Source: Rhodocollybia butyracea (taxonomy: Eukaryota; Basidiomycota; Agaricomycetes; Agaricales; Omphalotaceae). Taken from it: a stretch of 64,000 bases of DNA. Location: the NCBI GenBank assembly GCA_015501585.1, contig JADNRY010000003.1, positions 682,001 to 746,000 on the forward strand, written 5' to 3'. Under the pieces are notes generated by a model, which saw only the letters and a program-made list of their open reading frames with translations, was not told where the DNA came from and searched no databases. Both the position numbers and the translations under genes were made by a program. Positions 1 through 64,000 of this stretch are shown piece after piece. Position 1 is the first letter of the stretch; every line of letters begins with the position of its first letter.

Positions 1-764
1 TTGTTGAGGCAAGCGGGACGGTCGACACTCAGAGAGAGCGGAATCGTAACGACGTGGGGGTAAGGGCACAAGAACGAATATTATTTACTCTACCTACAGA
101 GTATACATATAAGTAAGTAGGCTATGTACATAAGTGGCGGCGGAACGCCTGAGCAACAACTACGTACAACTACTTATACTCTAACACGATTTGCTCGTAA
201 AACACCGCATTTCGTCCAGCAAATCATCCTCCTGGATGGCAGCCCTAACAGCAGCATGTCCTCGCATTGCTTGACTTCACCAACTTGAAGGCGAAGCAAG
301 CCGCACTTAGTACTTAACTACTTATCTGGCGGAGTAGTGTCCGTGATAATCCCCGGGTTCCCCAGAATGCGAGTGGTTTCCAGAAGTGGTGGATCCACTG
401 ATTCCGAAAGACATCGTTTCAATGGCGGAAAGCCAAAGAGGGCCCACAACTCGTGCATATCCTTTCCCACAAGCAGCATCATCTCAATAATTGATTTCTC
501 TATAAGGAACAAGGCCCTAATGCTGCCCCTATGACAGCGGCGAATGATGCCAGTTACCTTGATATTTTCCGCTTAGACCGCTCCACAGTAAGGCGATTGA
601 AACAGTAACCAGGCTTCCTGAAAACAATAGTTGATACCAGGACGTAAAATATGTATGACGATAAGCAACTGAGCAGCGGAGAACAGATTAACGAAAGTGA
701 GAGCTAAACGATAACAGACAGCAAGAAAGTTAACAAGCGATAACAGTAAGAGAAAACGAGGTAT
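1..764. other. Non-coding flank downstream of kinase copy 1
   Basis: I see no convincing gene here. From about 180 to 600 the sequence resembles the stretch at about 6560-6900, which lies in the same position relative to kinase copy 3, so it is the 3' flank of a duplicated unit. A shorter match lies next to kinase copy 2 (about 4760-4870). The short ORFs present are on both strands and unlike any family I recognise. Confidence 0.6.
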
Positions 765-2124
765 CTAGGACTTCTGTGCGGGTGTACTCGAAGGAATCGC
801 CGGTCGACCTCTCGCAATCATTGAACAAGTCCAGAACAGATGGTTCAAGCCTCGAAAAGGTTTCATAAAGAAGAATTCATCCTTCTTTACAGCTCGAGAA
901 CGTAGCTTCCATTGTGAAAGTGACTGCACGATATTTGAAAACCTAGAAAGTACTTCATCTATCTGCGGTCGCTTTTCTGGGTCATCCTGAATCATGTCAT
1001 TTACCAATGGCCTCAAAGATTCGAACCCATGCACTGCCGAATGCTCAAATCCTGGATCTCCCTATGAATGATTATTTGCGTCAGAAAACTTCCGATCAAA
1101 GGAAACAACTCACATCTAGAAATTGAACCCGAATCATGTTGCCAAGCAAGAATACATCAGTCGCGAAAGGATCACAAGGAGTTTCAGCCTTATATTCTGG
1201 GGGCTCAGTACCTCCAGATCGTATGGCATATTCTGGTGGCCGCTCTTGGGAAGACTCGTATTTTTGAGAAAATCCGAAATCAATCAGGTAGTACCTGGGG
1301 GAGCCAGTGTACGAGAGAAGTGCCGTGCGCGTTTCTTATGATCGTATGTGCGAGAACGTTTGCTAGGATGATGGCCACCGGGGTACATTTTCCTTGCGTC
1401 CATGACCATATTGTTCATAGAACAGTCTCTGTAAAACTAGTTAGGAGCAAGTCACAGTAACTCGACTTGTACATACCTATGTGCAACATTGTTTTGATGC
1501 ATGTATTGTATTCCCTACCAAAATCTGAGAACAGCTTCAGGCGCTCTGATACCTAAAAACCCACCTCAAACATCTCTTTGATGAATTGAAGTCCTTCCCC
1601 AACTGTTCGAAAGGGAGGATCTTCTGGTTCTCTCATCCATGGCATGACCAAGAGGTCTTCGTCCTCGATGCCAGGAACATGCAAAACTTCTAGCAAAGGT
1701 ATGCAATGATTGAAGGGACGCGACGCGTGTTCACTGGTGGAAAATAGAGCACATATATCTTCCTCCTGGCAAGGGGCAGTTACTCTGCCTTCCACGATAG
1801 GGTTACGAACACGTTTAATTGCCACCATGGAGGAGTCAGATATCTTCAAAGCATCGATTATACGGTCATTCTAATTGGCAGGAAGGTTATATAACGGATG
1901 GAAGAGAGAAAGGAGCATACCAGCAAGTAGTGACCGTCCTCAAAGGCGAAGGGATTTTGGAGTCGCTTATAGGAAGGCTTCCATCCAGGACGATACCTGG
2001 GCCTCAACAAATATCCTTTCTCCTTGAGAAACTCGAAGCGGTCCACCCACCACTGCTCTGTTTCGAGAAGTCCTTGCCCTGGTTCGTCCTTGGTTTTGAT
2101 GCTATCGCCTTGTGTAGTCATCAT
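765..2124 (-). pseudogene. Agaricomycete protein-kinase-family gene, copy 1 (frameshifted)
   Basis: First of four tandem kinase copies. Five exons can be placed by comparison with the open copies: the N-terminal exon (2124-1921, WWVDRFEFLKEKGYLLRPRY), an exon with the VAIK lysine, a 38-nt exon ending in AHR, the catalytic exon and the C-terminal exon (PLVNDMIQDDPEKRP). The catalytic exon reads normally through the HRDCSMNN loop. It then lacks one base in a C run near 1296-1300, where the other copies read PPRYYLIDFG. The frame shifts and a TGA follows within four codons, so DFG and the whole C-lobe are lost. The downstream exons look undamaged, so the lesion is recent or a sequencing error. 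I infer a pseudogene of the same family as copies 2-4. Confidence 0.75.
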
Positions 2125-2660
2125 ATACGAGAATCACCAGAAATAAGTGCTCAAGCCAGCAGAACGTTGGCGAAGAGACCTGGACTCGTTCACATATGAA
2201 CCAAGGTCATGAAAATTGACAACCATTGACTCCTTTCCCACGATAATATCAATTACATAAGTCACTATCCGTTTTTGACGCTTGAGCCAGGGATCAATTG
2301 ATCAATTGGATCAAATTCAACGCTTTGTACTTTTCACCTTCACAATAAAATGAATGCTGCATACGCCGTCCACAGTCCTCATGTTTACAAGGTTCAATCT
2401 GGTTCAATATGTATGTATGTACGAAGTTTTCTCACACTGGCTCTCAAATCATGACTTTTGTTCTTTCGTTGTTGATCTAACATTGCTCTTGTGCTTCGTT
2501 TGGTACTCAAAAAGCTTTAAAATGGCTCTCAGTGACTTGAACCTCAAATCCATAGTCCCTTCCTCTTGAACCTGCACCAGGTGTCGCAGTCGCAATCTTT
2601 CTTTTCCCAAGTCCTTTCCACTCCACCGAAAACTCTGAACAGCATAGAAGCATATCCTCT

Positions 2661-3711
2661 ATGTCAGTCTTTGCTGAAGCCACTGGTTCAATCGGGCTCA
2701 GTCTCACCTTGTTCAATGTTGGATATCAAATTAACAGAAGAGTCAACCCTCGCGAAATTTATAAATATGCTGAACAGAAACTCGTGAACTACGACAATGA
2801 AGTAATGATGGGAAAGTTGATCGAAAAAGACCTAATAGCAGCAAAGCATGTTGAAGTCTTGCGACAAAGGTAAATAACGATCACTGCAGTGTTATCTATG
2901 CTGAGACTTGAAATAAAGCGCAGAAAACTCACTCAAGATAGCAGCAAGGGAACTGGAAAAAACCAGTGTATGGGACATTAGGGTTCGCTTTGTGACAACC
3001 CGGGCTGCATCTGTACAATGTAAGACGTACGAAAAAGAGCTCAACGTGAGAATGGTCTTTTTTAGATCTTTCTGAATTTAACTGTGGCTATGATGTAGAA
3101 ACGGAGCGCAGCGGCCGAAAGACTGAATAACCAGAAAATGCTAATGCTTGGTGATGCAAGTCAAAAGGTATTTCAGTCTTCCAGTTTTGAGGCGATAGTT
3201 TCAAATATCAAATCTGCAGAGCTCGAGCGCTACAAGTTTCCCGGATCACAAATCGAAGCCATCGTCTTTCCCTGCAGAACTAGCAACAGAGGAGGTACTT
3301 ACGAGAATATCTCGTCTTCCAGCCTATTCTGACCACAAAGTTCAGCGCAAGGAGGTGGCAATGTCGGTTCAGGTGAATAAAGAAATGAGAGAGTCAGTAC
3401 AGCGAGGCGAGACCCTCCTGGTTGCCGATGTTTCGCGGCAAAAAAATCAGAATGATGGGAGCCTAGACAAGCTTGACCCCATCACGGTACGTGCGATCTC
3501 TTAAGTTAGCACATAAGATACTCATGCTCGTGATTTTCTTTGGAGCAGCCGAGTCCAAATGTCGTTGTAAGTCCTTTGTGTTTTTTTTTGGTCTACTTTC
3601 TTTACCAATCATGTGCATAGAGCGAGAACTTCACGGTGATACCAGTGAGTCCTTCCATCTTGTTTGGTATGAGGTTGAACTGATGCTGAGGGGCCTAGCC
3701 TATATCGATTG
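2661..3711 (+). CDS. Gene X, copy A: unrecognised multi-exon gene divergent from kinase 1
   Basis: I do not recognise this family. The first exon encodes 70 residues starting MSVFAEATGSIGLSLTLFNV, including MMGKLIEKD. A GT-AG intron (donor after 2870) joins it to an exon rich in Glu, Lys and Arg (ending near 3048), and further exons follow from 3101. Exon 1 and the later segments KEMRESVQRGETLLVADV and ERELHGDTSESF have clear counterparts in copy B, which is the main evidence that this is a gene. The mildly hydrophobic N-terminus followed by a charged, probably helical stretch weakly recalls the N-terminal modules of fungal death-related proteins, but this is speculation. The 3' splicing is unclear, and copy A may be partly decayed there. 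It lies 537 bp from the kinase 1 start on the opposite strand. Confidence 0.5.
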
Positions 3712-4988
3712 AGGAGTCTTCAAACACTATCAACTTCCTTATGGGTGGAATACTTCCTATAGTCCATGCCTGATATTCTCCATAAGCTCTTGTTTTTAGT
3801 TTGTTTTGTGCTCTATCGCTATCTTGATGCTGTCGTTATGGTTTGTCGTTATGCTTTCTCTTCCTTTGCATTACATTATGTAGCATATCCCATCTGTATT
3901 TGACGCTTTCTTGAGCTCCACATACTGTGCTCTATGATCTCTCACGACCACCGTCGTTCTATCCTCAGTCGATTGATTTCCAAGTCCTTGATCATTTTAC
4001 GGTCACAGCGCGAAAGTAAGCAACGAAGGCTTCACGCAATGGCGGACAATGAAAAGGACCAGATATGATTAACAGAATGCTTGGATTAAGAATTTTCGAT
4101 TTTATGGTGATTCGAATAGGTGGCTCTTCGGCCCAGCCGCCCAATCGAGAGATGAAAGTGGTGACGCTTCCGAAGATAATTTGAAATTAACTTGCAATAT
4201 CAGGCTTTGACCGTCCTATTTTGGAAAGTCGGCTCATCCTGCCTTCTCACTTTCGGTTACTTTTTTTTTTTGCGTTCAGGTGAGTAACTTCTATTCTATC
4301 TCTTATTCGATGCTAGTCGGTAAGGTCGGTAGGACTCCGGGATCCCCAGACGCCTCTGCTTCTTCGCCCTCTGCTGGATCAGCTGACAAGTTATATCTAT
4401 CGTTACGTCTCACGCTACCAGGCTAGTTGGGGGAACTCGAGATAGGAGGTAGATATGCCACCAAGTAGTCATCCTCGCTGGACCCACCAAGGACCCACAC
4501 GGGTACGATTAAACATCACAACTGTCAAGATCCTATGGTGAAGTGTCACGGGAAATTTCGAGAATCTTCGGGATACTTAGTTACGTTGTCATTATAAGAG
4601 CTACTGTGGAGCAATAGGCATGTGGGCGAGCAGATCTCAAAGCTTTGACAGGAAGCCATACTTTCCGAGCTTCATACAACTTATTCCCTCACGCGCACCC
4701 TTGAAGCTTACTATATGACAAGATGGTTATTGTTCTGTCTTTCATACATATAACTTCCTTGAGAATTGATTTATGTATGAAGAACAAGGCCTATGACAGC
4801 GGCGGATGAGACCAGTTGCCTTGATATTTGCCTCTTGGACCGCTCCTTGTTGTAAGGCAATGAAAACGGTAACTAAGCTTTGTGAATACGTACATACAAA
4901 GCTCGAAACCAGGGAATGAACGAAAAATATTCCGATAAGCGATAAACAAATTAATGAACGTGAGCTAGCAGTAACATATATAGGACCC
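3712..4988. other. Intergenic stretch between gene X copy A and kinase 2
   Basis: No gene, RNA or terminal inverted repeat is recognisable. The last 250 bases (about 4730-4988) resemble the 3' flanks of the other kinase copies. The rest has short ORFs only and no codon pattern that I trust. Confidence 0.5.
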
Positions 4989-6334
4989 CTATATTACCGA
5001 TGTGCTCGAAGGAATCGCAGGCCGACCTCTCGTAATCATGGCACAAGTCCAGAACAAATGATCCAAGCCTCGGAATGGTTTCATAAAAAAGAATTCGTCC
5101 TTCTTTGCTGCTCGAGAACGCAGCTTCCATTGCGAAAGGGACTGAACAATATTTGAAAACCTAGGAAGTATTTCGTCCATCCGAGGTCGTTTTGCTGGGT
5201 CATCCTGAATCATATCATTCACCAATGGCCTCAGGAATTCAAACCCATGTATTGCTGAATGCTCAAATTCTGGGTCTCCCTATGGATGATCTTATGCGTC
5301 AAAAAAAACTTCCAATGGAAAGAAACGACCCACATCTAGAAACTGAAGCCGAATCATGTTCCCAAGCAAGAATACATCACTTGCGAAAGGATCACAAGGA
5401 ACATCAGCCTTGTATTCTGGAGGCTCAGTACCTCCAGATCGTATGGCATATTCCGGGGGTCGCTCTTGGGAAGTCCCGTATTTTCGAGAAAATCCGAAAT
5501 CGATCAGGTAGTACCTGGGAGGAACCATTGTACGAGAGAAGTGTCGTGCGCGTTTCTTGTGATCGTATGTGCGAGAAGGTTCCTTGGGATGATGGCCATC
5601 GGGGTACATTTTCCTCGCATCCATGACCATGTTGTTCATAGAACAGTCTCTGCAGAGTGATTTAGAAGTGAATTACAGTAACTCAACCTGTACATACCTA
5701 TGTGCGACATTATTTTGATGCATATATTGTATTCCCTGCAAAGATATGAGAACAGCTTCAACACTTTGATATCTAAAAATCCACCTCAAACATCTCTTTG
5801 ATGAACTGAAGTCCCTCCCCGACTGTTCGAAAGGGAGGATCTTCTGGTTCTCTCATCCATGGCATGACCAGGAGGTCTTCGTCCTCAATGCCGGGAACAT
5901 GTAGAACTTCTAACAAAGGAATACAATGATTGAAGGGACGCGACGCATGTTCACTGGTGGAAAATAGAGCACAGATATTTTCCTCCTGACAAGTGGCGGT
6001 TCTGCCTTCCACAGAAGTGTTATCAACACGTTTAATTGCCACCATGGATGAGTCAGATATCTTCAAAGCATCGATTACACGGTGATTCTAAACGCAGTAA
6101 GGTTATATAGAGGATGGAAGAGAGAAACAAGCATACCAGCAAGAAGTGACCATCCTCGAAGGCAAAGTCATTCTCATATCGCTTGTAGGAAGGCTTCCAT
6201 CCAGGACGATACCTGGGTCTCAACAAATAACCTTTTTCCTTGAGAAACTCGAAGCGGTCCAACCACCACTCCTCTGCGGGGAGAAGTCCTTCTCCTGGTC
6301 TGTCCAGGTCTATGCCGGCTTTTTGTGTCGCCAT
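4989..6334 (-). CDS. Protein kinase-like protein, copy 2
   Basis: Five exons (6334-6137, 6087-5785, 5735-5698, 5649-5334, 5279-4989) join in frame to 381 residues. The expected kinase landmarks are all present: VAIK lysine in exon 2, GIQYMHQNNVAHR then DCSMNN (HRD with the catalytic Asp and Asn), a roughly 40-residue insert, YYLIDFGFS (DFG), PPEY in the APE position, DVFLLGN, and the RP motif near the end (DDPAKRPRMDE). The long insert between the catalytic loop and DFG, and the C-terminal FFMKPFRGLDHLFW segment, are features of a large Agaricomycete-specific kinase family whose substrates are unknown. The start is the only upstream Met in the exon. Because the catalytic residues are conserved, I expect activity, but that is inference. 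Confidence 0.85.
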
Positions 6335-7075
6335 AATATACGAGGATCACCAAAGTGAGTGTGGCGAACGATCCTGAGGCGATTGTAGGGACAGGACGCA
6401 GCGCTAGCTACCTCAAATTGCTGATGAAGTGCTTGTACTAGAAATTTCCGATTTTATGGTGAAGCTTAGAAGCTAAAGTGTGTAAGTACAATGAAAGAGA
6501 AGGTCATGTGATGGCTTACTCTCCGCCACACTTTTTTTGTGCAGCATACTTAATCGACTTGCTACAGCCCTAAACCTAATAGCATGTTTTCGCATCGCTT
6601 GATTCACCGAAAGCGAAGCAAGCAAGACCGCTTGTAGTACTCGACTGCTTATCCGGCGATGTTGTTTCACGGGGAGGTCCAGAGTAGTAGTGGCTGAGCA
6701 GCAGATTCACAAACATCGATCGCAGATTGGATAGCGGAAGGCCAAAGAGGGTTTCCATGTGTGCATCCTCTCCGATAAGCAGCACCGCGGTAATTAATTT
6801 CTGTTTAAAGAACAAATTAATTTCTGTTTAAAGAACAAGGAGCAATAACGGCGGTGAATGATGCCAGTTACCTTGATATTTGCCGCTTAGACCGCTCCTC
6901 AGTAAGGTGATTAAAACAGTAACCAAGTTTCGTGATAAGTTGGAAACCTCGACGTAAAATATTACAATAAGTGACCGAGTAACTGAGAAACGGATTAACG
7001 AACGTGAGAGCTAAACGATAACACAGACAGCACGAAAGCCATAGCAGTAAGAGAAAACAAGGTATATAGAACTTT
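6335..7075. other. Intergenic junction between the two duplicated units
   Basis: No gene seen. The part next to kinase 2 (about 6355-6420) matches the 5' flank of kinase 4, and the part from about 6560 onward matches the region downstream of kinase 1. The boundary between duplicated units therefore lies inside. A short direct repeat, AACAAATTAATTTCTGTTTA, occurs around 6800-6835. Confidence 0.55.
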
Positions 7076-8436
7076 TTATGCCGATGAGCTCGAAGGGATT
7101 GCCGGTCGACCTTTCGCAATCATGGCACAAGTCCAGAATAGATGATCCAAGCCACGAAAAGGTTTCATAAAGAAGAATTCATCCTTCCTTACAGCTCGGG
7201 AACGCAACTTCCACGACGAAAGTGACTGAACAATATTTGAAAACCTAGGAAGTACTTCGTCCATCTGCGGTCGCTTTTCTGGGTCATCCTGAGTCATATC
7301 GTTCACCAATGGCCTCAAAGATTCGAACCCATGTATACCTGGATGCTCGGATTGGGGATCTCCCTACGAATGATCATGCGTCAATAAACTACCAGTAAAA
7401 TGAAACGGACTCACATCCAAGAAGTGACGTCGGATCATGTTGCCAACCAAGAAGACATCAGTTGCGAATGGGTCACAAGGGACCTCAGCCTTATATTCTG
7501 GAGGCTCAGTACCCCCAGATCGTATGGCATATGCTGGTGTTCGTTCTTGAGAAGATTCATATTTTCGAGAAAATCCAAAATCTATCAAGTAGTACCTGGG
7601 AGGGGCGAGTGTGCGGGAGAAGTGGCGCGCGCGTTTCTTGTAATCGTACGTGCGAGAAGGTCTGCTAGGATGATGGCCATCGGGGTACATTTTCCTGGCA
7701 TCCATGACCATGTTATTGATAGAACAGTCTCTATACAGTTAATTAGAAACGACGAAGTCAAGTAACTCAACTTCCACATACCTATGTGCAACATTGTTTT
7801 GATGCATGTATTGTATTCCCTAGAAAAATCAAGAAAACAGCTTCCTCGCTCCATATATGAAAACCCACCTCAAGCATCTCTTTAATAAACTGAAGTCCCT
7901 CCCCAACCGTTCGAAAAGGAGGATCTTCTGGTCTCCGCATCCATGGCATAACCAGGAGGTCTTCGCCTTCAAATCCAGGAACATGCAAGACTTCCAGCAG
8001 AGGAATGGAATGATTGGATGGTTGCGACGCGTTTTCACTGGTGGAAAATAGAGCACAGATATCTTCTTCCAGAGAAGGGGTAGTTCCGGCGGTTATATCG
8101 CCTTCTACAATAGTGTTACGAACACGTTTAATCGCCACCATGGAAGAGTCAGATATTTTCAAAGCATCTATAACATCCTGATTCTGATAGCCAGGAAGGT
8201 CAAATATAGAGAGTGGAAGAGAGAGAGTAGCATACCTGTAAGTGGTGACCATCCTCGAAAGTAAAGGGATTTTGGAGACGCTTATAAGAAGGCTTCCATC
8301 CAGGACGATACCTGGGCCTCAACAAATATCCTTTCTCCTTGAGAAACTCAAAGCGGTCCACCCACCACTCCTCTAAATCGTCAAGTCCTTGGCCTGGTCT
8401 GTCTTCGAGCTTGATGTTATCTTCTTGGGTACTCAT
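7076..8436 (-). CDS. Protein kinase-like protein, copy 3
   Basis: Exons 8436-8236, 8183-7869, 7819-7782, 7730-7415 and 7363-7076 join in frame to 385 residues, with the same exon structure as copies 2 and 4. VAIK, HRDCSINN, YYLIDFGFS, PPEY, and DDPEKRPQMDE are intact. The Met at 8436 (MSTQEDNIKLED) aligns with the starts of the other copies, so I prefer it to the longer reading frame that begins further upstream. Gene X copy B lies 470 bp away on the opposite strand, as X copy A does for kinase 1. The family is an expanded Agaricomycete kinase group of unknown substrate. No regulatory site was identified. Confidence 0.85.
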
Positions 8437-8906
8437 ATATGGGTGCCCTAGCTCGCAGAGCTTGCGCGCAGAAAAACCCGGAGTGAGAAAGAAAATGACA
8501 CATTGATTTCTCACGGTAGTATCACTAATTACATAATTACGTTTTCAACGCTTGAGCCGTGATGCATTTCGGATGTATCATGCAACGCTTTGTACTTTTC
8601 ACCTTCACAATAAAATGAATGCTGTATACGCCGTCCACAAGCCTCGTGTTGACAAGCTTAATACATACGTACAAAGTTTTTCCACATCACTTCTCAACCA
8701 TCCTACTTTTGTTCTCTGGTTGTTGATCTATGTAAACACTGTTCTTGTGCTTCATTTGGTCGAAACTTAAAAAAAAAAAACCTTTTAAGACGGCTTTCAG
8801 TTTTTAAACCTCAAACTCATAACCCTCCCCTTCAGTCTTCATTAGGCGTCACAGTGTCATTTTTCTCACTTCAACGAAACTCTAAACATCCTCGAAAACA
8901 TCCTCT

Positions 8907-10075
8907 ATGTCTGGCGTGGGTGAAGCCGCTGCTGCAGTCGGGCTTAGTATCAACGTGATAAATGTTGGATATTACATTAACAGAAAATACAACCCTTCCA
9001 AAATTCTCAAATATGCTGAACGGAAAGTCAGAGGCTTAGACAAAGAAGAAATGATGGGAAAGTTGATCGAAATAGACCCACCAGCAGCACATAAAGTTCG
9101 AAGGTTACGAACACGGTGAATATTGATTATTACAGTGTTACTTACACTGAAACTTGCACCATAGCGCAGAAATAGCAATCGAAGACGCGAAGAAAGTTCA
9201 AGGCTACGGTTTCCGGAAAATCAGGGTTCGCCTTTTGGCATGCCGGACTGCAGATGCCCTCTGTGAAGAATTCAAAAAAAAACCTCGAGGTGAGAATGGT
9301 TTTTCCCAAGTCTTTCTGTATTGAAGTGTTTGGGTATAATTTAGAAACTGAGTGCGGCTGCTGTAAGGGAATTTAACGATAAACGACTTGATGAGGACGT
9401 TAATTCAAAGGTGAGAATGATATTTCCTTTATCTTCATGTATTGAAAGTATTTTATTATGATGTAGGACAAGAGCGCAGCTGCTGCCAAAAGACAATATG
9501 ATAATGCTGGGCTGCCTGACACGCTGGAAGAATGTTCGGATCCCAAATTGAATTCGCAGGCTTTGTTCACTTGTCAAATCCCTCCATCATCTTCCTCTGC
9601 ACAACTCGTAACTTCAATGGACGAGGTACTTATGAGAGTCTCTCCCCTTTTGCCCTATTCTGACCAGAAAATTCAGCGAGGAGAGGTGTCAGATGGACCG
9701 GGGGGCCTGTTATCTGTTCGAGTGAAAGAAGAGATGATAGAGTCAGTACGACGAGGCGACGCCCACCTGGTTGCCGAGGTTTTGCGGCAGAATGATGACA
9801 CCGAAAGTCTGAACGTCCTTGCCCCGTGGTACGTCTTTCTTGAGCGTGTAGAATATTCATTCTCATATTTATCTATATTCTCCTGGGCAGCCGAGCCTAA
9901 ATGTCGTGAGTCCCTTGTGTTTTTTGGGTTTTGTTTGCTTACCAGTCGTAGAGCGAGAACTTCGCTACCAGTGGAACGACGATACCAGTGAGCCTTTCCG
10001 TCTTATTTGGTATATTATTGAATTAATGCTGAGGGGCTTAGATATCGATCCAGTCTTCGAATACTATCACGGTTG
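8907..10075 (+). CDS. Gene X, copy B: unrecognised multi-exon gene divergent from kinase 3
   Basis: Counterpart of the gene at 2661-3711. Exon 1 encodes MSGVGEAAAAVGLSINVINV and MMGKLIEIDPP. Splicing to an acceptor just before CGCAGAAATAG gives the continuous charged segment AEIAIEDAKKVQGYGFRKIR. Later segments MIESVRRGDAHLVAEVL and VERELRYQWNDDTSEPFRL match copy A. The last exon ends DPVFEYYHG before TGA at about 10075. The exons were linked by comparing copies, and at least one junction (around 9825-9895) does not fit a simple GT-AG model in frame, so the C-terminal part is provisional. The function is unknown; its linkage to kinases is the only contextual clue. Confidence 0.5.
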
Positions 10076-11337
10076 ATTCCGATCTAATAATGGGTGAAAT
10101 ATTTGCTATGATTGCTGGGTGATATTGTCCACGACCTCGTGTTTTTAGTTTGTTTGTCGTGTTCCATTGCTATCTCAATGTTGTTGTTGTGCATTATGTA
10201 TCATGCTGTCTTGCTTTCCATCTGTATCTAGCGCTTTCTTGATTTCTGTATGCTGTGCTACTATCCTCTCCACTATCCTATCCTATATCAATTTATTTCC
10301 AAGTTCGTATGATGCACGGACTTCCGAGGAGTCTATCGTGGAACCCAGCTTGGAGGTCGTTGGGTTTGGATGATTATATAACTGCAAGTTTGCTTGTGGC
10401 GAGTCCATTGCGAATGCTAATGGCCCCTTTGCATGTCTTTATCCATTCGCACAAACGAGCGACGGTTTTGATTTCACGTCGATACCAATTGGTATGTAAG
10501 CTCTACTTTCAAGTTAGATGGTCCTTATACTGAAGACTTTCTGGTATATCACTGCCATAGCCAGAAAGTGCTGTCCAGTGTGCTGCCACCTGATGAACAG
10601 GTTTGAACCGGGATATTGAAATGCCTCACACTAGATCTCCATGGGATAACATATATAGAAATCCAATAGAAATCAATGGCTTTATTCCCCAGAGGAGCTC
10701 CAGAAACAGTTGAGAAACTAGTTCCAAAGGACCGAAAGTCATCCTAGGAGCGATAAGGTTCAGATAGAGAGATTCTGGTATGAAGAGAGAACCGATAGGG
10801 GCTTCTCTTCGGACCAGGATGATAAATTAAATATAGTCCGATTTAGGAAAGTAAGAGGCGCTTTGGCCTAGGGCGTAAAGTCAACGTCTAACAAGTCGGA
10901 CGTCACTGAGACGGTGGAAAGTGAAGTGGGCTCTCATTCTCTCCCGTAGCGCCGGTATTGAAAGGGAGTCATTGTTCGATGGCCAGGAGCGGAAGGTGAC
11001 ATGGGAGTGGAGTTATTTTGAATATCAAATTAAATATCAACTAGAGATTGCAGTAGAGTGGCCCAATTTACCTCTCAATGAGCTGGAAGTATGATGATAT
11101 TGACAGCGAAAAAGGGAGGATGCCTGCAATGCCTGTGAACATCCAGCGCCGGAACGCCTACTCCGACGCTAAGGAGAGAGTCGAAAACGTACAATTCGGT
11201 AAGGATTCAGAGAGTATTTAAAGATACACCCTACGGGTATCATTGAAAGAGAAGTAATCGGGTTATTTATCGCCGAGAGTGGGTTTCCCATGGACGAAGT
11301 TCTGGCTTCTCCCAGGTACACCGACGCGGGTACTACT
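10076..11337. other. Intergenic stretch upstream of kinase 4's 3' end
   Basis: About 1.26 kb without a gene I can support. The ORFs are short and appear on all frames, and I found no inverted repeats or RNA gene. It occupies the same position in unit 2 as 3712-4988 does in unit 1. Confidence 0.5.
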
Positions 11338-12710
11338 TTATGCCGACTCGAATGCGCTCGAAGGGATTGCCGATCGACCTTTCGCGATCATGGCACAAGT
11401 CCAGAATAGATGGTCCAAGCCTCGAAACGGTTTTATGAAGAAGAATTCATTCTTCTTTACAGCTCGGGAACGCAGCTTCCACTGCGAAAGTGACTGAACG
11501 ATATTCGAAAACCTAGGAAGTACTTCGTCCATCTGCGGCCGTTTTTCTGGGTCATCCTGAATCATATCATTCACCAACGGTCTCAAAAATTCGAATCCAT
11601 ATAATCCCGAAACTCGGCGGTGAGACTTTGGATTTCCCTAAGAATAGTGATTATATGCGTCAGAAAACCTGCAGAAAAATAAATCAACTCACGTCCAGGA
11701 AGCGAAGCCGAATCATGTTGCCAAGCAAGAATACATCGGTTGCGAAAGGATCACAGGGGGTCTCGGCCTTATATTCCGGGGGCTCAGTACCTCCAGATCG
11801 TATGGCATATTCTGGTGTTCGCTCTTCAGAAGGTTCATACTGTTGAGAAAATCCAAAATCGATCAGGTAGTACCTGGGAGGAACCAGGGTACGGGAGAAG
11901 TGGCGTGCGCGTTTCTTGTAGTCGTATGTGCGAGAGGGTCTGCTAGGATGATGGCCATCGGGGTACATTCTCCTCGCATCCATGACCATGTTATTGATAG
12001 AACAGTCCCTGTGGAGTTATTTAGGACGACAAATTCAGGAAACCCAACTTCTACATACCTATGGGCAACATTATTTTGGTGCATATATTGTATTCCCTGC
12101 AAAACATAAGACAACAGTTCCAGCGTCTGATATTCAAAAACCCACCTCAAGCATCTCTTTGATGAACTGAAGTCCCTCGCCGACTGTTCGAAAGGAAGGA
12201 TCTTCTGGTTCTCTCATCCATGGCATAACCAGGAGGCCTTCGTCCTCGATTCCAGGAACATGCAAGACCTCTAACAAAGGAATAGAATGATTGGATGGGT
12301 GCGACTTGTGTTCACTAGTGGAAAACAGAGCACAGATATCTTCCTCCTGAGAAGTGGCAATTGGCACTCCGCCTTCCACAATAGTGTTACGAACACGTTT
12401 AATTGCTACCATGGAGCAGTCGGATATCTTCAAGGCATCGATTACATCTTGATTCTAATGGCCAGGAACGTCAGACATGAAGAATAGAACAAAGAAAGAA
12501 GCATACCAGTAAGTAATGGCCATCTTCAAAGCTGAAAGGATTTCCGAGACGCTTATAGGAGGGCTCCCATCCAGGACGGTACCTGGGCCTCAAAATATAG
12601 CCTTTCTCCTTGAGAAACTCGTAGCGGTCCACCCACCACTCCTCCAAGTCGTCAAGTTCTTCTCTTGCTCTGTCACTGAGCTTGATGCCATTTACTACTT
12701 GGGTCGTCAT
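11338..12710 (-). CDS. Protein kinase-like protein, copy 4
   Basis: Exons 12710-12507, 12454-12146, 12096-12059, 12008-11693 and 11637-11338 join in frame to 388 residues. Motifs are complete: CSMVAIKRV, HRDCSINN, YYLIDFGFS, TEPPEY, DVFLLGNMI and DDPEKRPQMDE. It is closest in layout to copy 2, with which it shares the 5' flank (TGAGTGTGGCGAACRATC). Unlike copies 1 and 3 it has no gene X next to its start. The N-terminal block WWVDRYEFLKEKGY and the C-terminal FRGLDHLFWTCAM are family hallmarks. The substrate and pathway are unknown. Confidence 0.85.
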
Positions 12711-14590
12711 CACTGTAAACGAGAATAGGCCAAACTGAGTGTGGCGAACAATCAAAGTGAGCGTAAGGACAGGCCGTAGCGCTAATTACCTCGACTTTTA
12801 GCGAAATATTTGGAGTTGATCTCCGATAAGTTCAGGCGAAGAGCTCAGAGAGTGAAACTTATTTAAATAACTGGACAATAGAAAGGCATCCTGCCATGTG
12901 GCCCATCAACCCACTCTGCGCCACGCTGCACGTGCACTCCAGAGGGAAACGATCTCTCGCACAATTGTGCAGGAAACTATCGCTGTTCTTCAATAGCACT
13001 ATCCTCGGCGACGAGTAGCAGTTACAGAATGTTTGAGAGCATCCCTCTGACTTTGCCGAAGGCGAAGCAAACAAAACTCCTCAACCACTATCTGCTTTCA
13101 CAGGTCCACGGATTCATGAGCCATGATACCCTCGGTGCGGTAGCTCTGGAAGTGGTCGAGCAACCGGTTCTGGACAGCGGTTCGGCGAATCGTGCAACTC
13201 CCTCAGGCCTCAGGTAGTACCAGTAGAGAGACCAGCGTTGCAGCGTTTACCTGATAACTCTTCATAGCTTTTTTGGGTCCAGTGGCACGCCGCACCGGAA
13301 ATGAGCAAGGATAATTTAGGATTGGATAGAAAATGCTCAATGCCTGCAGCTCTGAGAAGTATGCAAGTAATGGTAACTTCTAGCGACGGTGATCCTCACC
13401 TCAGTCGAAGAGAGGAGATCTGTTTATCTTCCGTCGTCACTAGCACTTGCAACCGCTAAAACGGCAACATGTAACGTGGAGACGCTGATGAGACGACAAA
13501 CGTGACTCTAATGTGCTAGCATCCGACGCGAAGACACGATTTTCCTTTTTTGGACATATCTGGCCACTCTGGTGAGTTCCTTCCAAGTTCCTTCACAGTC
13601 CGACGCGGAGGATTCTTCCTTTTATGGAAATATCTGAGTGCGGTGGTCATAGATCTTCCCTTATTTCGGAATATCTGACGATCTCACAGAGTCGGGTGGT
13701 GTTCAGAACTTCCTTTTTTGGGAATAAAGAAAAGAGGCGTGCTGCAGGTGCTTCAACACGAGACGAATCCCGGTTCAAGTATGCCTCTTGCACTCCACAG
13801 CACTGCCAGCCACATGACCGGATTTTCTACCGTGCAAGTCGGATGCCGTTTATCATGACGTAGTTCCAAAAGAGGATAAGAGGCGCTCATACTCGGACAC
13901 GCAATATCTTTCTTTCCTTTCCAGACTTGGTTTCTATACATTCCATCGGATGTTCGATCCTAGGATCTCAACTAGCTTCAGACATAAAGTTCACTATTTG
14001 TTCTCTCCCCACTATTCCTAATCGCCATCCACCTTATAAGCTTCATTCAACTTCACCTCAACCTCCAAGGAACCTCGTGAATGCTCGCAACCCCATCAGG
14101 TTCCCCTCACGGTGATGGTGATCATCATACCATTGCTCGTCGAGTACTCGTATTTCCCTGTAGGCCGATAACGCCGATGTCCACGGACTTGAACATAATC
14201 CCGCGTCATAGACATTATCATAAGCGCTCGCTTTCCGGCTTTACCAATAACCATGCGAGTGGAACAAGGATTTCAACAGGTTTTTCTTTCAGGTTTTCTG
14301 ACTAGTCCTACCGACTTGTACTGTGTTAACAGGTCCCATTCCACGAGGGCAACGCATATGTTCACGACCCAGTCCTTCCATCTCTCCTCAGAAGGATAAT
14401 TCCGTCTAGGTAATCTCTCTAGCGTTATTTGTCGAGCATAACTTATTCTTGTTCCTAGGCTGTTCACCGAAGAGATAGAACCGGAACTAGAGAGATTTGG
14501 CGCAGAGGTGACCACATGTCCGCAATGTCCTCATCAAAAACATACGAATAGACTCATTTAAGCGCATGTAGCTATCCGCGCGCAAGCTAG
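12711..14590. other. Gene-poor stretch between the kinase array and the AidB-like gene
   Basis: No supported gene. It contains a possible remnant of a further duplicated unit near 13030-13110 and a degenerate repeat at 13521-13725. ORFs of 60-80 codons occur on both strands without recognisable motifs. If the AidB-like gene ever had its usual N-terminal third, it should have been encoded here, but I cannot see it. Confidence 0.5.
13521..13725. repeat. Degenerate tandem-like repeat
   Basis: TTCCTTTTTTGGACATATCT is followed at irregular 50-80 bp spacing by related versions with TTTTATGGAAATATCTG, TTATTTCGGAATATCTG and TTTTTTGGGAATAAAG. TCCGACGCG precedes the first two. The similarity is imperfect and could be chance in a T-rich stretch. 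Confidence 0.35.
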
Positions 14591-16500
14591 TCAGAACCGG
14601 GTTTCACCGCCAGTTTTGCGGCAGTATGATAATTGGGGACGACGCGTAGACGAGCTTCAGACCAGCGAAGGTTGGAGGAGCCTCAAGGCGACTGCTCAGA
14701 GAGAGGGGATCCCAGGAATCTTCTATGAGCGCAAATACCGCGAACATAGTCGTTCTTTTGGTTTTGCAAAGGCCTTCTTAATGGTCGGAGATTCGCATGA
14801 GGTACACACTCACTCTGACTCTCAGGAGTGTGTAGTGTTAATCACCTACAACCCTCAACTAGGTGTTCTGCCCTTTGTCCATGACTGATGGAGCAGCCAG
14901 AGTGATAGAGCTAATGGGGACGGAAGGTATGAAGAGGGATATCTTTCCTCGGTTAATCAGGTATACTCTAGATTTGTCGACAGTTGTTCATGTCTGATTT
15001 CCATGCTAGCCGAGACCCGTCGTCCGCCTTTGTTGCTGGTCAATGGATGACAGAGGTAAGTTGGGTACAATCTATCCAGTTTATCTTTCTAACTGGCCAA
15101 TGGCAGAGGGCCGGAGGGTCTGATGTTTCCCAAACAGAGACCACCGCCAGCCCTCTGGACAGCAGTGACCAACTGGGTTCAAAAGTACTCCTTAGATGGT
15201 TTTAAATGGTTCTCTAGTGCGACAGACGGTGATGTAGCGCTAGCGCTAGCGCGTACTGGACCCCTCGATTCTGGATCCAAGAGTCTGTCCCTCTTCTTTG
15301 TTCCTCTTCGGGTTCCTCTCGTGGTCAATGGTTCCAAAGTCACTGCTTCGCCAACTAGTAACGGAATACATGTCCATAGGCTCAAGAACAAGATAGGTAC
15401 TCACACCCTACCCACTGCAGAACTTTCTTTGGAGAGTACAACCGCGTATCTTATCGGCTCTGCTAATCAAGGCGTCAAGAATATCGCTCCTGTGCTCAAC
15501 ATTACACGGGTACAGTTTGTTTGTTGTGAGAAATCAACTGCCAGACCTATTCATATTGTCCTAGGTATGGTCCGCTGCAGGTTCTATTGGGAGCTTACGA
15601 AAGTGCCTCGCGATCGCGACCGCATATGCAACTGTCCGTAAGATCGACGGGGGTAAGAGAATGCTCAAAGATGTTCCTATCCACGTCGCGAACCTCGCCT
15701 CGATTAACCTTGTGTATCGCGCTCTGACGCATTTCCTTTTTGGAGTGGTGGTGCTTTTGGGCAGGGTCGAATGTGGGATCGCTACTGAGGAGGAACAGAA
15801 CCGGCTGAGAATGTTTACGCCGATCTTGAAAGCGTTTGCAACAGAAAAGGCAGTTCCTGCCATGGAAGAATCAATGGCTGCCTTGGGCGGTCAAGGGTAT
15901 ATGGAGGAGAATGATATAGGAAGGATGATCAGGGATTGCCTCGTTGAAAGGTGCATCATACTGTGGATTATCCTTATCCGCTAACAAGTTTGTAGAATTT
16001 GGGAGGGGACTACCACTGTCCTTTCCATAGATCTTCTTAGGTCTACTACCGATCCCGCGAAACTGAGGCAGTTTATATCGGTATGCTTGAATTTGGTCAC
16101 CCCGAAAATATCTAATTGTCTCTTTTCTCAGTGGTGCAATTCTATTATCCTAGCATGTCCACCAGATTTACTCAAATGCGTACAAGAAGCAATTCAGCTC
16201 TTGCAATGGAGGCTGGATAGTTTACTTGCAGCCTTTTTACATCCAGTGCCACCATTGCTCGCCCGCCCGTCGTTAATGTTCATGGGGTACATCGCGTCTT
16301 CCATTTATCTCCTTGAACATGCAACTTGGTCTCGTACCAGAGGCGAGCCCGAGCTTGAGGTGGATGCAGAGGTTTTCCGACGATGGGTTTTTGATGGCGG
16401 CTTTGCTGCTGTCGAACAGGAACTGGATAGGGCGCGATCGGAGCATAAACTAGCAAATGCGTCGAATACAGTTATCGTTTTTGGGCACGCCAAGTTGTAG
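14591..16500 (+). pseudogene. AidB-type acyl-CoA dehydrogenase, 5'-incomplete and frameshifted
   Basis: The protein matches the adaptive-response AidB-like acyl-CoA dehydrogenases of fungi, which are FAD flavoproteins. Exons joined by eye give VSPPVLRQYDNWGRRVDEL, then FCPLSMTDGAARVIELMG, AFVAGQWMTERAGGSDVS (substrate/FAD loop), DGFKWFSSATDGDVALALA, MEESMAALGGQGYMEEN, and IWEGTTTVLSIDLLRS. After GGSDVSQTE the frame runs into a TAA at about 15204. Removing one A from the AAAA run near 15180-15183 restores the conserved reading, so there is a 1-nt insertion. No start codon or N-terminal domain is visible upstream of 14591. The C-terminus ends in AKL, a PTS1-like tripeptide suggesting peroxisomal targeting of the ancestral protein. 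I read this as a decaying gene. Confidence 0.75.
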
Positions 16501-16555
16501 CTCATTATCCGAGTTGTAACGGCTAATGTACAAATACATTGGTTATATCGATTTT

Positions 16556-17318
16556 TTAAGCAGAAAATGGAACGATATGGCATCTGTCCTAGAAATGAGT
16601 AGATAGTCCAAAGAAAGAATACGCCCACTTACCCTAACATGCCTCTACCGCCCCACCCTTTACGCGGAACGAGAGCAACATAAACGCTTTGACCTTGCCG
16701 GATAACTTTGATACTTATGCTCTGCTATAATGCAGTTCGAATTCAATGCTCTTTATGCCCAAGAACATGAGCTTACGTTTTCACTTGCTCCGACTAATTC
16801 CGCGATTGGTGTCAAAGATCCTGCTGTAAACGATGTGTGTATCAATTGCCCAAATTTGACGATAAGATCTTCCCTGCGAAGTCCCTTGAAGAAAATCAGT
16901 ATCCCGTTAATGGATGTCGAGTGTCTGCACATACTGCATCCGCTGCAGGACTCCCTGGAGCCACTCCATCGACTTTCGCAAATGGTTTAGGTTCCGCATC
17001 CTCAGTTGGTGGTTCCGGGTCCGAAGTAATTTGTGACCGGTCATATACAGCCTCCAGTGCCTTCCCAATAGCTGCCATGACATCTTTAAGGTCGTTTCTT
17101 AGCTCGATAATCTTCACCCGAGCCCCCCGAACTGCGTAGATGTCAATATCGGCGCGCGGAAAACCGTCAGGATCGACAAGCGGAGATTGCATTGTGCATT
17201 GGTTGGCTTTCAGTATGGAAATGTGGGCTTCAATTTCGGTCTCGATGTTCTTCTTCTGTTCCATGAGCTTTTTTGCCTGTTCTGCGGGGCTATCTGGGGA
17301 AGGAAGCGTGATTCCCAT
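16556..17318 (-). CDS. NAS2: 26S proteasome assembly chaperone Nas2/PSMD9
   Basis: Four exons (17318-16935, 16884-16777, 16724-16633, 16583-16556) give 203 residues, the usual length for this family. The N-terminal helical half contains ILKANQCTM, PLVDPDGFPRADIDIYAVR and IIELRNDLKDVM, which are strongly conserved in Nas2/p27. The C-terminal half is a PDZ domain (KVDGVAPGSPAADA, LRREDLIVKFG, GGRGMLGCHIVPF). The family binds the C-terminus of the Rpt5 ATPase and delays base-core docking during 19S assembly. The stop lies 55 bp from the end of the convergent AidB-like gene. The tiny 28-nt last exon is needed to reach the conserved GCHIVPF ending. Confidence 0.92.
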
Positions 17319-17421
17319 TGTGATTCTTAATGAAGAGGTTTAAACATCTAAGCGCCCAATCCTTGATGATTAAGCGCGCGCGCCTACTCTGATGGGTTGT
17401 ACTTATTACATCTACCTAAGC

Positions 17422-18570
<1,149 letters not shown>

Positions 18571-18690
18571 GGCTTATATAGTGCTCACAGGACCCCTTCG
18601 AGAGGTGCGGGATCTCTAAAATTTGAATCTTGGATATCTCTGAATCTTGGATATACGAATTCGGAATTGGTAACGGGGAGCAGTCGGGGA

Positions 18691-18792
18691 GCCGGCAACG
18701 GCACCTTCGGGATGCATCGGAAACAGGTTCAGGGAGTGCGACGTTGAGTATGGTACGTAGTATGTAAACTCTCTCAGCCTTCAGCCGGAGTT
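18691..18792 (-). promoter_or_regulatory. Candidate TPP riboswitch in the thi4 leader
   Basis: On the strand of thi4 and about 120-220 bases before its ATG, the sequence has GAAGGCTGAGAGAG, containing the CUGAGA element of TPP aptamers. It is followed 40 bases later by CCCTGAACCTG, the ACCUG element, then an AGG closing strand. Outer bases CGGC and GCCG could pair as the P1 stem. The P5 loop (TTTCCGATGCATCCCGA) deviates from the usual form with a mismatch, so folding and covariation need checking. TPP riboswitches controlling splicing are known in fungal thiamine genes. A GTAACT donor-like site lies at the 5' edge. Confidence 0.45.
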
Positions 18793-18880
18793 ACTTGCTC
18801 GCAGGATTGCTCAAATGGGGAGGTTAAAATGATACGCAAACCTTAGAAACACAGATTTAGGTCTGGAGGGAGGGACCCCG

Positions 18881-18889
18881 TATATATAG
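18881..18889 (-). promoter_or_regulatory. TATA-like element upstream of the thi4 leader
   Basis: TCTATATATACGG lies about 90 bases upstream of the riboswitch candidate on the thi4 strand, a position that would place the aptamer inside the transcript. A second TATA-like run (CTATATAAG) lies immediately before the first ATG and is probably leader sequence. Confidence 0.3.
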
Positions 18890-19490
18890 ATTACGTAGAA
18901 TCTTGAAATGTGCTCGCAAAAGTAGTGCAAAAGTGCACAATAGTGGAGCTGCCTGGCACCCTTTTCGAACGTCGGCAATGCTCGGCTGAGCTATTATTTA
19001 CGACCCTTCGGATAGTGTAATAAGTAAATCTTCTTCCTGCTGCAAATTAGAATTATGGTTGATTGGCATCTGCCCACGCAGTGATACCAACAACTTGCTT
19101 GTGGTTTGCGCCTACCATGATTCCGGATATATCCTGTGAGGTTTGGCTGTGTGCCATTTTCGTGAATGGAATATGCGGTGTGGGCTGGTGTGGGCCTGTA
19201 TGCGTTTGCAAATAGTACCTATATAGATCTGTACTATTTTAACGTCACAAATTATCGAGTCTGCCCAGGGGAGACAAAAATAGTACTGACTAAGGCTTGG
19301 AAGGACTAGAACTGAAGCATATAATATCATATCTACAACACAGACCCTCCAGGTATGTCACCACCTAATGATCATCTATGATGTTAGTAGTAGTTTTGCC
19401 CCATGTCAGTAATGTTCATTCACTGTGGACGTGTCAACCCCCACTTTCCCAGTCCACTGCGAAACAGTGAATGGTAAGTTACACTCATTT

Positions 19491-19880
19491 TATATCGATT
19501 TGAGCAATTAGCATTGTTCGGCACTGCCCACCGAGCCATGCTTCTCCTCCGGGGGCTACATTGGCTTCGATGACGGTAATTTTGGGACTTGGCCGAGTTG
19601 CTAGATGGTAAGCGCAAGTCATGCGCTTCCAGCACCGATAATGACGATGTCCGAGATGACTCTGTCGTACATCGCTTCGAAGTAGTGTCAAAAAGCTTCC
19701 GATAATGATAGGAGCTTACCCTTACTTGAGCTTCCTGAATTGGGGTGAAACGATACTGTCGTTCGTAGTTGCGACATCAAACTTGCTTTCGGAATTCCCA
19801 TAGGGTCAGAACGGGGGCTATTTTTGATGACTGAGTACCAGAAAGCTCGGCGTACCAGCTTATATAGACTAGTGCCCACT
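19491..19880 (-). pseudogene. Decayed partial copy of thi4
   Basis: The minus strand encodes AYHLATRPSPKITVIEANVA followed by PGGEAWLGGQ, closely matching [20 protein letters not shown] in the intact gene about 1.3 kb away. The resemblance extends upstream through the first intron, exon 1 and the TATATAAG-like leader (19825-19880). The copy stops after the GGQ motif, has indels that break the frame, and has ATA in place of the ATG at the second candidate start. It is a direct, truncated duplicate of the 5' part of thi4 and is not expected to make protein. Confidence 0.85.
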
Positions 19881-20687
19881 ATAACTTGAGATACTGAAAG
19901 TTCTCAAGATAAGGCAAACTTAGAAGCGACTCAACAGATTGAAGGACTGATGTCGGAGAAAGGAGGTGCCTTGGCGCATGGAATAGAAAGTTCTGTAATT
20001 CAGCTATCTTTGGAGCGTCTTGGAGCGAGCAATACTACAAGCTCTTCATAATACGTCGACTATGATGAATTTGCACATCGGCTAACCGCTGAACCTCTAT
20101 AACAAGCGTGTAAACTGCTCGGTTGACACTGACAGGCCAGAAGTTTGGTCTACATTGAGAGTTTGCCGAAGTTCTGCAGCCTTTGAAGATACATAGTAGA
20201 AAATTTTCATTGCACAATTTTGAGCGAAACGGTCATTGGTTAGTCAAATGTTCGGAAGAACCGCTTGTTGATATCTGTATATGTATGTAGCTTGAAAATA
20301 GAATGATTCTCCTGGCGGACCTGACCCGAAGCTTGAAGTTAACTTGAGGCCTAGTCACCCAGCTAGTCTGCTAAAGTAAACCTTTTGCATAGGTGGAAGT
20401 TTATAAGAAACTTTCTACGAAGCTTCGCATCTACACGCCTCTTACAAAGCATCTAGCTGCAATGTGGAGCACAGGTTGCTTGAATCGCGAATAGCGGTTG
20501 AACGCTGCGGTTCAGCGTCAAGCGTCAAGATTGGGAACGAGATCGATATTTGGCTCCGAATTTGGCCCCTGTTTGGCTTGCCCCGAGTCATTTATTTTCC
20601 ATTTGATAAAAATCCACAAAACTCTGTACGCTGTTCATCATTTCTTCGCTATTCACAACTGAAATTTCTTCCAGCATCTCTCTGGCA
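19881..20687. other. Intergenic region upstream of chorismate mutase
   Basis: No gene seen. It separates the thi4 relic (minus) from chorismate mutase (plus) and probably holds the latter's promoter. No clear TATA box or binding site could be assigned. Confidence 0.45.
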
Positions 20688-21785
20688 ATGCAGTCTAATT
20701 TAACTGCCGGGGACCCGCTGTCTCTTGAACGCATTCGTTCTGTCCTTGTTCGCCTGGAAGATACCATAATCTTTGGACTAATCGAAAGAGCACAATTTGC
20801 CCACAATCCGCGAATGTACCAACGAGGAACGTTCAAGGAGCTTAAGGAAATCGGATTTGAGGGCAACTGGCTGGAATGGTTCTTGAAGGAAATCGAAACT
20901 TTTCATGGTGAGCATCGAAGATGCTACCTGTCATCTATTTCTTATCATCCATTCTAGCCAAAGCACGACGCTATACCAGGTATAGCGGTCATCATTTCTG
21001 AAGCAAACTTTGTTACTAATTCATAGCCAGTCCCGACGAATACCCTTTCACTGATGACCTTCCGGGTCCTGTGCTTCCTCCACTTCAGTATCCGGAAATC
21101 CTTTTCCCAAACAAGATCAACGTTAATCCGTCAATTTTATCCTTTTACGTCCGCTCTATCGTACCACGCATCACACGACGCGCAACACTTTCGTTAGCAG
21201 CTTCGAAGCGTAGCCAGGGTATTGTAGGAGATGATGAGTATGAGGACGACGGGAACTATGGGAGTGCAGCGACCATCGATGTTGAAGTGCTGCAGGCAAT
21301 AAGCAAACGAGTGCATTACGGTATGTCAATAATAGCTAGCTTCTCGTAATACTAATCCGTTCCATAGGCAAATTCGTATCGGAATCTAAATTCCTCGAAA
21401 ATCCAAGCGCTTTCATTCCACATATCGTAAAACCCAACAGGCAAGTGCTCGAAGATCTCATCACAAAGCCCGAAGTCGAACGTAGACTACTGCAACGATT
21501 GCGGGGTAAAGCAGAGACTTATTCACAAGAATTCACTCCGGACGGTTCACCCAATGGCCTCAATGGCAAATCTGCCAAGATCGAGGTCGATGGCGTAGTG
21601 GAGCTCTACGAAAGTTATATAATTCCTCTCACAAAGGAAGTGGAGGTGGGTACATATATCTTCAGATCTGTGAAATCTCTCTCACGCTTTCATAGGTGGA
21701 TTATCTTCTGCTTCGGCTAGAGGGGCTATCGCAGGACGATATTCAGAGACTGGAAACCAAGGGCGGAACAATTCCAGTTACTTGA
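20688..21785 (+). CDS. ARO7: Chorismate mutase (AroQ type)
   Basis: Five exons (20688-20907, 20958-20979, 21031-21320, 21368-21645, 21696-21785) join to 299 residues, slightly longer than the yeast enzyme (256). The enzyme rearranges chorismate to prephenate for Phe/Tyr synthesis. Conserved blocks are [83 protein letters not shown] and [20 protein letters not shown]. The 22-nt second exon encodes the ARRYT segment. An insert with [13 protein letters not shown] sits where the yeast protein has its linker. Allosteric control by Tyr and Trp is known for the fungal family and cannot be judged here. Confidence 0.93.
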
Positions 21786-22036
21786 GAGACGCATATGGAA
21801 ATGCGCTCCCATTGTTAAGTATGAACACTAATAGTAAGTACGATGAAGGAATGTGCTTGGGCTACAAATAAATTGGCAGAAATAAAACCGGATCCAATCC
21901 TAGAAATGAGAAGCAACAACGATTCCACAATAAATGCAAATAAATCAGCGGCGGCAAGCAAAGGGTTACAAACAGAAATAATGATGTTAAATGGGAACAA
22001 GGTTGACAGGTATAGTGGTGATAAAATAGTCAATGA

Positions 22037-24159
22037 TCACAGACCGAGGTCTGTAAAGCGAAAACAAGTGAGAAGACGAGCGAAGGTCAAGAATCTTGAC
22101 CAAGGACATACCTTGAAGGAGTCTATCTCTCTGCTCTTCAGTAATATGACTCGTCGCACGACGAGCAAGGAGTTTTTCAGTTCGGTATTTCTCATACAAA
22201 ACTTCTTTCGTGTGGACCTTGAGAACCTAGAGAGCAGTTAGCGGACTCGTCAAAGTTTCACAGTAGGACTACCGACTCTCAAATGTGTAGACAGAACAGC
22301 AGTTCTCAAAGCAGCAAAGTCACAATGGGCTGGGTCTAGTACGTCTATAGTACCCCATCGGAACTTTCGGACGAACACACCCTTGAGAGCATCAGGCGGA
22401 CCTTGCAAGTAAGAATAGCCATGGACAGATCCTCCTGGGGTTGGAGGATTTGGAATTGTATCGACGGACGGTGCATGGCCGTCTTCAGATTGTTGTACAG
22501 GGGAAGACGGGGCAGTCCTAAGGATCTGGTCATCATTTGCTGCATTACGCCTATATCGCGTACTGGTCTCGGGAGCAATAAGCGCGAACGGCATCATCGC
22601 AGTCAGATCGGATTTAGCTACGATATGCGCAGAGAACCGTATGTTGGCGACACTCTCAGCATCTGGGGATACTGGCCTACGTTCGTCCTCCGCAGCCTGA
22701 GAGAGATCACGCCGCGACCGGGACCGCGAAAGATTCCGACCAATCTTCGGACGACGGAGTTTGATAACAGGTCGGGATTGTCGTTCTTCGTCTTCTTCGC
22801 CTTCATCTTGTGAGTCTTCGGTGGTGAAACGCGTAGTTCGCGCTTTCTTTGGAGTGGATAATTCCTGTCGCGGACCAAAAACGCCAAAATCAAGTCCTGC
22901 TTCTGACAACGACCTTCGTACGGCCTCTTTAGCACCCTCAAGGGCGTCATCAGTCAGAGAGTCAGATTTGGCAATGACAGGAAGAACATTGCAACGGGCT
23001 GCTAGTCGTTTGATGACGCGAATTTCCGCGGGAGACATGGTAAGAGGACTTTCATCCTCATCCGAATCGGAAGAGATGTCTGGAACGAGATCTGGAGGAG
23101 TCCGGTGGGAAACAGTAGCCTCTGAGCGCGTTCTAGTAGGTAATGATGACTTAGTTCTACGCTCCACCTGCGTCATGATGGAAGAAGGGTCAATCAAGTA
23201 GATGCATCTACAAATATTTTAGTCTTTATGCCAAAGAATTCCAAATAGACGTACAGATGAATATGTTGGTCTCCTTTGTTTTCTCGAACAACTTTAGATT
23301 CCTGAAACGAGCTGAGGTACAACTTAGGTGAAAAGCAGATTACGCACCTCGTTCATGGTATCGGCGTACTGGGTATCGATGTACTTGATGACACTGCTAA
23401 CCTATAATATTCTTGTTCACTTCGGAAACGAAACAAAGAAATTCTTCAAACTCACCTGCCTCTCCAGTTTCAGCTCCCTTCCTTCGATAAAATCAAGTCC
23501 TGGGCTATCAACAACCGAAAATAACACTCTGTCGTATCTCGATTCACAGATTTCGACACAGGCAGTGTGGATGTTGTGTGTAGTTTTCGGATTGCCACTC
23601 AGGAAACGGTCCACGGCAGCTCGTTGGTCCACTGTAGCAGTGGGCGAGATATCCGCGGTATCGAGCAGCAGACGAAGCAGCGATGTCTTTCCGGTACCTT
23701 GTCCCCCGATAACCTAAAACACGTAAATACAAGGATTGGCAGGAAGCTCAAGTCTGTACTGACCATAAGGTTGAAGGTCGGAGGCGTCCGAGTTCTTCGT
23801 TGGCTGTATTTACTTGATACTGCGCGCGGCGCATGCTTGGTGTTTCCATTGTTGAAAGATACAGGTGGACTTGACATGTACAATGAAGAAATTGAAGGAA
23901 TGCCTTCTCCGTTGAAACCTGAAGGCCGAAGGGGTCTATGGAAAGCGATAGGGGAACGGGTATTCCCCTGGATTGGCGTCGCACCTTTTTTGGGACTATG
24001 TTCAGAAATGGAGGGTATTTCCTGGCGAATACTTGAGACGTCCACAAGGCTTTCTGGCCACGGAATTCCTTTCAACTCGGAGAACTCTGGCAGCGATGGC
24101 GACCCGCGTATCTTTGCAGGCTCAGGTACATGTTTTGATTTTCTTCGCAAGGAGAACAT
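22037..24159 (-). CDS. Septin-like GTPase 1 (divergent)
   Basis: The start MFSLRRKSKH begins a long Ser/Pro-rich N-terminal region (~130 residues). The GTPase domain follows across introns: P-loop GGQGTGKTSLL, switch II VVDSPGLD (DxxG intact), HLCIYLIDP, and G4 VIAKSD. The septin unique element FRWGTIDVLDPAHCDFAAL is followed by YEKYRTEKL. Compared with core septins it has large low-complexity inserts between G3 and G4 and after G4 (SRSRSRRD, TPPDLVP). There is no long C-terminal coiled coil; the last exon ends RDRLLQDLGL at 22037. I place it among non-core septins, but cannot assign an orthologue. A second septin-like gene lies 1.5 kb upstream on the same strand. Confidence 0.8.
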
Positions 24160-24497
24160 GGCGGGAGGGGAAAAAAAGAACGAAAGGCAACCAGCACAAG
24201 GGAAATTAAGAATAACGAGAGTAGGCCACAAAGACCATTTTCTACGATCAGGGCCTATATACACGTGCGAGAAAACATGTTGAAAATGGAGATATCAAAG
24301 CTGAGCACATTTATTCATCAAGTAGGAAGGATAATAAAATAGTACTGAGATGTTTTTTACAATTACAATCCCATGCCATCCAGGTCGTACGACGACCGAC
24401 ACCTAACCAAAAGAGTTGCAAACGAAGATAAAAAACCTCAATAGAAACAAAAAGGCATGGGAGCAAAAGTAGTCTACAAAAAACACACAAACATCGT

Positions 24498-25723
24498 TTA
24501 GGGTATATCAAGAGAATTTTCAACCCGCATCTTTTTTGGCGGGCGTAGAGCGTCGATGTATTCTGGCGACCTCTTGAGGTCTCCGTCTTGCTCAGCAACC
24601 ATCACGTCACGACGTTCATACATATCAGACATACCAGTCGATGGCGTTGGCACCATTCTCGATGATTGGGGGGAGGGAATATAATCTGATGGCGGTGGTG
24701 GAGGGCGTTGAGCTACTTGAGCTGCCGCCTTATTGGACATCGAGGAGCGCCGGGCTTCAGAGTCTTTTTTGTTTCCACCACCCCGACGATCAGTTACATA
24801 GCTACATGATAGCGACCGGCGCGCGCAGCTGGAACATGCGGGATGAGCACCATCGCATTTAGTTTTACGTGCTAAGCATGAATATAAGCATCTCAAAAGT
24901 ACATGGAAGGAAAGGATGTATACCTCTGCAGAAATTACAGGCCACAACCTTTGGACCTGAATGGGATGTCTGCCTGGAGGTTTTTCCTGGAACCGTTGCT
25001 GCTCGTTTCCGCTGAGACTGAGAGGACTGATTCTCTGGATTAGGCCTAATGGGCAAAAGGGACGGAGCGGACATTGGTGCAGGAGTAGACGGGGATGGAT
25101 CAGGTAGAGAAAGAGTCGCGATATGTGGAAGCTCAGTGTCGTAAGCAGACGATGGGCCCATACCCCGTGAGCGAGACGAGGACGGCATATCACCCCCAGT
25201 TATCGGGGGTAGTGCAGAGGAACCGTATTCGCTATGCTTATCAAAAACAGAATTCCTTCGAGAATGGGGCCGAGAGGCTTGTGGGGAATTAGTCGGCTCG
25301 TCTGATGGATCGTCCCCGGCACTCTCACTTTCACTTTCCTCATCCGTACGACGCGGTACCCCACGGCGTCGCTTGTTCTGTGGCATATAGTCGCATGGAT
25401 TAGAACGCTTGATGCACTGCGTACAAGCGGGCCTTCCTCCATCGCATTTGAGTTTCCGCGCTAAAAGTTATATTTTAAACACGAAAATGACAGGATTGTA
25501 ATTGAAATCACTCACATCGACAAAAGTTGCACGCCACAGTGATCTTTTTCGAGCGTTGCCTAGTAGATCCTTCTAAAGCCGTATCAGCTACAAGTCAGTG
25601 GCCAATCAAGATGATTTCCTAGATAGTGTAAAACGACTCACTCGATCCACTACTCTTGACAGAAACATTATCCGAGACGTTACGAGATATGGGAGCTGAA
25701 CGGATGTCCCTTCCAATAGACAT
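24498..25723 (-). CDS. Protein with two Zn2Cys6 zinc clusters
   Basis: Exons 25723-25642, 25587-25516, 25460-24924 and 24871-24498 encode a nuclear-type regulator with two complete zinc clusters. The first reads CNFCRSRKLKCDGG then CTQCIKRSNPC, and the second CNFCRARKTKCDGA then CSSCARRSLSC. Each is split by an intron just after CNFCR, suggesting internal duplication. Between them lies an acidic, Ser-rich linker starting RRTDEESESESAGDD. The C-terminus has poly-Pro and ends in NSLDIP. No fungal middle homology region is visible. The start is uncertain: the first in-frame Met (MSIGRDIRS) lies inside the C-terminal coding part of the upstream septin-like gene, with no stop between, so this may instead be the tail of a longer fused protein. 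Confidence 0.7.
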
Positions 25724-27367
25724 GGCTCGAGGGTTAGGAACGGCATTGTGTCGATTTGGCGCTGTGTCTATAGCTAATACTGGTCGGGGAGGATGCCCGA
25801 TGGGTGCCAAATGAGGTTGTGAGGCCAACTGTGATAAAGAATGACGAGAGTTGGGGTGTTGTTGAGGAGCAAGCTTGTAATCATTCCGAAACTTTTCAAA
25901 TAAATATTCTCTAGTGTACTTCTGGAGTGTCTGGGAAGAGAACCTGATGAGCGGGTGTAATCATAATCAAACAACTGTTTGACAGGCTTACCTCCATGTG
26001 ATGGAAAACCGCTGAACGGAGATGAGCAAAATCGCAATGGGCTGGGTCTAGGACGTCGAGACTTCCCCAACGATAGTTTCGAGTAAATTTACCTCGGATG
26101 AGCTTGGAAGGAATGTGGCTATAATGAGAAGGAGTGTATGCTTGAATGAGATCGGACCTCGATGGGGGCATCCTCGGCACCCCGTCGCTGTGCGAATATA
26201 TATCTGGAGAAATGAGCGCATACGGTAGCCGCAGCATGGAAACATTATTGGGAGAAGTCGGAGGCGAATTTGTGGCAGATCCAGCACTCGATTTGACGCT
26301 GTATCCATTGGTTGAATCGCCATTTTTCGACAAGTTGAATTCATCTGGATGCTGATAGGCAGCGTCTGTGTCAAATATACCAAAGCCTATTCCAGCGTCA
26401 GCGAGGTCGCGGCGGACAGCCATCTTTATAGCTGAAAGACGGTCGTTGGAAAGAACGTCGGCTCGAGCAATGACAGGAAGGACATTGACCCGAGCAGAAA
26501 GACGGCGGATGCATATGACATCCTGAGCAGGAAGAGTAGGTTTGTAAAGCAAGGGATTATTTGTAACGGGAGGCTCTAAAATAACTGGTTCTTGTTCCGG
26601 CTGCGAGAAGCTGTTAGTGCGTGTTCGGGGGACGACGGGAGCAGGCAGTGCAGCGATAGAGGATGGGATAATTTGATCTGGATCTAGAAAGTAGACACAA
26701 CTGAAGAACTGTAAGAAACAAGCCGGAAATCCTTGGAGCGGAGACAAACATACAGGTGTACCAAACGATCCTGTTGGTTCCAGTCCTAAAGTGAGCCGAT
26801 ACGCCCAAGATGAATGGTTATTATGATAATAAGGAAGACAAAGGTCTTACCGGATCTGCAGCCTCACCCAGTCGTCCTTCAATAAACCGCAATGTTTCCG
26901 CAATAGAACGCTCAGTTACCGAATCGTCTTTGAAGTCCAAAGACGGAGTGTCGATGAGAGACAATGTGAAGTCGCCGCCGCTTTCCTCGAGATCGACAGT
27001 AATGGAAGTGGTCCTAATATGACTTGTATGGGAAGCTGAGCCTTGAACAAACTTTGCTACGGAAGCTAGCTGGTCCTTGGAAGCCCGGGGCGAAATGAGA
27101 CAAGAGTCGAGCAAGAGTCGGAGCAATGAAGTTTTGCCTGGAGTTTACAGGTTACACACCGTCGGTATCGACGAACAACGAAGCACACACCTCCTCGACA
27201 TCCAGCTACAAGCAAAGAGAATTCTGGGAGAGAGTTGACTGTGCAAATGCGGAACATTAGAGGCCGCTAACGCGAAAGAAGCTGTATTACTTACGAGGGA
27301 CGCTACTTGAAGATTGAGGGGTAGCTTCGCGATTACTGAGCTCATTAACAGGGGCAGCGTTGTTCAT
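25619..27367 (-). CDS. Septin-like GTPase 2 (divergent, altered G3)
   Basis: The protein reads MNNAAPVNELSNREATPQ, then SLPEFSLLVAGCRGGKTSLL (P-loop split by an intron), a switch II region SLIDTPSLDF, QDRLVHLCVYFLDPDQIIP, and VIARAD as G4. The septin unique element NYRWGSLDVLDPAHCDFAHL is followed by TLQKYTREYLFEKFRNDYK. The G3 position has Ser where septins have Gly (DTPSLD instead of DTPGxx), which may weaken GTP hydrolysis. A farther start (MERILDQTLF, 27532) is possible through one more intron. The end is ambiguous: reading on gives a stop at 25619 (SSESFYTI), while a good GTGAGT donor at 25641 would splice in frame into the two-cluster zinc protein. Confidence 0.72.
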
Positions 27368-27532
27368 ACTAGACCCAGCAGAATAATCGTACAGAGAGGC
27401 TCCGCGCCAGGACGGGGAAACGGAAGAAGGCCAGGCGGTAAGTCCCAATTGTAGAGAAAGTAGAGTGATCACCAATTGATTTCATCGGTCCAATCGGAAC
27501 AAAACAAGGTCTGATCCAAAATCCGTTCCATT

Positions 27533-27900
27533 ACTAAATTTGTTAATCACTATCGTTGTATCTAAGTAAAGTAGTATACTGGTACACTACACTATCCATT
27601 ATTCCGAGATATAGAGAGTAAAGAAAAGACGAAAATCGAGTACACTTGTTATGAGGAGTCCTTGTCGGGGAAAAGATATCGTGAGAGCCGTAGGCATGCG
27701 CCGTGAACATGCACGTAAAGAAAGGTGCCTAAAGAAAGAGCGGATGGCAACAGGAACCGATACTCGGGATGATCTGTCACTGAAAACTGAAGAGGGTGTG
27801 GGATATGAATGTGGGGAAGAAGCGCTGTACGAAATTGACTCGTTGCCGAGGTACTTTCTGTTAAAATGCTCCGAGTCCGTTGACCCGGGCACGTTAGAGT
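27533..27900. other. Spacer between septin-like gene 2 and the zinc-cluster gene
   Basis: About 370 bases with no supported gene. It probably carries the 3' end of the zinc-cluster transcript and the promoter of septin-like gene 2. Confidence 0.4.
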
Positions 27901-29308
27901 TTAGAACGGATCGGGATGAGGATGATGATGCGGAGGATGTACAGATTCTTCAGTGTCCTCTGTTTTCCCCGTGTACCTTTGCGAAGAATCTTGGCTAAAT
28001 GCAAGGTCGTTCATTCGTGAAGGTCCTCGAGAAGAAGGATAAGGAAGCAGTGTCGGTCCCTGAGTCTGCTGCTGCTGCGGCACGCTAGGTAGGTCAAAGT
28101 CATCGCCAGATGTCGAGTAACGCTGCGACGATCCATCGTTGGAAGCCGAGGTTCCCACCTCCGACTTTTTCTTTCGAGAACCTTTGGGTGCTTTTCCAGG
28201 TCCTCGCCGCCTTGGATGGCTCTGGTACACGCAGAGTTGATCGTCTCGCGATTTGCAGTTCGAGCATGAAGGGCGTTTACCGTCACATCGAAGTTTCCGC
28301 CCTAACTTTTGGTGAGTATAGATTGGACAAGGTACGATCTAAATTTTATTCACCTCGACAGAAATCGCATGCGATAAGAGTCTTTTTCCCCTTGGGTTTG
28401 GCTTGGGGTCTTTCATCTAGACTAGGGAGTTTACGCTTTCGACCGCGTCGACTTCCAGGAGGCAAGTATTCGCCGTCATCATCGTCCGGTTCGGTAGACT
28501 CGTGTCTCGTTGAAACTGGTAGCAGTGAAGGATAGGCAGAAGTCGGGGGCTCTACATTGCGGCTATCACCGGTATTTGACGGTTCCCAGCTCCTGGCCAT
28601 GTTATGAGGTTCCATGAGCCGATCTGGAGATGGAGAAAAGTGGTACATATTTTGCTGCTGCTGGATTGAGCTGGAGCCTCTGCGGCCATACACCGATGAA
28701 AGGTGAGACATGTCTACTCGAATCAGTTAATTTCGCCGTTGCTTAACGGTACCCAGCGACGTACCTTGGGTATACTGACCGGGATCTGGATAATGCTCAA
28801 CCTGTCTTGAGTAACTCTGTCCTCTGTGCTGCTGCTGCTGATACTGATCAGGATAGCGATAGGACTGTTGATAGCGTTCGCGAGATTCGCTGTATGCAAG
28901 ACCTCGCTGAGAATGAGATGGCCCTGCTTCGTCTTCTCGCCAGCCAGAAGGCCCGTACGATGTATGCGGAACATCGAAATTCGGAAAAGCATACGTCGAC
29001 AGGCCATGTCTCGGTGGATAATACGACGGATCACTGCGAATAGAAGGAATCGTTTGCGGTAAACGCAGTTCTGGAACTGGATCGTTGTAGACTGAATAAG
29101 CGGGTGGATGGCGCTGTAAGTACTGTGGAGAAATTGGACGACGAAGAAAGGGAGAAGCAGATCTTGGCTGCTCATCCTCTTCTTCTTCCGTCTCGGGCAA
29201 AGTTGTTCTTGTCGAGCTGTCATGAGTGTGAGGCGTGTAGAGGAGAGGGATCAGACTGCTAGGAAGACCGCTACTGCGCTTGTCGCCGTCCTCGCTGTTT
29301 GTGGCCAT
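27901..29308 (-). CDS. Zn2Cys6 transcription-factor-like protein
   Basis: Three exons (29308-28765, 28713-28354, 28301-27901) join in frame to 434 residues. A single zinc cluster reads CDFCRGRKLRCDGKR, SCSNCKSRDDQLC, in the C-terminal third, followed by a basic stretch (HPRRRGPGKAPKGSRKKK). The long N-terminal half is low-complexity: Ser/Pro/Tyr-rich with QQQQ tracts and an acidic TEEEEDEQPRS. As in the neighbouring two-cluster gene, an intron interrupts the cluster right after the first CxxCR, so the two genes may be related. DNA binding is inferred from the cluster; target genes are unknown. No middle homology region is seen. Confidence 0.82.
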
Positions 29309-29865
29309 CTATCAAGGAGAAAAAAAAGAAAAAAAGGGGGAATACGCTGCATACAAGCTCGGATCCGTCATGAGCGTTGACTGAAAAAACGATCGTCTCA
29401 GATTTGCCTCCTTTTAAAACACATGGACAAATTTGGGGTCTCCGAGTCCATGGAAGAAAAAAAAAAGAGAATACTTGCACCAAGAGAGTAATTCACCGCG
29501 AATTTGCTGGTACTTATTGGTACTTGACGAGGAACAAGGCTATCTTGCGCTTTGCCAAAGATGAACTTCTTAACTCGAGATATCCAGACGATTTTGGATA
29601 AAACGACCCAGATCAGTGGTACGATGCCGGCAAACTTTAATCAGCCGAGGATCCACAAACCACTCACTAAATTTTCAGAAGAGATTTCTTATCGCAAAAG
29701 TCGCTGTGTAATATATCCGCCGTCGAATTCTAGTTTCGTTTTTCAAAAAATATGCGACGAAGCGTTCTGTAGTTCTGTTTCTGCTTTTCGGCTTGCAGAA
29801 TTAATTGAGTCGGCAATAAATAGTGGATCCTCAAATATTATGTAAGCTCAAAGCTACTTGCTTCA
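29309..29865. other. Divergent promoter region of the zinc-cluster gene and ILV3
   Basis: About 560 bases between two divergent starts. It includes an A-rich tract beside the zinc-cluster start (29315-29335) and no convincing ORF. It should hold both promoters; no specific site is recognised. Confidence 0.45.
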
Positions 29866-32647
29866 ATGTTGAAGCCAAAATCACCAAAACCGCTCTTGTG
29901 CTCATCTCGTTCTTTCTGGTCTTCAGCAAAATGCCAGGACAACAAGCCTGTAATGAACAGACACAGCCGAATCATTACTCAACCAAAAGACCAAGGCGCT
30001 AGTCAGGTTATTAGCATCGTTTTTTATGTATCCGAGAAACTCTATTCACTGGCGCGCACAGGCCATGCTCTACGCTACAGACTCCATTTCTACGGACGAT
30101 GACTTCAATAAAGCCATGGTTGGTGTCGCCAGTGTCTGGTAAGACGCGTCTTTTTCGTTCTTCTCGCGTATGACTCATACCAGATTCTCAGGTACGAGGG
30201 AAACCCGTAAGGCCGATTGTTTTTTCTTCAAGCCTTATACTCATCTCTCGTCGAGATGTAACAAACATATCTTGGGTCTTGGTCAAGACATTAAAGCCTC
30301 TCTTCAAAAATCCGACCTTATTGGATACCAATTCGGTGCTATTGGAGTTAGTGATGGTATCAGCATGGGCACTTGGGGAATGTCCTACTCTCTGCAATCT
30401 CGTGATCTCATCGCAGACCAAGTCGAGACTGCAGCAGGAGGTCATCATCTCGATGGTATGGTTGTAGTACCAGGGTGCGACAAGAACATGCCCGGTGTCT
30501 TAATGGCTCGTGAGTAATGGCTCGAGTGTTTTGCCTCCCAGCTAAATTAGGTACAGTTGGTCGGCTCAACCGTCCTGGAATCATGGTTTATGGAGGTACC
30601 ATTCGTTCAGGCTCATGCGAGGGTGCTCCTCAACTGGATTTGGTTTCTGCCTTCCAATCATATGGGAAATACTTGCAAGATGGACAGACACCTGCTGCAG
30701 AAAAAGTACGGTATCAAACTATCCGGAACGCTTGTCCTGGTCCTGGAGCTTGTGGTGGCGTACGAAGACCTTTCTCTGTCGCGTCGATTCATTAAATTCA
30801 TTTTCCTCATGCAGATGTACACAGCAAACACCATGGCTAGCGCCGCCGAAACTCTGGGAATGACTCTTCCTGGTTCATCCTCTTTCCCAGCAGAATCTCA
30901 AGAAAAGCGGGATGAGTGTGCTTCTATCGGTCCTACAATGTATGAAATTGTATCTAAAAACATCTTACCGCGAGATATTATGACAAGATCTGCATTTGAG
31001 AATGCCATGGTACGCCTTTCTGCATATCTCCGAATCTACCACTCTTTCTCCGTTGCTTCTATTCGCGTGCAAACTAAACTTACTCTTACCCAAACGCTAG
31101 GTCCTAACTATGATTCTTGGCGGTTCGACCAATGCGGTCCTACATCTTATAGCCGTTGCCCATTCAGTGGGAATCACCCTTACCATCGACGACTTCCAGG
31201 CCGTCTCCGACCGTACACCGTTTTTGGCAGACATTAAACCGAGTGGAAAGTACATGATGGAAGACGTGTACAGAATCGGTGGCATTCCAAGTAACTCTAT
31301 TCTCATCATTGTCCCATTTCTTCTTCCGTTTCTCTCTTCCCGGTTCCTCTTCCTTCTAGAATCACGAAGCTTTCACAGACACGCCCTCTTTTTCAAATGC
31401 CGCACCCCCTTGCGGTTTTTATTGTCCCTTCTTCCGACTTCAAGGCCCGAATGCTGATTGAATTTTCTGTTTCTAGAAATCCTACACTTTCTCATGAAGC
31501 AAAATATGATTGACGGAAACAACATGACCGTTACCGGACGCACACTTGGTGAAAACCTCGACCGATGGGTACACAAGTATGGCGAGCTTGATTTCAATAA
31601 CCAGGATGTCATTCGACCTCTGAATAATCCCATCAAGGAGACAGGGCATATTAGGTTCGCTCCATGTTTTCTATGCTTCCAAAAAATATACCTTCCCATT
31701 TCGGCCACCTTTTTCCTTTTGGAAAGATGCGCAACAGCCATCTACATTTCCTTCCATCCCCGTTCTCCCCCTTTCTGGGTCTACTCGCGTGCCTAACTCG
31801 TGCTCACCTTTTCTATTATTTATTCATTAGGATTTTAAAGGGCAACCTCGCGCCGGGGGGAGCGGTAGCCAAGATCACAGGCAAAGAGGGCCTTGGTTTC
31901 ACGGGAAAAGCGCGCACATTTGACAGCGAAGATGACTTCGTGAAGGCCGTGGAGAGTGGGTCTATCAAAAAGGGTGAAAAAACGGTGGTGGTGATGCGAT
32001 ATCTTGGTCCAAAAGGTGGCCCAGGTATGTGTTTCCTTGATAGTCATCTTGTTCAAAACCAGAAAAAGCATTCTTTTCTGTGTTTATTTATTGCTCTTCT
32101 CCGGCTTTTGCCAGTGATTTACCATTTTTCTGTTCCTTTGATTTGGACTTTATTTCTTTCTTATTCGCGCATGCCTTTTGTTCGTTGTTATGCTGGGTGA
32201 TTCATTTTTGACCTAACGTCTAACGTTTTGCGTCCGTTATCGTTTTTAGGTATGCCAGAGATGCTCAAGCCTACCAGTTTGATTATGGGTGCTGGTCTTG
32301 GCCTTGACGTCGCATGTTTGACTGATGGACGCTTCAGCGGAGGGTAAGTAATTGTCCCTTCCGAACAGAATCCTCGGTTTCTGATTTTACTTAGATCTCA
32401 CGGTTTCTGCATCGGGCACGTCGTTCCTGAAGCGCAAGTTGGAGGACCAATTGCGCTCGTACACGATGGTGATGTTATCTCTGTTGACGCCGTCAAGAAC
32501 ACCATCGAGCTACACGTTACTCCCGAAGAGATGGAGAAGAGAAGGAAAACATGGGTGGCGCCGCCGTTGAAAGTTTCACAGGGCACCTTATACAAGTATG
32601 TGAAACTGGTCACCGATGCCAGCCAAGGTTGTATTACGGACGCTTGA
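29866..32647 (+). CDS. ILV3: Dihydroxy-acid dehydratase, mitochondrial
   Basis: At least ten introns; the spliced protein is about 600 residues. It converts dihydroxy-isovalerate (or the methylvalerate analogue) to the 2-keto acid, the third step of Val/Ile/Leu synthesis. The N-terminus is rich in Lys, Arg and Ser with few acids, fitting a mitochondrial presequence. Then come [39 protein letters not shown] and GACGGMYTANTM, with the three cysteines that ligate the Fe-S cluster. Further on are [46 protein letters not shown] and [18 protein letters not shown]. All splice sites I placed keep the frame. It converges on RIO1, the two stops being about 140 bp apart. Confidence 0.95.
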
Positions 32648-32789
32648 GCGAGTGGGATCCTGTGGGATCTGGGTTCAACCTCAAAAAGTAAATTCGAATC
32701 CTGTTAATCTTTGGATTAATCTTGCTTTCAATGATTGCCATCCGCCACTGCGTTATTGTGGGAAGATAAATATGTACCCTACTAGCGCC

Positions 32790-34778
32790 CTATCCTCCGC
32801 GAGCAGATTTTTTCATGATTTTCTTCTTCTCGCTCTTTGGCATCTTCTTCTGTCTCTTCTCTTTCGCCTCAGCCTTGACAGCTTTTTTTCTTTCCTGAAT
32901 AACAATTACATGAGCAACAACGAAACCTCCGTGGAATCAACATGGTACCAACCTTTTTTGCATCTCGATCTTCATGTCGATGCCCCCGAGGTTTTCGTTC
33001 CTCGTACGCACCCGCGGAACCAGCGTCGTCGCTTTCGCCCTCCACATCATCATTTAAATCCGAATCAGGTCCCGACTCGGAAGCGTCTTGGTATACTTCC
33101 GAGCCAGTACCCTTGTCGTCAGAGAAACGCACGACCGGTGGTAGTGAGGTTTGACCTGTGGGCTCTTCGCGTACTTCAGCAGCGGGAGACTCTATCAACC
33201 CTATGGTGTCTGCGTAGATGAGTTTGGCGCCTTCGCCCCGCGTCACGACTGCAACATCCCGTTCGGGGTCATAGAGCTCGTTCAGACTACGAGGAATGTA
33301 GGATTGCTTGAAGATAGAGTCTTCATGAGCTGCAGACTCCTTTGAGTTCTCTGCAGCGGTGTTTTCATCGCTTAAGGCTTCCTCCATGCGCTTCCGTAGG
33401 ATATCTTCTTCAGAAAGTCCTTCACTTGAACATGAGAGATTCTCTGTGATAACAAATTCGAAAACACGTCGGAGTCCTAAACAGTGGACTCCCAACCGAC
33501 CGAAAAATTCTTCGACATTGCTGAGGTCTTTCCGTAGGAAGTCAAATGCGGAGGGGTGGTCGTGTTCGACGCTCTGTGAGACGTCAATGATCCAAAGATG
33601 GCCTTCGTGAAAAAGGATGTTATATTCTGAAAGATCGGCGTGTACAAGTTTGCACTGGTGAAACATTTTACGAACGGCTAGGACCAGCTCGACATACAGA
33701 TCAAGAGATTCTGTTATCGTGAGCTCTGCATCCTTTAGTCTTGGAGCTGCCCTGATGAACATTTAGCTGGCACCTTTTACGTTGAAAGCTACTTACCAGC
33801 CTTCTTTATCGCCTAGGAAAGTCATCACCAACACATTTTCCCTTACTTCAACCGGGTCCGGACACCGTATACCGGCGGAGACCAGTCGTTTGAGGTTACG
33901 CATCTCCTTCTCAGCCCAAAGACGAACCATCTTACGAGGATTTTTACGGCTGTATCCTCGTCGGAAACGATACTCTCCAGTGACATACTTGTCTCTATCT
34001 TTAAAAACGAGAATGGATGTCTTGTATATTTTGAGAGCTAAATGTTTAAGATCTGGCGTTAAAGCATGATAAACGTTGGCCTGATCAATAATTAGCAAGA
34101 AGAGGCCAAAGGTAAGACCTAAACATACCTCTTTTCCAGTGCTAACACAACCATTCACCTCATGGATTAGTTCTCGTCCAATCATTTTGAAAAGGATAAG
34201 ACGAGTTCGTGGATCTAGAACCTGTTCATTTGTAGCCCTATCTGACTTGTCTTTTAGATTCGCAGACGCGCTGGGTCCCTTTCGATTGACACCGACGCCT
34301 ATCACGTAGGGTATATCAATTTTCGCTAATCTCGAGTTGTATTTGGACAATGCAGCCAACTGATCCGTGGATTTGTCCTTGGCCTGTGGTCCTGGAATAG
34401 GTTTTGCAGCGTTGGATCGGGGATGATTGAGTGCAGGAAGTGCAGCGACAGATGTAGATTGGTTCAACGATGAAGTTGTACCCTGAGCGTTCCCCGAGCG
34501 AACAGCTACATGCTGCCGCAACCGATTGTATTGCTTGGTGAAATCTTGAAAGAGATCAGTTTCGAAAACTGAGGAAACTGAAGATAAAACAAACCTCGTT
34601 CAGCATTTTCCCAATCTTCATCTTCTACGCGATCATCTTCATACGTCTCTTCAATTTCTTCGCCTTCTTCTTCCTCATTATCGAGTAGATCATCGCTTTC
34701 TTCAGACGAGTCTATATATGAGAAACCAGCGCGAGGGTCAATTACTTCTGGAGCATCATCAAATTGGCCGACAGACAT
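32790..34778 (-). CDS. RIO1: Atypical serine kinase RIO1
   Basis: RIO1 is an atypical kinase/ATPase needed for late 40S ribosome maturation. The start [14 protein letters not shown] is followed by an acidic stretch ([12 protein letters not shown]). The RIO domain shows [14 protein letters not shown] (flexible P-loop region, split by an intron), [50 protein letters not shown] with the catalytic Asp and Asn, and [13 protein letters not shown] with the metal-binding Asp. The C-terminal tail is acidic and then very basic ([19 protein letters not shown]), as usual in RIO1. Its start lies only 71 bp from that of the divergent PPWD1 gene, implying a shared promoter. Confidence 0.95.
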
Positions 34779-34849
34779 AATTTGGAAGAGGAAAATTGAG
34801 GCGCCCAGTTGTTGATTAGGCGCCTAACACCTTGAAGTTGAAAACAGCC

Positions 34850-37399
34850 ATGTCGGAAACAGACCCTTCTGTTCTTGGTAAACGCGCCAGGAAGGATGAG
34901 CTCACAAATAACCAACAAGAAGACGCTGGAGAGTCATCTCCAGCGCTATCAGACGACGACGATGATTTGGGCCCAATGCCCATGCCAGCGGGTCCCGAAG
35001 GTGTGAAGAAGAAACGAAAAGGTAAGGCCCAAATCGTGATTTTCCATCTTAGAGCCTCAAGAAATATAGTATACTCTCACTAGTTCTCCCGCACGAGCGG
35101 CTTTACTTGGACTATCTACCAAATACCGAGCAATACTACAAGAGTTTTATGCATCGAGATGTAATCAACTTCAGCGTGGTCACAAAGTACGCGGAACATC
35201 CATTTATCTGTTGGAATATGCTATTAAATCCTCTTCAGAACAGATTTTTTGATAACAACATCTGTGGATGGACAACTGAAGCTATGGAAGAAACAGGACA
35301 ACGGCATTGAGTTTGTAAAACATTACCGCGCCCACCTTGGACCAATCACTGGCGTCTCAGCAAGTACGGATGGTCAAATGTTTGCTACTGTGGCAGACGA
35401 TGGAACTGCAAAGGTCTTTGATGTTGTCAACTTTGGTGAGTGTTGAGTATACACCTTTGAGCGAAATAAACTCAATATGGGTTCACAGACATGATCAACA
35501 TCATAAAGTTGGGGTTCACACCCCACGCTTGCTGTTGGGTGCACAAAAGTGGACAGGCACAAGGACTCCTGGCGGTGTGAGTTAAACATTATGTTCGCCC
35601 TACCTCTCAAACTCATTATGCTTCTAGTTCCGATGCCTCGTCTGGAACCATACGTCTTTACGATGGTCGAGGTGATGATACCCCTCTTGAAACCATTGAG
35701 AACTTGCACCGTTTCCCTGTCCATATCATGGCTGTAAGCGTCTCACGGGTGTGGTTGAACAGTAAAGGCTCACATTTACATATGCTCCAGTACAGTGATC
35801 GATTCAACACCGTCATATCGGCAGACGAAGGAGGTTTCGTTGAGTATTGGCAACCAGTAGAACCTTTTGGACTACCTAAAAACGTGCCAGGAATGTGGTC
35901 TTATAAGAGCGAGACAGACTTGTACGAGTTCAAAAAGGTACGCATCTTTGAAATCCTTCCTCTGCCTACCTAGCTCATTTTCCCTCGTTCAAAACAGTCC
36001 AAATCCACCCCGACTTGCATAACTTTATCTCCAAATTCATCTTCCTTTGTCACTTTCTCCCTCCCCGACCGTCAAATCCGAATCTTTTCGCTCCTTACAG
36101 GAAAACTGACCCGAAAGTATGATGAATCGCTTACCGCAATTCAAGAGATGCAACAAGCCGGGACAGCCGTTTACAAAGTCGAAGATATGGAGTTCGGTCG
36201 TCGCTTAGCTGCGGAGAGGGAGCTTGAACTTCCTGGACCTGATGGTCGCGTTCCAGGTCGCTGGAGCAATGTGATTTGGGATGAGAGTGGATCCTTTGTG
36301 ATATATGGCTCGCTACTTGGTATCAAGGGTATGTCAAACACTAACTTTTCCTTACCATGGACTTGACCTCAAACTCGGGAATTCAGTTGTCAATACCGTC
36401 ACAAACCGTGTCGCGCGCCTTTTGGGCAAAGATGAGGCAGTGAGATTTTTGAACCTGACGGTATATCAGGGCTCGACGAAGAAACCTTTGACGACAGCTG
36501 TGAGTCTGTGGTTTGGATCATATGAACTACGCGTCTCAAAGCTGTCATAGTCCATGGTAGCTTCAGCGAATCCTATCATAGCAGAAAGAGGAGGTTCGAG
36601 AGACCCAACCCTCTTCTCTACCGGTTACAAGCGTCAGCGATTCTACGTATTTACCCGATCAGAGCCGGAGTAAGCATTTTTCTATCTCTTTTACGTTAAT
36701 CGGGTGCTTACTGTCATTGTAGAGATAACAAGTCGGGCGACCGAGACGTGTTTAATGAGCGTCCAACACGTGAAGAACAAAGTATCGCCACCTCTGCTCC
36801 CGTTGGAAAGAGCGGACCTTCTCCTCTTGCTAACTCCGCAACCGTTCATACAACTCTCGGTGATATTCATATGCGTCTTTTTCCCGTTCAAGCACCCAAA
36901 GCAGTGGAGAACTTCGTTGGTCATGCACGGAGCAGCTATTTTGAGGGTACCATTTTCCATCGGGTTATACCCAAATTCATGATACAGACGGGTGATCCGC
37001 TTGGTGATGGAACTGGTGGTACATCCATCTGGGGAAGGGAATTTGAAGACGAGTTCTCTGATGATTTGAAACACGATAGGTGAGAATTTCTTCGGATGCT
37101 CTGGAAACTGTAACTAACAATGCAATCAGGCCATATACCGTTAGTATGGCGAATGCAGGTCCAGGAACTAACGGAAGTCAATGGTGAAAGATACTCTCCT
37201 ACCTTGCAGCTCTACTCTCTAATGACGTTTATGCAGGTTTATCACTACGACTGCAACACCGTGGTTGGACAAAAAGCACACCATCTTTGGGCGTGTTATA
37301 TCTGGCCTTGAAGTCATTCATGCAATTGAGAATGTCAAAACCAACAAGGGTGACAAGCCTTATGAGGACATTAAAATTATCAACGTCGATGTTGAGTAG
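34850..37399 (+). CDS. PPWD1: WD-repeat cyclophilin (PPWD1-like peptidyl-prolyl isomerase)
   Basis: Multi-exon gene encoding an N-terminal WD40 region and a C-terminal cyclophilin domain, the PPWD1 architecture associated with the spliceosome. The N-terminus is acidic and then basic (GVKKKRK). WD features include [53 protein letters not shown] and [12 protein letters not shown]. The isomerase part has [58 protein letters not shown] and [13 protein letters not shown]. The catalytic Arg (FHR) and the Gln/Phe of QFF are retained. I expect activity. It is divergent from RIO1 and converges on the next gene with 48 bp between stops. Confidence 0.94.
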
Positions 37400-37447
37400 A
37401 GTAACTCTGATTTTAGTTGTCTCCGAGTACTAGGCAACAAAATGATA

Positions 37448-38577
37448 CTACAGTGCTACTCTATCCAAGATCTCGGAACTGTGATGTACACTTACTTTCA
37501 AACCCTTTCCAGTCACCCGAGCATCAAAACGCGATCGCAGTTCCTCCATCAATGACCCGGGAGACAGCATTCCGGAGGAAGCGATGCTCAAATCAGAGGG
37601 ACACGAAAACTTGAGTATAGGTTGACGTCGATTGAGGCTGGATGACGTTCTATGTTCATTGCCTTCAGTGGCTGGTAGCTCTAAACAGACTTCATACACA
37701 TCAAGCACCACGCTACTCAGGAAAGGGCTGGTGACGGTGGCAGGAGGACAATAAGCAACGGGATATTCGAGCAAAAGTGCTGCGAAAGGAACCATTAATT
37801 CTGCAGATAAACCTTGGGGAAGGAGAATTGTCGCTGTCCTCGCAGGATTTGAAACTTGATTGGTTAGATCTTGTAAGAGGGTGAACAATTTTGTGGGGGG
37901 CGTGAAGATCTGTACAAACTCAGCATTGAGATGTGAATCTGGTGATGGATCACACATACGATCTCCGGAGCGCTCTCTGTCGAGACGAAGGTAGGGTATG
38001 CAAAAGGCCAAGGTGACGATACATTAATTTCAGGTGCATCGGGTGAGTACCTGGCCAACAGTAGTGGTACATTGACAAGGAACGACTGTTCCGAGCTCGG
38101 TTCGTAGACATGAACAACATCCTTGAAGAACAGCTTCAATCTCTATTGGAATAATTAAAAGGCCACAATGATTGATGTCGGTGACCAAAGTGTTCACCTG
38201 TCTGAGGCTATGGAGAAGTAGTGAGAGCCCTTTACAAGGGTCTTTTGGGCAGAACGCGTCGACGAGATGACCTGCTCTAGAGAAATCGTAAATAGTAGTT
38301 ATGAGATAGTTGGTTGATCGGAAAGTTTGGCAAAGGGGACTGAGATACGCTGAAGTACTGCATTTTCAGCAGATGAATCGCCTTGAGGCTGTTCTTACTA
38401 CACTGTAGGAACTGCTTACCGAATGGATAGTCCAATTAGAGCAAGGTCTAGAGCAAAAGACGTGACCTGATTGAGATTTATTTTGTGTGCAAACAGCACA
38501 GAGCGCAGCGTCTGAGTTTCCTGCACTATAATTTTGACCAGGTCTTCGAGTAAACCAGGCTGGAATGCAGCAGTCAT
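37448..38577 (-). CDS. Conserved-looking protein of unknown function
   Basis: I do not recognise the family with confidence; a resemblance to the DUF4504 (C1orf74-like) group is only a guess. The start MTAAFQPGLLEDLVKIIVQE and the exons AGHLVDAFCPKDPCKGLSLL, RLKLFFKDVVHVYEPSSEQS and ERSGDRMCDPSPDSHLNAEF join through GT-AG introns. They lead into a long last exon with TATILLPQGLSAELMVPF and LLLEYPVAYCPP. There is no signal peptide and no transmembrane segment. The splice model keeps a single frame over about 290 residues, which is good evidence of a real gene. Confidence 0.65.
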
Positions 38578-38895
38578 GGTTGGGTACCGACGAGCGCTTG
38601 ATTTCTGAGAAAAGCGCCAGCAGCCCGTTTCCTTTTACGAAACTGTATAGACTTCGGTTAACGACCATATCCCAGGTGATAGATCCTCTTCTCCCCATGC
38701 TCCTGAGGCTTTATAAATTGCCCACGCGGCAGTCTCAGCTAAACGCCCCGCCGATCTCACTCTGTCGCTGTGTGACCCTTTTCACTGGCGACTTATAGAG
38801 CTGGCTGCGCGCGTATTTGCATCTCTGCTGGCCGGTTCTTTCTTTCCTGCAGGTCAGATTCTCTACTTTGACTTTCTCTGTAGCGTACGCTCGCC

Positions 38896-40442
38896 ATGTC
38901 TGCTGGCCTCGTTACTCGTGGGTTTCAATATGTCGATATATGCTCGTTTAACCCATTACTATATCTTCAGGAGTACACCAGCAGGAGCTAGGCAAGAATG
39001 CTATTCCTTTCTTAAACCTCTGGATAACTCTGCATCTCATCTCTCTCATCCTACTTCCTATCCTCGTCTGGACATTCTTATGCTCCAAACTGATAACACG
39101 ACGACGCCACCCAGCCCTCATCAACTTGTGCATGATATGGATACTATCTGGGATTTTTTCTCTTTTGCTGTGCGTAAACCGATGATATCGAAGAGATGGC
39201 TACCTATCTAACACCTGATTTTCTTTAGATTCTTCACTGGTAAAGCGAAACCGACCGACCCCGAACCTGGTGAAGGATTATGTATCGCGCAAGCTGCACT
39301 TCTCGAGGGTATCTTGCCCATGTGAGTTGCAACGAGTACACGATTGTTTGGAGTCATGCACTGAAGAAGATTGGTATGACACAGGTGGTCTGTCGCGGTC
39401 TTCATTTTGATGTACTTTATCCTGGGCATAGTTAGTGGAGACAATCATGTCCTGGAAGTTGGGAAGGGTAAAATGTTGTTGGTCAGTTTTGCTACGACTA
39501 TATACCCCCTGCTTCTTTCTCAAAAGGATCTCACACAGATGCTCGGGGCACCTTACATCGCTCAATTTTGCTTCTCGTTGGCCGCCCTCGTGGTGTGTAT
39601 CATTATCTTCTGATGCTTTCGAGTTGTGACATCCATACTTCCTCATAGCTATCTATCCAAAATCCTGACCAGGTCTCTAGGGAGCGTAGATTCTTCTATT
39701 GCTCCCTTCACTATCCTCATCTTTCCGATGCCATGTCTATATTCACGTTCATTTTTTGCTTGGGAATCATTATGCTCGAAAGTGTGTTTTCCTACTGATC
39801 CTACAAATGAACCGCCTCTTCATATATTCGTTTAGTTCAACTAGTGTTGTTGTTGGTTCGCAATTATCGGGGGCTGCGGGCGGGTGGACAATCGACCGCC
39901 TTTGATATGCAACTGCTTGTACGGGCCGTCGTGTTCGGTGTATTCGTTTTTCTGGGGATATGGTAAGTGCATTGCTATGTCGGAAGTGCAGTTTGTTTAA
40001 TTGTCTTCCTCCAGCGCCGACGTTGTTAATATGTTCAGCGAAAGCAGTTTTCCCGACATGTACACAGCGGCAGGTGAGCGTCGGAACAATAACGTTTCCG
40101 AGCAAACTTGCTTATGCTTCATGAAGCGGGTATAATAGTATTCTTAGTATTTGGGTCGCAAGCTGTACGTATACTTTCATCGTCTTCGGATCAACAGTAA
40201 AAACCAATCTTTCCTTTTAGGACGTTCTTCGAGCTTGGTGCTTTTGGAAGAAGGAAGGCCCGATACATGTTTCCCAGTCTCATGAACAAGGTTGGGCCAA
40301 TCTTGACCTCACCGGCAATACAATGACCACCCTACAACGCGATTCCTTTGGTCCTCTCCGTTCTCCAGGGCCTGTACAGATAGCAGACCACGTACATGGT
40401 CTACACGGACGCAATAACAGTGCATCCATACCTCCCATATGA
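38896..40442 (+). CDS. Seven-transmembrane protein (Agaricomycete GPCR-like family)
   Basis: Start MSAGLVTR, then a 1-phase intron to ELGKNAIPFLNLWITLHLIS. Hydrophobic segments appear in order: LISLILLPILVWTFL, LCMIWILSGIFSLLLFFTG, MWSVAVFILMYFILGIV, IAQFCFSLAALV, SIFTFIFCLGIIML, VRAVVFGVFVFLGI and GIIVFLVFGSQ. The loops carry family-like motifs: EGLCIAQAALLEGILP, SIQNPDQVSRERRFFYC and ESSFPDMYTAA, and the tail starts DVLRAWCFWKKEG. This fits an abundant mushroom family of putative receptors whose ligands are unknown. The cytosolic tail (about 60 residues) lacks known domains. At least seven introns were placed. Confidence 0.75.
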
Positions 40443-40662
40443 CGCTCTTCTTCGATCTTTCAACTTCTCGGGTTCATATTCTGTCATTACCATCGCGGAC
40501 ACTCCTTATCTAACTATTTGTAACATTCATTTGTAGCTCCACCGCCTCCCCTAAAGTATCTTGTTGTATTTTCTGTCTATTTGGGTACGGTTAGATAGAC
40601 TGAGGTATGAATAGATATACTCTCTTAATCGAAAGTCAGTGGAGGAGGTACGCGTGTTTTCC

Positions 40663-41346
40663 TCATGCTCCTGGTGCAACGTATCTCATCGCCTCCAGAG
40701 ATGAAATGCGTTCATTTCCACTGGCGATGGATTCCAAGACTGTCTGGACTGTGTATGTGACGACAGCGGTGATAGACCACCAGGATATCGTTAGCCACGA
40801 TCTCCTGAGGAAGATACACACTGTGGGAGCAACGAGAGCCAATGAATACGAAAGTGTTGGACCGAGCGTATAGAGCCCTAAATCAGTATTGCTATTCAAC
40901 TCTATTCTGAATCGCAGTAGAATATTGCGAATTGAATTTGAATCGAGGAGAAGGAGTAGATTTGCATGGAGAATGAGGGAAAGGAGAGTAAAAGGGCGGG
41001 GAAGAGGAATAATTTCAGAGTTTATGGAATCTTGCGAGCGGATGGGGCTGACAAAGTAGACGAGGAATCTGGAAGAATTCGTCAGGAAACCAGATAAAGG
41101 GTAGAATAGAGGCTAAGCTTTTACGGACAGGATAGTGGATAGAGTTACAAGGCACTGTGTCAGTCGAATTAATTGCTTGTTGGAATTTATATTGTCTTTG
41201 CGTAGAGTGTCTAGAACTTCTTGTTGTTCTGCAAAGAGAATCAGTAGCAGAACTATACAGAGAGCTTTATCTTTACCCTGGTCATCTAATATAGTGGCAT
41301 CGTCTTGAGGATCCTCATTAAACTTGAAAGGTATTCGACGGTGCAT
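40663..41346 (-). CDS. Small multi-pass membrane protein of unknown function
   Basis: Three exons: MHRRIPFKFNEDPQDDATIL to DDQ, then EQQEVLDTLRKDNINSNKQL to TLSTIL, then a long exon starting FLVYFVSPIRSQDS and ending EAMRYVAPGA at 40663. About 200 residues. The N-terminal 60 residues are charged, and three or four hydrophobic stretches follow (LVTLSTILFLVYFV, FTLLSLILHANLLLLL, YSLALVAPTVCIFL, SWWSITAVVTYTVQTVL). The second intron uses the donor GTCCGT. The pattern EQQEVLDTLRxxN followed by membrane helices recalls an uncharacterised fungal family. The gene is divergent from the F-box gene, so they probably share a promoter. Confidence 0.65.
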
Positions 41347-41512
41347 GAATTACGGGCGCTTAACTTTCCAAATTCGGCGAGACAAGGGCGGAATCCTCGT
41401 GGATGGGCGTCTAGTCCTCATCCGCTCTCCACAGGGCTCCATCTTCTCTACTCTTTGGAGGCCTTGCCTTATCGACCTCCAGTCTATCAGAGACTTTTAC
41501 CATCGACTGGAA

Positions 41513-43647
41513 ATGTCTCTCGAAGTGCCAGGGTCCATATCTGAAAAGATAGATTTACCTAGAAATCGGCGCCGTGGACTCAAGTCTTTGTCTACCTTGT
41601 TCCAAATACCGCAGTTGCTCGTTGGACGAGCTGATCCCGGTCCCAGTAGTATCCCAATAGGCGGTGGGCTCCCAGTCGACCTTCTATTCGAGGTCTTGGA
41701 GTATCTATATTCCTCTGATATTCTAAGTCTGAGCTTGACTGTAAGGGCTCGTCCTTTCGTTCTGCCAGCTAATCAATACTGATTCTTCATCACCACATAG
41801 TCATCGCATGTCAGACAACTATTACTCCCATTCTTATATGACACGGTAGTCTTGAAATCCAGCCATGCTTGTAAAAGCGCACTCACGATGCTCGTTGAGC
41901 ATCCAGAGATTTCCAGCAAAATCCGAAAACTAGCTGTCAGGCCAAATTACTATCTGGTACAAAATGTCCAGTTTACGGAGCTTACTGCTTACTGAACAGT
42001 ATTAGGCTTGGCCCAAAGCGAATGAACGACTCGAAGAAGCTTGGGTAGTGGATATGCTACTTAAAGCCGCGGACAACCTGCCCCTGCTTCATACCTTCGA
42101 TTGGGACGGCCTTGAGATGCCCCAAGATCGTTTATGGGTGACATTAAGGGACAAGTGAGTCGTGCGCTTACTACACCGCGGATGAATTCTGATAAGAGTA
42201 TGAGGTGTCCACTGCTCAAAACGGTGTACACTAATATCGGTTATCAGCCTTTAGATCCTAGTAGCAGCGTGCGTCGTCCATTCTAGCCTTATTATCTCCC
42301 CCTTCTCATACCGCATTCGTACAGTTATACGATTTTACAGATCTCACCTCCTTCTCTCTAACTGTTCGGCATAGCCTTGATGAAACGGATTTGTTTCCTA
42401 CGAGCGAAGCACTCCCTGACCGGCTTTGGAATATGCTTCTTACCAAATGCCCGGACATGCAGGATCTTACCCTCAGCTCCTTCTCTTCATCTACTCGTCT
42501 CCTTAATGTCGATAGACTTTGCACCTCTGATGCTTACTGGCCGAAGCTCAATTCGCTCACGCTTGGATCTTTCGGCTACACCGACGACTTTGAACTCAAC
42601 TCCCCCTCCGACGATGCTGCATTTGGTGCCTTTCTGTCTAAACATAACGAGCTCAAGTACCTCCGACTGTCCTGGAACTTTAAACGATGGATGTCACCCG
42701 AAACTATTCCTCTTATTATTGAACCCACCGCCCTTCCCCATCTAACAACATTTGTCGGCGTACATCAGCAGCTTGCCCTCCTTCCGACACCAGCTCTTTC
42801 ATCAATCGAGATATTAGATCTCACCTGTGAACCATTATTTGCTGTACGGCTAGGAGGCGATGGAGGCGTATGTGCCACGCTCAGGATGTTAACGGCGCTG
42901 ACGAGCTTGGATTTGTGGCTACACATCCCCGAATTCAAGGATCATCGCGCATTTTTCAAAAACTTGATGGAAGCATGTCCGAGGTTGACGGAGCTGCATT
43001 TCATGTGTACGACTAGTTTCGGAGCGGTGCGTTTTTCTGACATTCGCTCCTAAATCACTTAATCTTTTCCTGATCTCTAGAAACCTCTTCTTTGCCTGGC
43101 CGAACATCTACCTCTCCTCCCTCTTCTACGCACTTTCTCACTCACGAAGGGACACAAGTACATCGGAGATGACTCAAGCATGCTACGTACTGCTTTGAGA
43201 ATAATCCGGGCTCCTAATCGGAATTTCGATAAAAATAGTAGCGCCAATCCTGACCTAAGACAAGTCAACATTCGTTGGGCTAGAGAACGATGTCCGAATC
43301 ATTTAAAGCAGGAAGGAACATACGATATCATCCGACGATGGGATGGTGGCCAGTCAAGCGTGGTCGCTGGAGTGGAGGTATACGAAAAGGGAATAACTGC
43401 TCTGGGAAACGTTTTTACGAGGAGGTATCGGTATGACAAATTCCCTTCTCCTTCGCGAATCTCGTTACCCCCAGCGATTGCGACCTCTTCTTCCGCTTCT
43501 GCCTCTTCCGCGCATGTGGTCACCCCCAGTGCTGCTTCGATTGATACTAGCAATGGACGGCGGCGTGATGGTCGTACTGGTCGCGGGCGAATCAAAAGAG
43601 CTCTCATGATAATTAAAGGCAAGAAGGATCGTTCGGATCGTTCGTAG
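41513..43647 (+). CDS. F-box/LRR-like protein
   Basis: An F-box-like motif is clear near the N-terminus: GGGLPVDLLFEVLEYLYSSD followed by ILSLSLT and, after an intron, SSHVRQLLLPFLYDTVVL. The remaining exons have irregular Leu-rich repeat-like segments (LWNMLLTKCPDMQDLTLSSF, LKYLRLSW, LTALTSLDLWL, MEACPRLTELHFMC). The C-terminus is Ser/Ala-rich and then basic (GRTGRGRIKRALMIIKGKK). F-box proteins of this layout are adaptors of SCF ubiquitin ligases and are greatly expanded in mushrooms; the substrate is unknown. I chose the Met at 41513 because a more upstream in-frame Met (41345) would overlap the divergent membrane-protein start. Confidence 0.7.
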
Positions 43648-44083
43648 GTAACATACGGAATACGGACAGCATGAATCGTGTTCTTTCATTCAAACTATTT
43701 GACCACTATTGGCTTTATCTATCTATCCTCGATTTTGTTCCTTAGACTTGTCTTGCTTCCATCTGTCATTCATTTTCCGGGTTTTATAGGTTCCAATATC
43801 TATGTATCCTCTCTACTCAATGTTGCCATTATATCACTCACATCTTTGTATCACTTATCCACACTCACTTGTTGTCTCTCACTTGTTTGCGCTGTGACTT
43901 GTAACATACATGTTGATCATGCTTCGCTCCTTAACTCGTTGTACGATGTACTATAGATTCCTGAACGGTATTAAAACGGATATTGGTCTCTCTTCTGCTT
44001 GATTATCCTGTACGTAAAATACTTCGAATAATAAGCTTCATCTTTCAAGGATGGCAAAAACAAACCGTTTTTAACATGCGCGA
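43648..44083. other. Intergenic region between the F-box gene and the tRNA
   Basis: About 440 bases, T-rich near the F-box stop, consistent with a 3' untranslated region. No gene seen. Confidence 0.45.
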
Positions 44084-44163
44084 TGCCCACTAGCCGATTC
44101 GAACGACTGACCTCGTCATAATCTCATACGAGTGACGCGCTCTACCAACTGAGCTAAGGAGGC
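44084..44163 (-). tRNA. tRNA-Thr(CGT) with a 7-nt intron
   Basis: On the minus strand the acceptor strand GCCTCCT is followed by the D arm GCTCAGTTGGTAGAGC, an anticodon stem CGTCA/TGACG and a T arm AGTCG-TTCGAAT-CGGCT. The anticodon loop is enlarged to 14 bases; removing 7 bases after position 37 leaves loop CTCGTAA with anticodon CGT. Total length is 80, exactly 73 plus 7. The acceptor pairs with AGTGGGC with one mismatch, and the discriminator is A. The box A and box B sequences overlap the D and T arms as usual for Pol III. Confidence 0.85.
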
Positions 44164-44529
44164 TTATAATCTCGGGAACCATATATTATTCTTCAGTGAA
44201 ATTCAACGCAAAGCTTCTTAGAGACTTTTCCATATCCAAATGCTTCAGCATCAAAGAAAGGACATACTCGAGATGCTATCACTGTGTCGGCATGCACGAT
44301 GTGGCCCTTAGTTCTGGTAATGAAGGACCTAGTAGTCTCCAATCTTTGAAAGTTGGGTTAGTATTGGGTTAGTATATACTCCCAAAAAGAAAGCTGTAGA
44401 GAACACTATTTTCAGTGGAGTGAGATGGCCGTCCGGCATCGAACCACAGTGATCGGTTCCTCAGCTGTGAGATAGGCCAAGGTTGGAGGATATGAGCCAA
44501 ATATGCGATGGTGAACAATCTAACTTCAG
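44164..44529. other. Spacer between the tRNA and the NLR-like gene
   Basis: About 370 bases without a gene. A short direct repeat TTGGGTTAGTAT occurs at about 44353-44375. Confidence 0.4.
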
Positions 44530-47500
44530 TCAAGTGTGGTCGTTTACAGTGTTATCACTGTGTAACCAGTCAAGATAGTATTTCCATCCCTTCTCAGCCT
44601 TATCCACATCAAAACTACCCACGTGCATGACCTGGATGTCATCCAGGTATCGCCTCCAGCGTGTTATTACTTCGACCGGAGGATCAGGAAATGTCTGCGT
44701 CGAAAGAAATGATTTCAATAAATTATAATCATTGTGTATATTTCTATCTCTCACCTCTAGCCACTTCAAAATAATATAGATATGATCTGGACACTCTGGG
44801 ATTTGGGACAGTGGATCGAGGTTCCAAATGTCACGAAGAAGCTCATCGCAAGGTAGAGACAGTCGGACAAGGAAAGCCCAGATACCATTGCTATAAACCC
44901 AGCTAATATTATAGTTACTTAGAATGATTGCCACAAGGAAATCATGCTAGCCACACACCCAGCCAAATCGTTTAGCTTATAGTGAGCATGGACGGTATCC
45001 TTTCCTATGCAGATAACTCGATGTACCAAACCCTGGCATACCGATGGCCAGGGGAAAATCTCCCCAGCGAACGATGTATTTCGCAAATGATAAAGAAGAT
45101 TACCGAACATTTCTTTATCTTTACCAATAATCGAGCGAAGGTAAGAAATGACGGACCTGAGTTCTATCCAGGAACCATGGAACAGCAAACGGATGAAAGT
45201 CATCAAGGGAACGAAATCATAACTTAGCAACAAGGCTATACAAAGAAGCTGAAGAAGGCCAGGAGACTGTGATAAGATACAGTGAGCAGATGTCTGTGTC
45301 ATCCTAGTTGAATAACACAACGGAGCATGTCCAATGAAAAAGAAATATTCATAGTCTTCCCAAAGCTGTACTACATCTTCAGGTGCTGGATGGACTTTCT
45401 AGATGCATATTGGAATCATCCTGCCAGTCACAGTGAAATGAGGATAAAAGCTCACTCTCATCCAATTTAAATTTTCCTTCAGCATGTTTTCACTGAGCTG
45501 AGAGATATAGGTTAGATGAACGCCTTGAATCAAAGGCAACAGTTCCGCAGAAGGGGGTAACAGTGTAGCGATAAGGTTTGGCCACCCAAGTATGGGAGAC
45601 CTTGAAGGATAAATGACACATCAGTTTCAAACTTAGTGGAAAGCATACCTTGAGTTATAGTAATCATAGTCCTCTTGAAACTCATGAGCATACAATCTCA
45701 GGATAGAACGAACCAGATCCATGCGGTGAGGTAGATCACCAACATAGAAATTTTGTGAGCGCTTTGGGTCATTTAAAAAATCACAAAATGATGTATGGTA
45801 GGGGGAAATCGTTTTCCTGTCTTGTTCCTCCTGTTGAAGGCCTCGTAAGAATAAGCGTGAATCTCCATTTTCCAGCCCAAGCAGTTCATCAAGAAAACGA
45901 GGAAACAAATCAAAGTTTGCAAGAGCACATAACATTGGAATTAGCTGAGGCCGCTTGGAAATGGGGGCAGTCGAGAGGATGTTGATGTAAAGCTGGTCGA
46001 GTGCCTTAAATGCTGAATCCGATCCGGTTTGGTCCTTCGTAACAATAGCTAGACGCTCCGTTGGGCGGTAGTTTTTGTCATCAATGAATTTTATGATGGT
46101 GGACGCGTAGATGAAATAGCCCGATGACTTCCATACAAGGTTATCCAGAACATCAGGCAGTGGCCAGGGGAGGGAGACAGTGGACATGGTTTGACGATGT
46201 TCATGATGGATTCGCTTGAATTCATCAAGAAGATATGTTCGGACATCATCAAACGACTACTCTACATTAAATGGCCGGTAGATACCATGATAGACCGATG
46301 ATTCAAACATCTCGCGAATATGGGCTTCCGGTCTGCTGGCAATGATGAATCGAAGAGGGAGGAAACGTTCTGTGAAGGAGCTTCTGATTGCACGCAATAT
46401 CTCCAGATGCACAACTTGACCCTCACACTCATCCAGACCATCGATGAGTATCGTTAGAGGGGTTTGATTGGAGTGCCTGCGACAAGGCTCAGAAATTAGC
46501 TTTTGCAGCTGAATCTCAATGGACCTTGCGAGAACAGATGAATTGTGTTCCACCACTTTAGTGATCGGAACTTTCAGCCAGGAAACGTCAAGTGCAAGCT
46601 GATATGCAATGGTTACAAACAAGGCTTTTGCATTTCCGCGCGTAGGATGTGCCCGTTTGAAAAAGAAACAACCTCCGAGCCGGCCTGTACTCTGCAGTTG
46701 GTGAGAAAGGTTTCGCATAATAGCGGACTTCCCTGAGCCTGCGGGTCCGAACAACCACAGAATGCTACTAGTAGGGTCTGTCTCCAGTGACCAGTCCTGC
46801 AGATCTTTGAGCATTTTTGTGCGTGTTTCGGGATGACATCTTGGCTGGGGGAAGCTATCCGCTGAGTCGTGAAGGGCTTCCAACGCTGCTACATTATATA
46901 GTTTATCGATTCCTAGACTACAGTTTTAACAAGGAATCTCTGAGCGTTCAACATACTTACCTTTTTCGCCTGGGCGAGTATGGCTCACAAACGTACCACC
47001 ATTGATGGTTGTTGTTGGTTGGGTGTACTCATGGGACAGATATATACCTGAGCACTCTGAATACTCTTCTGAGAATCGATTAGAAAATTCAGTTCCTCTT
47101 CGGGGTGGCTCAAGATGAGTCGGGGGAACTGATACAGCGTGATCCAGCGTGTGAAAATCAGGGTCCTGAGTTAGGGTACAGCGAAACCGTAGTCTCAGAA
47201 GGCTGGGATTCCGGTAAAAATTCTAAGGATGTATAGTCGAATGTCGTAGACCACGACTTTGTGGTTGGTGAAGCGATTAAGGTACCTGACGTTGACGAGG
47301 TTTCTGCGTGCTCCTCGCGACGTGAAGAGGCACGCGCGTTCGAATTCGATTGACCCCACGGACGCGTGGAAGCATCTAGAATCACATGAGTATATTCATG
47401 GTAAACAGAAAATGAAAATTGTACTATATGTACCGAACACTTTCTGGATTACTTCTTCGAACTCCTGATAGAGAAGAACCAGTCCAACTTGCATCCTCTA

Positions 47501-47587
47501 CTGGCCGCTCCATAATCATATCACCACCCACACCGTAGAAGTTGCCTCCGTTCACCTGGAAGTCAGAGCTGCGTTCAAACAAGGACA
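44530..47587 (-). pseudogene. NLR-like NACHT NTPase with an in-frame stop
   Basis: The N-terminus MSLFERSSDFQVNGGNFYGV is the short Asn/Gly-rich start typical of Agaricomycete NLR-like proteins. The NACHT NTPase follows: GPAGSGKSAI (Walker A), GGCFFFKRAHPTRG, LTILIDGLDECEG (Walker B), FIIASRPEAHI. A TAG codon at 46257-46259 then interrupts the frame between YRPFNVE and SFDDVRTYLLDEF. The second NLR-like gene (from 62428) has VEPAHEDVQKYFLHEF at the same place, so the stop is a nonsense change and no intron fits it. Beyond it the frame continues for several exons to a C-terminus ending HSDNTVNDHT; no WD, ankyrin or TPR repeats are visible. N-terminal splicing between 47450 and 47160 is unresolved. 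A truncated NACHT protein could still be made. Confidence 0.7.
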
Positions 47588-47889
47588 TCGATTGAAAGCG
47601 GAAGAAGGACGGACGTCGGGAACAATGGCAACGAAGACTCCGAGTCGTGGGCGCTTCTATCCATTCCGACATTCCTATTATACATAGCACAGTACTACAG
47701 CTTTGATACAGCTTATTCCTGTAGCGGAATACAACTTCAAGCTTGATCAAGCTTCATGAGCTACCTCACGTTTGGTTGGAGGCTCATCGATGTAGGACAT
47801 AGCTTGTCTGTGTCTGTCGGACTCGCTGGGCAAGCATTCAGATTCATTCGGAGTCTGGCCCCATGCCCACAGTATCTGCGTATAGATCG

Positions 47890-48331
47890 TCAGTGTATAG
47901 TAAGTAGGCTATGTGTCCAACACTGAAACCTAACAATAACCATTTTGAAAATTGAATACGACTCATTAAGCGGAGAAGGATTGGTAGTGGTAGTGGTAGT
48001 AGTAGAGAAGGATTGTATGATTGAGCGCCGCCTTCTACTCAGGCTACTCTCGGCATTCATTCCAAAGACACTTGAGCTGGTGAAATTCCACGACACCACA
48101 AGCGCAAAGAAGAACAAAACCCAACAAGGGATCGTAGTTCCTGATATACCAATATATAATATAGTGGTTTTGAGTTCAGTATCTCCGTCCTTGTCTTTAT
48201 AATTATCGAACGCTCGAAAGGCAGTTAGGGCAGCTGTGGTAATGTGGAATGCTGGATAGAAATCGGATGGGATGAGTATATGTCGAAAGAAAGCGGCCCG
48301 GAATGCTTTAACTGCAACTACGAGCAGACAT
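47890..48331 (-). CDS. Small putative membrane protein
   Basis: A possible gene divergent from the polymerase gene. ATG at 48331 (MSA) followed by a GT-AG intron joins to FHITTAALTAFRAFDNYKDK and a hydrophobic segment, IPCWVLFFFALVVSWNFTS. A Ser/Thr-rich part with a seven-Thr run follows. One membrane span is likely. I do not recognise a family, and the low-complexity end (a TAGTGG-type repeat on the plus strand) lowers my confidence. Confidence 0.35.
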
Positions 48332-48392
48332 TTTCGCGCTCTTTGTCGCAACTGCAACTTAGAATGGCATTTTGCTGATTAATGGTATCCAA

Positions 48393-51300
48393 ATGCTCAA
48401 GCTTACAACAAGAATCCGAAATTCTTGTCTGTCTCGGGGGTTTCATGCTACTCGAGCCTTGGAAATTCAAACTTTCAAGCCCCGTCCTCCCGTCGTCCAA
48501 CCAACAGCTTTCAGATACAAGGAGGAAAAAACTGTGCAGGAAAAAGCAAAAGCTCAAAAGGAAAGTAACAAACATGGTGAGTCTTTTAGTACCCCATATC
48601 TCTTTCGTATTTTCCGATTTTCTTACGGTCGAAAAACAGCCAAAAGAAACGCGGCAGGTGTCCAGATGCTGTCCCGTTCTTTGCATGAACAAATATTCAG
48701 AAACTGCACGTTCCCTTCCCCTCCCAACACGTATACCAATATCTCCCTCGATCACCTCTCAATGCATGGTTTGGATCCCACTCAATCATCGACATTACCT
48801 TCTACAGAGTTTGTTCTGCCTTCACTGCAGGGAAACAACTTGCTTGAACACTTCCATCGTATTGGAGTATCTTCTTCAGAACCGTACATATCATTTGCGC
48901 GGGATTTTGCCCAGGCAGAACTGCCTCCTATCCCTGATGACTGGCAGCTCCAGCCAGGATGGACCAAATATCACCATAGTGCGGACGGCTCTGGATACTG
49001 CGAGCCCATACCTTTTCCAGCGCACGACGGTAAAACAGAGTCTTTACTCACATTCGATGTCGAAACCATGCCAAAGTACCATCAATATCCCATCTTAGCA
49101 TGCGCAGCTTCGCCCAATGCTTGGTATGTTTGGATATCTCCATGGATTCTCGATCCTTCATCCAACTCTTCAGACCACCTCATTCCTTTAGGGCCTTCAG
49201 ATGTTCCGCGTATAGTTGTCGGACACAACGTCTCATACGATCGCGCGCGCATTCAAGAAGAGTATCATCTGAATGGGACCAAAACTCGGTTTCTGGACAC
49301 CATGTCACTTCACGTCGCGATTAAAGGTATTTCATCACACCAGCGTCCTGCATGGGCCAAGTACCGCAAGGAAAAACAGGATGCGATAGACTCCAAGGAT
49401 GAAGCTATTGAAGCTGTAATTCATCTCCTCCGTGACGTTGAGCAACAGCTCGATACTCTCCGTCAGGAAATCGCTTCTGGGCACGTGGACGACAAAGGAG
49501 AAGTGCAAAAGCTAGTCGATTTGCAGACCAACTTGGAGGAATCTCTTTCTGGTCTCCAGACCACGCAATCGGAGGCTTTGTCATCGTCTGATTCTCAAAT
49601 TGATTCATCGCTCGCCGACGCGCTTTTAGACGACGACGAAATTTCCCTCGAAACTAGTCAAAAGCGCTGGGAAGATATCACATCAGGCAACAGTCTTCTT
49701 GACGTCGCGAAACTGCATTGTAATATCGACATCTCGAAAGAAATTAGGAGCGATTTCATGACTTCTACACCTTCTCAAATCCTGGAAGATATCCACGACT
49801 ACATCACATATTGCGCAACCGATGTCAGCACTACACATGCCGTTTACAAGAAGGTTCTTCCCGAGTTTCTCGTCGCGTGCCCGCATCCAGTGAGTTTTGC
49901 CGGTGTGACAACTATGGGTAGTGGATTTTTGCCTGTCAACGAGCAATGGGAGGCGTATATTGACAGGGCGGAGCGAGTTTGGCAAACGATGGAAGGAAAA
50001 GTTCGACTGGGCTTGGAGAATTTGGCAAGGGCGGCAGTGAAGGACTACAGGGTCTCTTCCCTCGATATACCGGTCGCTGGTTCTTGGCAAGATGATGTAT
50101 GGTTAAGCCAGTTGGATTGGTCCCCGAAAGTCGCCGGGAAAACTAGAGGCATTTATCCTCCTGGTGAAACTCCTGTGCGTTCTTTCTCTTCTCGTTTAAT
50201 CGTTCTCGTTCTGATTATGTCTTATTGACAGATGGATCCTGCAACGTCAGAGGCTCCAGAGGAAATGGTGCCATCTTCCGATTCTCTTCCGTCCTGGTAT
50301 GCCACTGTACTTGCCGACCCGCTTTCCAGGAAATGTATCGAGCGTATATTACCCCTTCTTCTCGAACTTTCATTCGAACACCATCCTCTACGCTTCACTC
50401 CAAAGGAAAAATGGCATTACCTTACCTCGGACGATCCTTCTGACGTTACCCTACTTCCCACTGCGATGAAGAAAGGACTGAAGACCGGCTCTGTCCTGAG
50501 TCGTCCCCACTCTCTTCTCTTACTACAAGATGGCAGTATGACATCCTGTCATGTCGACCTTGCCCTACAGCTCAGTCGCGGGGAGAATGATGATGATATT
50601 AAGCGTGCGGTGTTGCAGATTGCTGAGAGCGCCTCTCGGAAAGATGAAGCTGCGATCTTAGAAGATCCTTGGCTTCGCCAACTCGACTGGTCGCTTGTCG
50701 AAGTTGACCAGGACGGCGCCCCCAAACCAAAGGCCAAGAAAACAAAGGTCGAAAAACCACCACCTGTTTACTGGCCAAAATGGTACTGGGATCTCACTAA
50801 ACCTAAAAAAGGAATGCCTCCTGGCTCGTTGGACATCACTATCCGAAATCGGTTTTCTCCGCTCCTGCTGAAAATGTCATGGCAAGGATTTCCACTTTTT
50901 TACTCACGCGAGCATGGTTGGGTATTCCGCGCACCCTCGTCTGACTCTGAGTTATCACCCGAGGCGAGGGAAAAGCTAAAACGGTTCAAGGTTCTCAGCT
51001 TCTATGATCCAGATGACGAGCATCTTGCAAAAGCGAAAGAATACCAGTTTCACAAACTTCCGCACAAGGACGGCGAGTCGGCGAATGTGGGTAGTCCTCT
51101 AGCCAAATCCTTCTTAAAGTTCGCCATGGATGGCGTACTACAAAGCAGTGCTGGAGATGAACTAAAGGAATTGGTCGATGTCGGGTCGAAATGTAGCTAT
51201 TGGATCAGTGCCCGAGATCGAATCCTGAACCAAATGGTAAAGTGGGAAGACCAAACTCACAGTATGGGTTTCCCTCCCAATTCGACTACGCAAACTGCAG

Positions 51301-52763
51301 AGGAGCTCGAAAATCAACAGAAAGAGCTGGTGGAGATCGCTGGTGCATTAGCAGAGGATTTCGTTGAAACGCCCCGTCCCAAAAAATGGGGTATCATCGT
51401 CCCTCAGGTTATCACCATGGGCACTGTTACTCGTCGAGCAATTGAGAAGACCTGGCTTACCGCTAGTAACGCCAAAAAGAATAGGGTCGGTTCGGAGCTG
51501 AAAGCTATGGTGCGCGCACCTCCTGGTTATGCCATCGTGGGTGCCGATGTCGATTCCGAGGAACTGTGGATCTCTAGTTGCATGGGTGATGCGCAGTTCG
51601 GTATGCATGGTGCTACTGCCATCGGTTGGATGACACTCGAAGGAACAAAGTCAGCCGGAACCGATCTCCACTCGAAAACTGCTAGTATCCTTGGTATTTC
51701 GAGAGACCAGGCGAAAGTGTTCAACTACTCTCGAATCTATGGCGCTGGTATGCGTCATGCAATGCTCCTCTTGCAGCAAGGTAACTCTAATATGACTCAA
51801 GAGGAGGCACAGAAACTTGCAGAGAGCCTGTACGCATCGACGAAGGGCAAGAACACCCACCGAAATGATATCTTTGACAGGAAGTTCTGGTATGGTGGTA
51901 CCGAGAGTTACCTCTTCAATAAACTCGAAGAGATCGCCTTGTCCGAAAAGCCACAGACTCCTGCCCTTGGCTGTGGTGTCACACACGCCTTGCAGAAGGA
52001 TTGTCTGCCTGCTGGATTCGGTTCTGATTACATGCCGTCACGTATCAACTGGGTTGTGCAGTCTTCGGGCGTCGATTACCTTCACCTGCTCATTGTATCC
52101 ATGGACCACCTTATACGAAAATACGACATCGGTGCTCGATATCTAATATCAGTCCACGATGAGCTGAGATACCTTGTCAAGGAAGAAGACCGGTTCAGGG
52201 CAGCGCTTGCATTGCAGATCGCCAATTTATGGACTCGGTGTATGTTTGCGTACAAGCTCGGATTAGACGATCTGCCTCAGGGCGTGGCGTTCTTCTCCGC
52301 TGTGGACGTCGACAAGGTCCTTCGAAAGGAAGTAGACATGCCCTGCGTCACGCCGTCGCAGCCGATTGCTATTCCTCCCGGCGAAACTTTGGGTATTGGA
52401 GATGTTCTAACCCGGACTAATGGAGGCTCCTTGTGGGCGGATGGACGAGCCATGGATCCTTCGAGCAATCTCACCCCTTCTTGGCAAGGCAACCTCGACG
52501 GGTTTGTTCAGCCAGACTGTCTTGTCCATCGAGCCCACAGCGCAGCTTTCCTTCGGGCTCAAGCCACATCCGACTTTAGCGAGGTGAAACATCTCGCAAG
52601 GCAAGTTCAAGGCAAAAAATTCGAAGGCCGACCTGGTTCCAGGAGTGGCTCGAGCAAATTTTCGAAGCGCAAAAAATCAGCGCCAGTAGGCAATGGAGAA
52701 GATGTCGACTGGTCCGGGGTCGTAGAACGCCTCATGTCGAATGCGAGGGATTTAAGACTATAG
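48393..52763 (+). CDS. MIP1: Mitochondrial DNA polymerase gamma
   Basis: Catalytic subunit of the family A polymerase that replicates mitochondrial DNA, about 1,400 residues. The start MLKLTTRIRNSCLSRGFHAT is a mitochondrial presequence. The proofreading exonuclease motifs are LTFDVETMP (Exo I), VGHNVSYDRARI (Exo II) and YCATDVSTTHAVY (Exo III). The polymerase motifs are VGADVDSEELWIS (A), DQAKVFNYSRIYGAG (B) and ISVHDELRYLV (C), all with their acidic residues. Two introns: an in-frame one of 66 nt (48575-48640) and one near 50175-50231 joining YPPGETP to MDPATSE. The C-terminal extension beyond motif C (about 190 residues, basic at the end) is longer than in animals, as is usual for fungi. 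Confidence 0.96.
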
Positions 52764-52899
52764 CGGTATAATACATCTCGAATAGTAACTAATTTATGTA
52801 TATTCATTTATTTTGTACCCTACTGTACTGAAGAAGACATCCTTACTGACGATTACTGGCGATTCACAGTGAAGACAAAATGAGATTGTAGATACTTTA

Positions 52900-53253
52900 G
52901 GGCCTGTTCAGCACCGATATCTGATCCGAGTTTTGGAGCTCGGGAAACGCGAGATTTGTTACTTGATGTGACTAGCTGTTATCTGTGTTACTTGTTACTG
53001 CTGATTATTGTGCAATGAATGTGCATCATGTCTTCTCTTCACTAAAAATATGTAAAGTAGTGTTTGGAAACCTCTAATAGACCAAAATCTGACACTAAAT
53101 GCCCTCTATTAAGCATGGAAGAGGCATGTTATGTAGGGTCAAATATCTTCTCAATCACGCTGATATCACACAAATTCACACGATGATATATCAGGGAATT
53201 TGAGCTCCAAAACTCACGCAAACTCGGATCAGATATCGGTGCTGAACAGGCCC
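52900..53253. mobile_element. Harbinger/Tourist-like MITE
   Basis: A 354-bp element whose ends are perfect inverted repeats of 34 bp beginning GGGCCTGTTCAGCACCGATA. It is flanked by the 3-bp direct repeat TTA (52897-52899 and 53254-53256). A TTA/TAA target site duplication and GGGCC-type ends are typical of PIF/Harbinger elements. It has no coding capacity, so it is a non-autonomous copy. A second inverted motif, GAGTTTTGGAGCTC, lies just inside each end. It sits in the spacer between MIP1 and cyclophilin-40. Confidence 0.85.
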
Positions 53254-53318
53254 TTAAGATAGTTTGGCATCCATTGTACGAGTATAACCCTCTACTCAAA
53301 CTTTAACTTTTAATTGGA

Positions 53319-54923
53319 TCAGGAAAACATTTTCTTGTAGGCCTTCTTCTCCTTGTCCCGCTTTTCCTTCTTTCTATTTTTAACACGAGTAAGCTCTCCT
53401 GCAATAGCCTGGTCTTCTGGGACTAGTTTACTGGCTTCGATAAGGTCCTGCTCCGCTGCATCATCCCCTTTGAGTAAAGCATGGGCGAGAGCGCGGCGGT
53501 ACAACGCTTTGGCTAAACGCATCAAGTGAGTAACAAGATAAACTACAAAAAGTCAGGCCGTACCCTTATCTGCATTGTTGAGTTCAAGTGCAGTAAGAGC
53601 TCGAGTGGCACTCTTCACAGCGATTTCAGCATTTGAAGAAGATGAGGGCTGAGCTCGAACTGCGGCAAGAGCCGAGTTAAGGAGAAGAGGAGCAAGCAGA
53701 GCTTTGTAGGAGTCAGCCAACTCTGGTGGGGCGTCATCAGGAAGAATGTGGTGGACATCTAGGTATCGGATGGATTCTGCGTGGAAAACTATTAGCATAC
53801 GCCAAGTTGAGTAGAGCAGTGGAATACAAACTCTGATATTTCGCCAAGGCAAGGTCTGTTTTACCCTCTTTGAACGATTTGTTCGCGACTTCGCGGATTG
53901 CCTGGGCAATCTCGAGTGCAGTTTGAGGGTTGGAAACGTTATGGTCGTCGTCATCAGGGTAATCCTCATACGGGTCGCCATCTACACCGACTGGGACCTC
54001 TGTCAGTGACGGATCGTCGGGAGAGATTTCACCGCACTCGGTGATCACGATGGGAGACGTCGGTGCGTCACCAGAACTTGTCGGGAAGTTTTCGATCTGA
54101 CGTACTGGATAGGTAATGTTGGTGAGATGCTTTACAGCTATGTATTAACGATGTAGATCCATACCTATCGATTTGCCTCGGATAACCTCTCCGAAAACAA
54201 CGTGCTTGTTGTCAAGATGAGGCGTTTCTGCAACCGTGACTGAAGAAAAAAAAAAACACGTCAAGATGTGCACCCGAGTTGATTTAACAGCAAGTCCTAC
54301 TGAAGAATTGACTTCCCTGGGCAGAACTTTGATCAACATCAATCGAACGCAAGCAGATATGGAAATATTTACATTCGTGTTTGCTCCTGCGTTTGCCATG
54401 GAAAGAAGGAAGGGCTTGGAGTGATTCACAAGGAAAGCCTCGTCTTCGAATTTTTCTCCGTAGATCGATTCACCACCGGTTCCTGGACGCGAACCAGTCA
54501 GATCGAACAATGGGTTCAAGGATAGTGATATACATGCCGTTTCCCATTGTGAAGTCGCCTCCTTGGCACATGAATCTAGGTGGCCTTAGCACACAGGCTC
54601 TTCTTCACGTTGTTGGCAAAGTACATACCCTTTAATGACACGATGGAAAGCAGATCCCTTGTAATGCAAGGGCTTTCCGGCATTCCCGACACCTTTTTCT
54701 CCTGTACATAGCGCACCTGTTATTATAGAGTAAATCGGCAGAGCCAGTATCTCGTTAGCCACTTGATACACGTCTGGAGCACGGAAGGCATACGGAAGTT
54801 CTCTGCAGTTTTTGGGACTAGATCTGCGTAGAGAGAGAAAATAACCCGGCCGATTGGGGATCCGCCAATGGATATATCGAAGTATGTTATAGGTCTCTTG
54901 CTTTCTGGGGTGCCTTCTGCCAT
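53319..54923 (-). CDS. CPR6: Cyclophilin-40 type peptidyl-prolyl isomerase (CPR6/PPID)
   Basis: N-terminal cyclophilin domain ([94 protein letters not shown]). A C-terminal TPR region follows ([40 protein letters not shown]) and the protein ends [17 protein letters not shown]. It is a Hsp90 co-chaperone; the TPR part binds the MEEVD tail. The catalytic Arg (FHR) and QFF are present. The segment GSQFF lies on a 16-nt micro-exon (54301-54316) between two introns; skipping it would shift the frame. At least six introns. Confidence 0.9.
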
Positions 54924-55157
54924 AGTGTTGGTGAAGGAAGAACGAAAGGCAGCGAAGTTGAAAGAAATTAAAAGAATGATGGCATTACATGATCACGTGG
55001 ATCAAGCGCTGGTATTCCAGAACTAATCGAAGAGCGCATCTAGTGTACATGATAAAACGAATGTGAAGAGGGTATGATGAACGATAAAGTAATTTTTAAC
55101 GCCCTCGATTCCTGACACGCTACTACAAAATACAACACAAGCGCTACAAAGTACACA
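54924..55157. other. Spacer between cyclophilin-40 and the secreted-protein gene
   Basis: Under 250 bases, holding the cyclophilin-40 promoter and the 3' end of the next gene. No other feature. Confidence 0.4.
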
Positions 55158-55857
55158 TCAGCAAAGCCCCAAACACCACTTGGGCTTGGGCTTGGGCTTG
55201 GGCTTGGGCTTGGGCTTGGGCTTGTAATTCTCCGGCAGTACATTAGGTTCTGGAGAGTACAATGCTGTAGAAACCGTTCATAAAATAGAACAAAGAACAA
55301 TACAATGACCACTCACGCGGATTTCCTCGCCTATAAATCGCATACTGCCTGTGATCCTTCACAATCACATTCTTGGTAGGTCGTGTCATATCTTCAGCTA
55401 CCGCACGACAAGCAGGTTTACCGGGACAGAGCGAAGGGACACCCCAAAACTGGAACCGAAGCGCCCTCGTCGAAGATGCTGGTACATTCAAAAAATGGAA
55501 TTTAAACCCTCTGAGGTTAACCGGGTTATCCTTCGATTCCTTCGCAGCCGCTTTTATCAGCGTCGTAGCCGCACTATTTACCGCGGCCGGGTCCGTTTTC
55601 TCCTTTCCTTGCCTTTCGTACAAGTAGGATACCCAGACCGTGGGCGGCGGGGTTTTAATGAGTTTATTCGAGGATCCGGCTGATTGTGAAGATGAACCAG
55701 ATGTGGATGATGGCTGGTCAATGTCAATATTGTGAGTCTGAACAGTAGATATGAAACTGAAAGACAGAGAGTGCGGTATTAAGCTCACGGGTGCAGCATG
55801 TATTGTTAGTGTAAACCCTAGAACGAGTACCAGGGTGGCTATGAAGTTGAGGCGCAT
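55158..55857 (-). CDS. Small secreted protein with a Lys-Pro repeat tail
   Basis: MRLNFIATLVLVLGFTLTIH is a clear signal peptide, followed by AAP and a probable cleavage site. The mature part has a Ser-rich spacer, TVWVSYLYERQGKEK, RGFKFHFLNVPASS, LRFQFWGVPSLCPGK and HRQYAIYRRGNP. An intron then leads to QPNVLPENY and eight KP-type units encoded by a CTTGGG hexanucleotide repeat, ending KWCLGLC. I do not recognise a family. A decayed duplicate lies just upstream (56269-56860). Secretion is inferred from the signal peptide; the role is unknown. Confidence 0.65.
55179..55224. repeat. CTTGGG hexanucleotide microsatellite
   Basis: About 7.7 perfect copies of CTTGGG in 46 bp. On the minus strand it encodes the KPKPKP tail of the secreted protein, so copy-number change would alter tail length in steps of two residues without shifting the frame. 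Confidence 0.9.
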
Positions 55858-56268
55858 GGAGGAAAGGATAGCGAATGTGTGGATAGCAAAAGTACGCAGT
55901 ACTTTACACGACTTGGCCAGCAAGTATAGGGAAAAGATTGGAAAGAAAACTTTTTCTTTTACATATCTCAAGACCAATTTCCAACGACAGGATCCGCCAC
56001 TGATGGAACGCCATCGCGCGCCATCAATGATATCTACGATACGAGGGTCAAACAGGGTCAAACGAGGCCAAGAAAGTGGTCAAGGAGGAGCAGAGTTCGG
56101 TTATGTTCCGCCTTCACCTCTCTTCACCTGTGGTTTCGCTGAACCCACGCAGAACGTTCGTGAGGACGAAAATGGAAATAAGCGCCGAAAAGATAACAGC
56201 TACGTTTCAACTTTTCAACGCTCAGTCATCTCCGCCTGAACCATAGAATGATAACGCATAGGTATGTT

Positions 56269-56860
56269 TTAGGCTGGCGGGACCGAACTATCGAAAAGCG
56301 CATCCGATTGTCCTAGATGTGAAGAGTGTACGACGGTCGAATTCAAGACTGTCAATACTGAATCAAACTTCTTCTTGTACAGCTTACACATCAGAAAAAT
56401 ATCTCTAAACACGATCTTGTAATCCTCGGGATGTACGATGCTGTAGAAACCGTCCATGCAACAGAACAAAGAACAATAATGACCACTCACGCAGGCTTCT
56501 TTCTTACAAACCTCTTCATCATATCATTCCATACAACTGCATTCGATGAATCATGATTCGCGTCCTTGGCCGGACGGCGGACAAGCATACTCAGATTTAT
56601 CATGACAGAGCGAAAAGATACCCCAAACTGGAACCGGAGCGCTTTCGTCGTAAATGCTGGTGACTCAGCTGGGGAAACGCGACAATTTTAACGGTACCGG
56701 ATGCTGTTTTGGTCGATCGCGAAACTAGAGTAGAGGTGGATGTCCGCGGCTGGTCAATATTCAATGTTCGTGGTAAGCTTGAAGATATGAAACTGAATGC
56801 GATGAGAAGCTCACCATATGTTGTTAGCGTAACTTTATCCCCCTATAATATAACTATACC
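56269..56860 (-). pseudogene. Decayed duplicate of the secreted-protein gene
   Basis: Blocks match the neighbouring gene: GCTGTAGAAACCGT with AGAACAAAGAACAAT (56430-56490 against 55262-55304), AACTGGAACCG with GCGC (56625-56645), and GGCTGGTCAAT with ATGAAACTGAA near 56740-56800. Between the blocks there are deletions and substitutions, and no continuous reading frame with a signal peptide is left. The Lys-Pro repeat is not present. The duplicate ends just before the left inverted repeat of the helicase element. Confidence 0.65.
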
Positions 56861-56893
56861 TCGTGATGTAAAGTACGATGTACTAGTACTAGT

Positions 56894-56932
56894 AGCCTTG
56901 TAGCAAGGGTTTGATGAACCCTCGTGTTCGAT
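56894..56932. repeat. Left terminal inverted repeat of the helicase element
   Basis: 39 bp starting AGCCTTGTAGCAAGGGTTTG and ending GTGTTCGAT. It matches the inverted copy at 62165-62203 at 37 of 39 positions. It contains a near-palindrome, AAGGGTT-TGATG-AACCCT. Confidence 0.8.
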
Positions 56933-57045
56933 GCCGCGCCTTTGCCGTGTAGTGCCGTGTGGCTGCCGACCTCACGTGGGCTCGTGCACGGTCACTGGCG
57001 CGTATCGCGCGTTGTTTATTTCTTCGTACTTTGTTTATTTATTGA

Positions 57046-59236
57046 ATGCAGAGCAATTTCGACCAAGAGTCATCAGGATTCTCGACGCCGGACAATATAT
57101 CTCGAGTTCGTCAACTAATCCGACCGCGATTCGCTCACGATATACACGACTATGCATTGTATGGAATATGCAAGGCTATGGATGGCTTTCACGTTGTATC
57201 AGTAGTCAAGACTGGCGGAGGAAAGACCACATATTTCGCGGGATTTATGGCCCTTCTGCAGGAGCTGGACAAACTGCCGGACTCTCATGATCTGAAGCGG
57301 TGCTTGAACCGAAGAATTCCACGAAACGCTGTCACCATCATTGTGTTTCCCACTAAAGAATTGGAAGAAGACATGGTACCTATCTTATCTTCATTCTGTG
57401 TCTTTATTTCTCTCAGAAATCCCTAATAGGAAACGGCTTTTAATAAATTAGGTATACCGTCGATCGCTATCAATGAAGATACATTAAAGGCTGCGCGTAC
57501 ACGTCGAATCGATTTATGGGCTCTGGCCGTGCAACCGCACCTCCGATGTATTCTCCTGTCTCCAGAACAGCTCTCATCCAAACCTTTCACCACCGCTCTC
57601 TCCAATCCCATTTTCTATTCACGTATCATTGCTTTGGACATTGATGAAATTCATTTGATTCTCTCATGGGGCGCTCCTGGATTTCGCGTCTCATTTCGAG
57701 ACATCGGGAACGCTCTGATGCGTCTCCCACGATGGACTACACTCACAGGTGTTACGGCCACTCTTCCTGGTGGCACAGATACTCAGAAAATGACACAAAT
57801 TTTGGGTCTGAAGGAAGGGTCTTTCTCTTTCACCCGTCGTTCAAATCACCGTCCTGAACTTCAATTCATTTTTCGTACACTGCGGCATGGTCTACAAGGA
57901 TGGATATTTCCTGATTTTGACTGGATTCTCGCAGGTTGCCGCAAAACCATAATCTATTGCCGTACCATTTCATTAGCTTTCCGGCTGTTTGTTTATCTAT
58001 GGCGGAAGGTATCACCCAATTCTTCCAGCCGCCGTAAACGTTTCCGTCTGTACTGTTCACTCTATCCTAACCTATACAACAAATCCTCTCGAGACATGTT
58101 TGTGAGTGATCCCGACTGTCAAGTAATGATATCAACAGATGCCCTCAAAGTTGGTAACGACTTTCCTAATGTTGACGACGTCGTTGTAGTGGATCCTGAG
58201 GACCCTGCTGATATTGTGCAAAAAGGTGGGCGTGCTGGACGCAAGCCTCCATTCTCAAATCCCGGCCCTCGCTGTGTTTGCTATTTCACACAATCTACAG
58301 TAAAACGGGCAAACACAGTTCTTGCGAATCGAACCGAAGATTCAGATCCAAATCCCGAGACAGTGTCTATGGCGCATCTGATCCTCGCAAAGTGTATCAC
58401 AAAACAACTTGACATTATCTTTGACAACCCCATGGATGACACCCCATGTTCTTGTGAAACATGTTTGTCCTCATTCGCTCTTCCTCCCATATTCACATGC
58501 ACTTGCAGTGGCTGTAAACCCGAGCCTCTTCTCCCTCCTCTTCCACAAGCGGCGCCCTCTTTGGTACGGCCAGGCCGTGGAATTGTTATGGCAGAGCGGC
58601 TTAACCCGCAGATGCGAGAGTATGGTCAAAGGTCACTTGAAGCATTTCGGGATCAAATTTGGTCCATTTCCACCAGTACTCGAATTCAATGGCTTCCCCC
58701 GCTGGCATTACTCACCGATGTTAGCATCGGAAACATACTCGATGAATTTTCACGATTGAAAACAATTGCTGACATCTCTCCTTACGTTAACGGATTTCTT
58801 CGCGGGCATGAACAAGCACTCCTTGATGAAATCCACAACATGCGTAAGAAATTCAATCGAATAAAGATAGGGCTGGATCCCGAACACCAGTATGTATTAA
58901 ACACTTAGTATTTAGGGGATGAATACTAACAATCCTGCGTATAGGCAAAGCACTGCTTATGATGCCTTCTTCTCATCGCTGAGCACTGCCGCAAATCCCC
59001 CTTTACGATCACCATTAAAAGATATGTAAGTTCAATGACTTCACTCTTTTTTTTATGAATTAACCTTCCTTTTTGGCAGTTCGAGGGCATCCGCCTCAAA
59101 TTCACCCACTAAGCCCGCAGGTTCAAAACGGCAAAATTCCAACACTGCACAGTCCACAAATAGCAAGCGTCTCAAATCTAGCACCCCACAAACTAGCACT
59201 GTGCAAACTAAAAAGGTACGCTGTGCACTCGTTTGA
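57046..59236 (+). CDS. RecQ-like superfamily 2 DNA helicase
   Basis: Four exons (57046-57375, 57430-58889, 58945-59025, 59080-59236) join in frame to 675 residues. Helicase motifs: VVKTGGGKTTYF (Walker A), LLSPEQL, ALDIDEIHLILSWG (Walker B, DEIH), TGVTATLP (motif III), KTIIYCRT (IV), MISTDALKVGNDFPNVDDVV (V) and QKGGRAGRKP (VI). They appear complete. The region then has a Cys cluster, CSCETC and CTCSGC, possibly binding zinc, and a Ser/Lys-rich tail. It lacks the RQC and HRDC domains of cellular RecQ and resembles the many RecQ-like helicases dispersed in mushroom genomes. It lies inside a TIR-bounded segment and converges with the DUF6589-like gene, so I infer an element-encoded role. Confidence 0.85.
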
Positions 59237-59240
59237 CTAG

Positions 59241-62026
59241 TCAGTCAACTAACGATATAGTCCAGGTTATATGCTCGTAGAATTCATTTTGAAGCTGCTC
59301 TTGAAATAGGTCACCCGCTTCGTATGTTTGACCATTTGTACTGATGATCCAATTATTCAGAAAGAATTTTAGAAGCTCTGGACCAGATTCGAGTTCGAAG
59401 TTGCAGATCATTTCAAGCAAGTATCCTGTATACTTGGTATGCGAGGAACCGGCAAAGGTAAATGTCATCATCTGAAAGGATTTTTTTCAGTAATGCTTTT
59501 ATTTTTGCTTGAGCCGTACCTTCAAACATTCCCAAAGGCAACCTGCATCTCCATGATGTGTCGCGTTTTTGGCAAGTCGAAACAATAGCCCATCGTAGAT
59601 CAATCGGGTGGATCGTGCAAGTGTCTCGTCTCCAATAAATGGTGTCTTATCGCTCTCACTTTTACCCTTCCCACTCTTCTTTTTAGTCTTTGGCAAAGCA
59701 ACGCCAACATCGGCCGAGCTTGCATCTTTTTTTGGTGCTTGCCATGGGCTTCCTTCTTTGTAACCGCTCCGGCCCAGCATCAATGTACGATATGCATTAA
59801 GTGAGCCAAACTTGCGATGTAAGTATAGTGCTCGCTTGTACAGGTTGTCAAAAGTAGGAAACTGGCCAGTCTTTGACATAGTCTCCAGATCATTAAACAG
59901 ATCTTTGGTCCCAAGATCATTACTGAATAACACGAGTAAGCCCATCTATTTCTATAATCAGAGTATAGCTCTTATACATACCTCCAGATATCCAGCACAC
60001 GAGCCTCAACTTGGCTGTCCAAAATATCTGAATAACGGTAGTAGTCAACCTTGCTCACATTGCCTGGTGCTTTACGCTTGAGGGTATTTGCACCAAAACC
60101 AAGTGAGGATGGATCCGCACTAGTAAGTCCCACCCAATGAGCTTCATAGATACGGCTCAGGTTGGTCCACAGAGTATGCCAAGATTCAAGGAATGGTTCC
60201 AGGATGTCCATCCGTTCGTATTCATTATCCAGAAACTGAAGGTAGTTTTTCAGCTGTACCATTCTCTCGTAACTAAGACCATCTCCGCCTGCAAGAATAA
60301 GGCGTTTTGAGAATGTGGGCAAGTCGGGGACTGTCCCAGTTGAACAATGAAGTCCTGCAGTGCCTTCAGAAGCTCAGACGTCGTGGTTTCGTTATACCCA
60401 TTAGACTTTAAGGGGTAGACCTGGGTTTTTCGAGGTGAGACCCGCATTTTCGTCCCAAATTCCTCATACAGATTGCGGAGCTTGGAGGAATAGGTGCGTA
60501 CTTGTGGAATATCGCCAGCATAGTCGAAGAGTATGTCAAGCCATTGTAATGGCAATGCTTTTGACAGGAACTCGTAGTCCACAAGGTCCCAAAGCTGCTC
60601 AAAAGTCAACTTTTCTCGAAGGTTTTTCTCAAGCCACTCGTGCTTCTTCTCAAGACTAAGCGCATCCTTTGTGAGACCTTCCGCTTTGCAATATGTTCCT
60701 GCACAGCCAATCAACATAGAGGACTCACGACCAAGGCGCTCATGGCGCGCTTTAATCTGCTTTTGCATGTTATCGAATCGGAGCAGCCCAGACGTCTTCG
60801 CTGGAAGCAATTTTAATGACAGCTGCTGCATCAAGTTTGGCGTAGTGATCAAGTGAGTCCAATACAGTACTGTAGGCTGTCGAAGCCCCAATACGAGACT
60901 CATGGTCAAACAAGTAGCGGTTGGCAGCGCATGCAAAGAGTAGTAAGCCTTTATCAGCTGAGAGAAGATTTGCACTTCGATTTCGCGAGAAAAGAATGGA
61001 CGATATAGCATGGGTGGCAACCTGGCACACAAATGTAAACTGATTACTCTTTAAACACAATTATGAACATAAACTTACAATCTCCGGGGGACGGTAATTT
61101 CTTGAAACTGCCTGTGTGTCGAGAGGGGCTTTTTTTGCCCTACTAAGTCGTTGGCGACGTTTCGGAGACGCAACTGAGGTACAGTAGTGCCACAATAATG
61201 GAAACCCATTCTGGAGAAGGTTCTGTGTTGTGGACATGATTGTCTGGTCCTCCGAGTTCTCCATCTCTGAATCTGAGTCATGGGAGGAAGTGTGGGCCTC
61301 AAGACGTGAGGTATGCAAGCCACCTTCCGGTGATACCATTTTATCTGCACTGCTGAGTAGGTGTGCTTCTACCAACTGGGCGGCAAAGGATGTAAGAGCT
61401 GGACGAGCATATTTAATGGTTTCAAAGGGCTCAGCTACTGAAAACATCTTCTGGTGTTCTGCATGCTCCGGGTGTGGGGAGCCAATAGGATTTTGATACC
61501 ATTCTTTAACAATAGATGAAGGCGTATGTGCTCCAGCACCTTCTAAGAATTTTGACAGCATTGCAGAGTGCCTGCGTGATCGCCCTTTAACACTTTGACC
61601 ACTGGAATCCTTTACCCGGAAAAAATAATATAAAAAGACCCCGAATGTCCACTTTTCATCTGCGATTGCTTGTAGGATATTTTCCAGCTTGCGTAGATTC
61701 AGATCAGACACAAGCGTGTCACCACTAAATCCAGAGGCAGAAGCTTGGGAGCGAGGTTTTTGGGAGGACAGCGGTTGGGGAGGAAAATGAAGTGGGAGTG
61801 TCGTTGATGTATTAGATAGATGGGCTGGAACTGGTGTCTGCGGCGGATGATGGCCAGGGACTGGTGTCTGTGGTGGATACGGATAGGGGTACCCGTAAAA
61901 AACGTAGCTTCCAGTTGGTGTGGGTGCGGGTTGGCCAGGGGTAGAAGAAGGTCCAGCTGTGTGTGTAGAATTATTACGAGTCGACGAGTCGTCGTCAGAG
62001 ATTGACATTTCAGTATCTGAACTCAT
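59241..62026 (-). pseudogene. DUF6589-like protein gene, probably frameshifted
   Basis: The start MSSDTEMSISDDDSSTRNN leads into a Pro-rich N-terminus, then EIVATHAISSILFSRNRSAN, FDNMQKQIKARHERLGRESS, ALPLQWLDIL, GGDGLSYERMVQLKNYLQFL, EPFLESWHTLWTNLSRIYEA, DPSSLGFGANTLKRKAPGNV, YDGLLFRLAKNATHHGDAG and MMTFTFAGSSHTKYTGYLLE. From memory these match the DUF6589 family of Agaricomycetes, whose function is unknown. Between QLGQSP and DLPTFSKRL (about 60325-60335) one base is missing and no intron can explain it. A second frame change lies at about 60790-60860, where a 70-nt intron is possible but would remove conserved-looking residues. This copy is therefore probably inactive. Confidence 0.65.
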
Positions 62027-62164
62027 TGTTTCAAAGTAGGTGAACGGAAATGTATTTTCTACTGTATGAGGCAATGATCTTATCAGCTTATCAGCATTGA
62101 TTATTACGATGCTATGATTACTAGGGACCGGCAACAGCACGGCGAGGGATCGGAGTTTGAAAAA

Positions 62165-62203
62165 ATCGAACACAAGGGTTCATCAAACCCTTGCTACTAG
62201 GCT
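62165..62203. repeat. Right terminal inverted repeat of the helicase element
   Basis: Reverse complement of the left repeat with two differences. Further out, at about 62242-62265, CTAGTACTATAGCC-like sequence again resembles the DNA just outside the left repeat, so the true outer end may lie beyond 62203 on this side. Confidence 0.75.
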
Positions 62204-62427
62204 TTATATGAGAACGAGTATTCTCTTCTCAAAAGACTAGCTAGCTAGGCTATAGTACTAGTCAGGCTCTTTTTCCGGTGTCGTTGACAGGCCGGTAACT
62301 TGAAGGTGTAGATCTGGCTTTACTGCCTACATCCAACACTAAACCAGTAGCAGTACTTTGGCCCTAACTCTCGAGGCCTCAGCGCTCAGCGCAGAAAAGC
62401 GTCTATACACTGGAGTTTTCCTAATCG

Positions 62428-64000
62428 ATGTCCTTCTTTGACCACAGTAGTAACATTGTTATTAACGGTTCAAACTTCATCGCTGTAGCTGGTAACCAGT
62501 ATACGACTAGCTCATCCAGCTCCTCTGATGCACAAACGTCGGAAGTTCAGACAAGAGGTAGTCAATCTAGTACGCTTTACGTTTGCTCATTATCAGTGTT
62601 CTCCATACTTATGAGATTCTAGGTGCTCCCACCCAACTACGGGGACAATCGAGGTTGTCAATATGGTGGAATGCGTTTCGGGCAACCGACTTGGCCTCGG
62701 GAATAGCCTGGATGAACCTCTCGAGGTTTCTACCAGGGTTACTACGCTTTCATGTCTCCTCGTCTATAACCGATACCGAAGTTAACTCACTGGACCGCAC
62801 TATGCCAGCCAATCAGACGAACCCAGATGATCTTCCTAGTCAACAAACAGAAGACTGTGAAGAGCTCTCAGTGCCTACTGGGCCTACTGGGCCGACAACA
62901 GTCATCAATGGTGGCACAATTGTGTACCCCAGTCATAGCAAAGGTACGTTGAACGTTCAGAAGAGACTTTGCATTGAACGCCGTAGTAGGAATTGATAGA
63001 CTAGAACAGGCGGCAGCGCTGGAAGCCCTTCATGACTCAATGGATGGCTCCCCCCATCCAAGCTGTCATCCCGAAACGCGTATAGCAATGCTCGAATATC
63101 TGCAGAATTGGTCACTGAGAGCAGACAGCGGGATCTTGTGGTTGAATGGACCGGTGGGGGCGGGAAAGTCTGCCATCATGCGAACACTAGCTCGCAACCT
63201 GCAGAGTGCTCACCAGTTCGGAGGCGGCTTCTTTTTCAAACGGTCCCATCCCACACGCGGCGATGCTAAGGCCTTAATTGTAACCATTGCATGCCAGCTG
63301 GCCGATGTTCCCTGGTTGAAAGGTCCAATTAACCGTGCAGTGGAACACTATCCATCTGTTCTCAAGAGGTCCACTGAGATTCAACTAGAGAAGCTGATCT
63401 TTGAGCCTTGCCGTGCGCACCCCAATTCAACCCCTCTAACGATACTCATTGATGGTCTGGACGAGTGCGAGGGCCGAGAAAGAGTTCATCTGAGGGTAAT
63501 TCTGGATGCAATCGGGAAGTCCTTTACAAAACATTCCCACCCTCTTCGGTTCATCATTGCCAGCAGGCCGGAAGCCTATATTCGTGACATATTCGAATTA
63601 CCGGCCTACTGTGGCATCTACCAGGAATTCCCTGTAGAGCCGGCGCACGAGGATGTACAAAAATACTTTCTCCATGAATTCGCCCGAATCCACGACGAGC
63701 ACCACGAGACTATGGCAACTTTTCCCCGCCCCTGGCCCACGCCCGATGTCCTGGATATACTTGTGGAGAGATCATCCGGCCATTTCATCTACGCATCTAC
63801 CATCATAAAATTCCTCGACGATAAACATTACCACCCGAACAAGCGTCTGAACGTTGATGTTTTGAAGGATCAAACTGGAACGGACTTAGTCTTTGGGGCA
63901 CTTGATCAGCTTTACATTGCCATCCTCTCTGCTGTACCCGGCCCCAGGCAGCCTCAACTAATCCCGACCTTATGTGCTCTCGCAAACTTTGATCTCTCTC
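62428..64000 (+). CDS. NLR-like NACHT NTPase, 3' end outside the window
   Basis: The start MSFFDHSSNIVINGSNFIAV is the same kind of Asn/Gly-rich N-terminus as in the NLR-like gene at 44530-47587. After one intron comes a linker with LPSQQTEDCEEL and TTVINGGTIVYP; after the second intron the NACHT module begins (VGIDRLEQAAALEALHDS). Walker A is GPVGAGKSAI, Walker B LTILIDGLDECEG, then FIIASRPEAYI. The frame is open to the window edge (PTLCALANFDLS). The two NLR-like genes are paralogues in opposite orientation about 15 kb apart. Such proteins are thought to act in fungal non-self recognition and programmed cell death; the C-terminal sensor of this one is not visible. Confidence 0.85.

What the first reader, a model, noticed from the sequence alone, without database searches (positions are those of the whole stretch)
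56894..62203. TIR-bounded element pairing a RecQ-like helicase with a DUF6589-like protein
Sequence: 39-bp inverted repeats (37/39) enclose only two convergent genes, each starting just inside one repeat. Knowledge: RecQ-like helicases and DUF6589 proteins are both dispersed, multicopy families in mushroom genomes with no assigned joint role. Inference: the two form a cut-and-paste or related element in which DUF6589 might be the transposase or DNA-binding partner and the helicase an accessory. I know of no named family with this pair; AcademH elements, which also carry a helicase, are the nearest comparison I can think of.
Basis: partly seen in the sequence, partly recalled or inferred. Interest (0 to 1): 0.88.

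Follow-up and report, generated by a model that had tools for sequence, protein, structure and literature searches.

The report
Helicase-carrying mushroom transposon near E-boxes
This is a real jumping DNA element in a mushroom genome that carries what is very probably its own cutting enzyme (a protein family until now labelled 'unknown function') plus a DNA-unwinding enzyme; it tends to land at a fixed distance from a short DNA motif and seems to leave a 50-letter piece of one end behind when it leaves.

Summary
In detail: a 39-bp inverted repeat encloses a RecQ-like helicase gene and a convergent DUF6589 gene. The right repeat is internal, though. The element is 56893-62252 (5,360 bp), with a 9-bp target duplication and a 50-nt hairpin 'cap' outside the right repeat. 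In the host genome (probably Rhodocollybia butyracea) 12 of 16 two-ended copies read have perfect 9-bp duplications, and 8 of 12 tested insertions have a matching empty site. A sister family with the same genes (divergent) has 9 of 11. 14 of 41 DUF6589 loci lie within 5 kb of a helicase (0.2 expected). The DUF6589 model matches DDE transposases, with D/D/E conserved in 28/28, 30/30 and 28/29 sequences, so DUF6589 is very probably the transposase. 9-bp duplications plus helicase point to AcademH; homology to Academ could not be tested. Two features I did not find in print: 18 of 27 insertion sites have CAYRTG 15-18 bp from the duplication (13 motifs at exactly 18; background 0.5%; sister family 0 of 10; motif chosen after seeing the flanks); and solo caps at 28 sites, 15 with perfect duplications, look like excision footprints of a long asymmetric staggered cut.

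The parts
56893..62252 (.). whole element, 5,360 bp, tips TAGCCT...AGGCTA
   Evidence: 9-bp target duplication and homology end-points
56884..56892 (+). left copy of the 9-bp target duplication TAGTACTAG
62253..62261 (+). right copy of the 9-bp target duplication TAGTACTAG
56894..56932 (+). left arm of the 39-bp inverted repeat (at the tip)
62165..62203 (-). right arm of the 39-bp inverted repeat (internal)
   Evidence: internal
62203..62252 (-). 50-nt right-end cap, which folds with the adjacent repeat arm; also found solo at 28 other sites
   Evidence: fold, z -4.66; one compensatory change; solo copies
57046..59344 (+). RecQ-like helicase gene, predicted 696 aa plus stop; proposed introns 57376-57429, 58890-58944, 59026-59079, 59216-59260
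   Evidence: homologues; fold of homologue P0002
59241..62026 (-). DUF6589 gene (putative DDE transposase), frame interrupted at two places in this copy; 3' end overlaps that of the helicase gene
60772..60774 (-). codon of putative catalytic D1 (FDN)
60281..60283 (-). codon of putative catalytic D2 (GGDG)
59412..59414 (-). codon of putative catalytic E (YLLEM)
56973..56978 (+). CACGTG inside the left end, 81 nt from the tip (not in all MITE copies)
56860..56865 (-). CACGAG, one mismatch from CACGTG, exactly 18 bp outside the left target duplication

Best explanation
A DDE cut-and-paste DNA transposon of the AcademH type. The DUF6589 protein is the transposase: it binds the 39-bp repeats, cuts with a D/D/E RNase H-like core, and joins the ends 9 bp apart. 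The helicase is an accessory that opens the ends. Shown here: element boundaries, 9-bp target duplications, empty sites, MITE derivatives, recurrence of the gene pair, and insertion at a fixed distance (usually 18 bp) from CAYRTG motifs. Predicted: the transposase fold and catalytic triad. Inferred: at the right end the transferred strand is cut at the outer tip while the other strand is cut about 50 nt inside, at the start of the repeat. The cap then travels on one strand and is left behind at the donor site, where end joining seals it between the two 9-bp duplications. The helicase may unwind the hairpin-forming cap. E-box targeting may work through a host bHLH protein or a DNA-binding domain of the transposase.
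Confidence: 0.82

Rival explanations
1. Same transposon, but both strands are cut at the internal right repeat in a dead-end excision. The cap is lost from the excised molecule, which then cannot reinsert; productive moves use the outer tip on both strands.
For: Would leave the same solo caps. In the listing (40 of 155 candidates scored) no right-end match stops at the internal repeat, so capless elements do not seem to reinsert.
Against: Needs two cleavage modes, and 28 dead-end sites exceed the 22 left tips that have a right tip nearby.
Confidence: 0.25
2. The 50-nt cap is itself a tiny mobile element (a micro-MITE) that moves independently and is also part of the larger element's end.
For: 15 sites with perfect 9-bp duplications, 14 of 28 with a complete cap; same E-box spacing as the larger copies.
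Against: Inner junction varies (37-51 nt, a filler, joins at shared letters), which a transposase-defined end should not do. The commonest inner junction coincides with the start of the repeat, and no second terminus is visible.
Confidence: 0.15
3. DUF6589 and helicase are host genes by chance within a MITE-flanked segment (passenger genes moved by another transposase).
For: Both families are dispersed and multicopy.
Against: Pair found in three families with defined ends, in both orientations, and on shared contigs in other species; all 14 pairs on opposite strands; DDE-like fold and triad.
Confidence: 0.04
4. A superfamily distinct from Academ, resembling it only through the helicase and the 9-bp target duplication.
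For: No homology test to Academ was possible; no XPG_I match on a DUF6589 contig here; 9-bp duplications also occur in MULEs (recalled).
Against: AcademH is described as making 9 or 10 bp TSDs and encoding a helicase (passage), and as occurring in Basidiomycota (passage).
Confidence: 0.2

Closest known systems
AcademH (Kojima 2020, Mob DNA 11:15; not held here, known from passages in PMC10045372 and PMC10799480)
   Same: Helicase-carrying DNA transposon of fungi including Basidiomycota; TSD of 9 or 10 bp
   Different: Homology of the transposases not tested. Cap footprints and E-box spacing are not mentioned in the passages I could read
KolobokH (passage in PMC9587614)
   Same: Fungal DNA transposon with a RecQ helicase
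   Different: Here target duplications are 9 bp of varied sequence, whereas Kolobok uses TTAA (recalled); here the helicase is a separate gene on the opposite strand, while KolobokH has it downstream of the transposase domain
P element (passage in PMC7776569)
   Same: Unusually long staggered cleavage (17 nt) is the nearest precedent for the inferred 50-nt cut; P transposase is among the fold matches
   Different: 17-nt stagger at each P element end, here about 50 nt at one end only; 8-bp duplications, THAP domain and no helicase (recalled)
Hermes / hAT, RAG1 / Transib, Tn5
   Same: Best fold matches of the DUF6589 model; [quoted passage not shown]
   Different: No sequence similarity in the PDB search; hAT duplications are 8 bp (recalled)

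Membership tests
AcademH | 9 or 10 bp target site duplications | tested here: met
   12 of 16, 9 of 11 in a sister family; criterion
AcademH | element-encoded helicase | tested here: met
AcademH | DDD/E transposase | tested here: met
   predicted only: fold, conserved D/D/E; no activity test
AcademH | transposase homologous to Academ transposases | not testable with these tools
   Kojima 2020 not held, no Repbase
AcademH | helicase in place of the nuclease of AcademX (that the nuclease is XPG-like is recalled) | tested here: met
   no XPG match in the eight frames scanned; no XPG_I among 18 matches on a DUF6589 contig
KolobokH | TTAA target duplications (recalled) | tested here: not met
   varied 9-bp duplications
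P element | 8-bp duplications (recalled) | tested here: not met
P element | long staggered cleavage at both ends | tested here: inconclusive
   inferred at one end only, from solo caps
Mutator-like (MULE) | MULE transposase domain | tested here: not met
   only DUF6589 in Pfam at E up to 10 for P0050 and P0060; two weak unrelated hits for P0059
Helitron | Rep/HUH domain, no target duplication (recalled) | tested here: not met
   9-bp duplications; RecQ-like helicase; no Rep match in the frames scanned

The most novel reading that the evidence does not exclude
DUF6589 transposases of this family make a strongly asymmetric staggered cut, about 50 nt at one end only. A single-stranded hairpin cap, handled by the partner RecQ-like helicase, travels with the element and is copied back at the donor as a 50-bp scar. 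Integration is guided to a point 18 bp from CACGTG/CATGTG, implying tethering by a bHLH factor or an E-box-reading domain. No transposon known to me combines these.
Probability: 0.45. Interest if true: 0.86.

Novelty: new variant of a known kind. Interest (0 to 1): 0.74.

Why it matters
It gives a likely function, DDE transposase, to DUF6589, a dispersed family annotated as unknown in mushroom genomes, and explains why it sits beside RecQ-like helicases. It supplies a natural record of where the element landed and what it left behind. Two open questions become directly testable. What does a helicase do in a cut-and-paste transposon (open a 50-nt hairpin end)? How does a eukaryotic transposon choose its sites (18 bp from an E-box)? 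If E-box targeting is through a host bHLH protein, it is an example of transcription-factor-guided integration and a possible tool.

Full report
OBSERVATION. The 39-nt inverted repeat (56894-56932 / 62165-62203, 95% complementary) is real and far above chance (score 33 against a maximum of 16 in 200 shuffles). Between the arms lie a DEAD/Helicase_C gene on the + strand and a DUF6589 gene on the - strand, pointing at each other. My gene models give a 696-aa helicase from five exons. The DUF6589 frame needs introns plus two frame changes that do not look like introns, so this copy's DUF6589 is probably broken. A 98%-identical protein, P0049 (66% of the query covered), reads on through both places. 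It is named as Rhodocollybia butyracea on a contig of 31,449 bases, the same length as C1032 of this genome, so the host is probably that species (inference).

BOUNDARIES. Homology to other copies does not stop at 62203 but at 62252. Reading the flanks gives tips TAGCCT...AGGCTA and a 9-bp duplication TAGTACTAG. Of 16 two-ended copies read, 12 have a perfect 9-bp duplication; L030, L031, L038 and L039 do not. A seventeenth, L083, read later, has 8 of 9. The 16 range from 382 bp to 5,360 bp, and all but the window copy are internally deleted. Joining flanks with one duplication removed gave an uninterrupted match over the whole 200 bp at 99-100% for 8 of 12 insertions (L021, L023, L024, L025, L028, L029, L033, L036); for L028, L029 and L036 the matches are many copies of a repeat. 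For L027 there is a 91-92% partial match; for the window, L022 and L026 none.

THE PAIR DEFINES THE ELEMENT. PF20231 gives 68 matches, one below the cut-off, which I merged by hand into 41 loci; a helicase homologue search gives 55 matches, merged into 44. 14 of 41 DUF6589 loci lie within 5 kb of a helicase (0.22 expected if loci were independent). All 14 are on opposite strands: 9 convergent, 5 divergent. Four of the divergent ones (C656, C720, C401, C1310) are copies of one family. The other 27 have no helicase within 5 kb; many are fragments, one (C875) stops near a contig end. In other species, 11 of 35 DUF6589 homologues share an exact contig length with a helicase homologue, for example 8,242 bp in Lentinula boryana and 7,922 bp in Moniliophthora perniciosa with names MPER_13229 and MPER_13231. 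Two further families were delimited. C666 has a 73-bp inverted repeat and an 8/9 duplication. The divergent C656 family has tips TAGGCT/TAGACT and 9 of 11 perfect 9-bp duplications (C656 and C728 fail). C694, C1283 and C1272 gave no clear ends.

THE CAP. The outer 50 nt of the right end (62203-62252) fold with the adjacent repeat arm (z -4.66, 0 of 200 shuffles as low; internal controls +0.74 and -0.06). Ends of the other families also fold: C656 family left z -9.0 and right -4.94 (C401 copy), C666 left -2.54 and right -2.03, but window left only -1.31. Among 12 distinct right ends one pair changed on both sides (A-T to T-A) and 99.3% of cells stay paired; this is one event and weak proof. The right-tip pattern occurs 70 times in the genome, its reversed control 0; the left-tip pattern, with one mismatch allowed, 23 times. 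By those two lists 22 of 23 left tips have a right tip on the same contig within about 5.4 kb. I read 43 right tips that by the lists had no left tip or inner homology; the other 27 of the 70 were set aside as parts of longer copies, not all of them read. The 43 have 29 distinct flanks, of which one (L084) is a longer end. The other 28 are solo caps. 15 of 28 have a perfect second copy of the 9-bp duplication (14 flagged, plus L125, whose near-identical partner L092 has one mismatch). 14 of 28 have a complete cap (counting L085 with one internal extra base and L094 with one extra G); 9 end short, some with a filler (L125) or a join at shared letters (L089, L117; by eye); 5 are diverged inside. 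L113/L115 carry two caps in tandem. The inner junction thus most often coincides with the start of the 39-bp repeat but is blurred, as expected of end joining after excision. In the listing (40 of 155 candidates scored) no right-end match stops at the internal repeat. The simplest reading is a staggered cut, about 50 nt at the right end, like the 17-nt stagger of the P element (PMC7776569, passage) but one-sided. A double-strand cut at the repeat is the main rival. Caveats: the search demanded an intact outer 27-28 nt, no empty site was found for 10 solo caps tested, and the sister family shows no such solo ends.

TARGET CHOICE. In 27 insertions with perfect duplications (12 larger copies, 15 solo caps) CAYRTG lies 15-19 bp outside the duplication in 18. 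Motif counts by distance are 1 at 15, 1 at 16, 4 at 17 and 13 at 18 (two motifs in L110); 4 fall below 15 and none beyond 18 in the stretch examined. Background in the window is 0.54%, binomial P about 7e-35. I noticed the motif by eye in these same flanks and then set the band, so P overstates the case; the sharp peak at one distance is the better argument. L029 and L036 share one target, so the independent count is 17 of 26 (P about 8e-33). Of the 13 solo-cap sites left out of that count, 6 have CAYRTG 48-77 nt inward from the tip, where 18 bp past the duplication would fall allowing for lost bases, and one (L113) 17 bp on the other side. Of the 9 of 27 without the motif, 4 have a one-mismatch form at 16-18 bp (background 7.2%), among them the window copy with CACGAG at exactly 18 bp. 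The motif occurs on either side. The sister family, in the same genome and with the same 9-bp duplications, has 0 of 10 in that band, so the spacing is a property of this family. Larger copies also carry TCACGTGG 81-92 nt inside the left end, but L022, L024, L036 and L038 lack it. Whether a host bHLH protein or the transposase reads the motif is unknown; that CACGTG is a bHLH site is recalled.

PLACE AMONG KNOWN ELEMENTS. AcademH is said to make 9 or 10 bp duplications and to encode a helicase (PMC10045372, passage) and to occur in Basidiomycota (PMC10799480, passage). KolobokH has a RecQ helicase but belongs to Kolobok (PMC9587614, passage). The AcademH paper is not held and DUF6589 appears in no held paper, so I file this as AcademH-like, with the homology test outstanding. 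The gene pair itself is probably already covered by AcademH. The DUF6589 assignment, the cap footprint and the E-box spacing are what I could not find in the searches named.

Noticed in passing
L029 and L036: Two copies sit in the same repeat sequence in opposite orientation with target duplications offset by 1 bp, each 17-18 bp from the same CATGTG/CACATG motif: two independent hits on one target.
   Followed up: partly
L113 and L115: Two right-end caps in tandem separated by part of the target duplication, as if one site had been entered and left twice.
   Followed up: no
L087, L095, L098, L102, L105, L112, L120: A diverged solo cap with the same flank at 7 loci, apparently amplified inside another repeat.
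   Followed up: no
L127-L141: The divergent-gene sister family has short copies, several of about 915 bp, with 9-bp duplications but no E-box spacing.
   Followed up: partly
genome contigs C451, C489, C639, C884: Four XPG_I fragments with the same score and extent, none beside DUF6589; possibly another transposon family.
   Followed up: no
window 55257-55483 and 56433-56661: Two stretches about 70% identical just left of the element, a small tandem duplication.
   Followed up: no
window 62891-63195: Sequence right of the element recurs at about 70-76% identity at several places on C605 and other contigs, a dispersed or tandem family.
   Followed up: no
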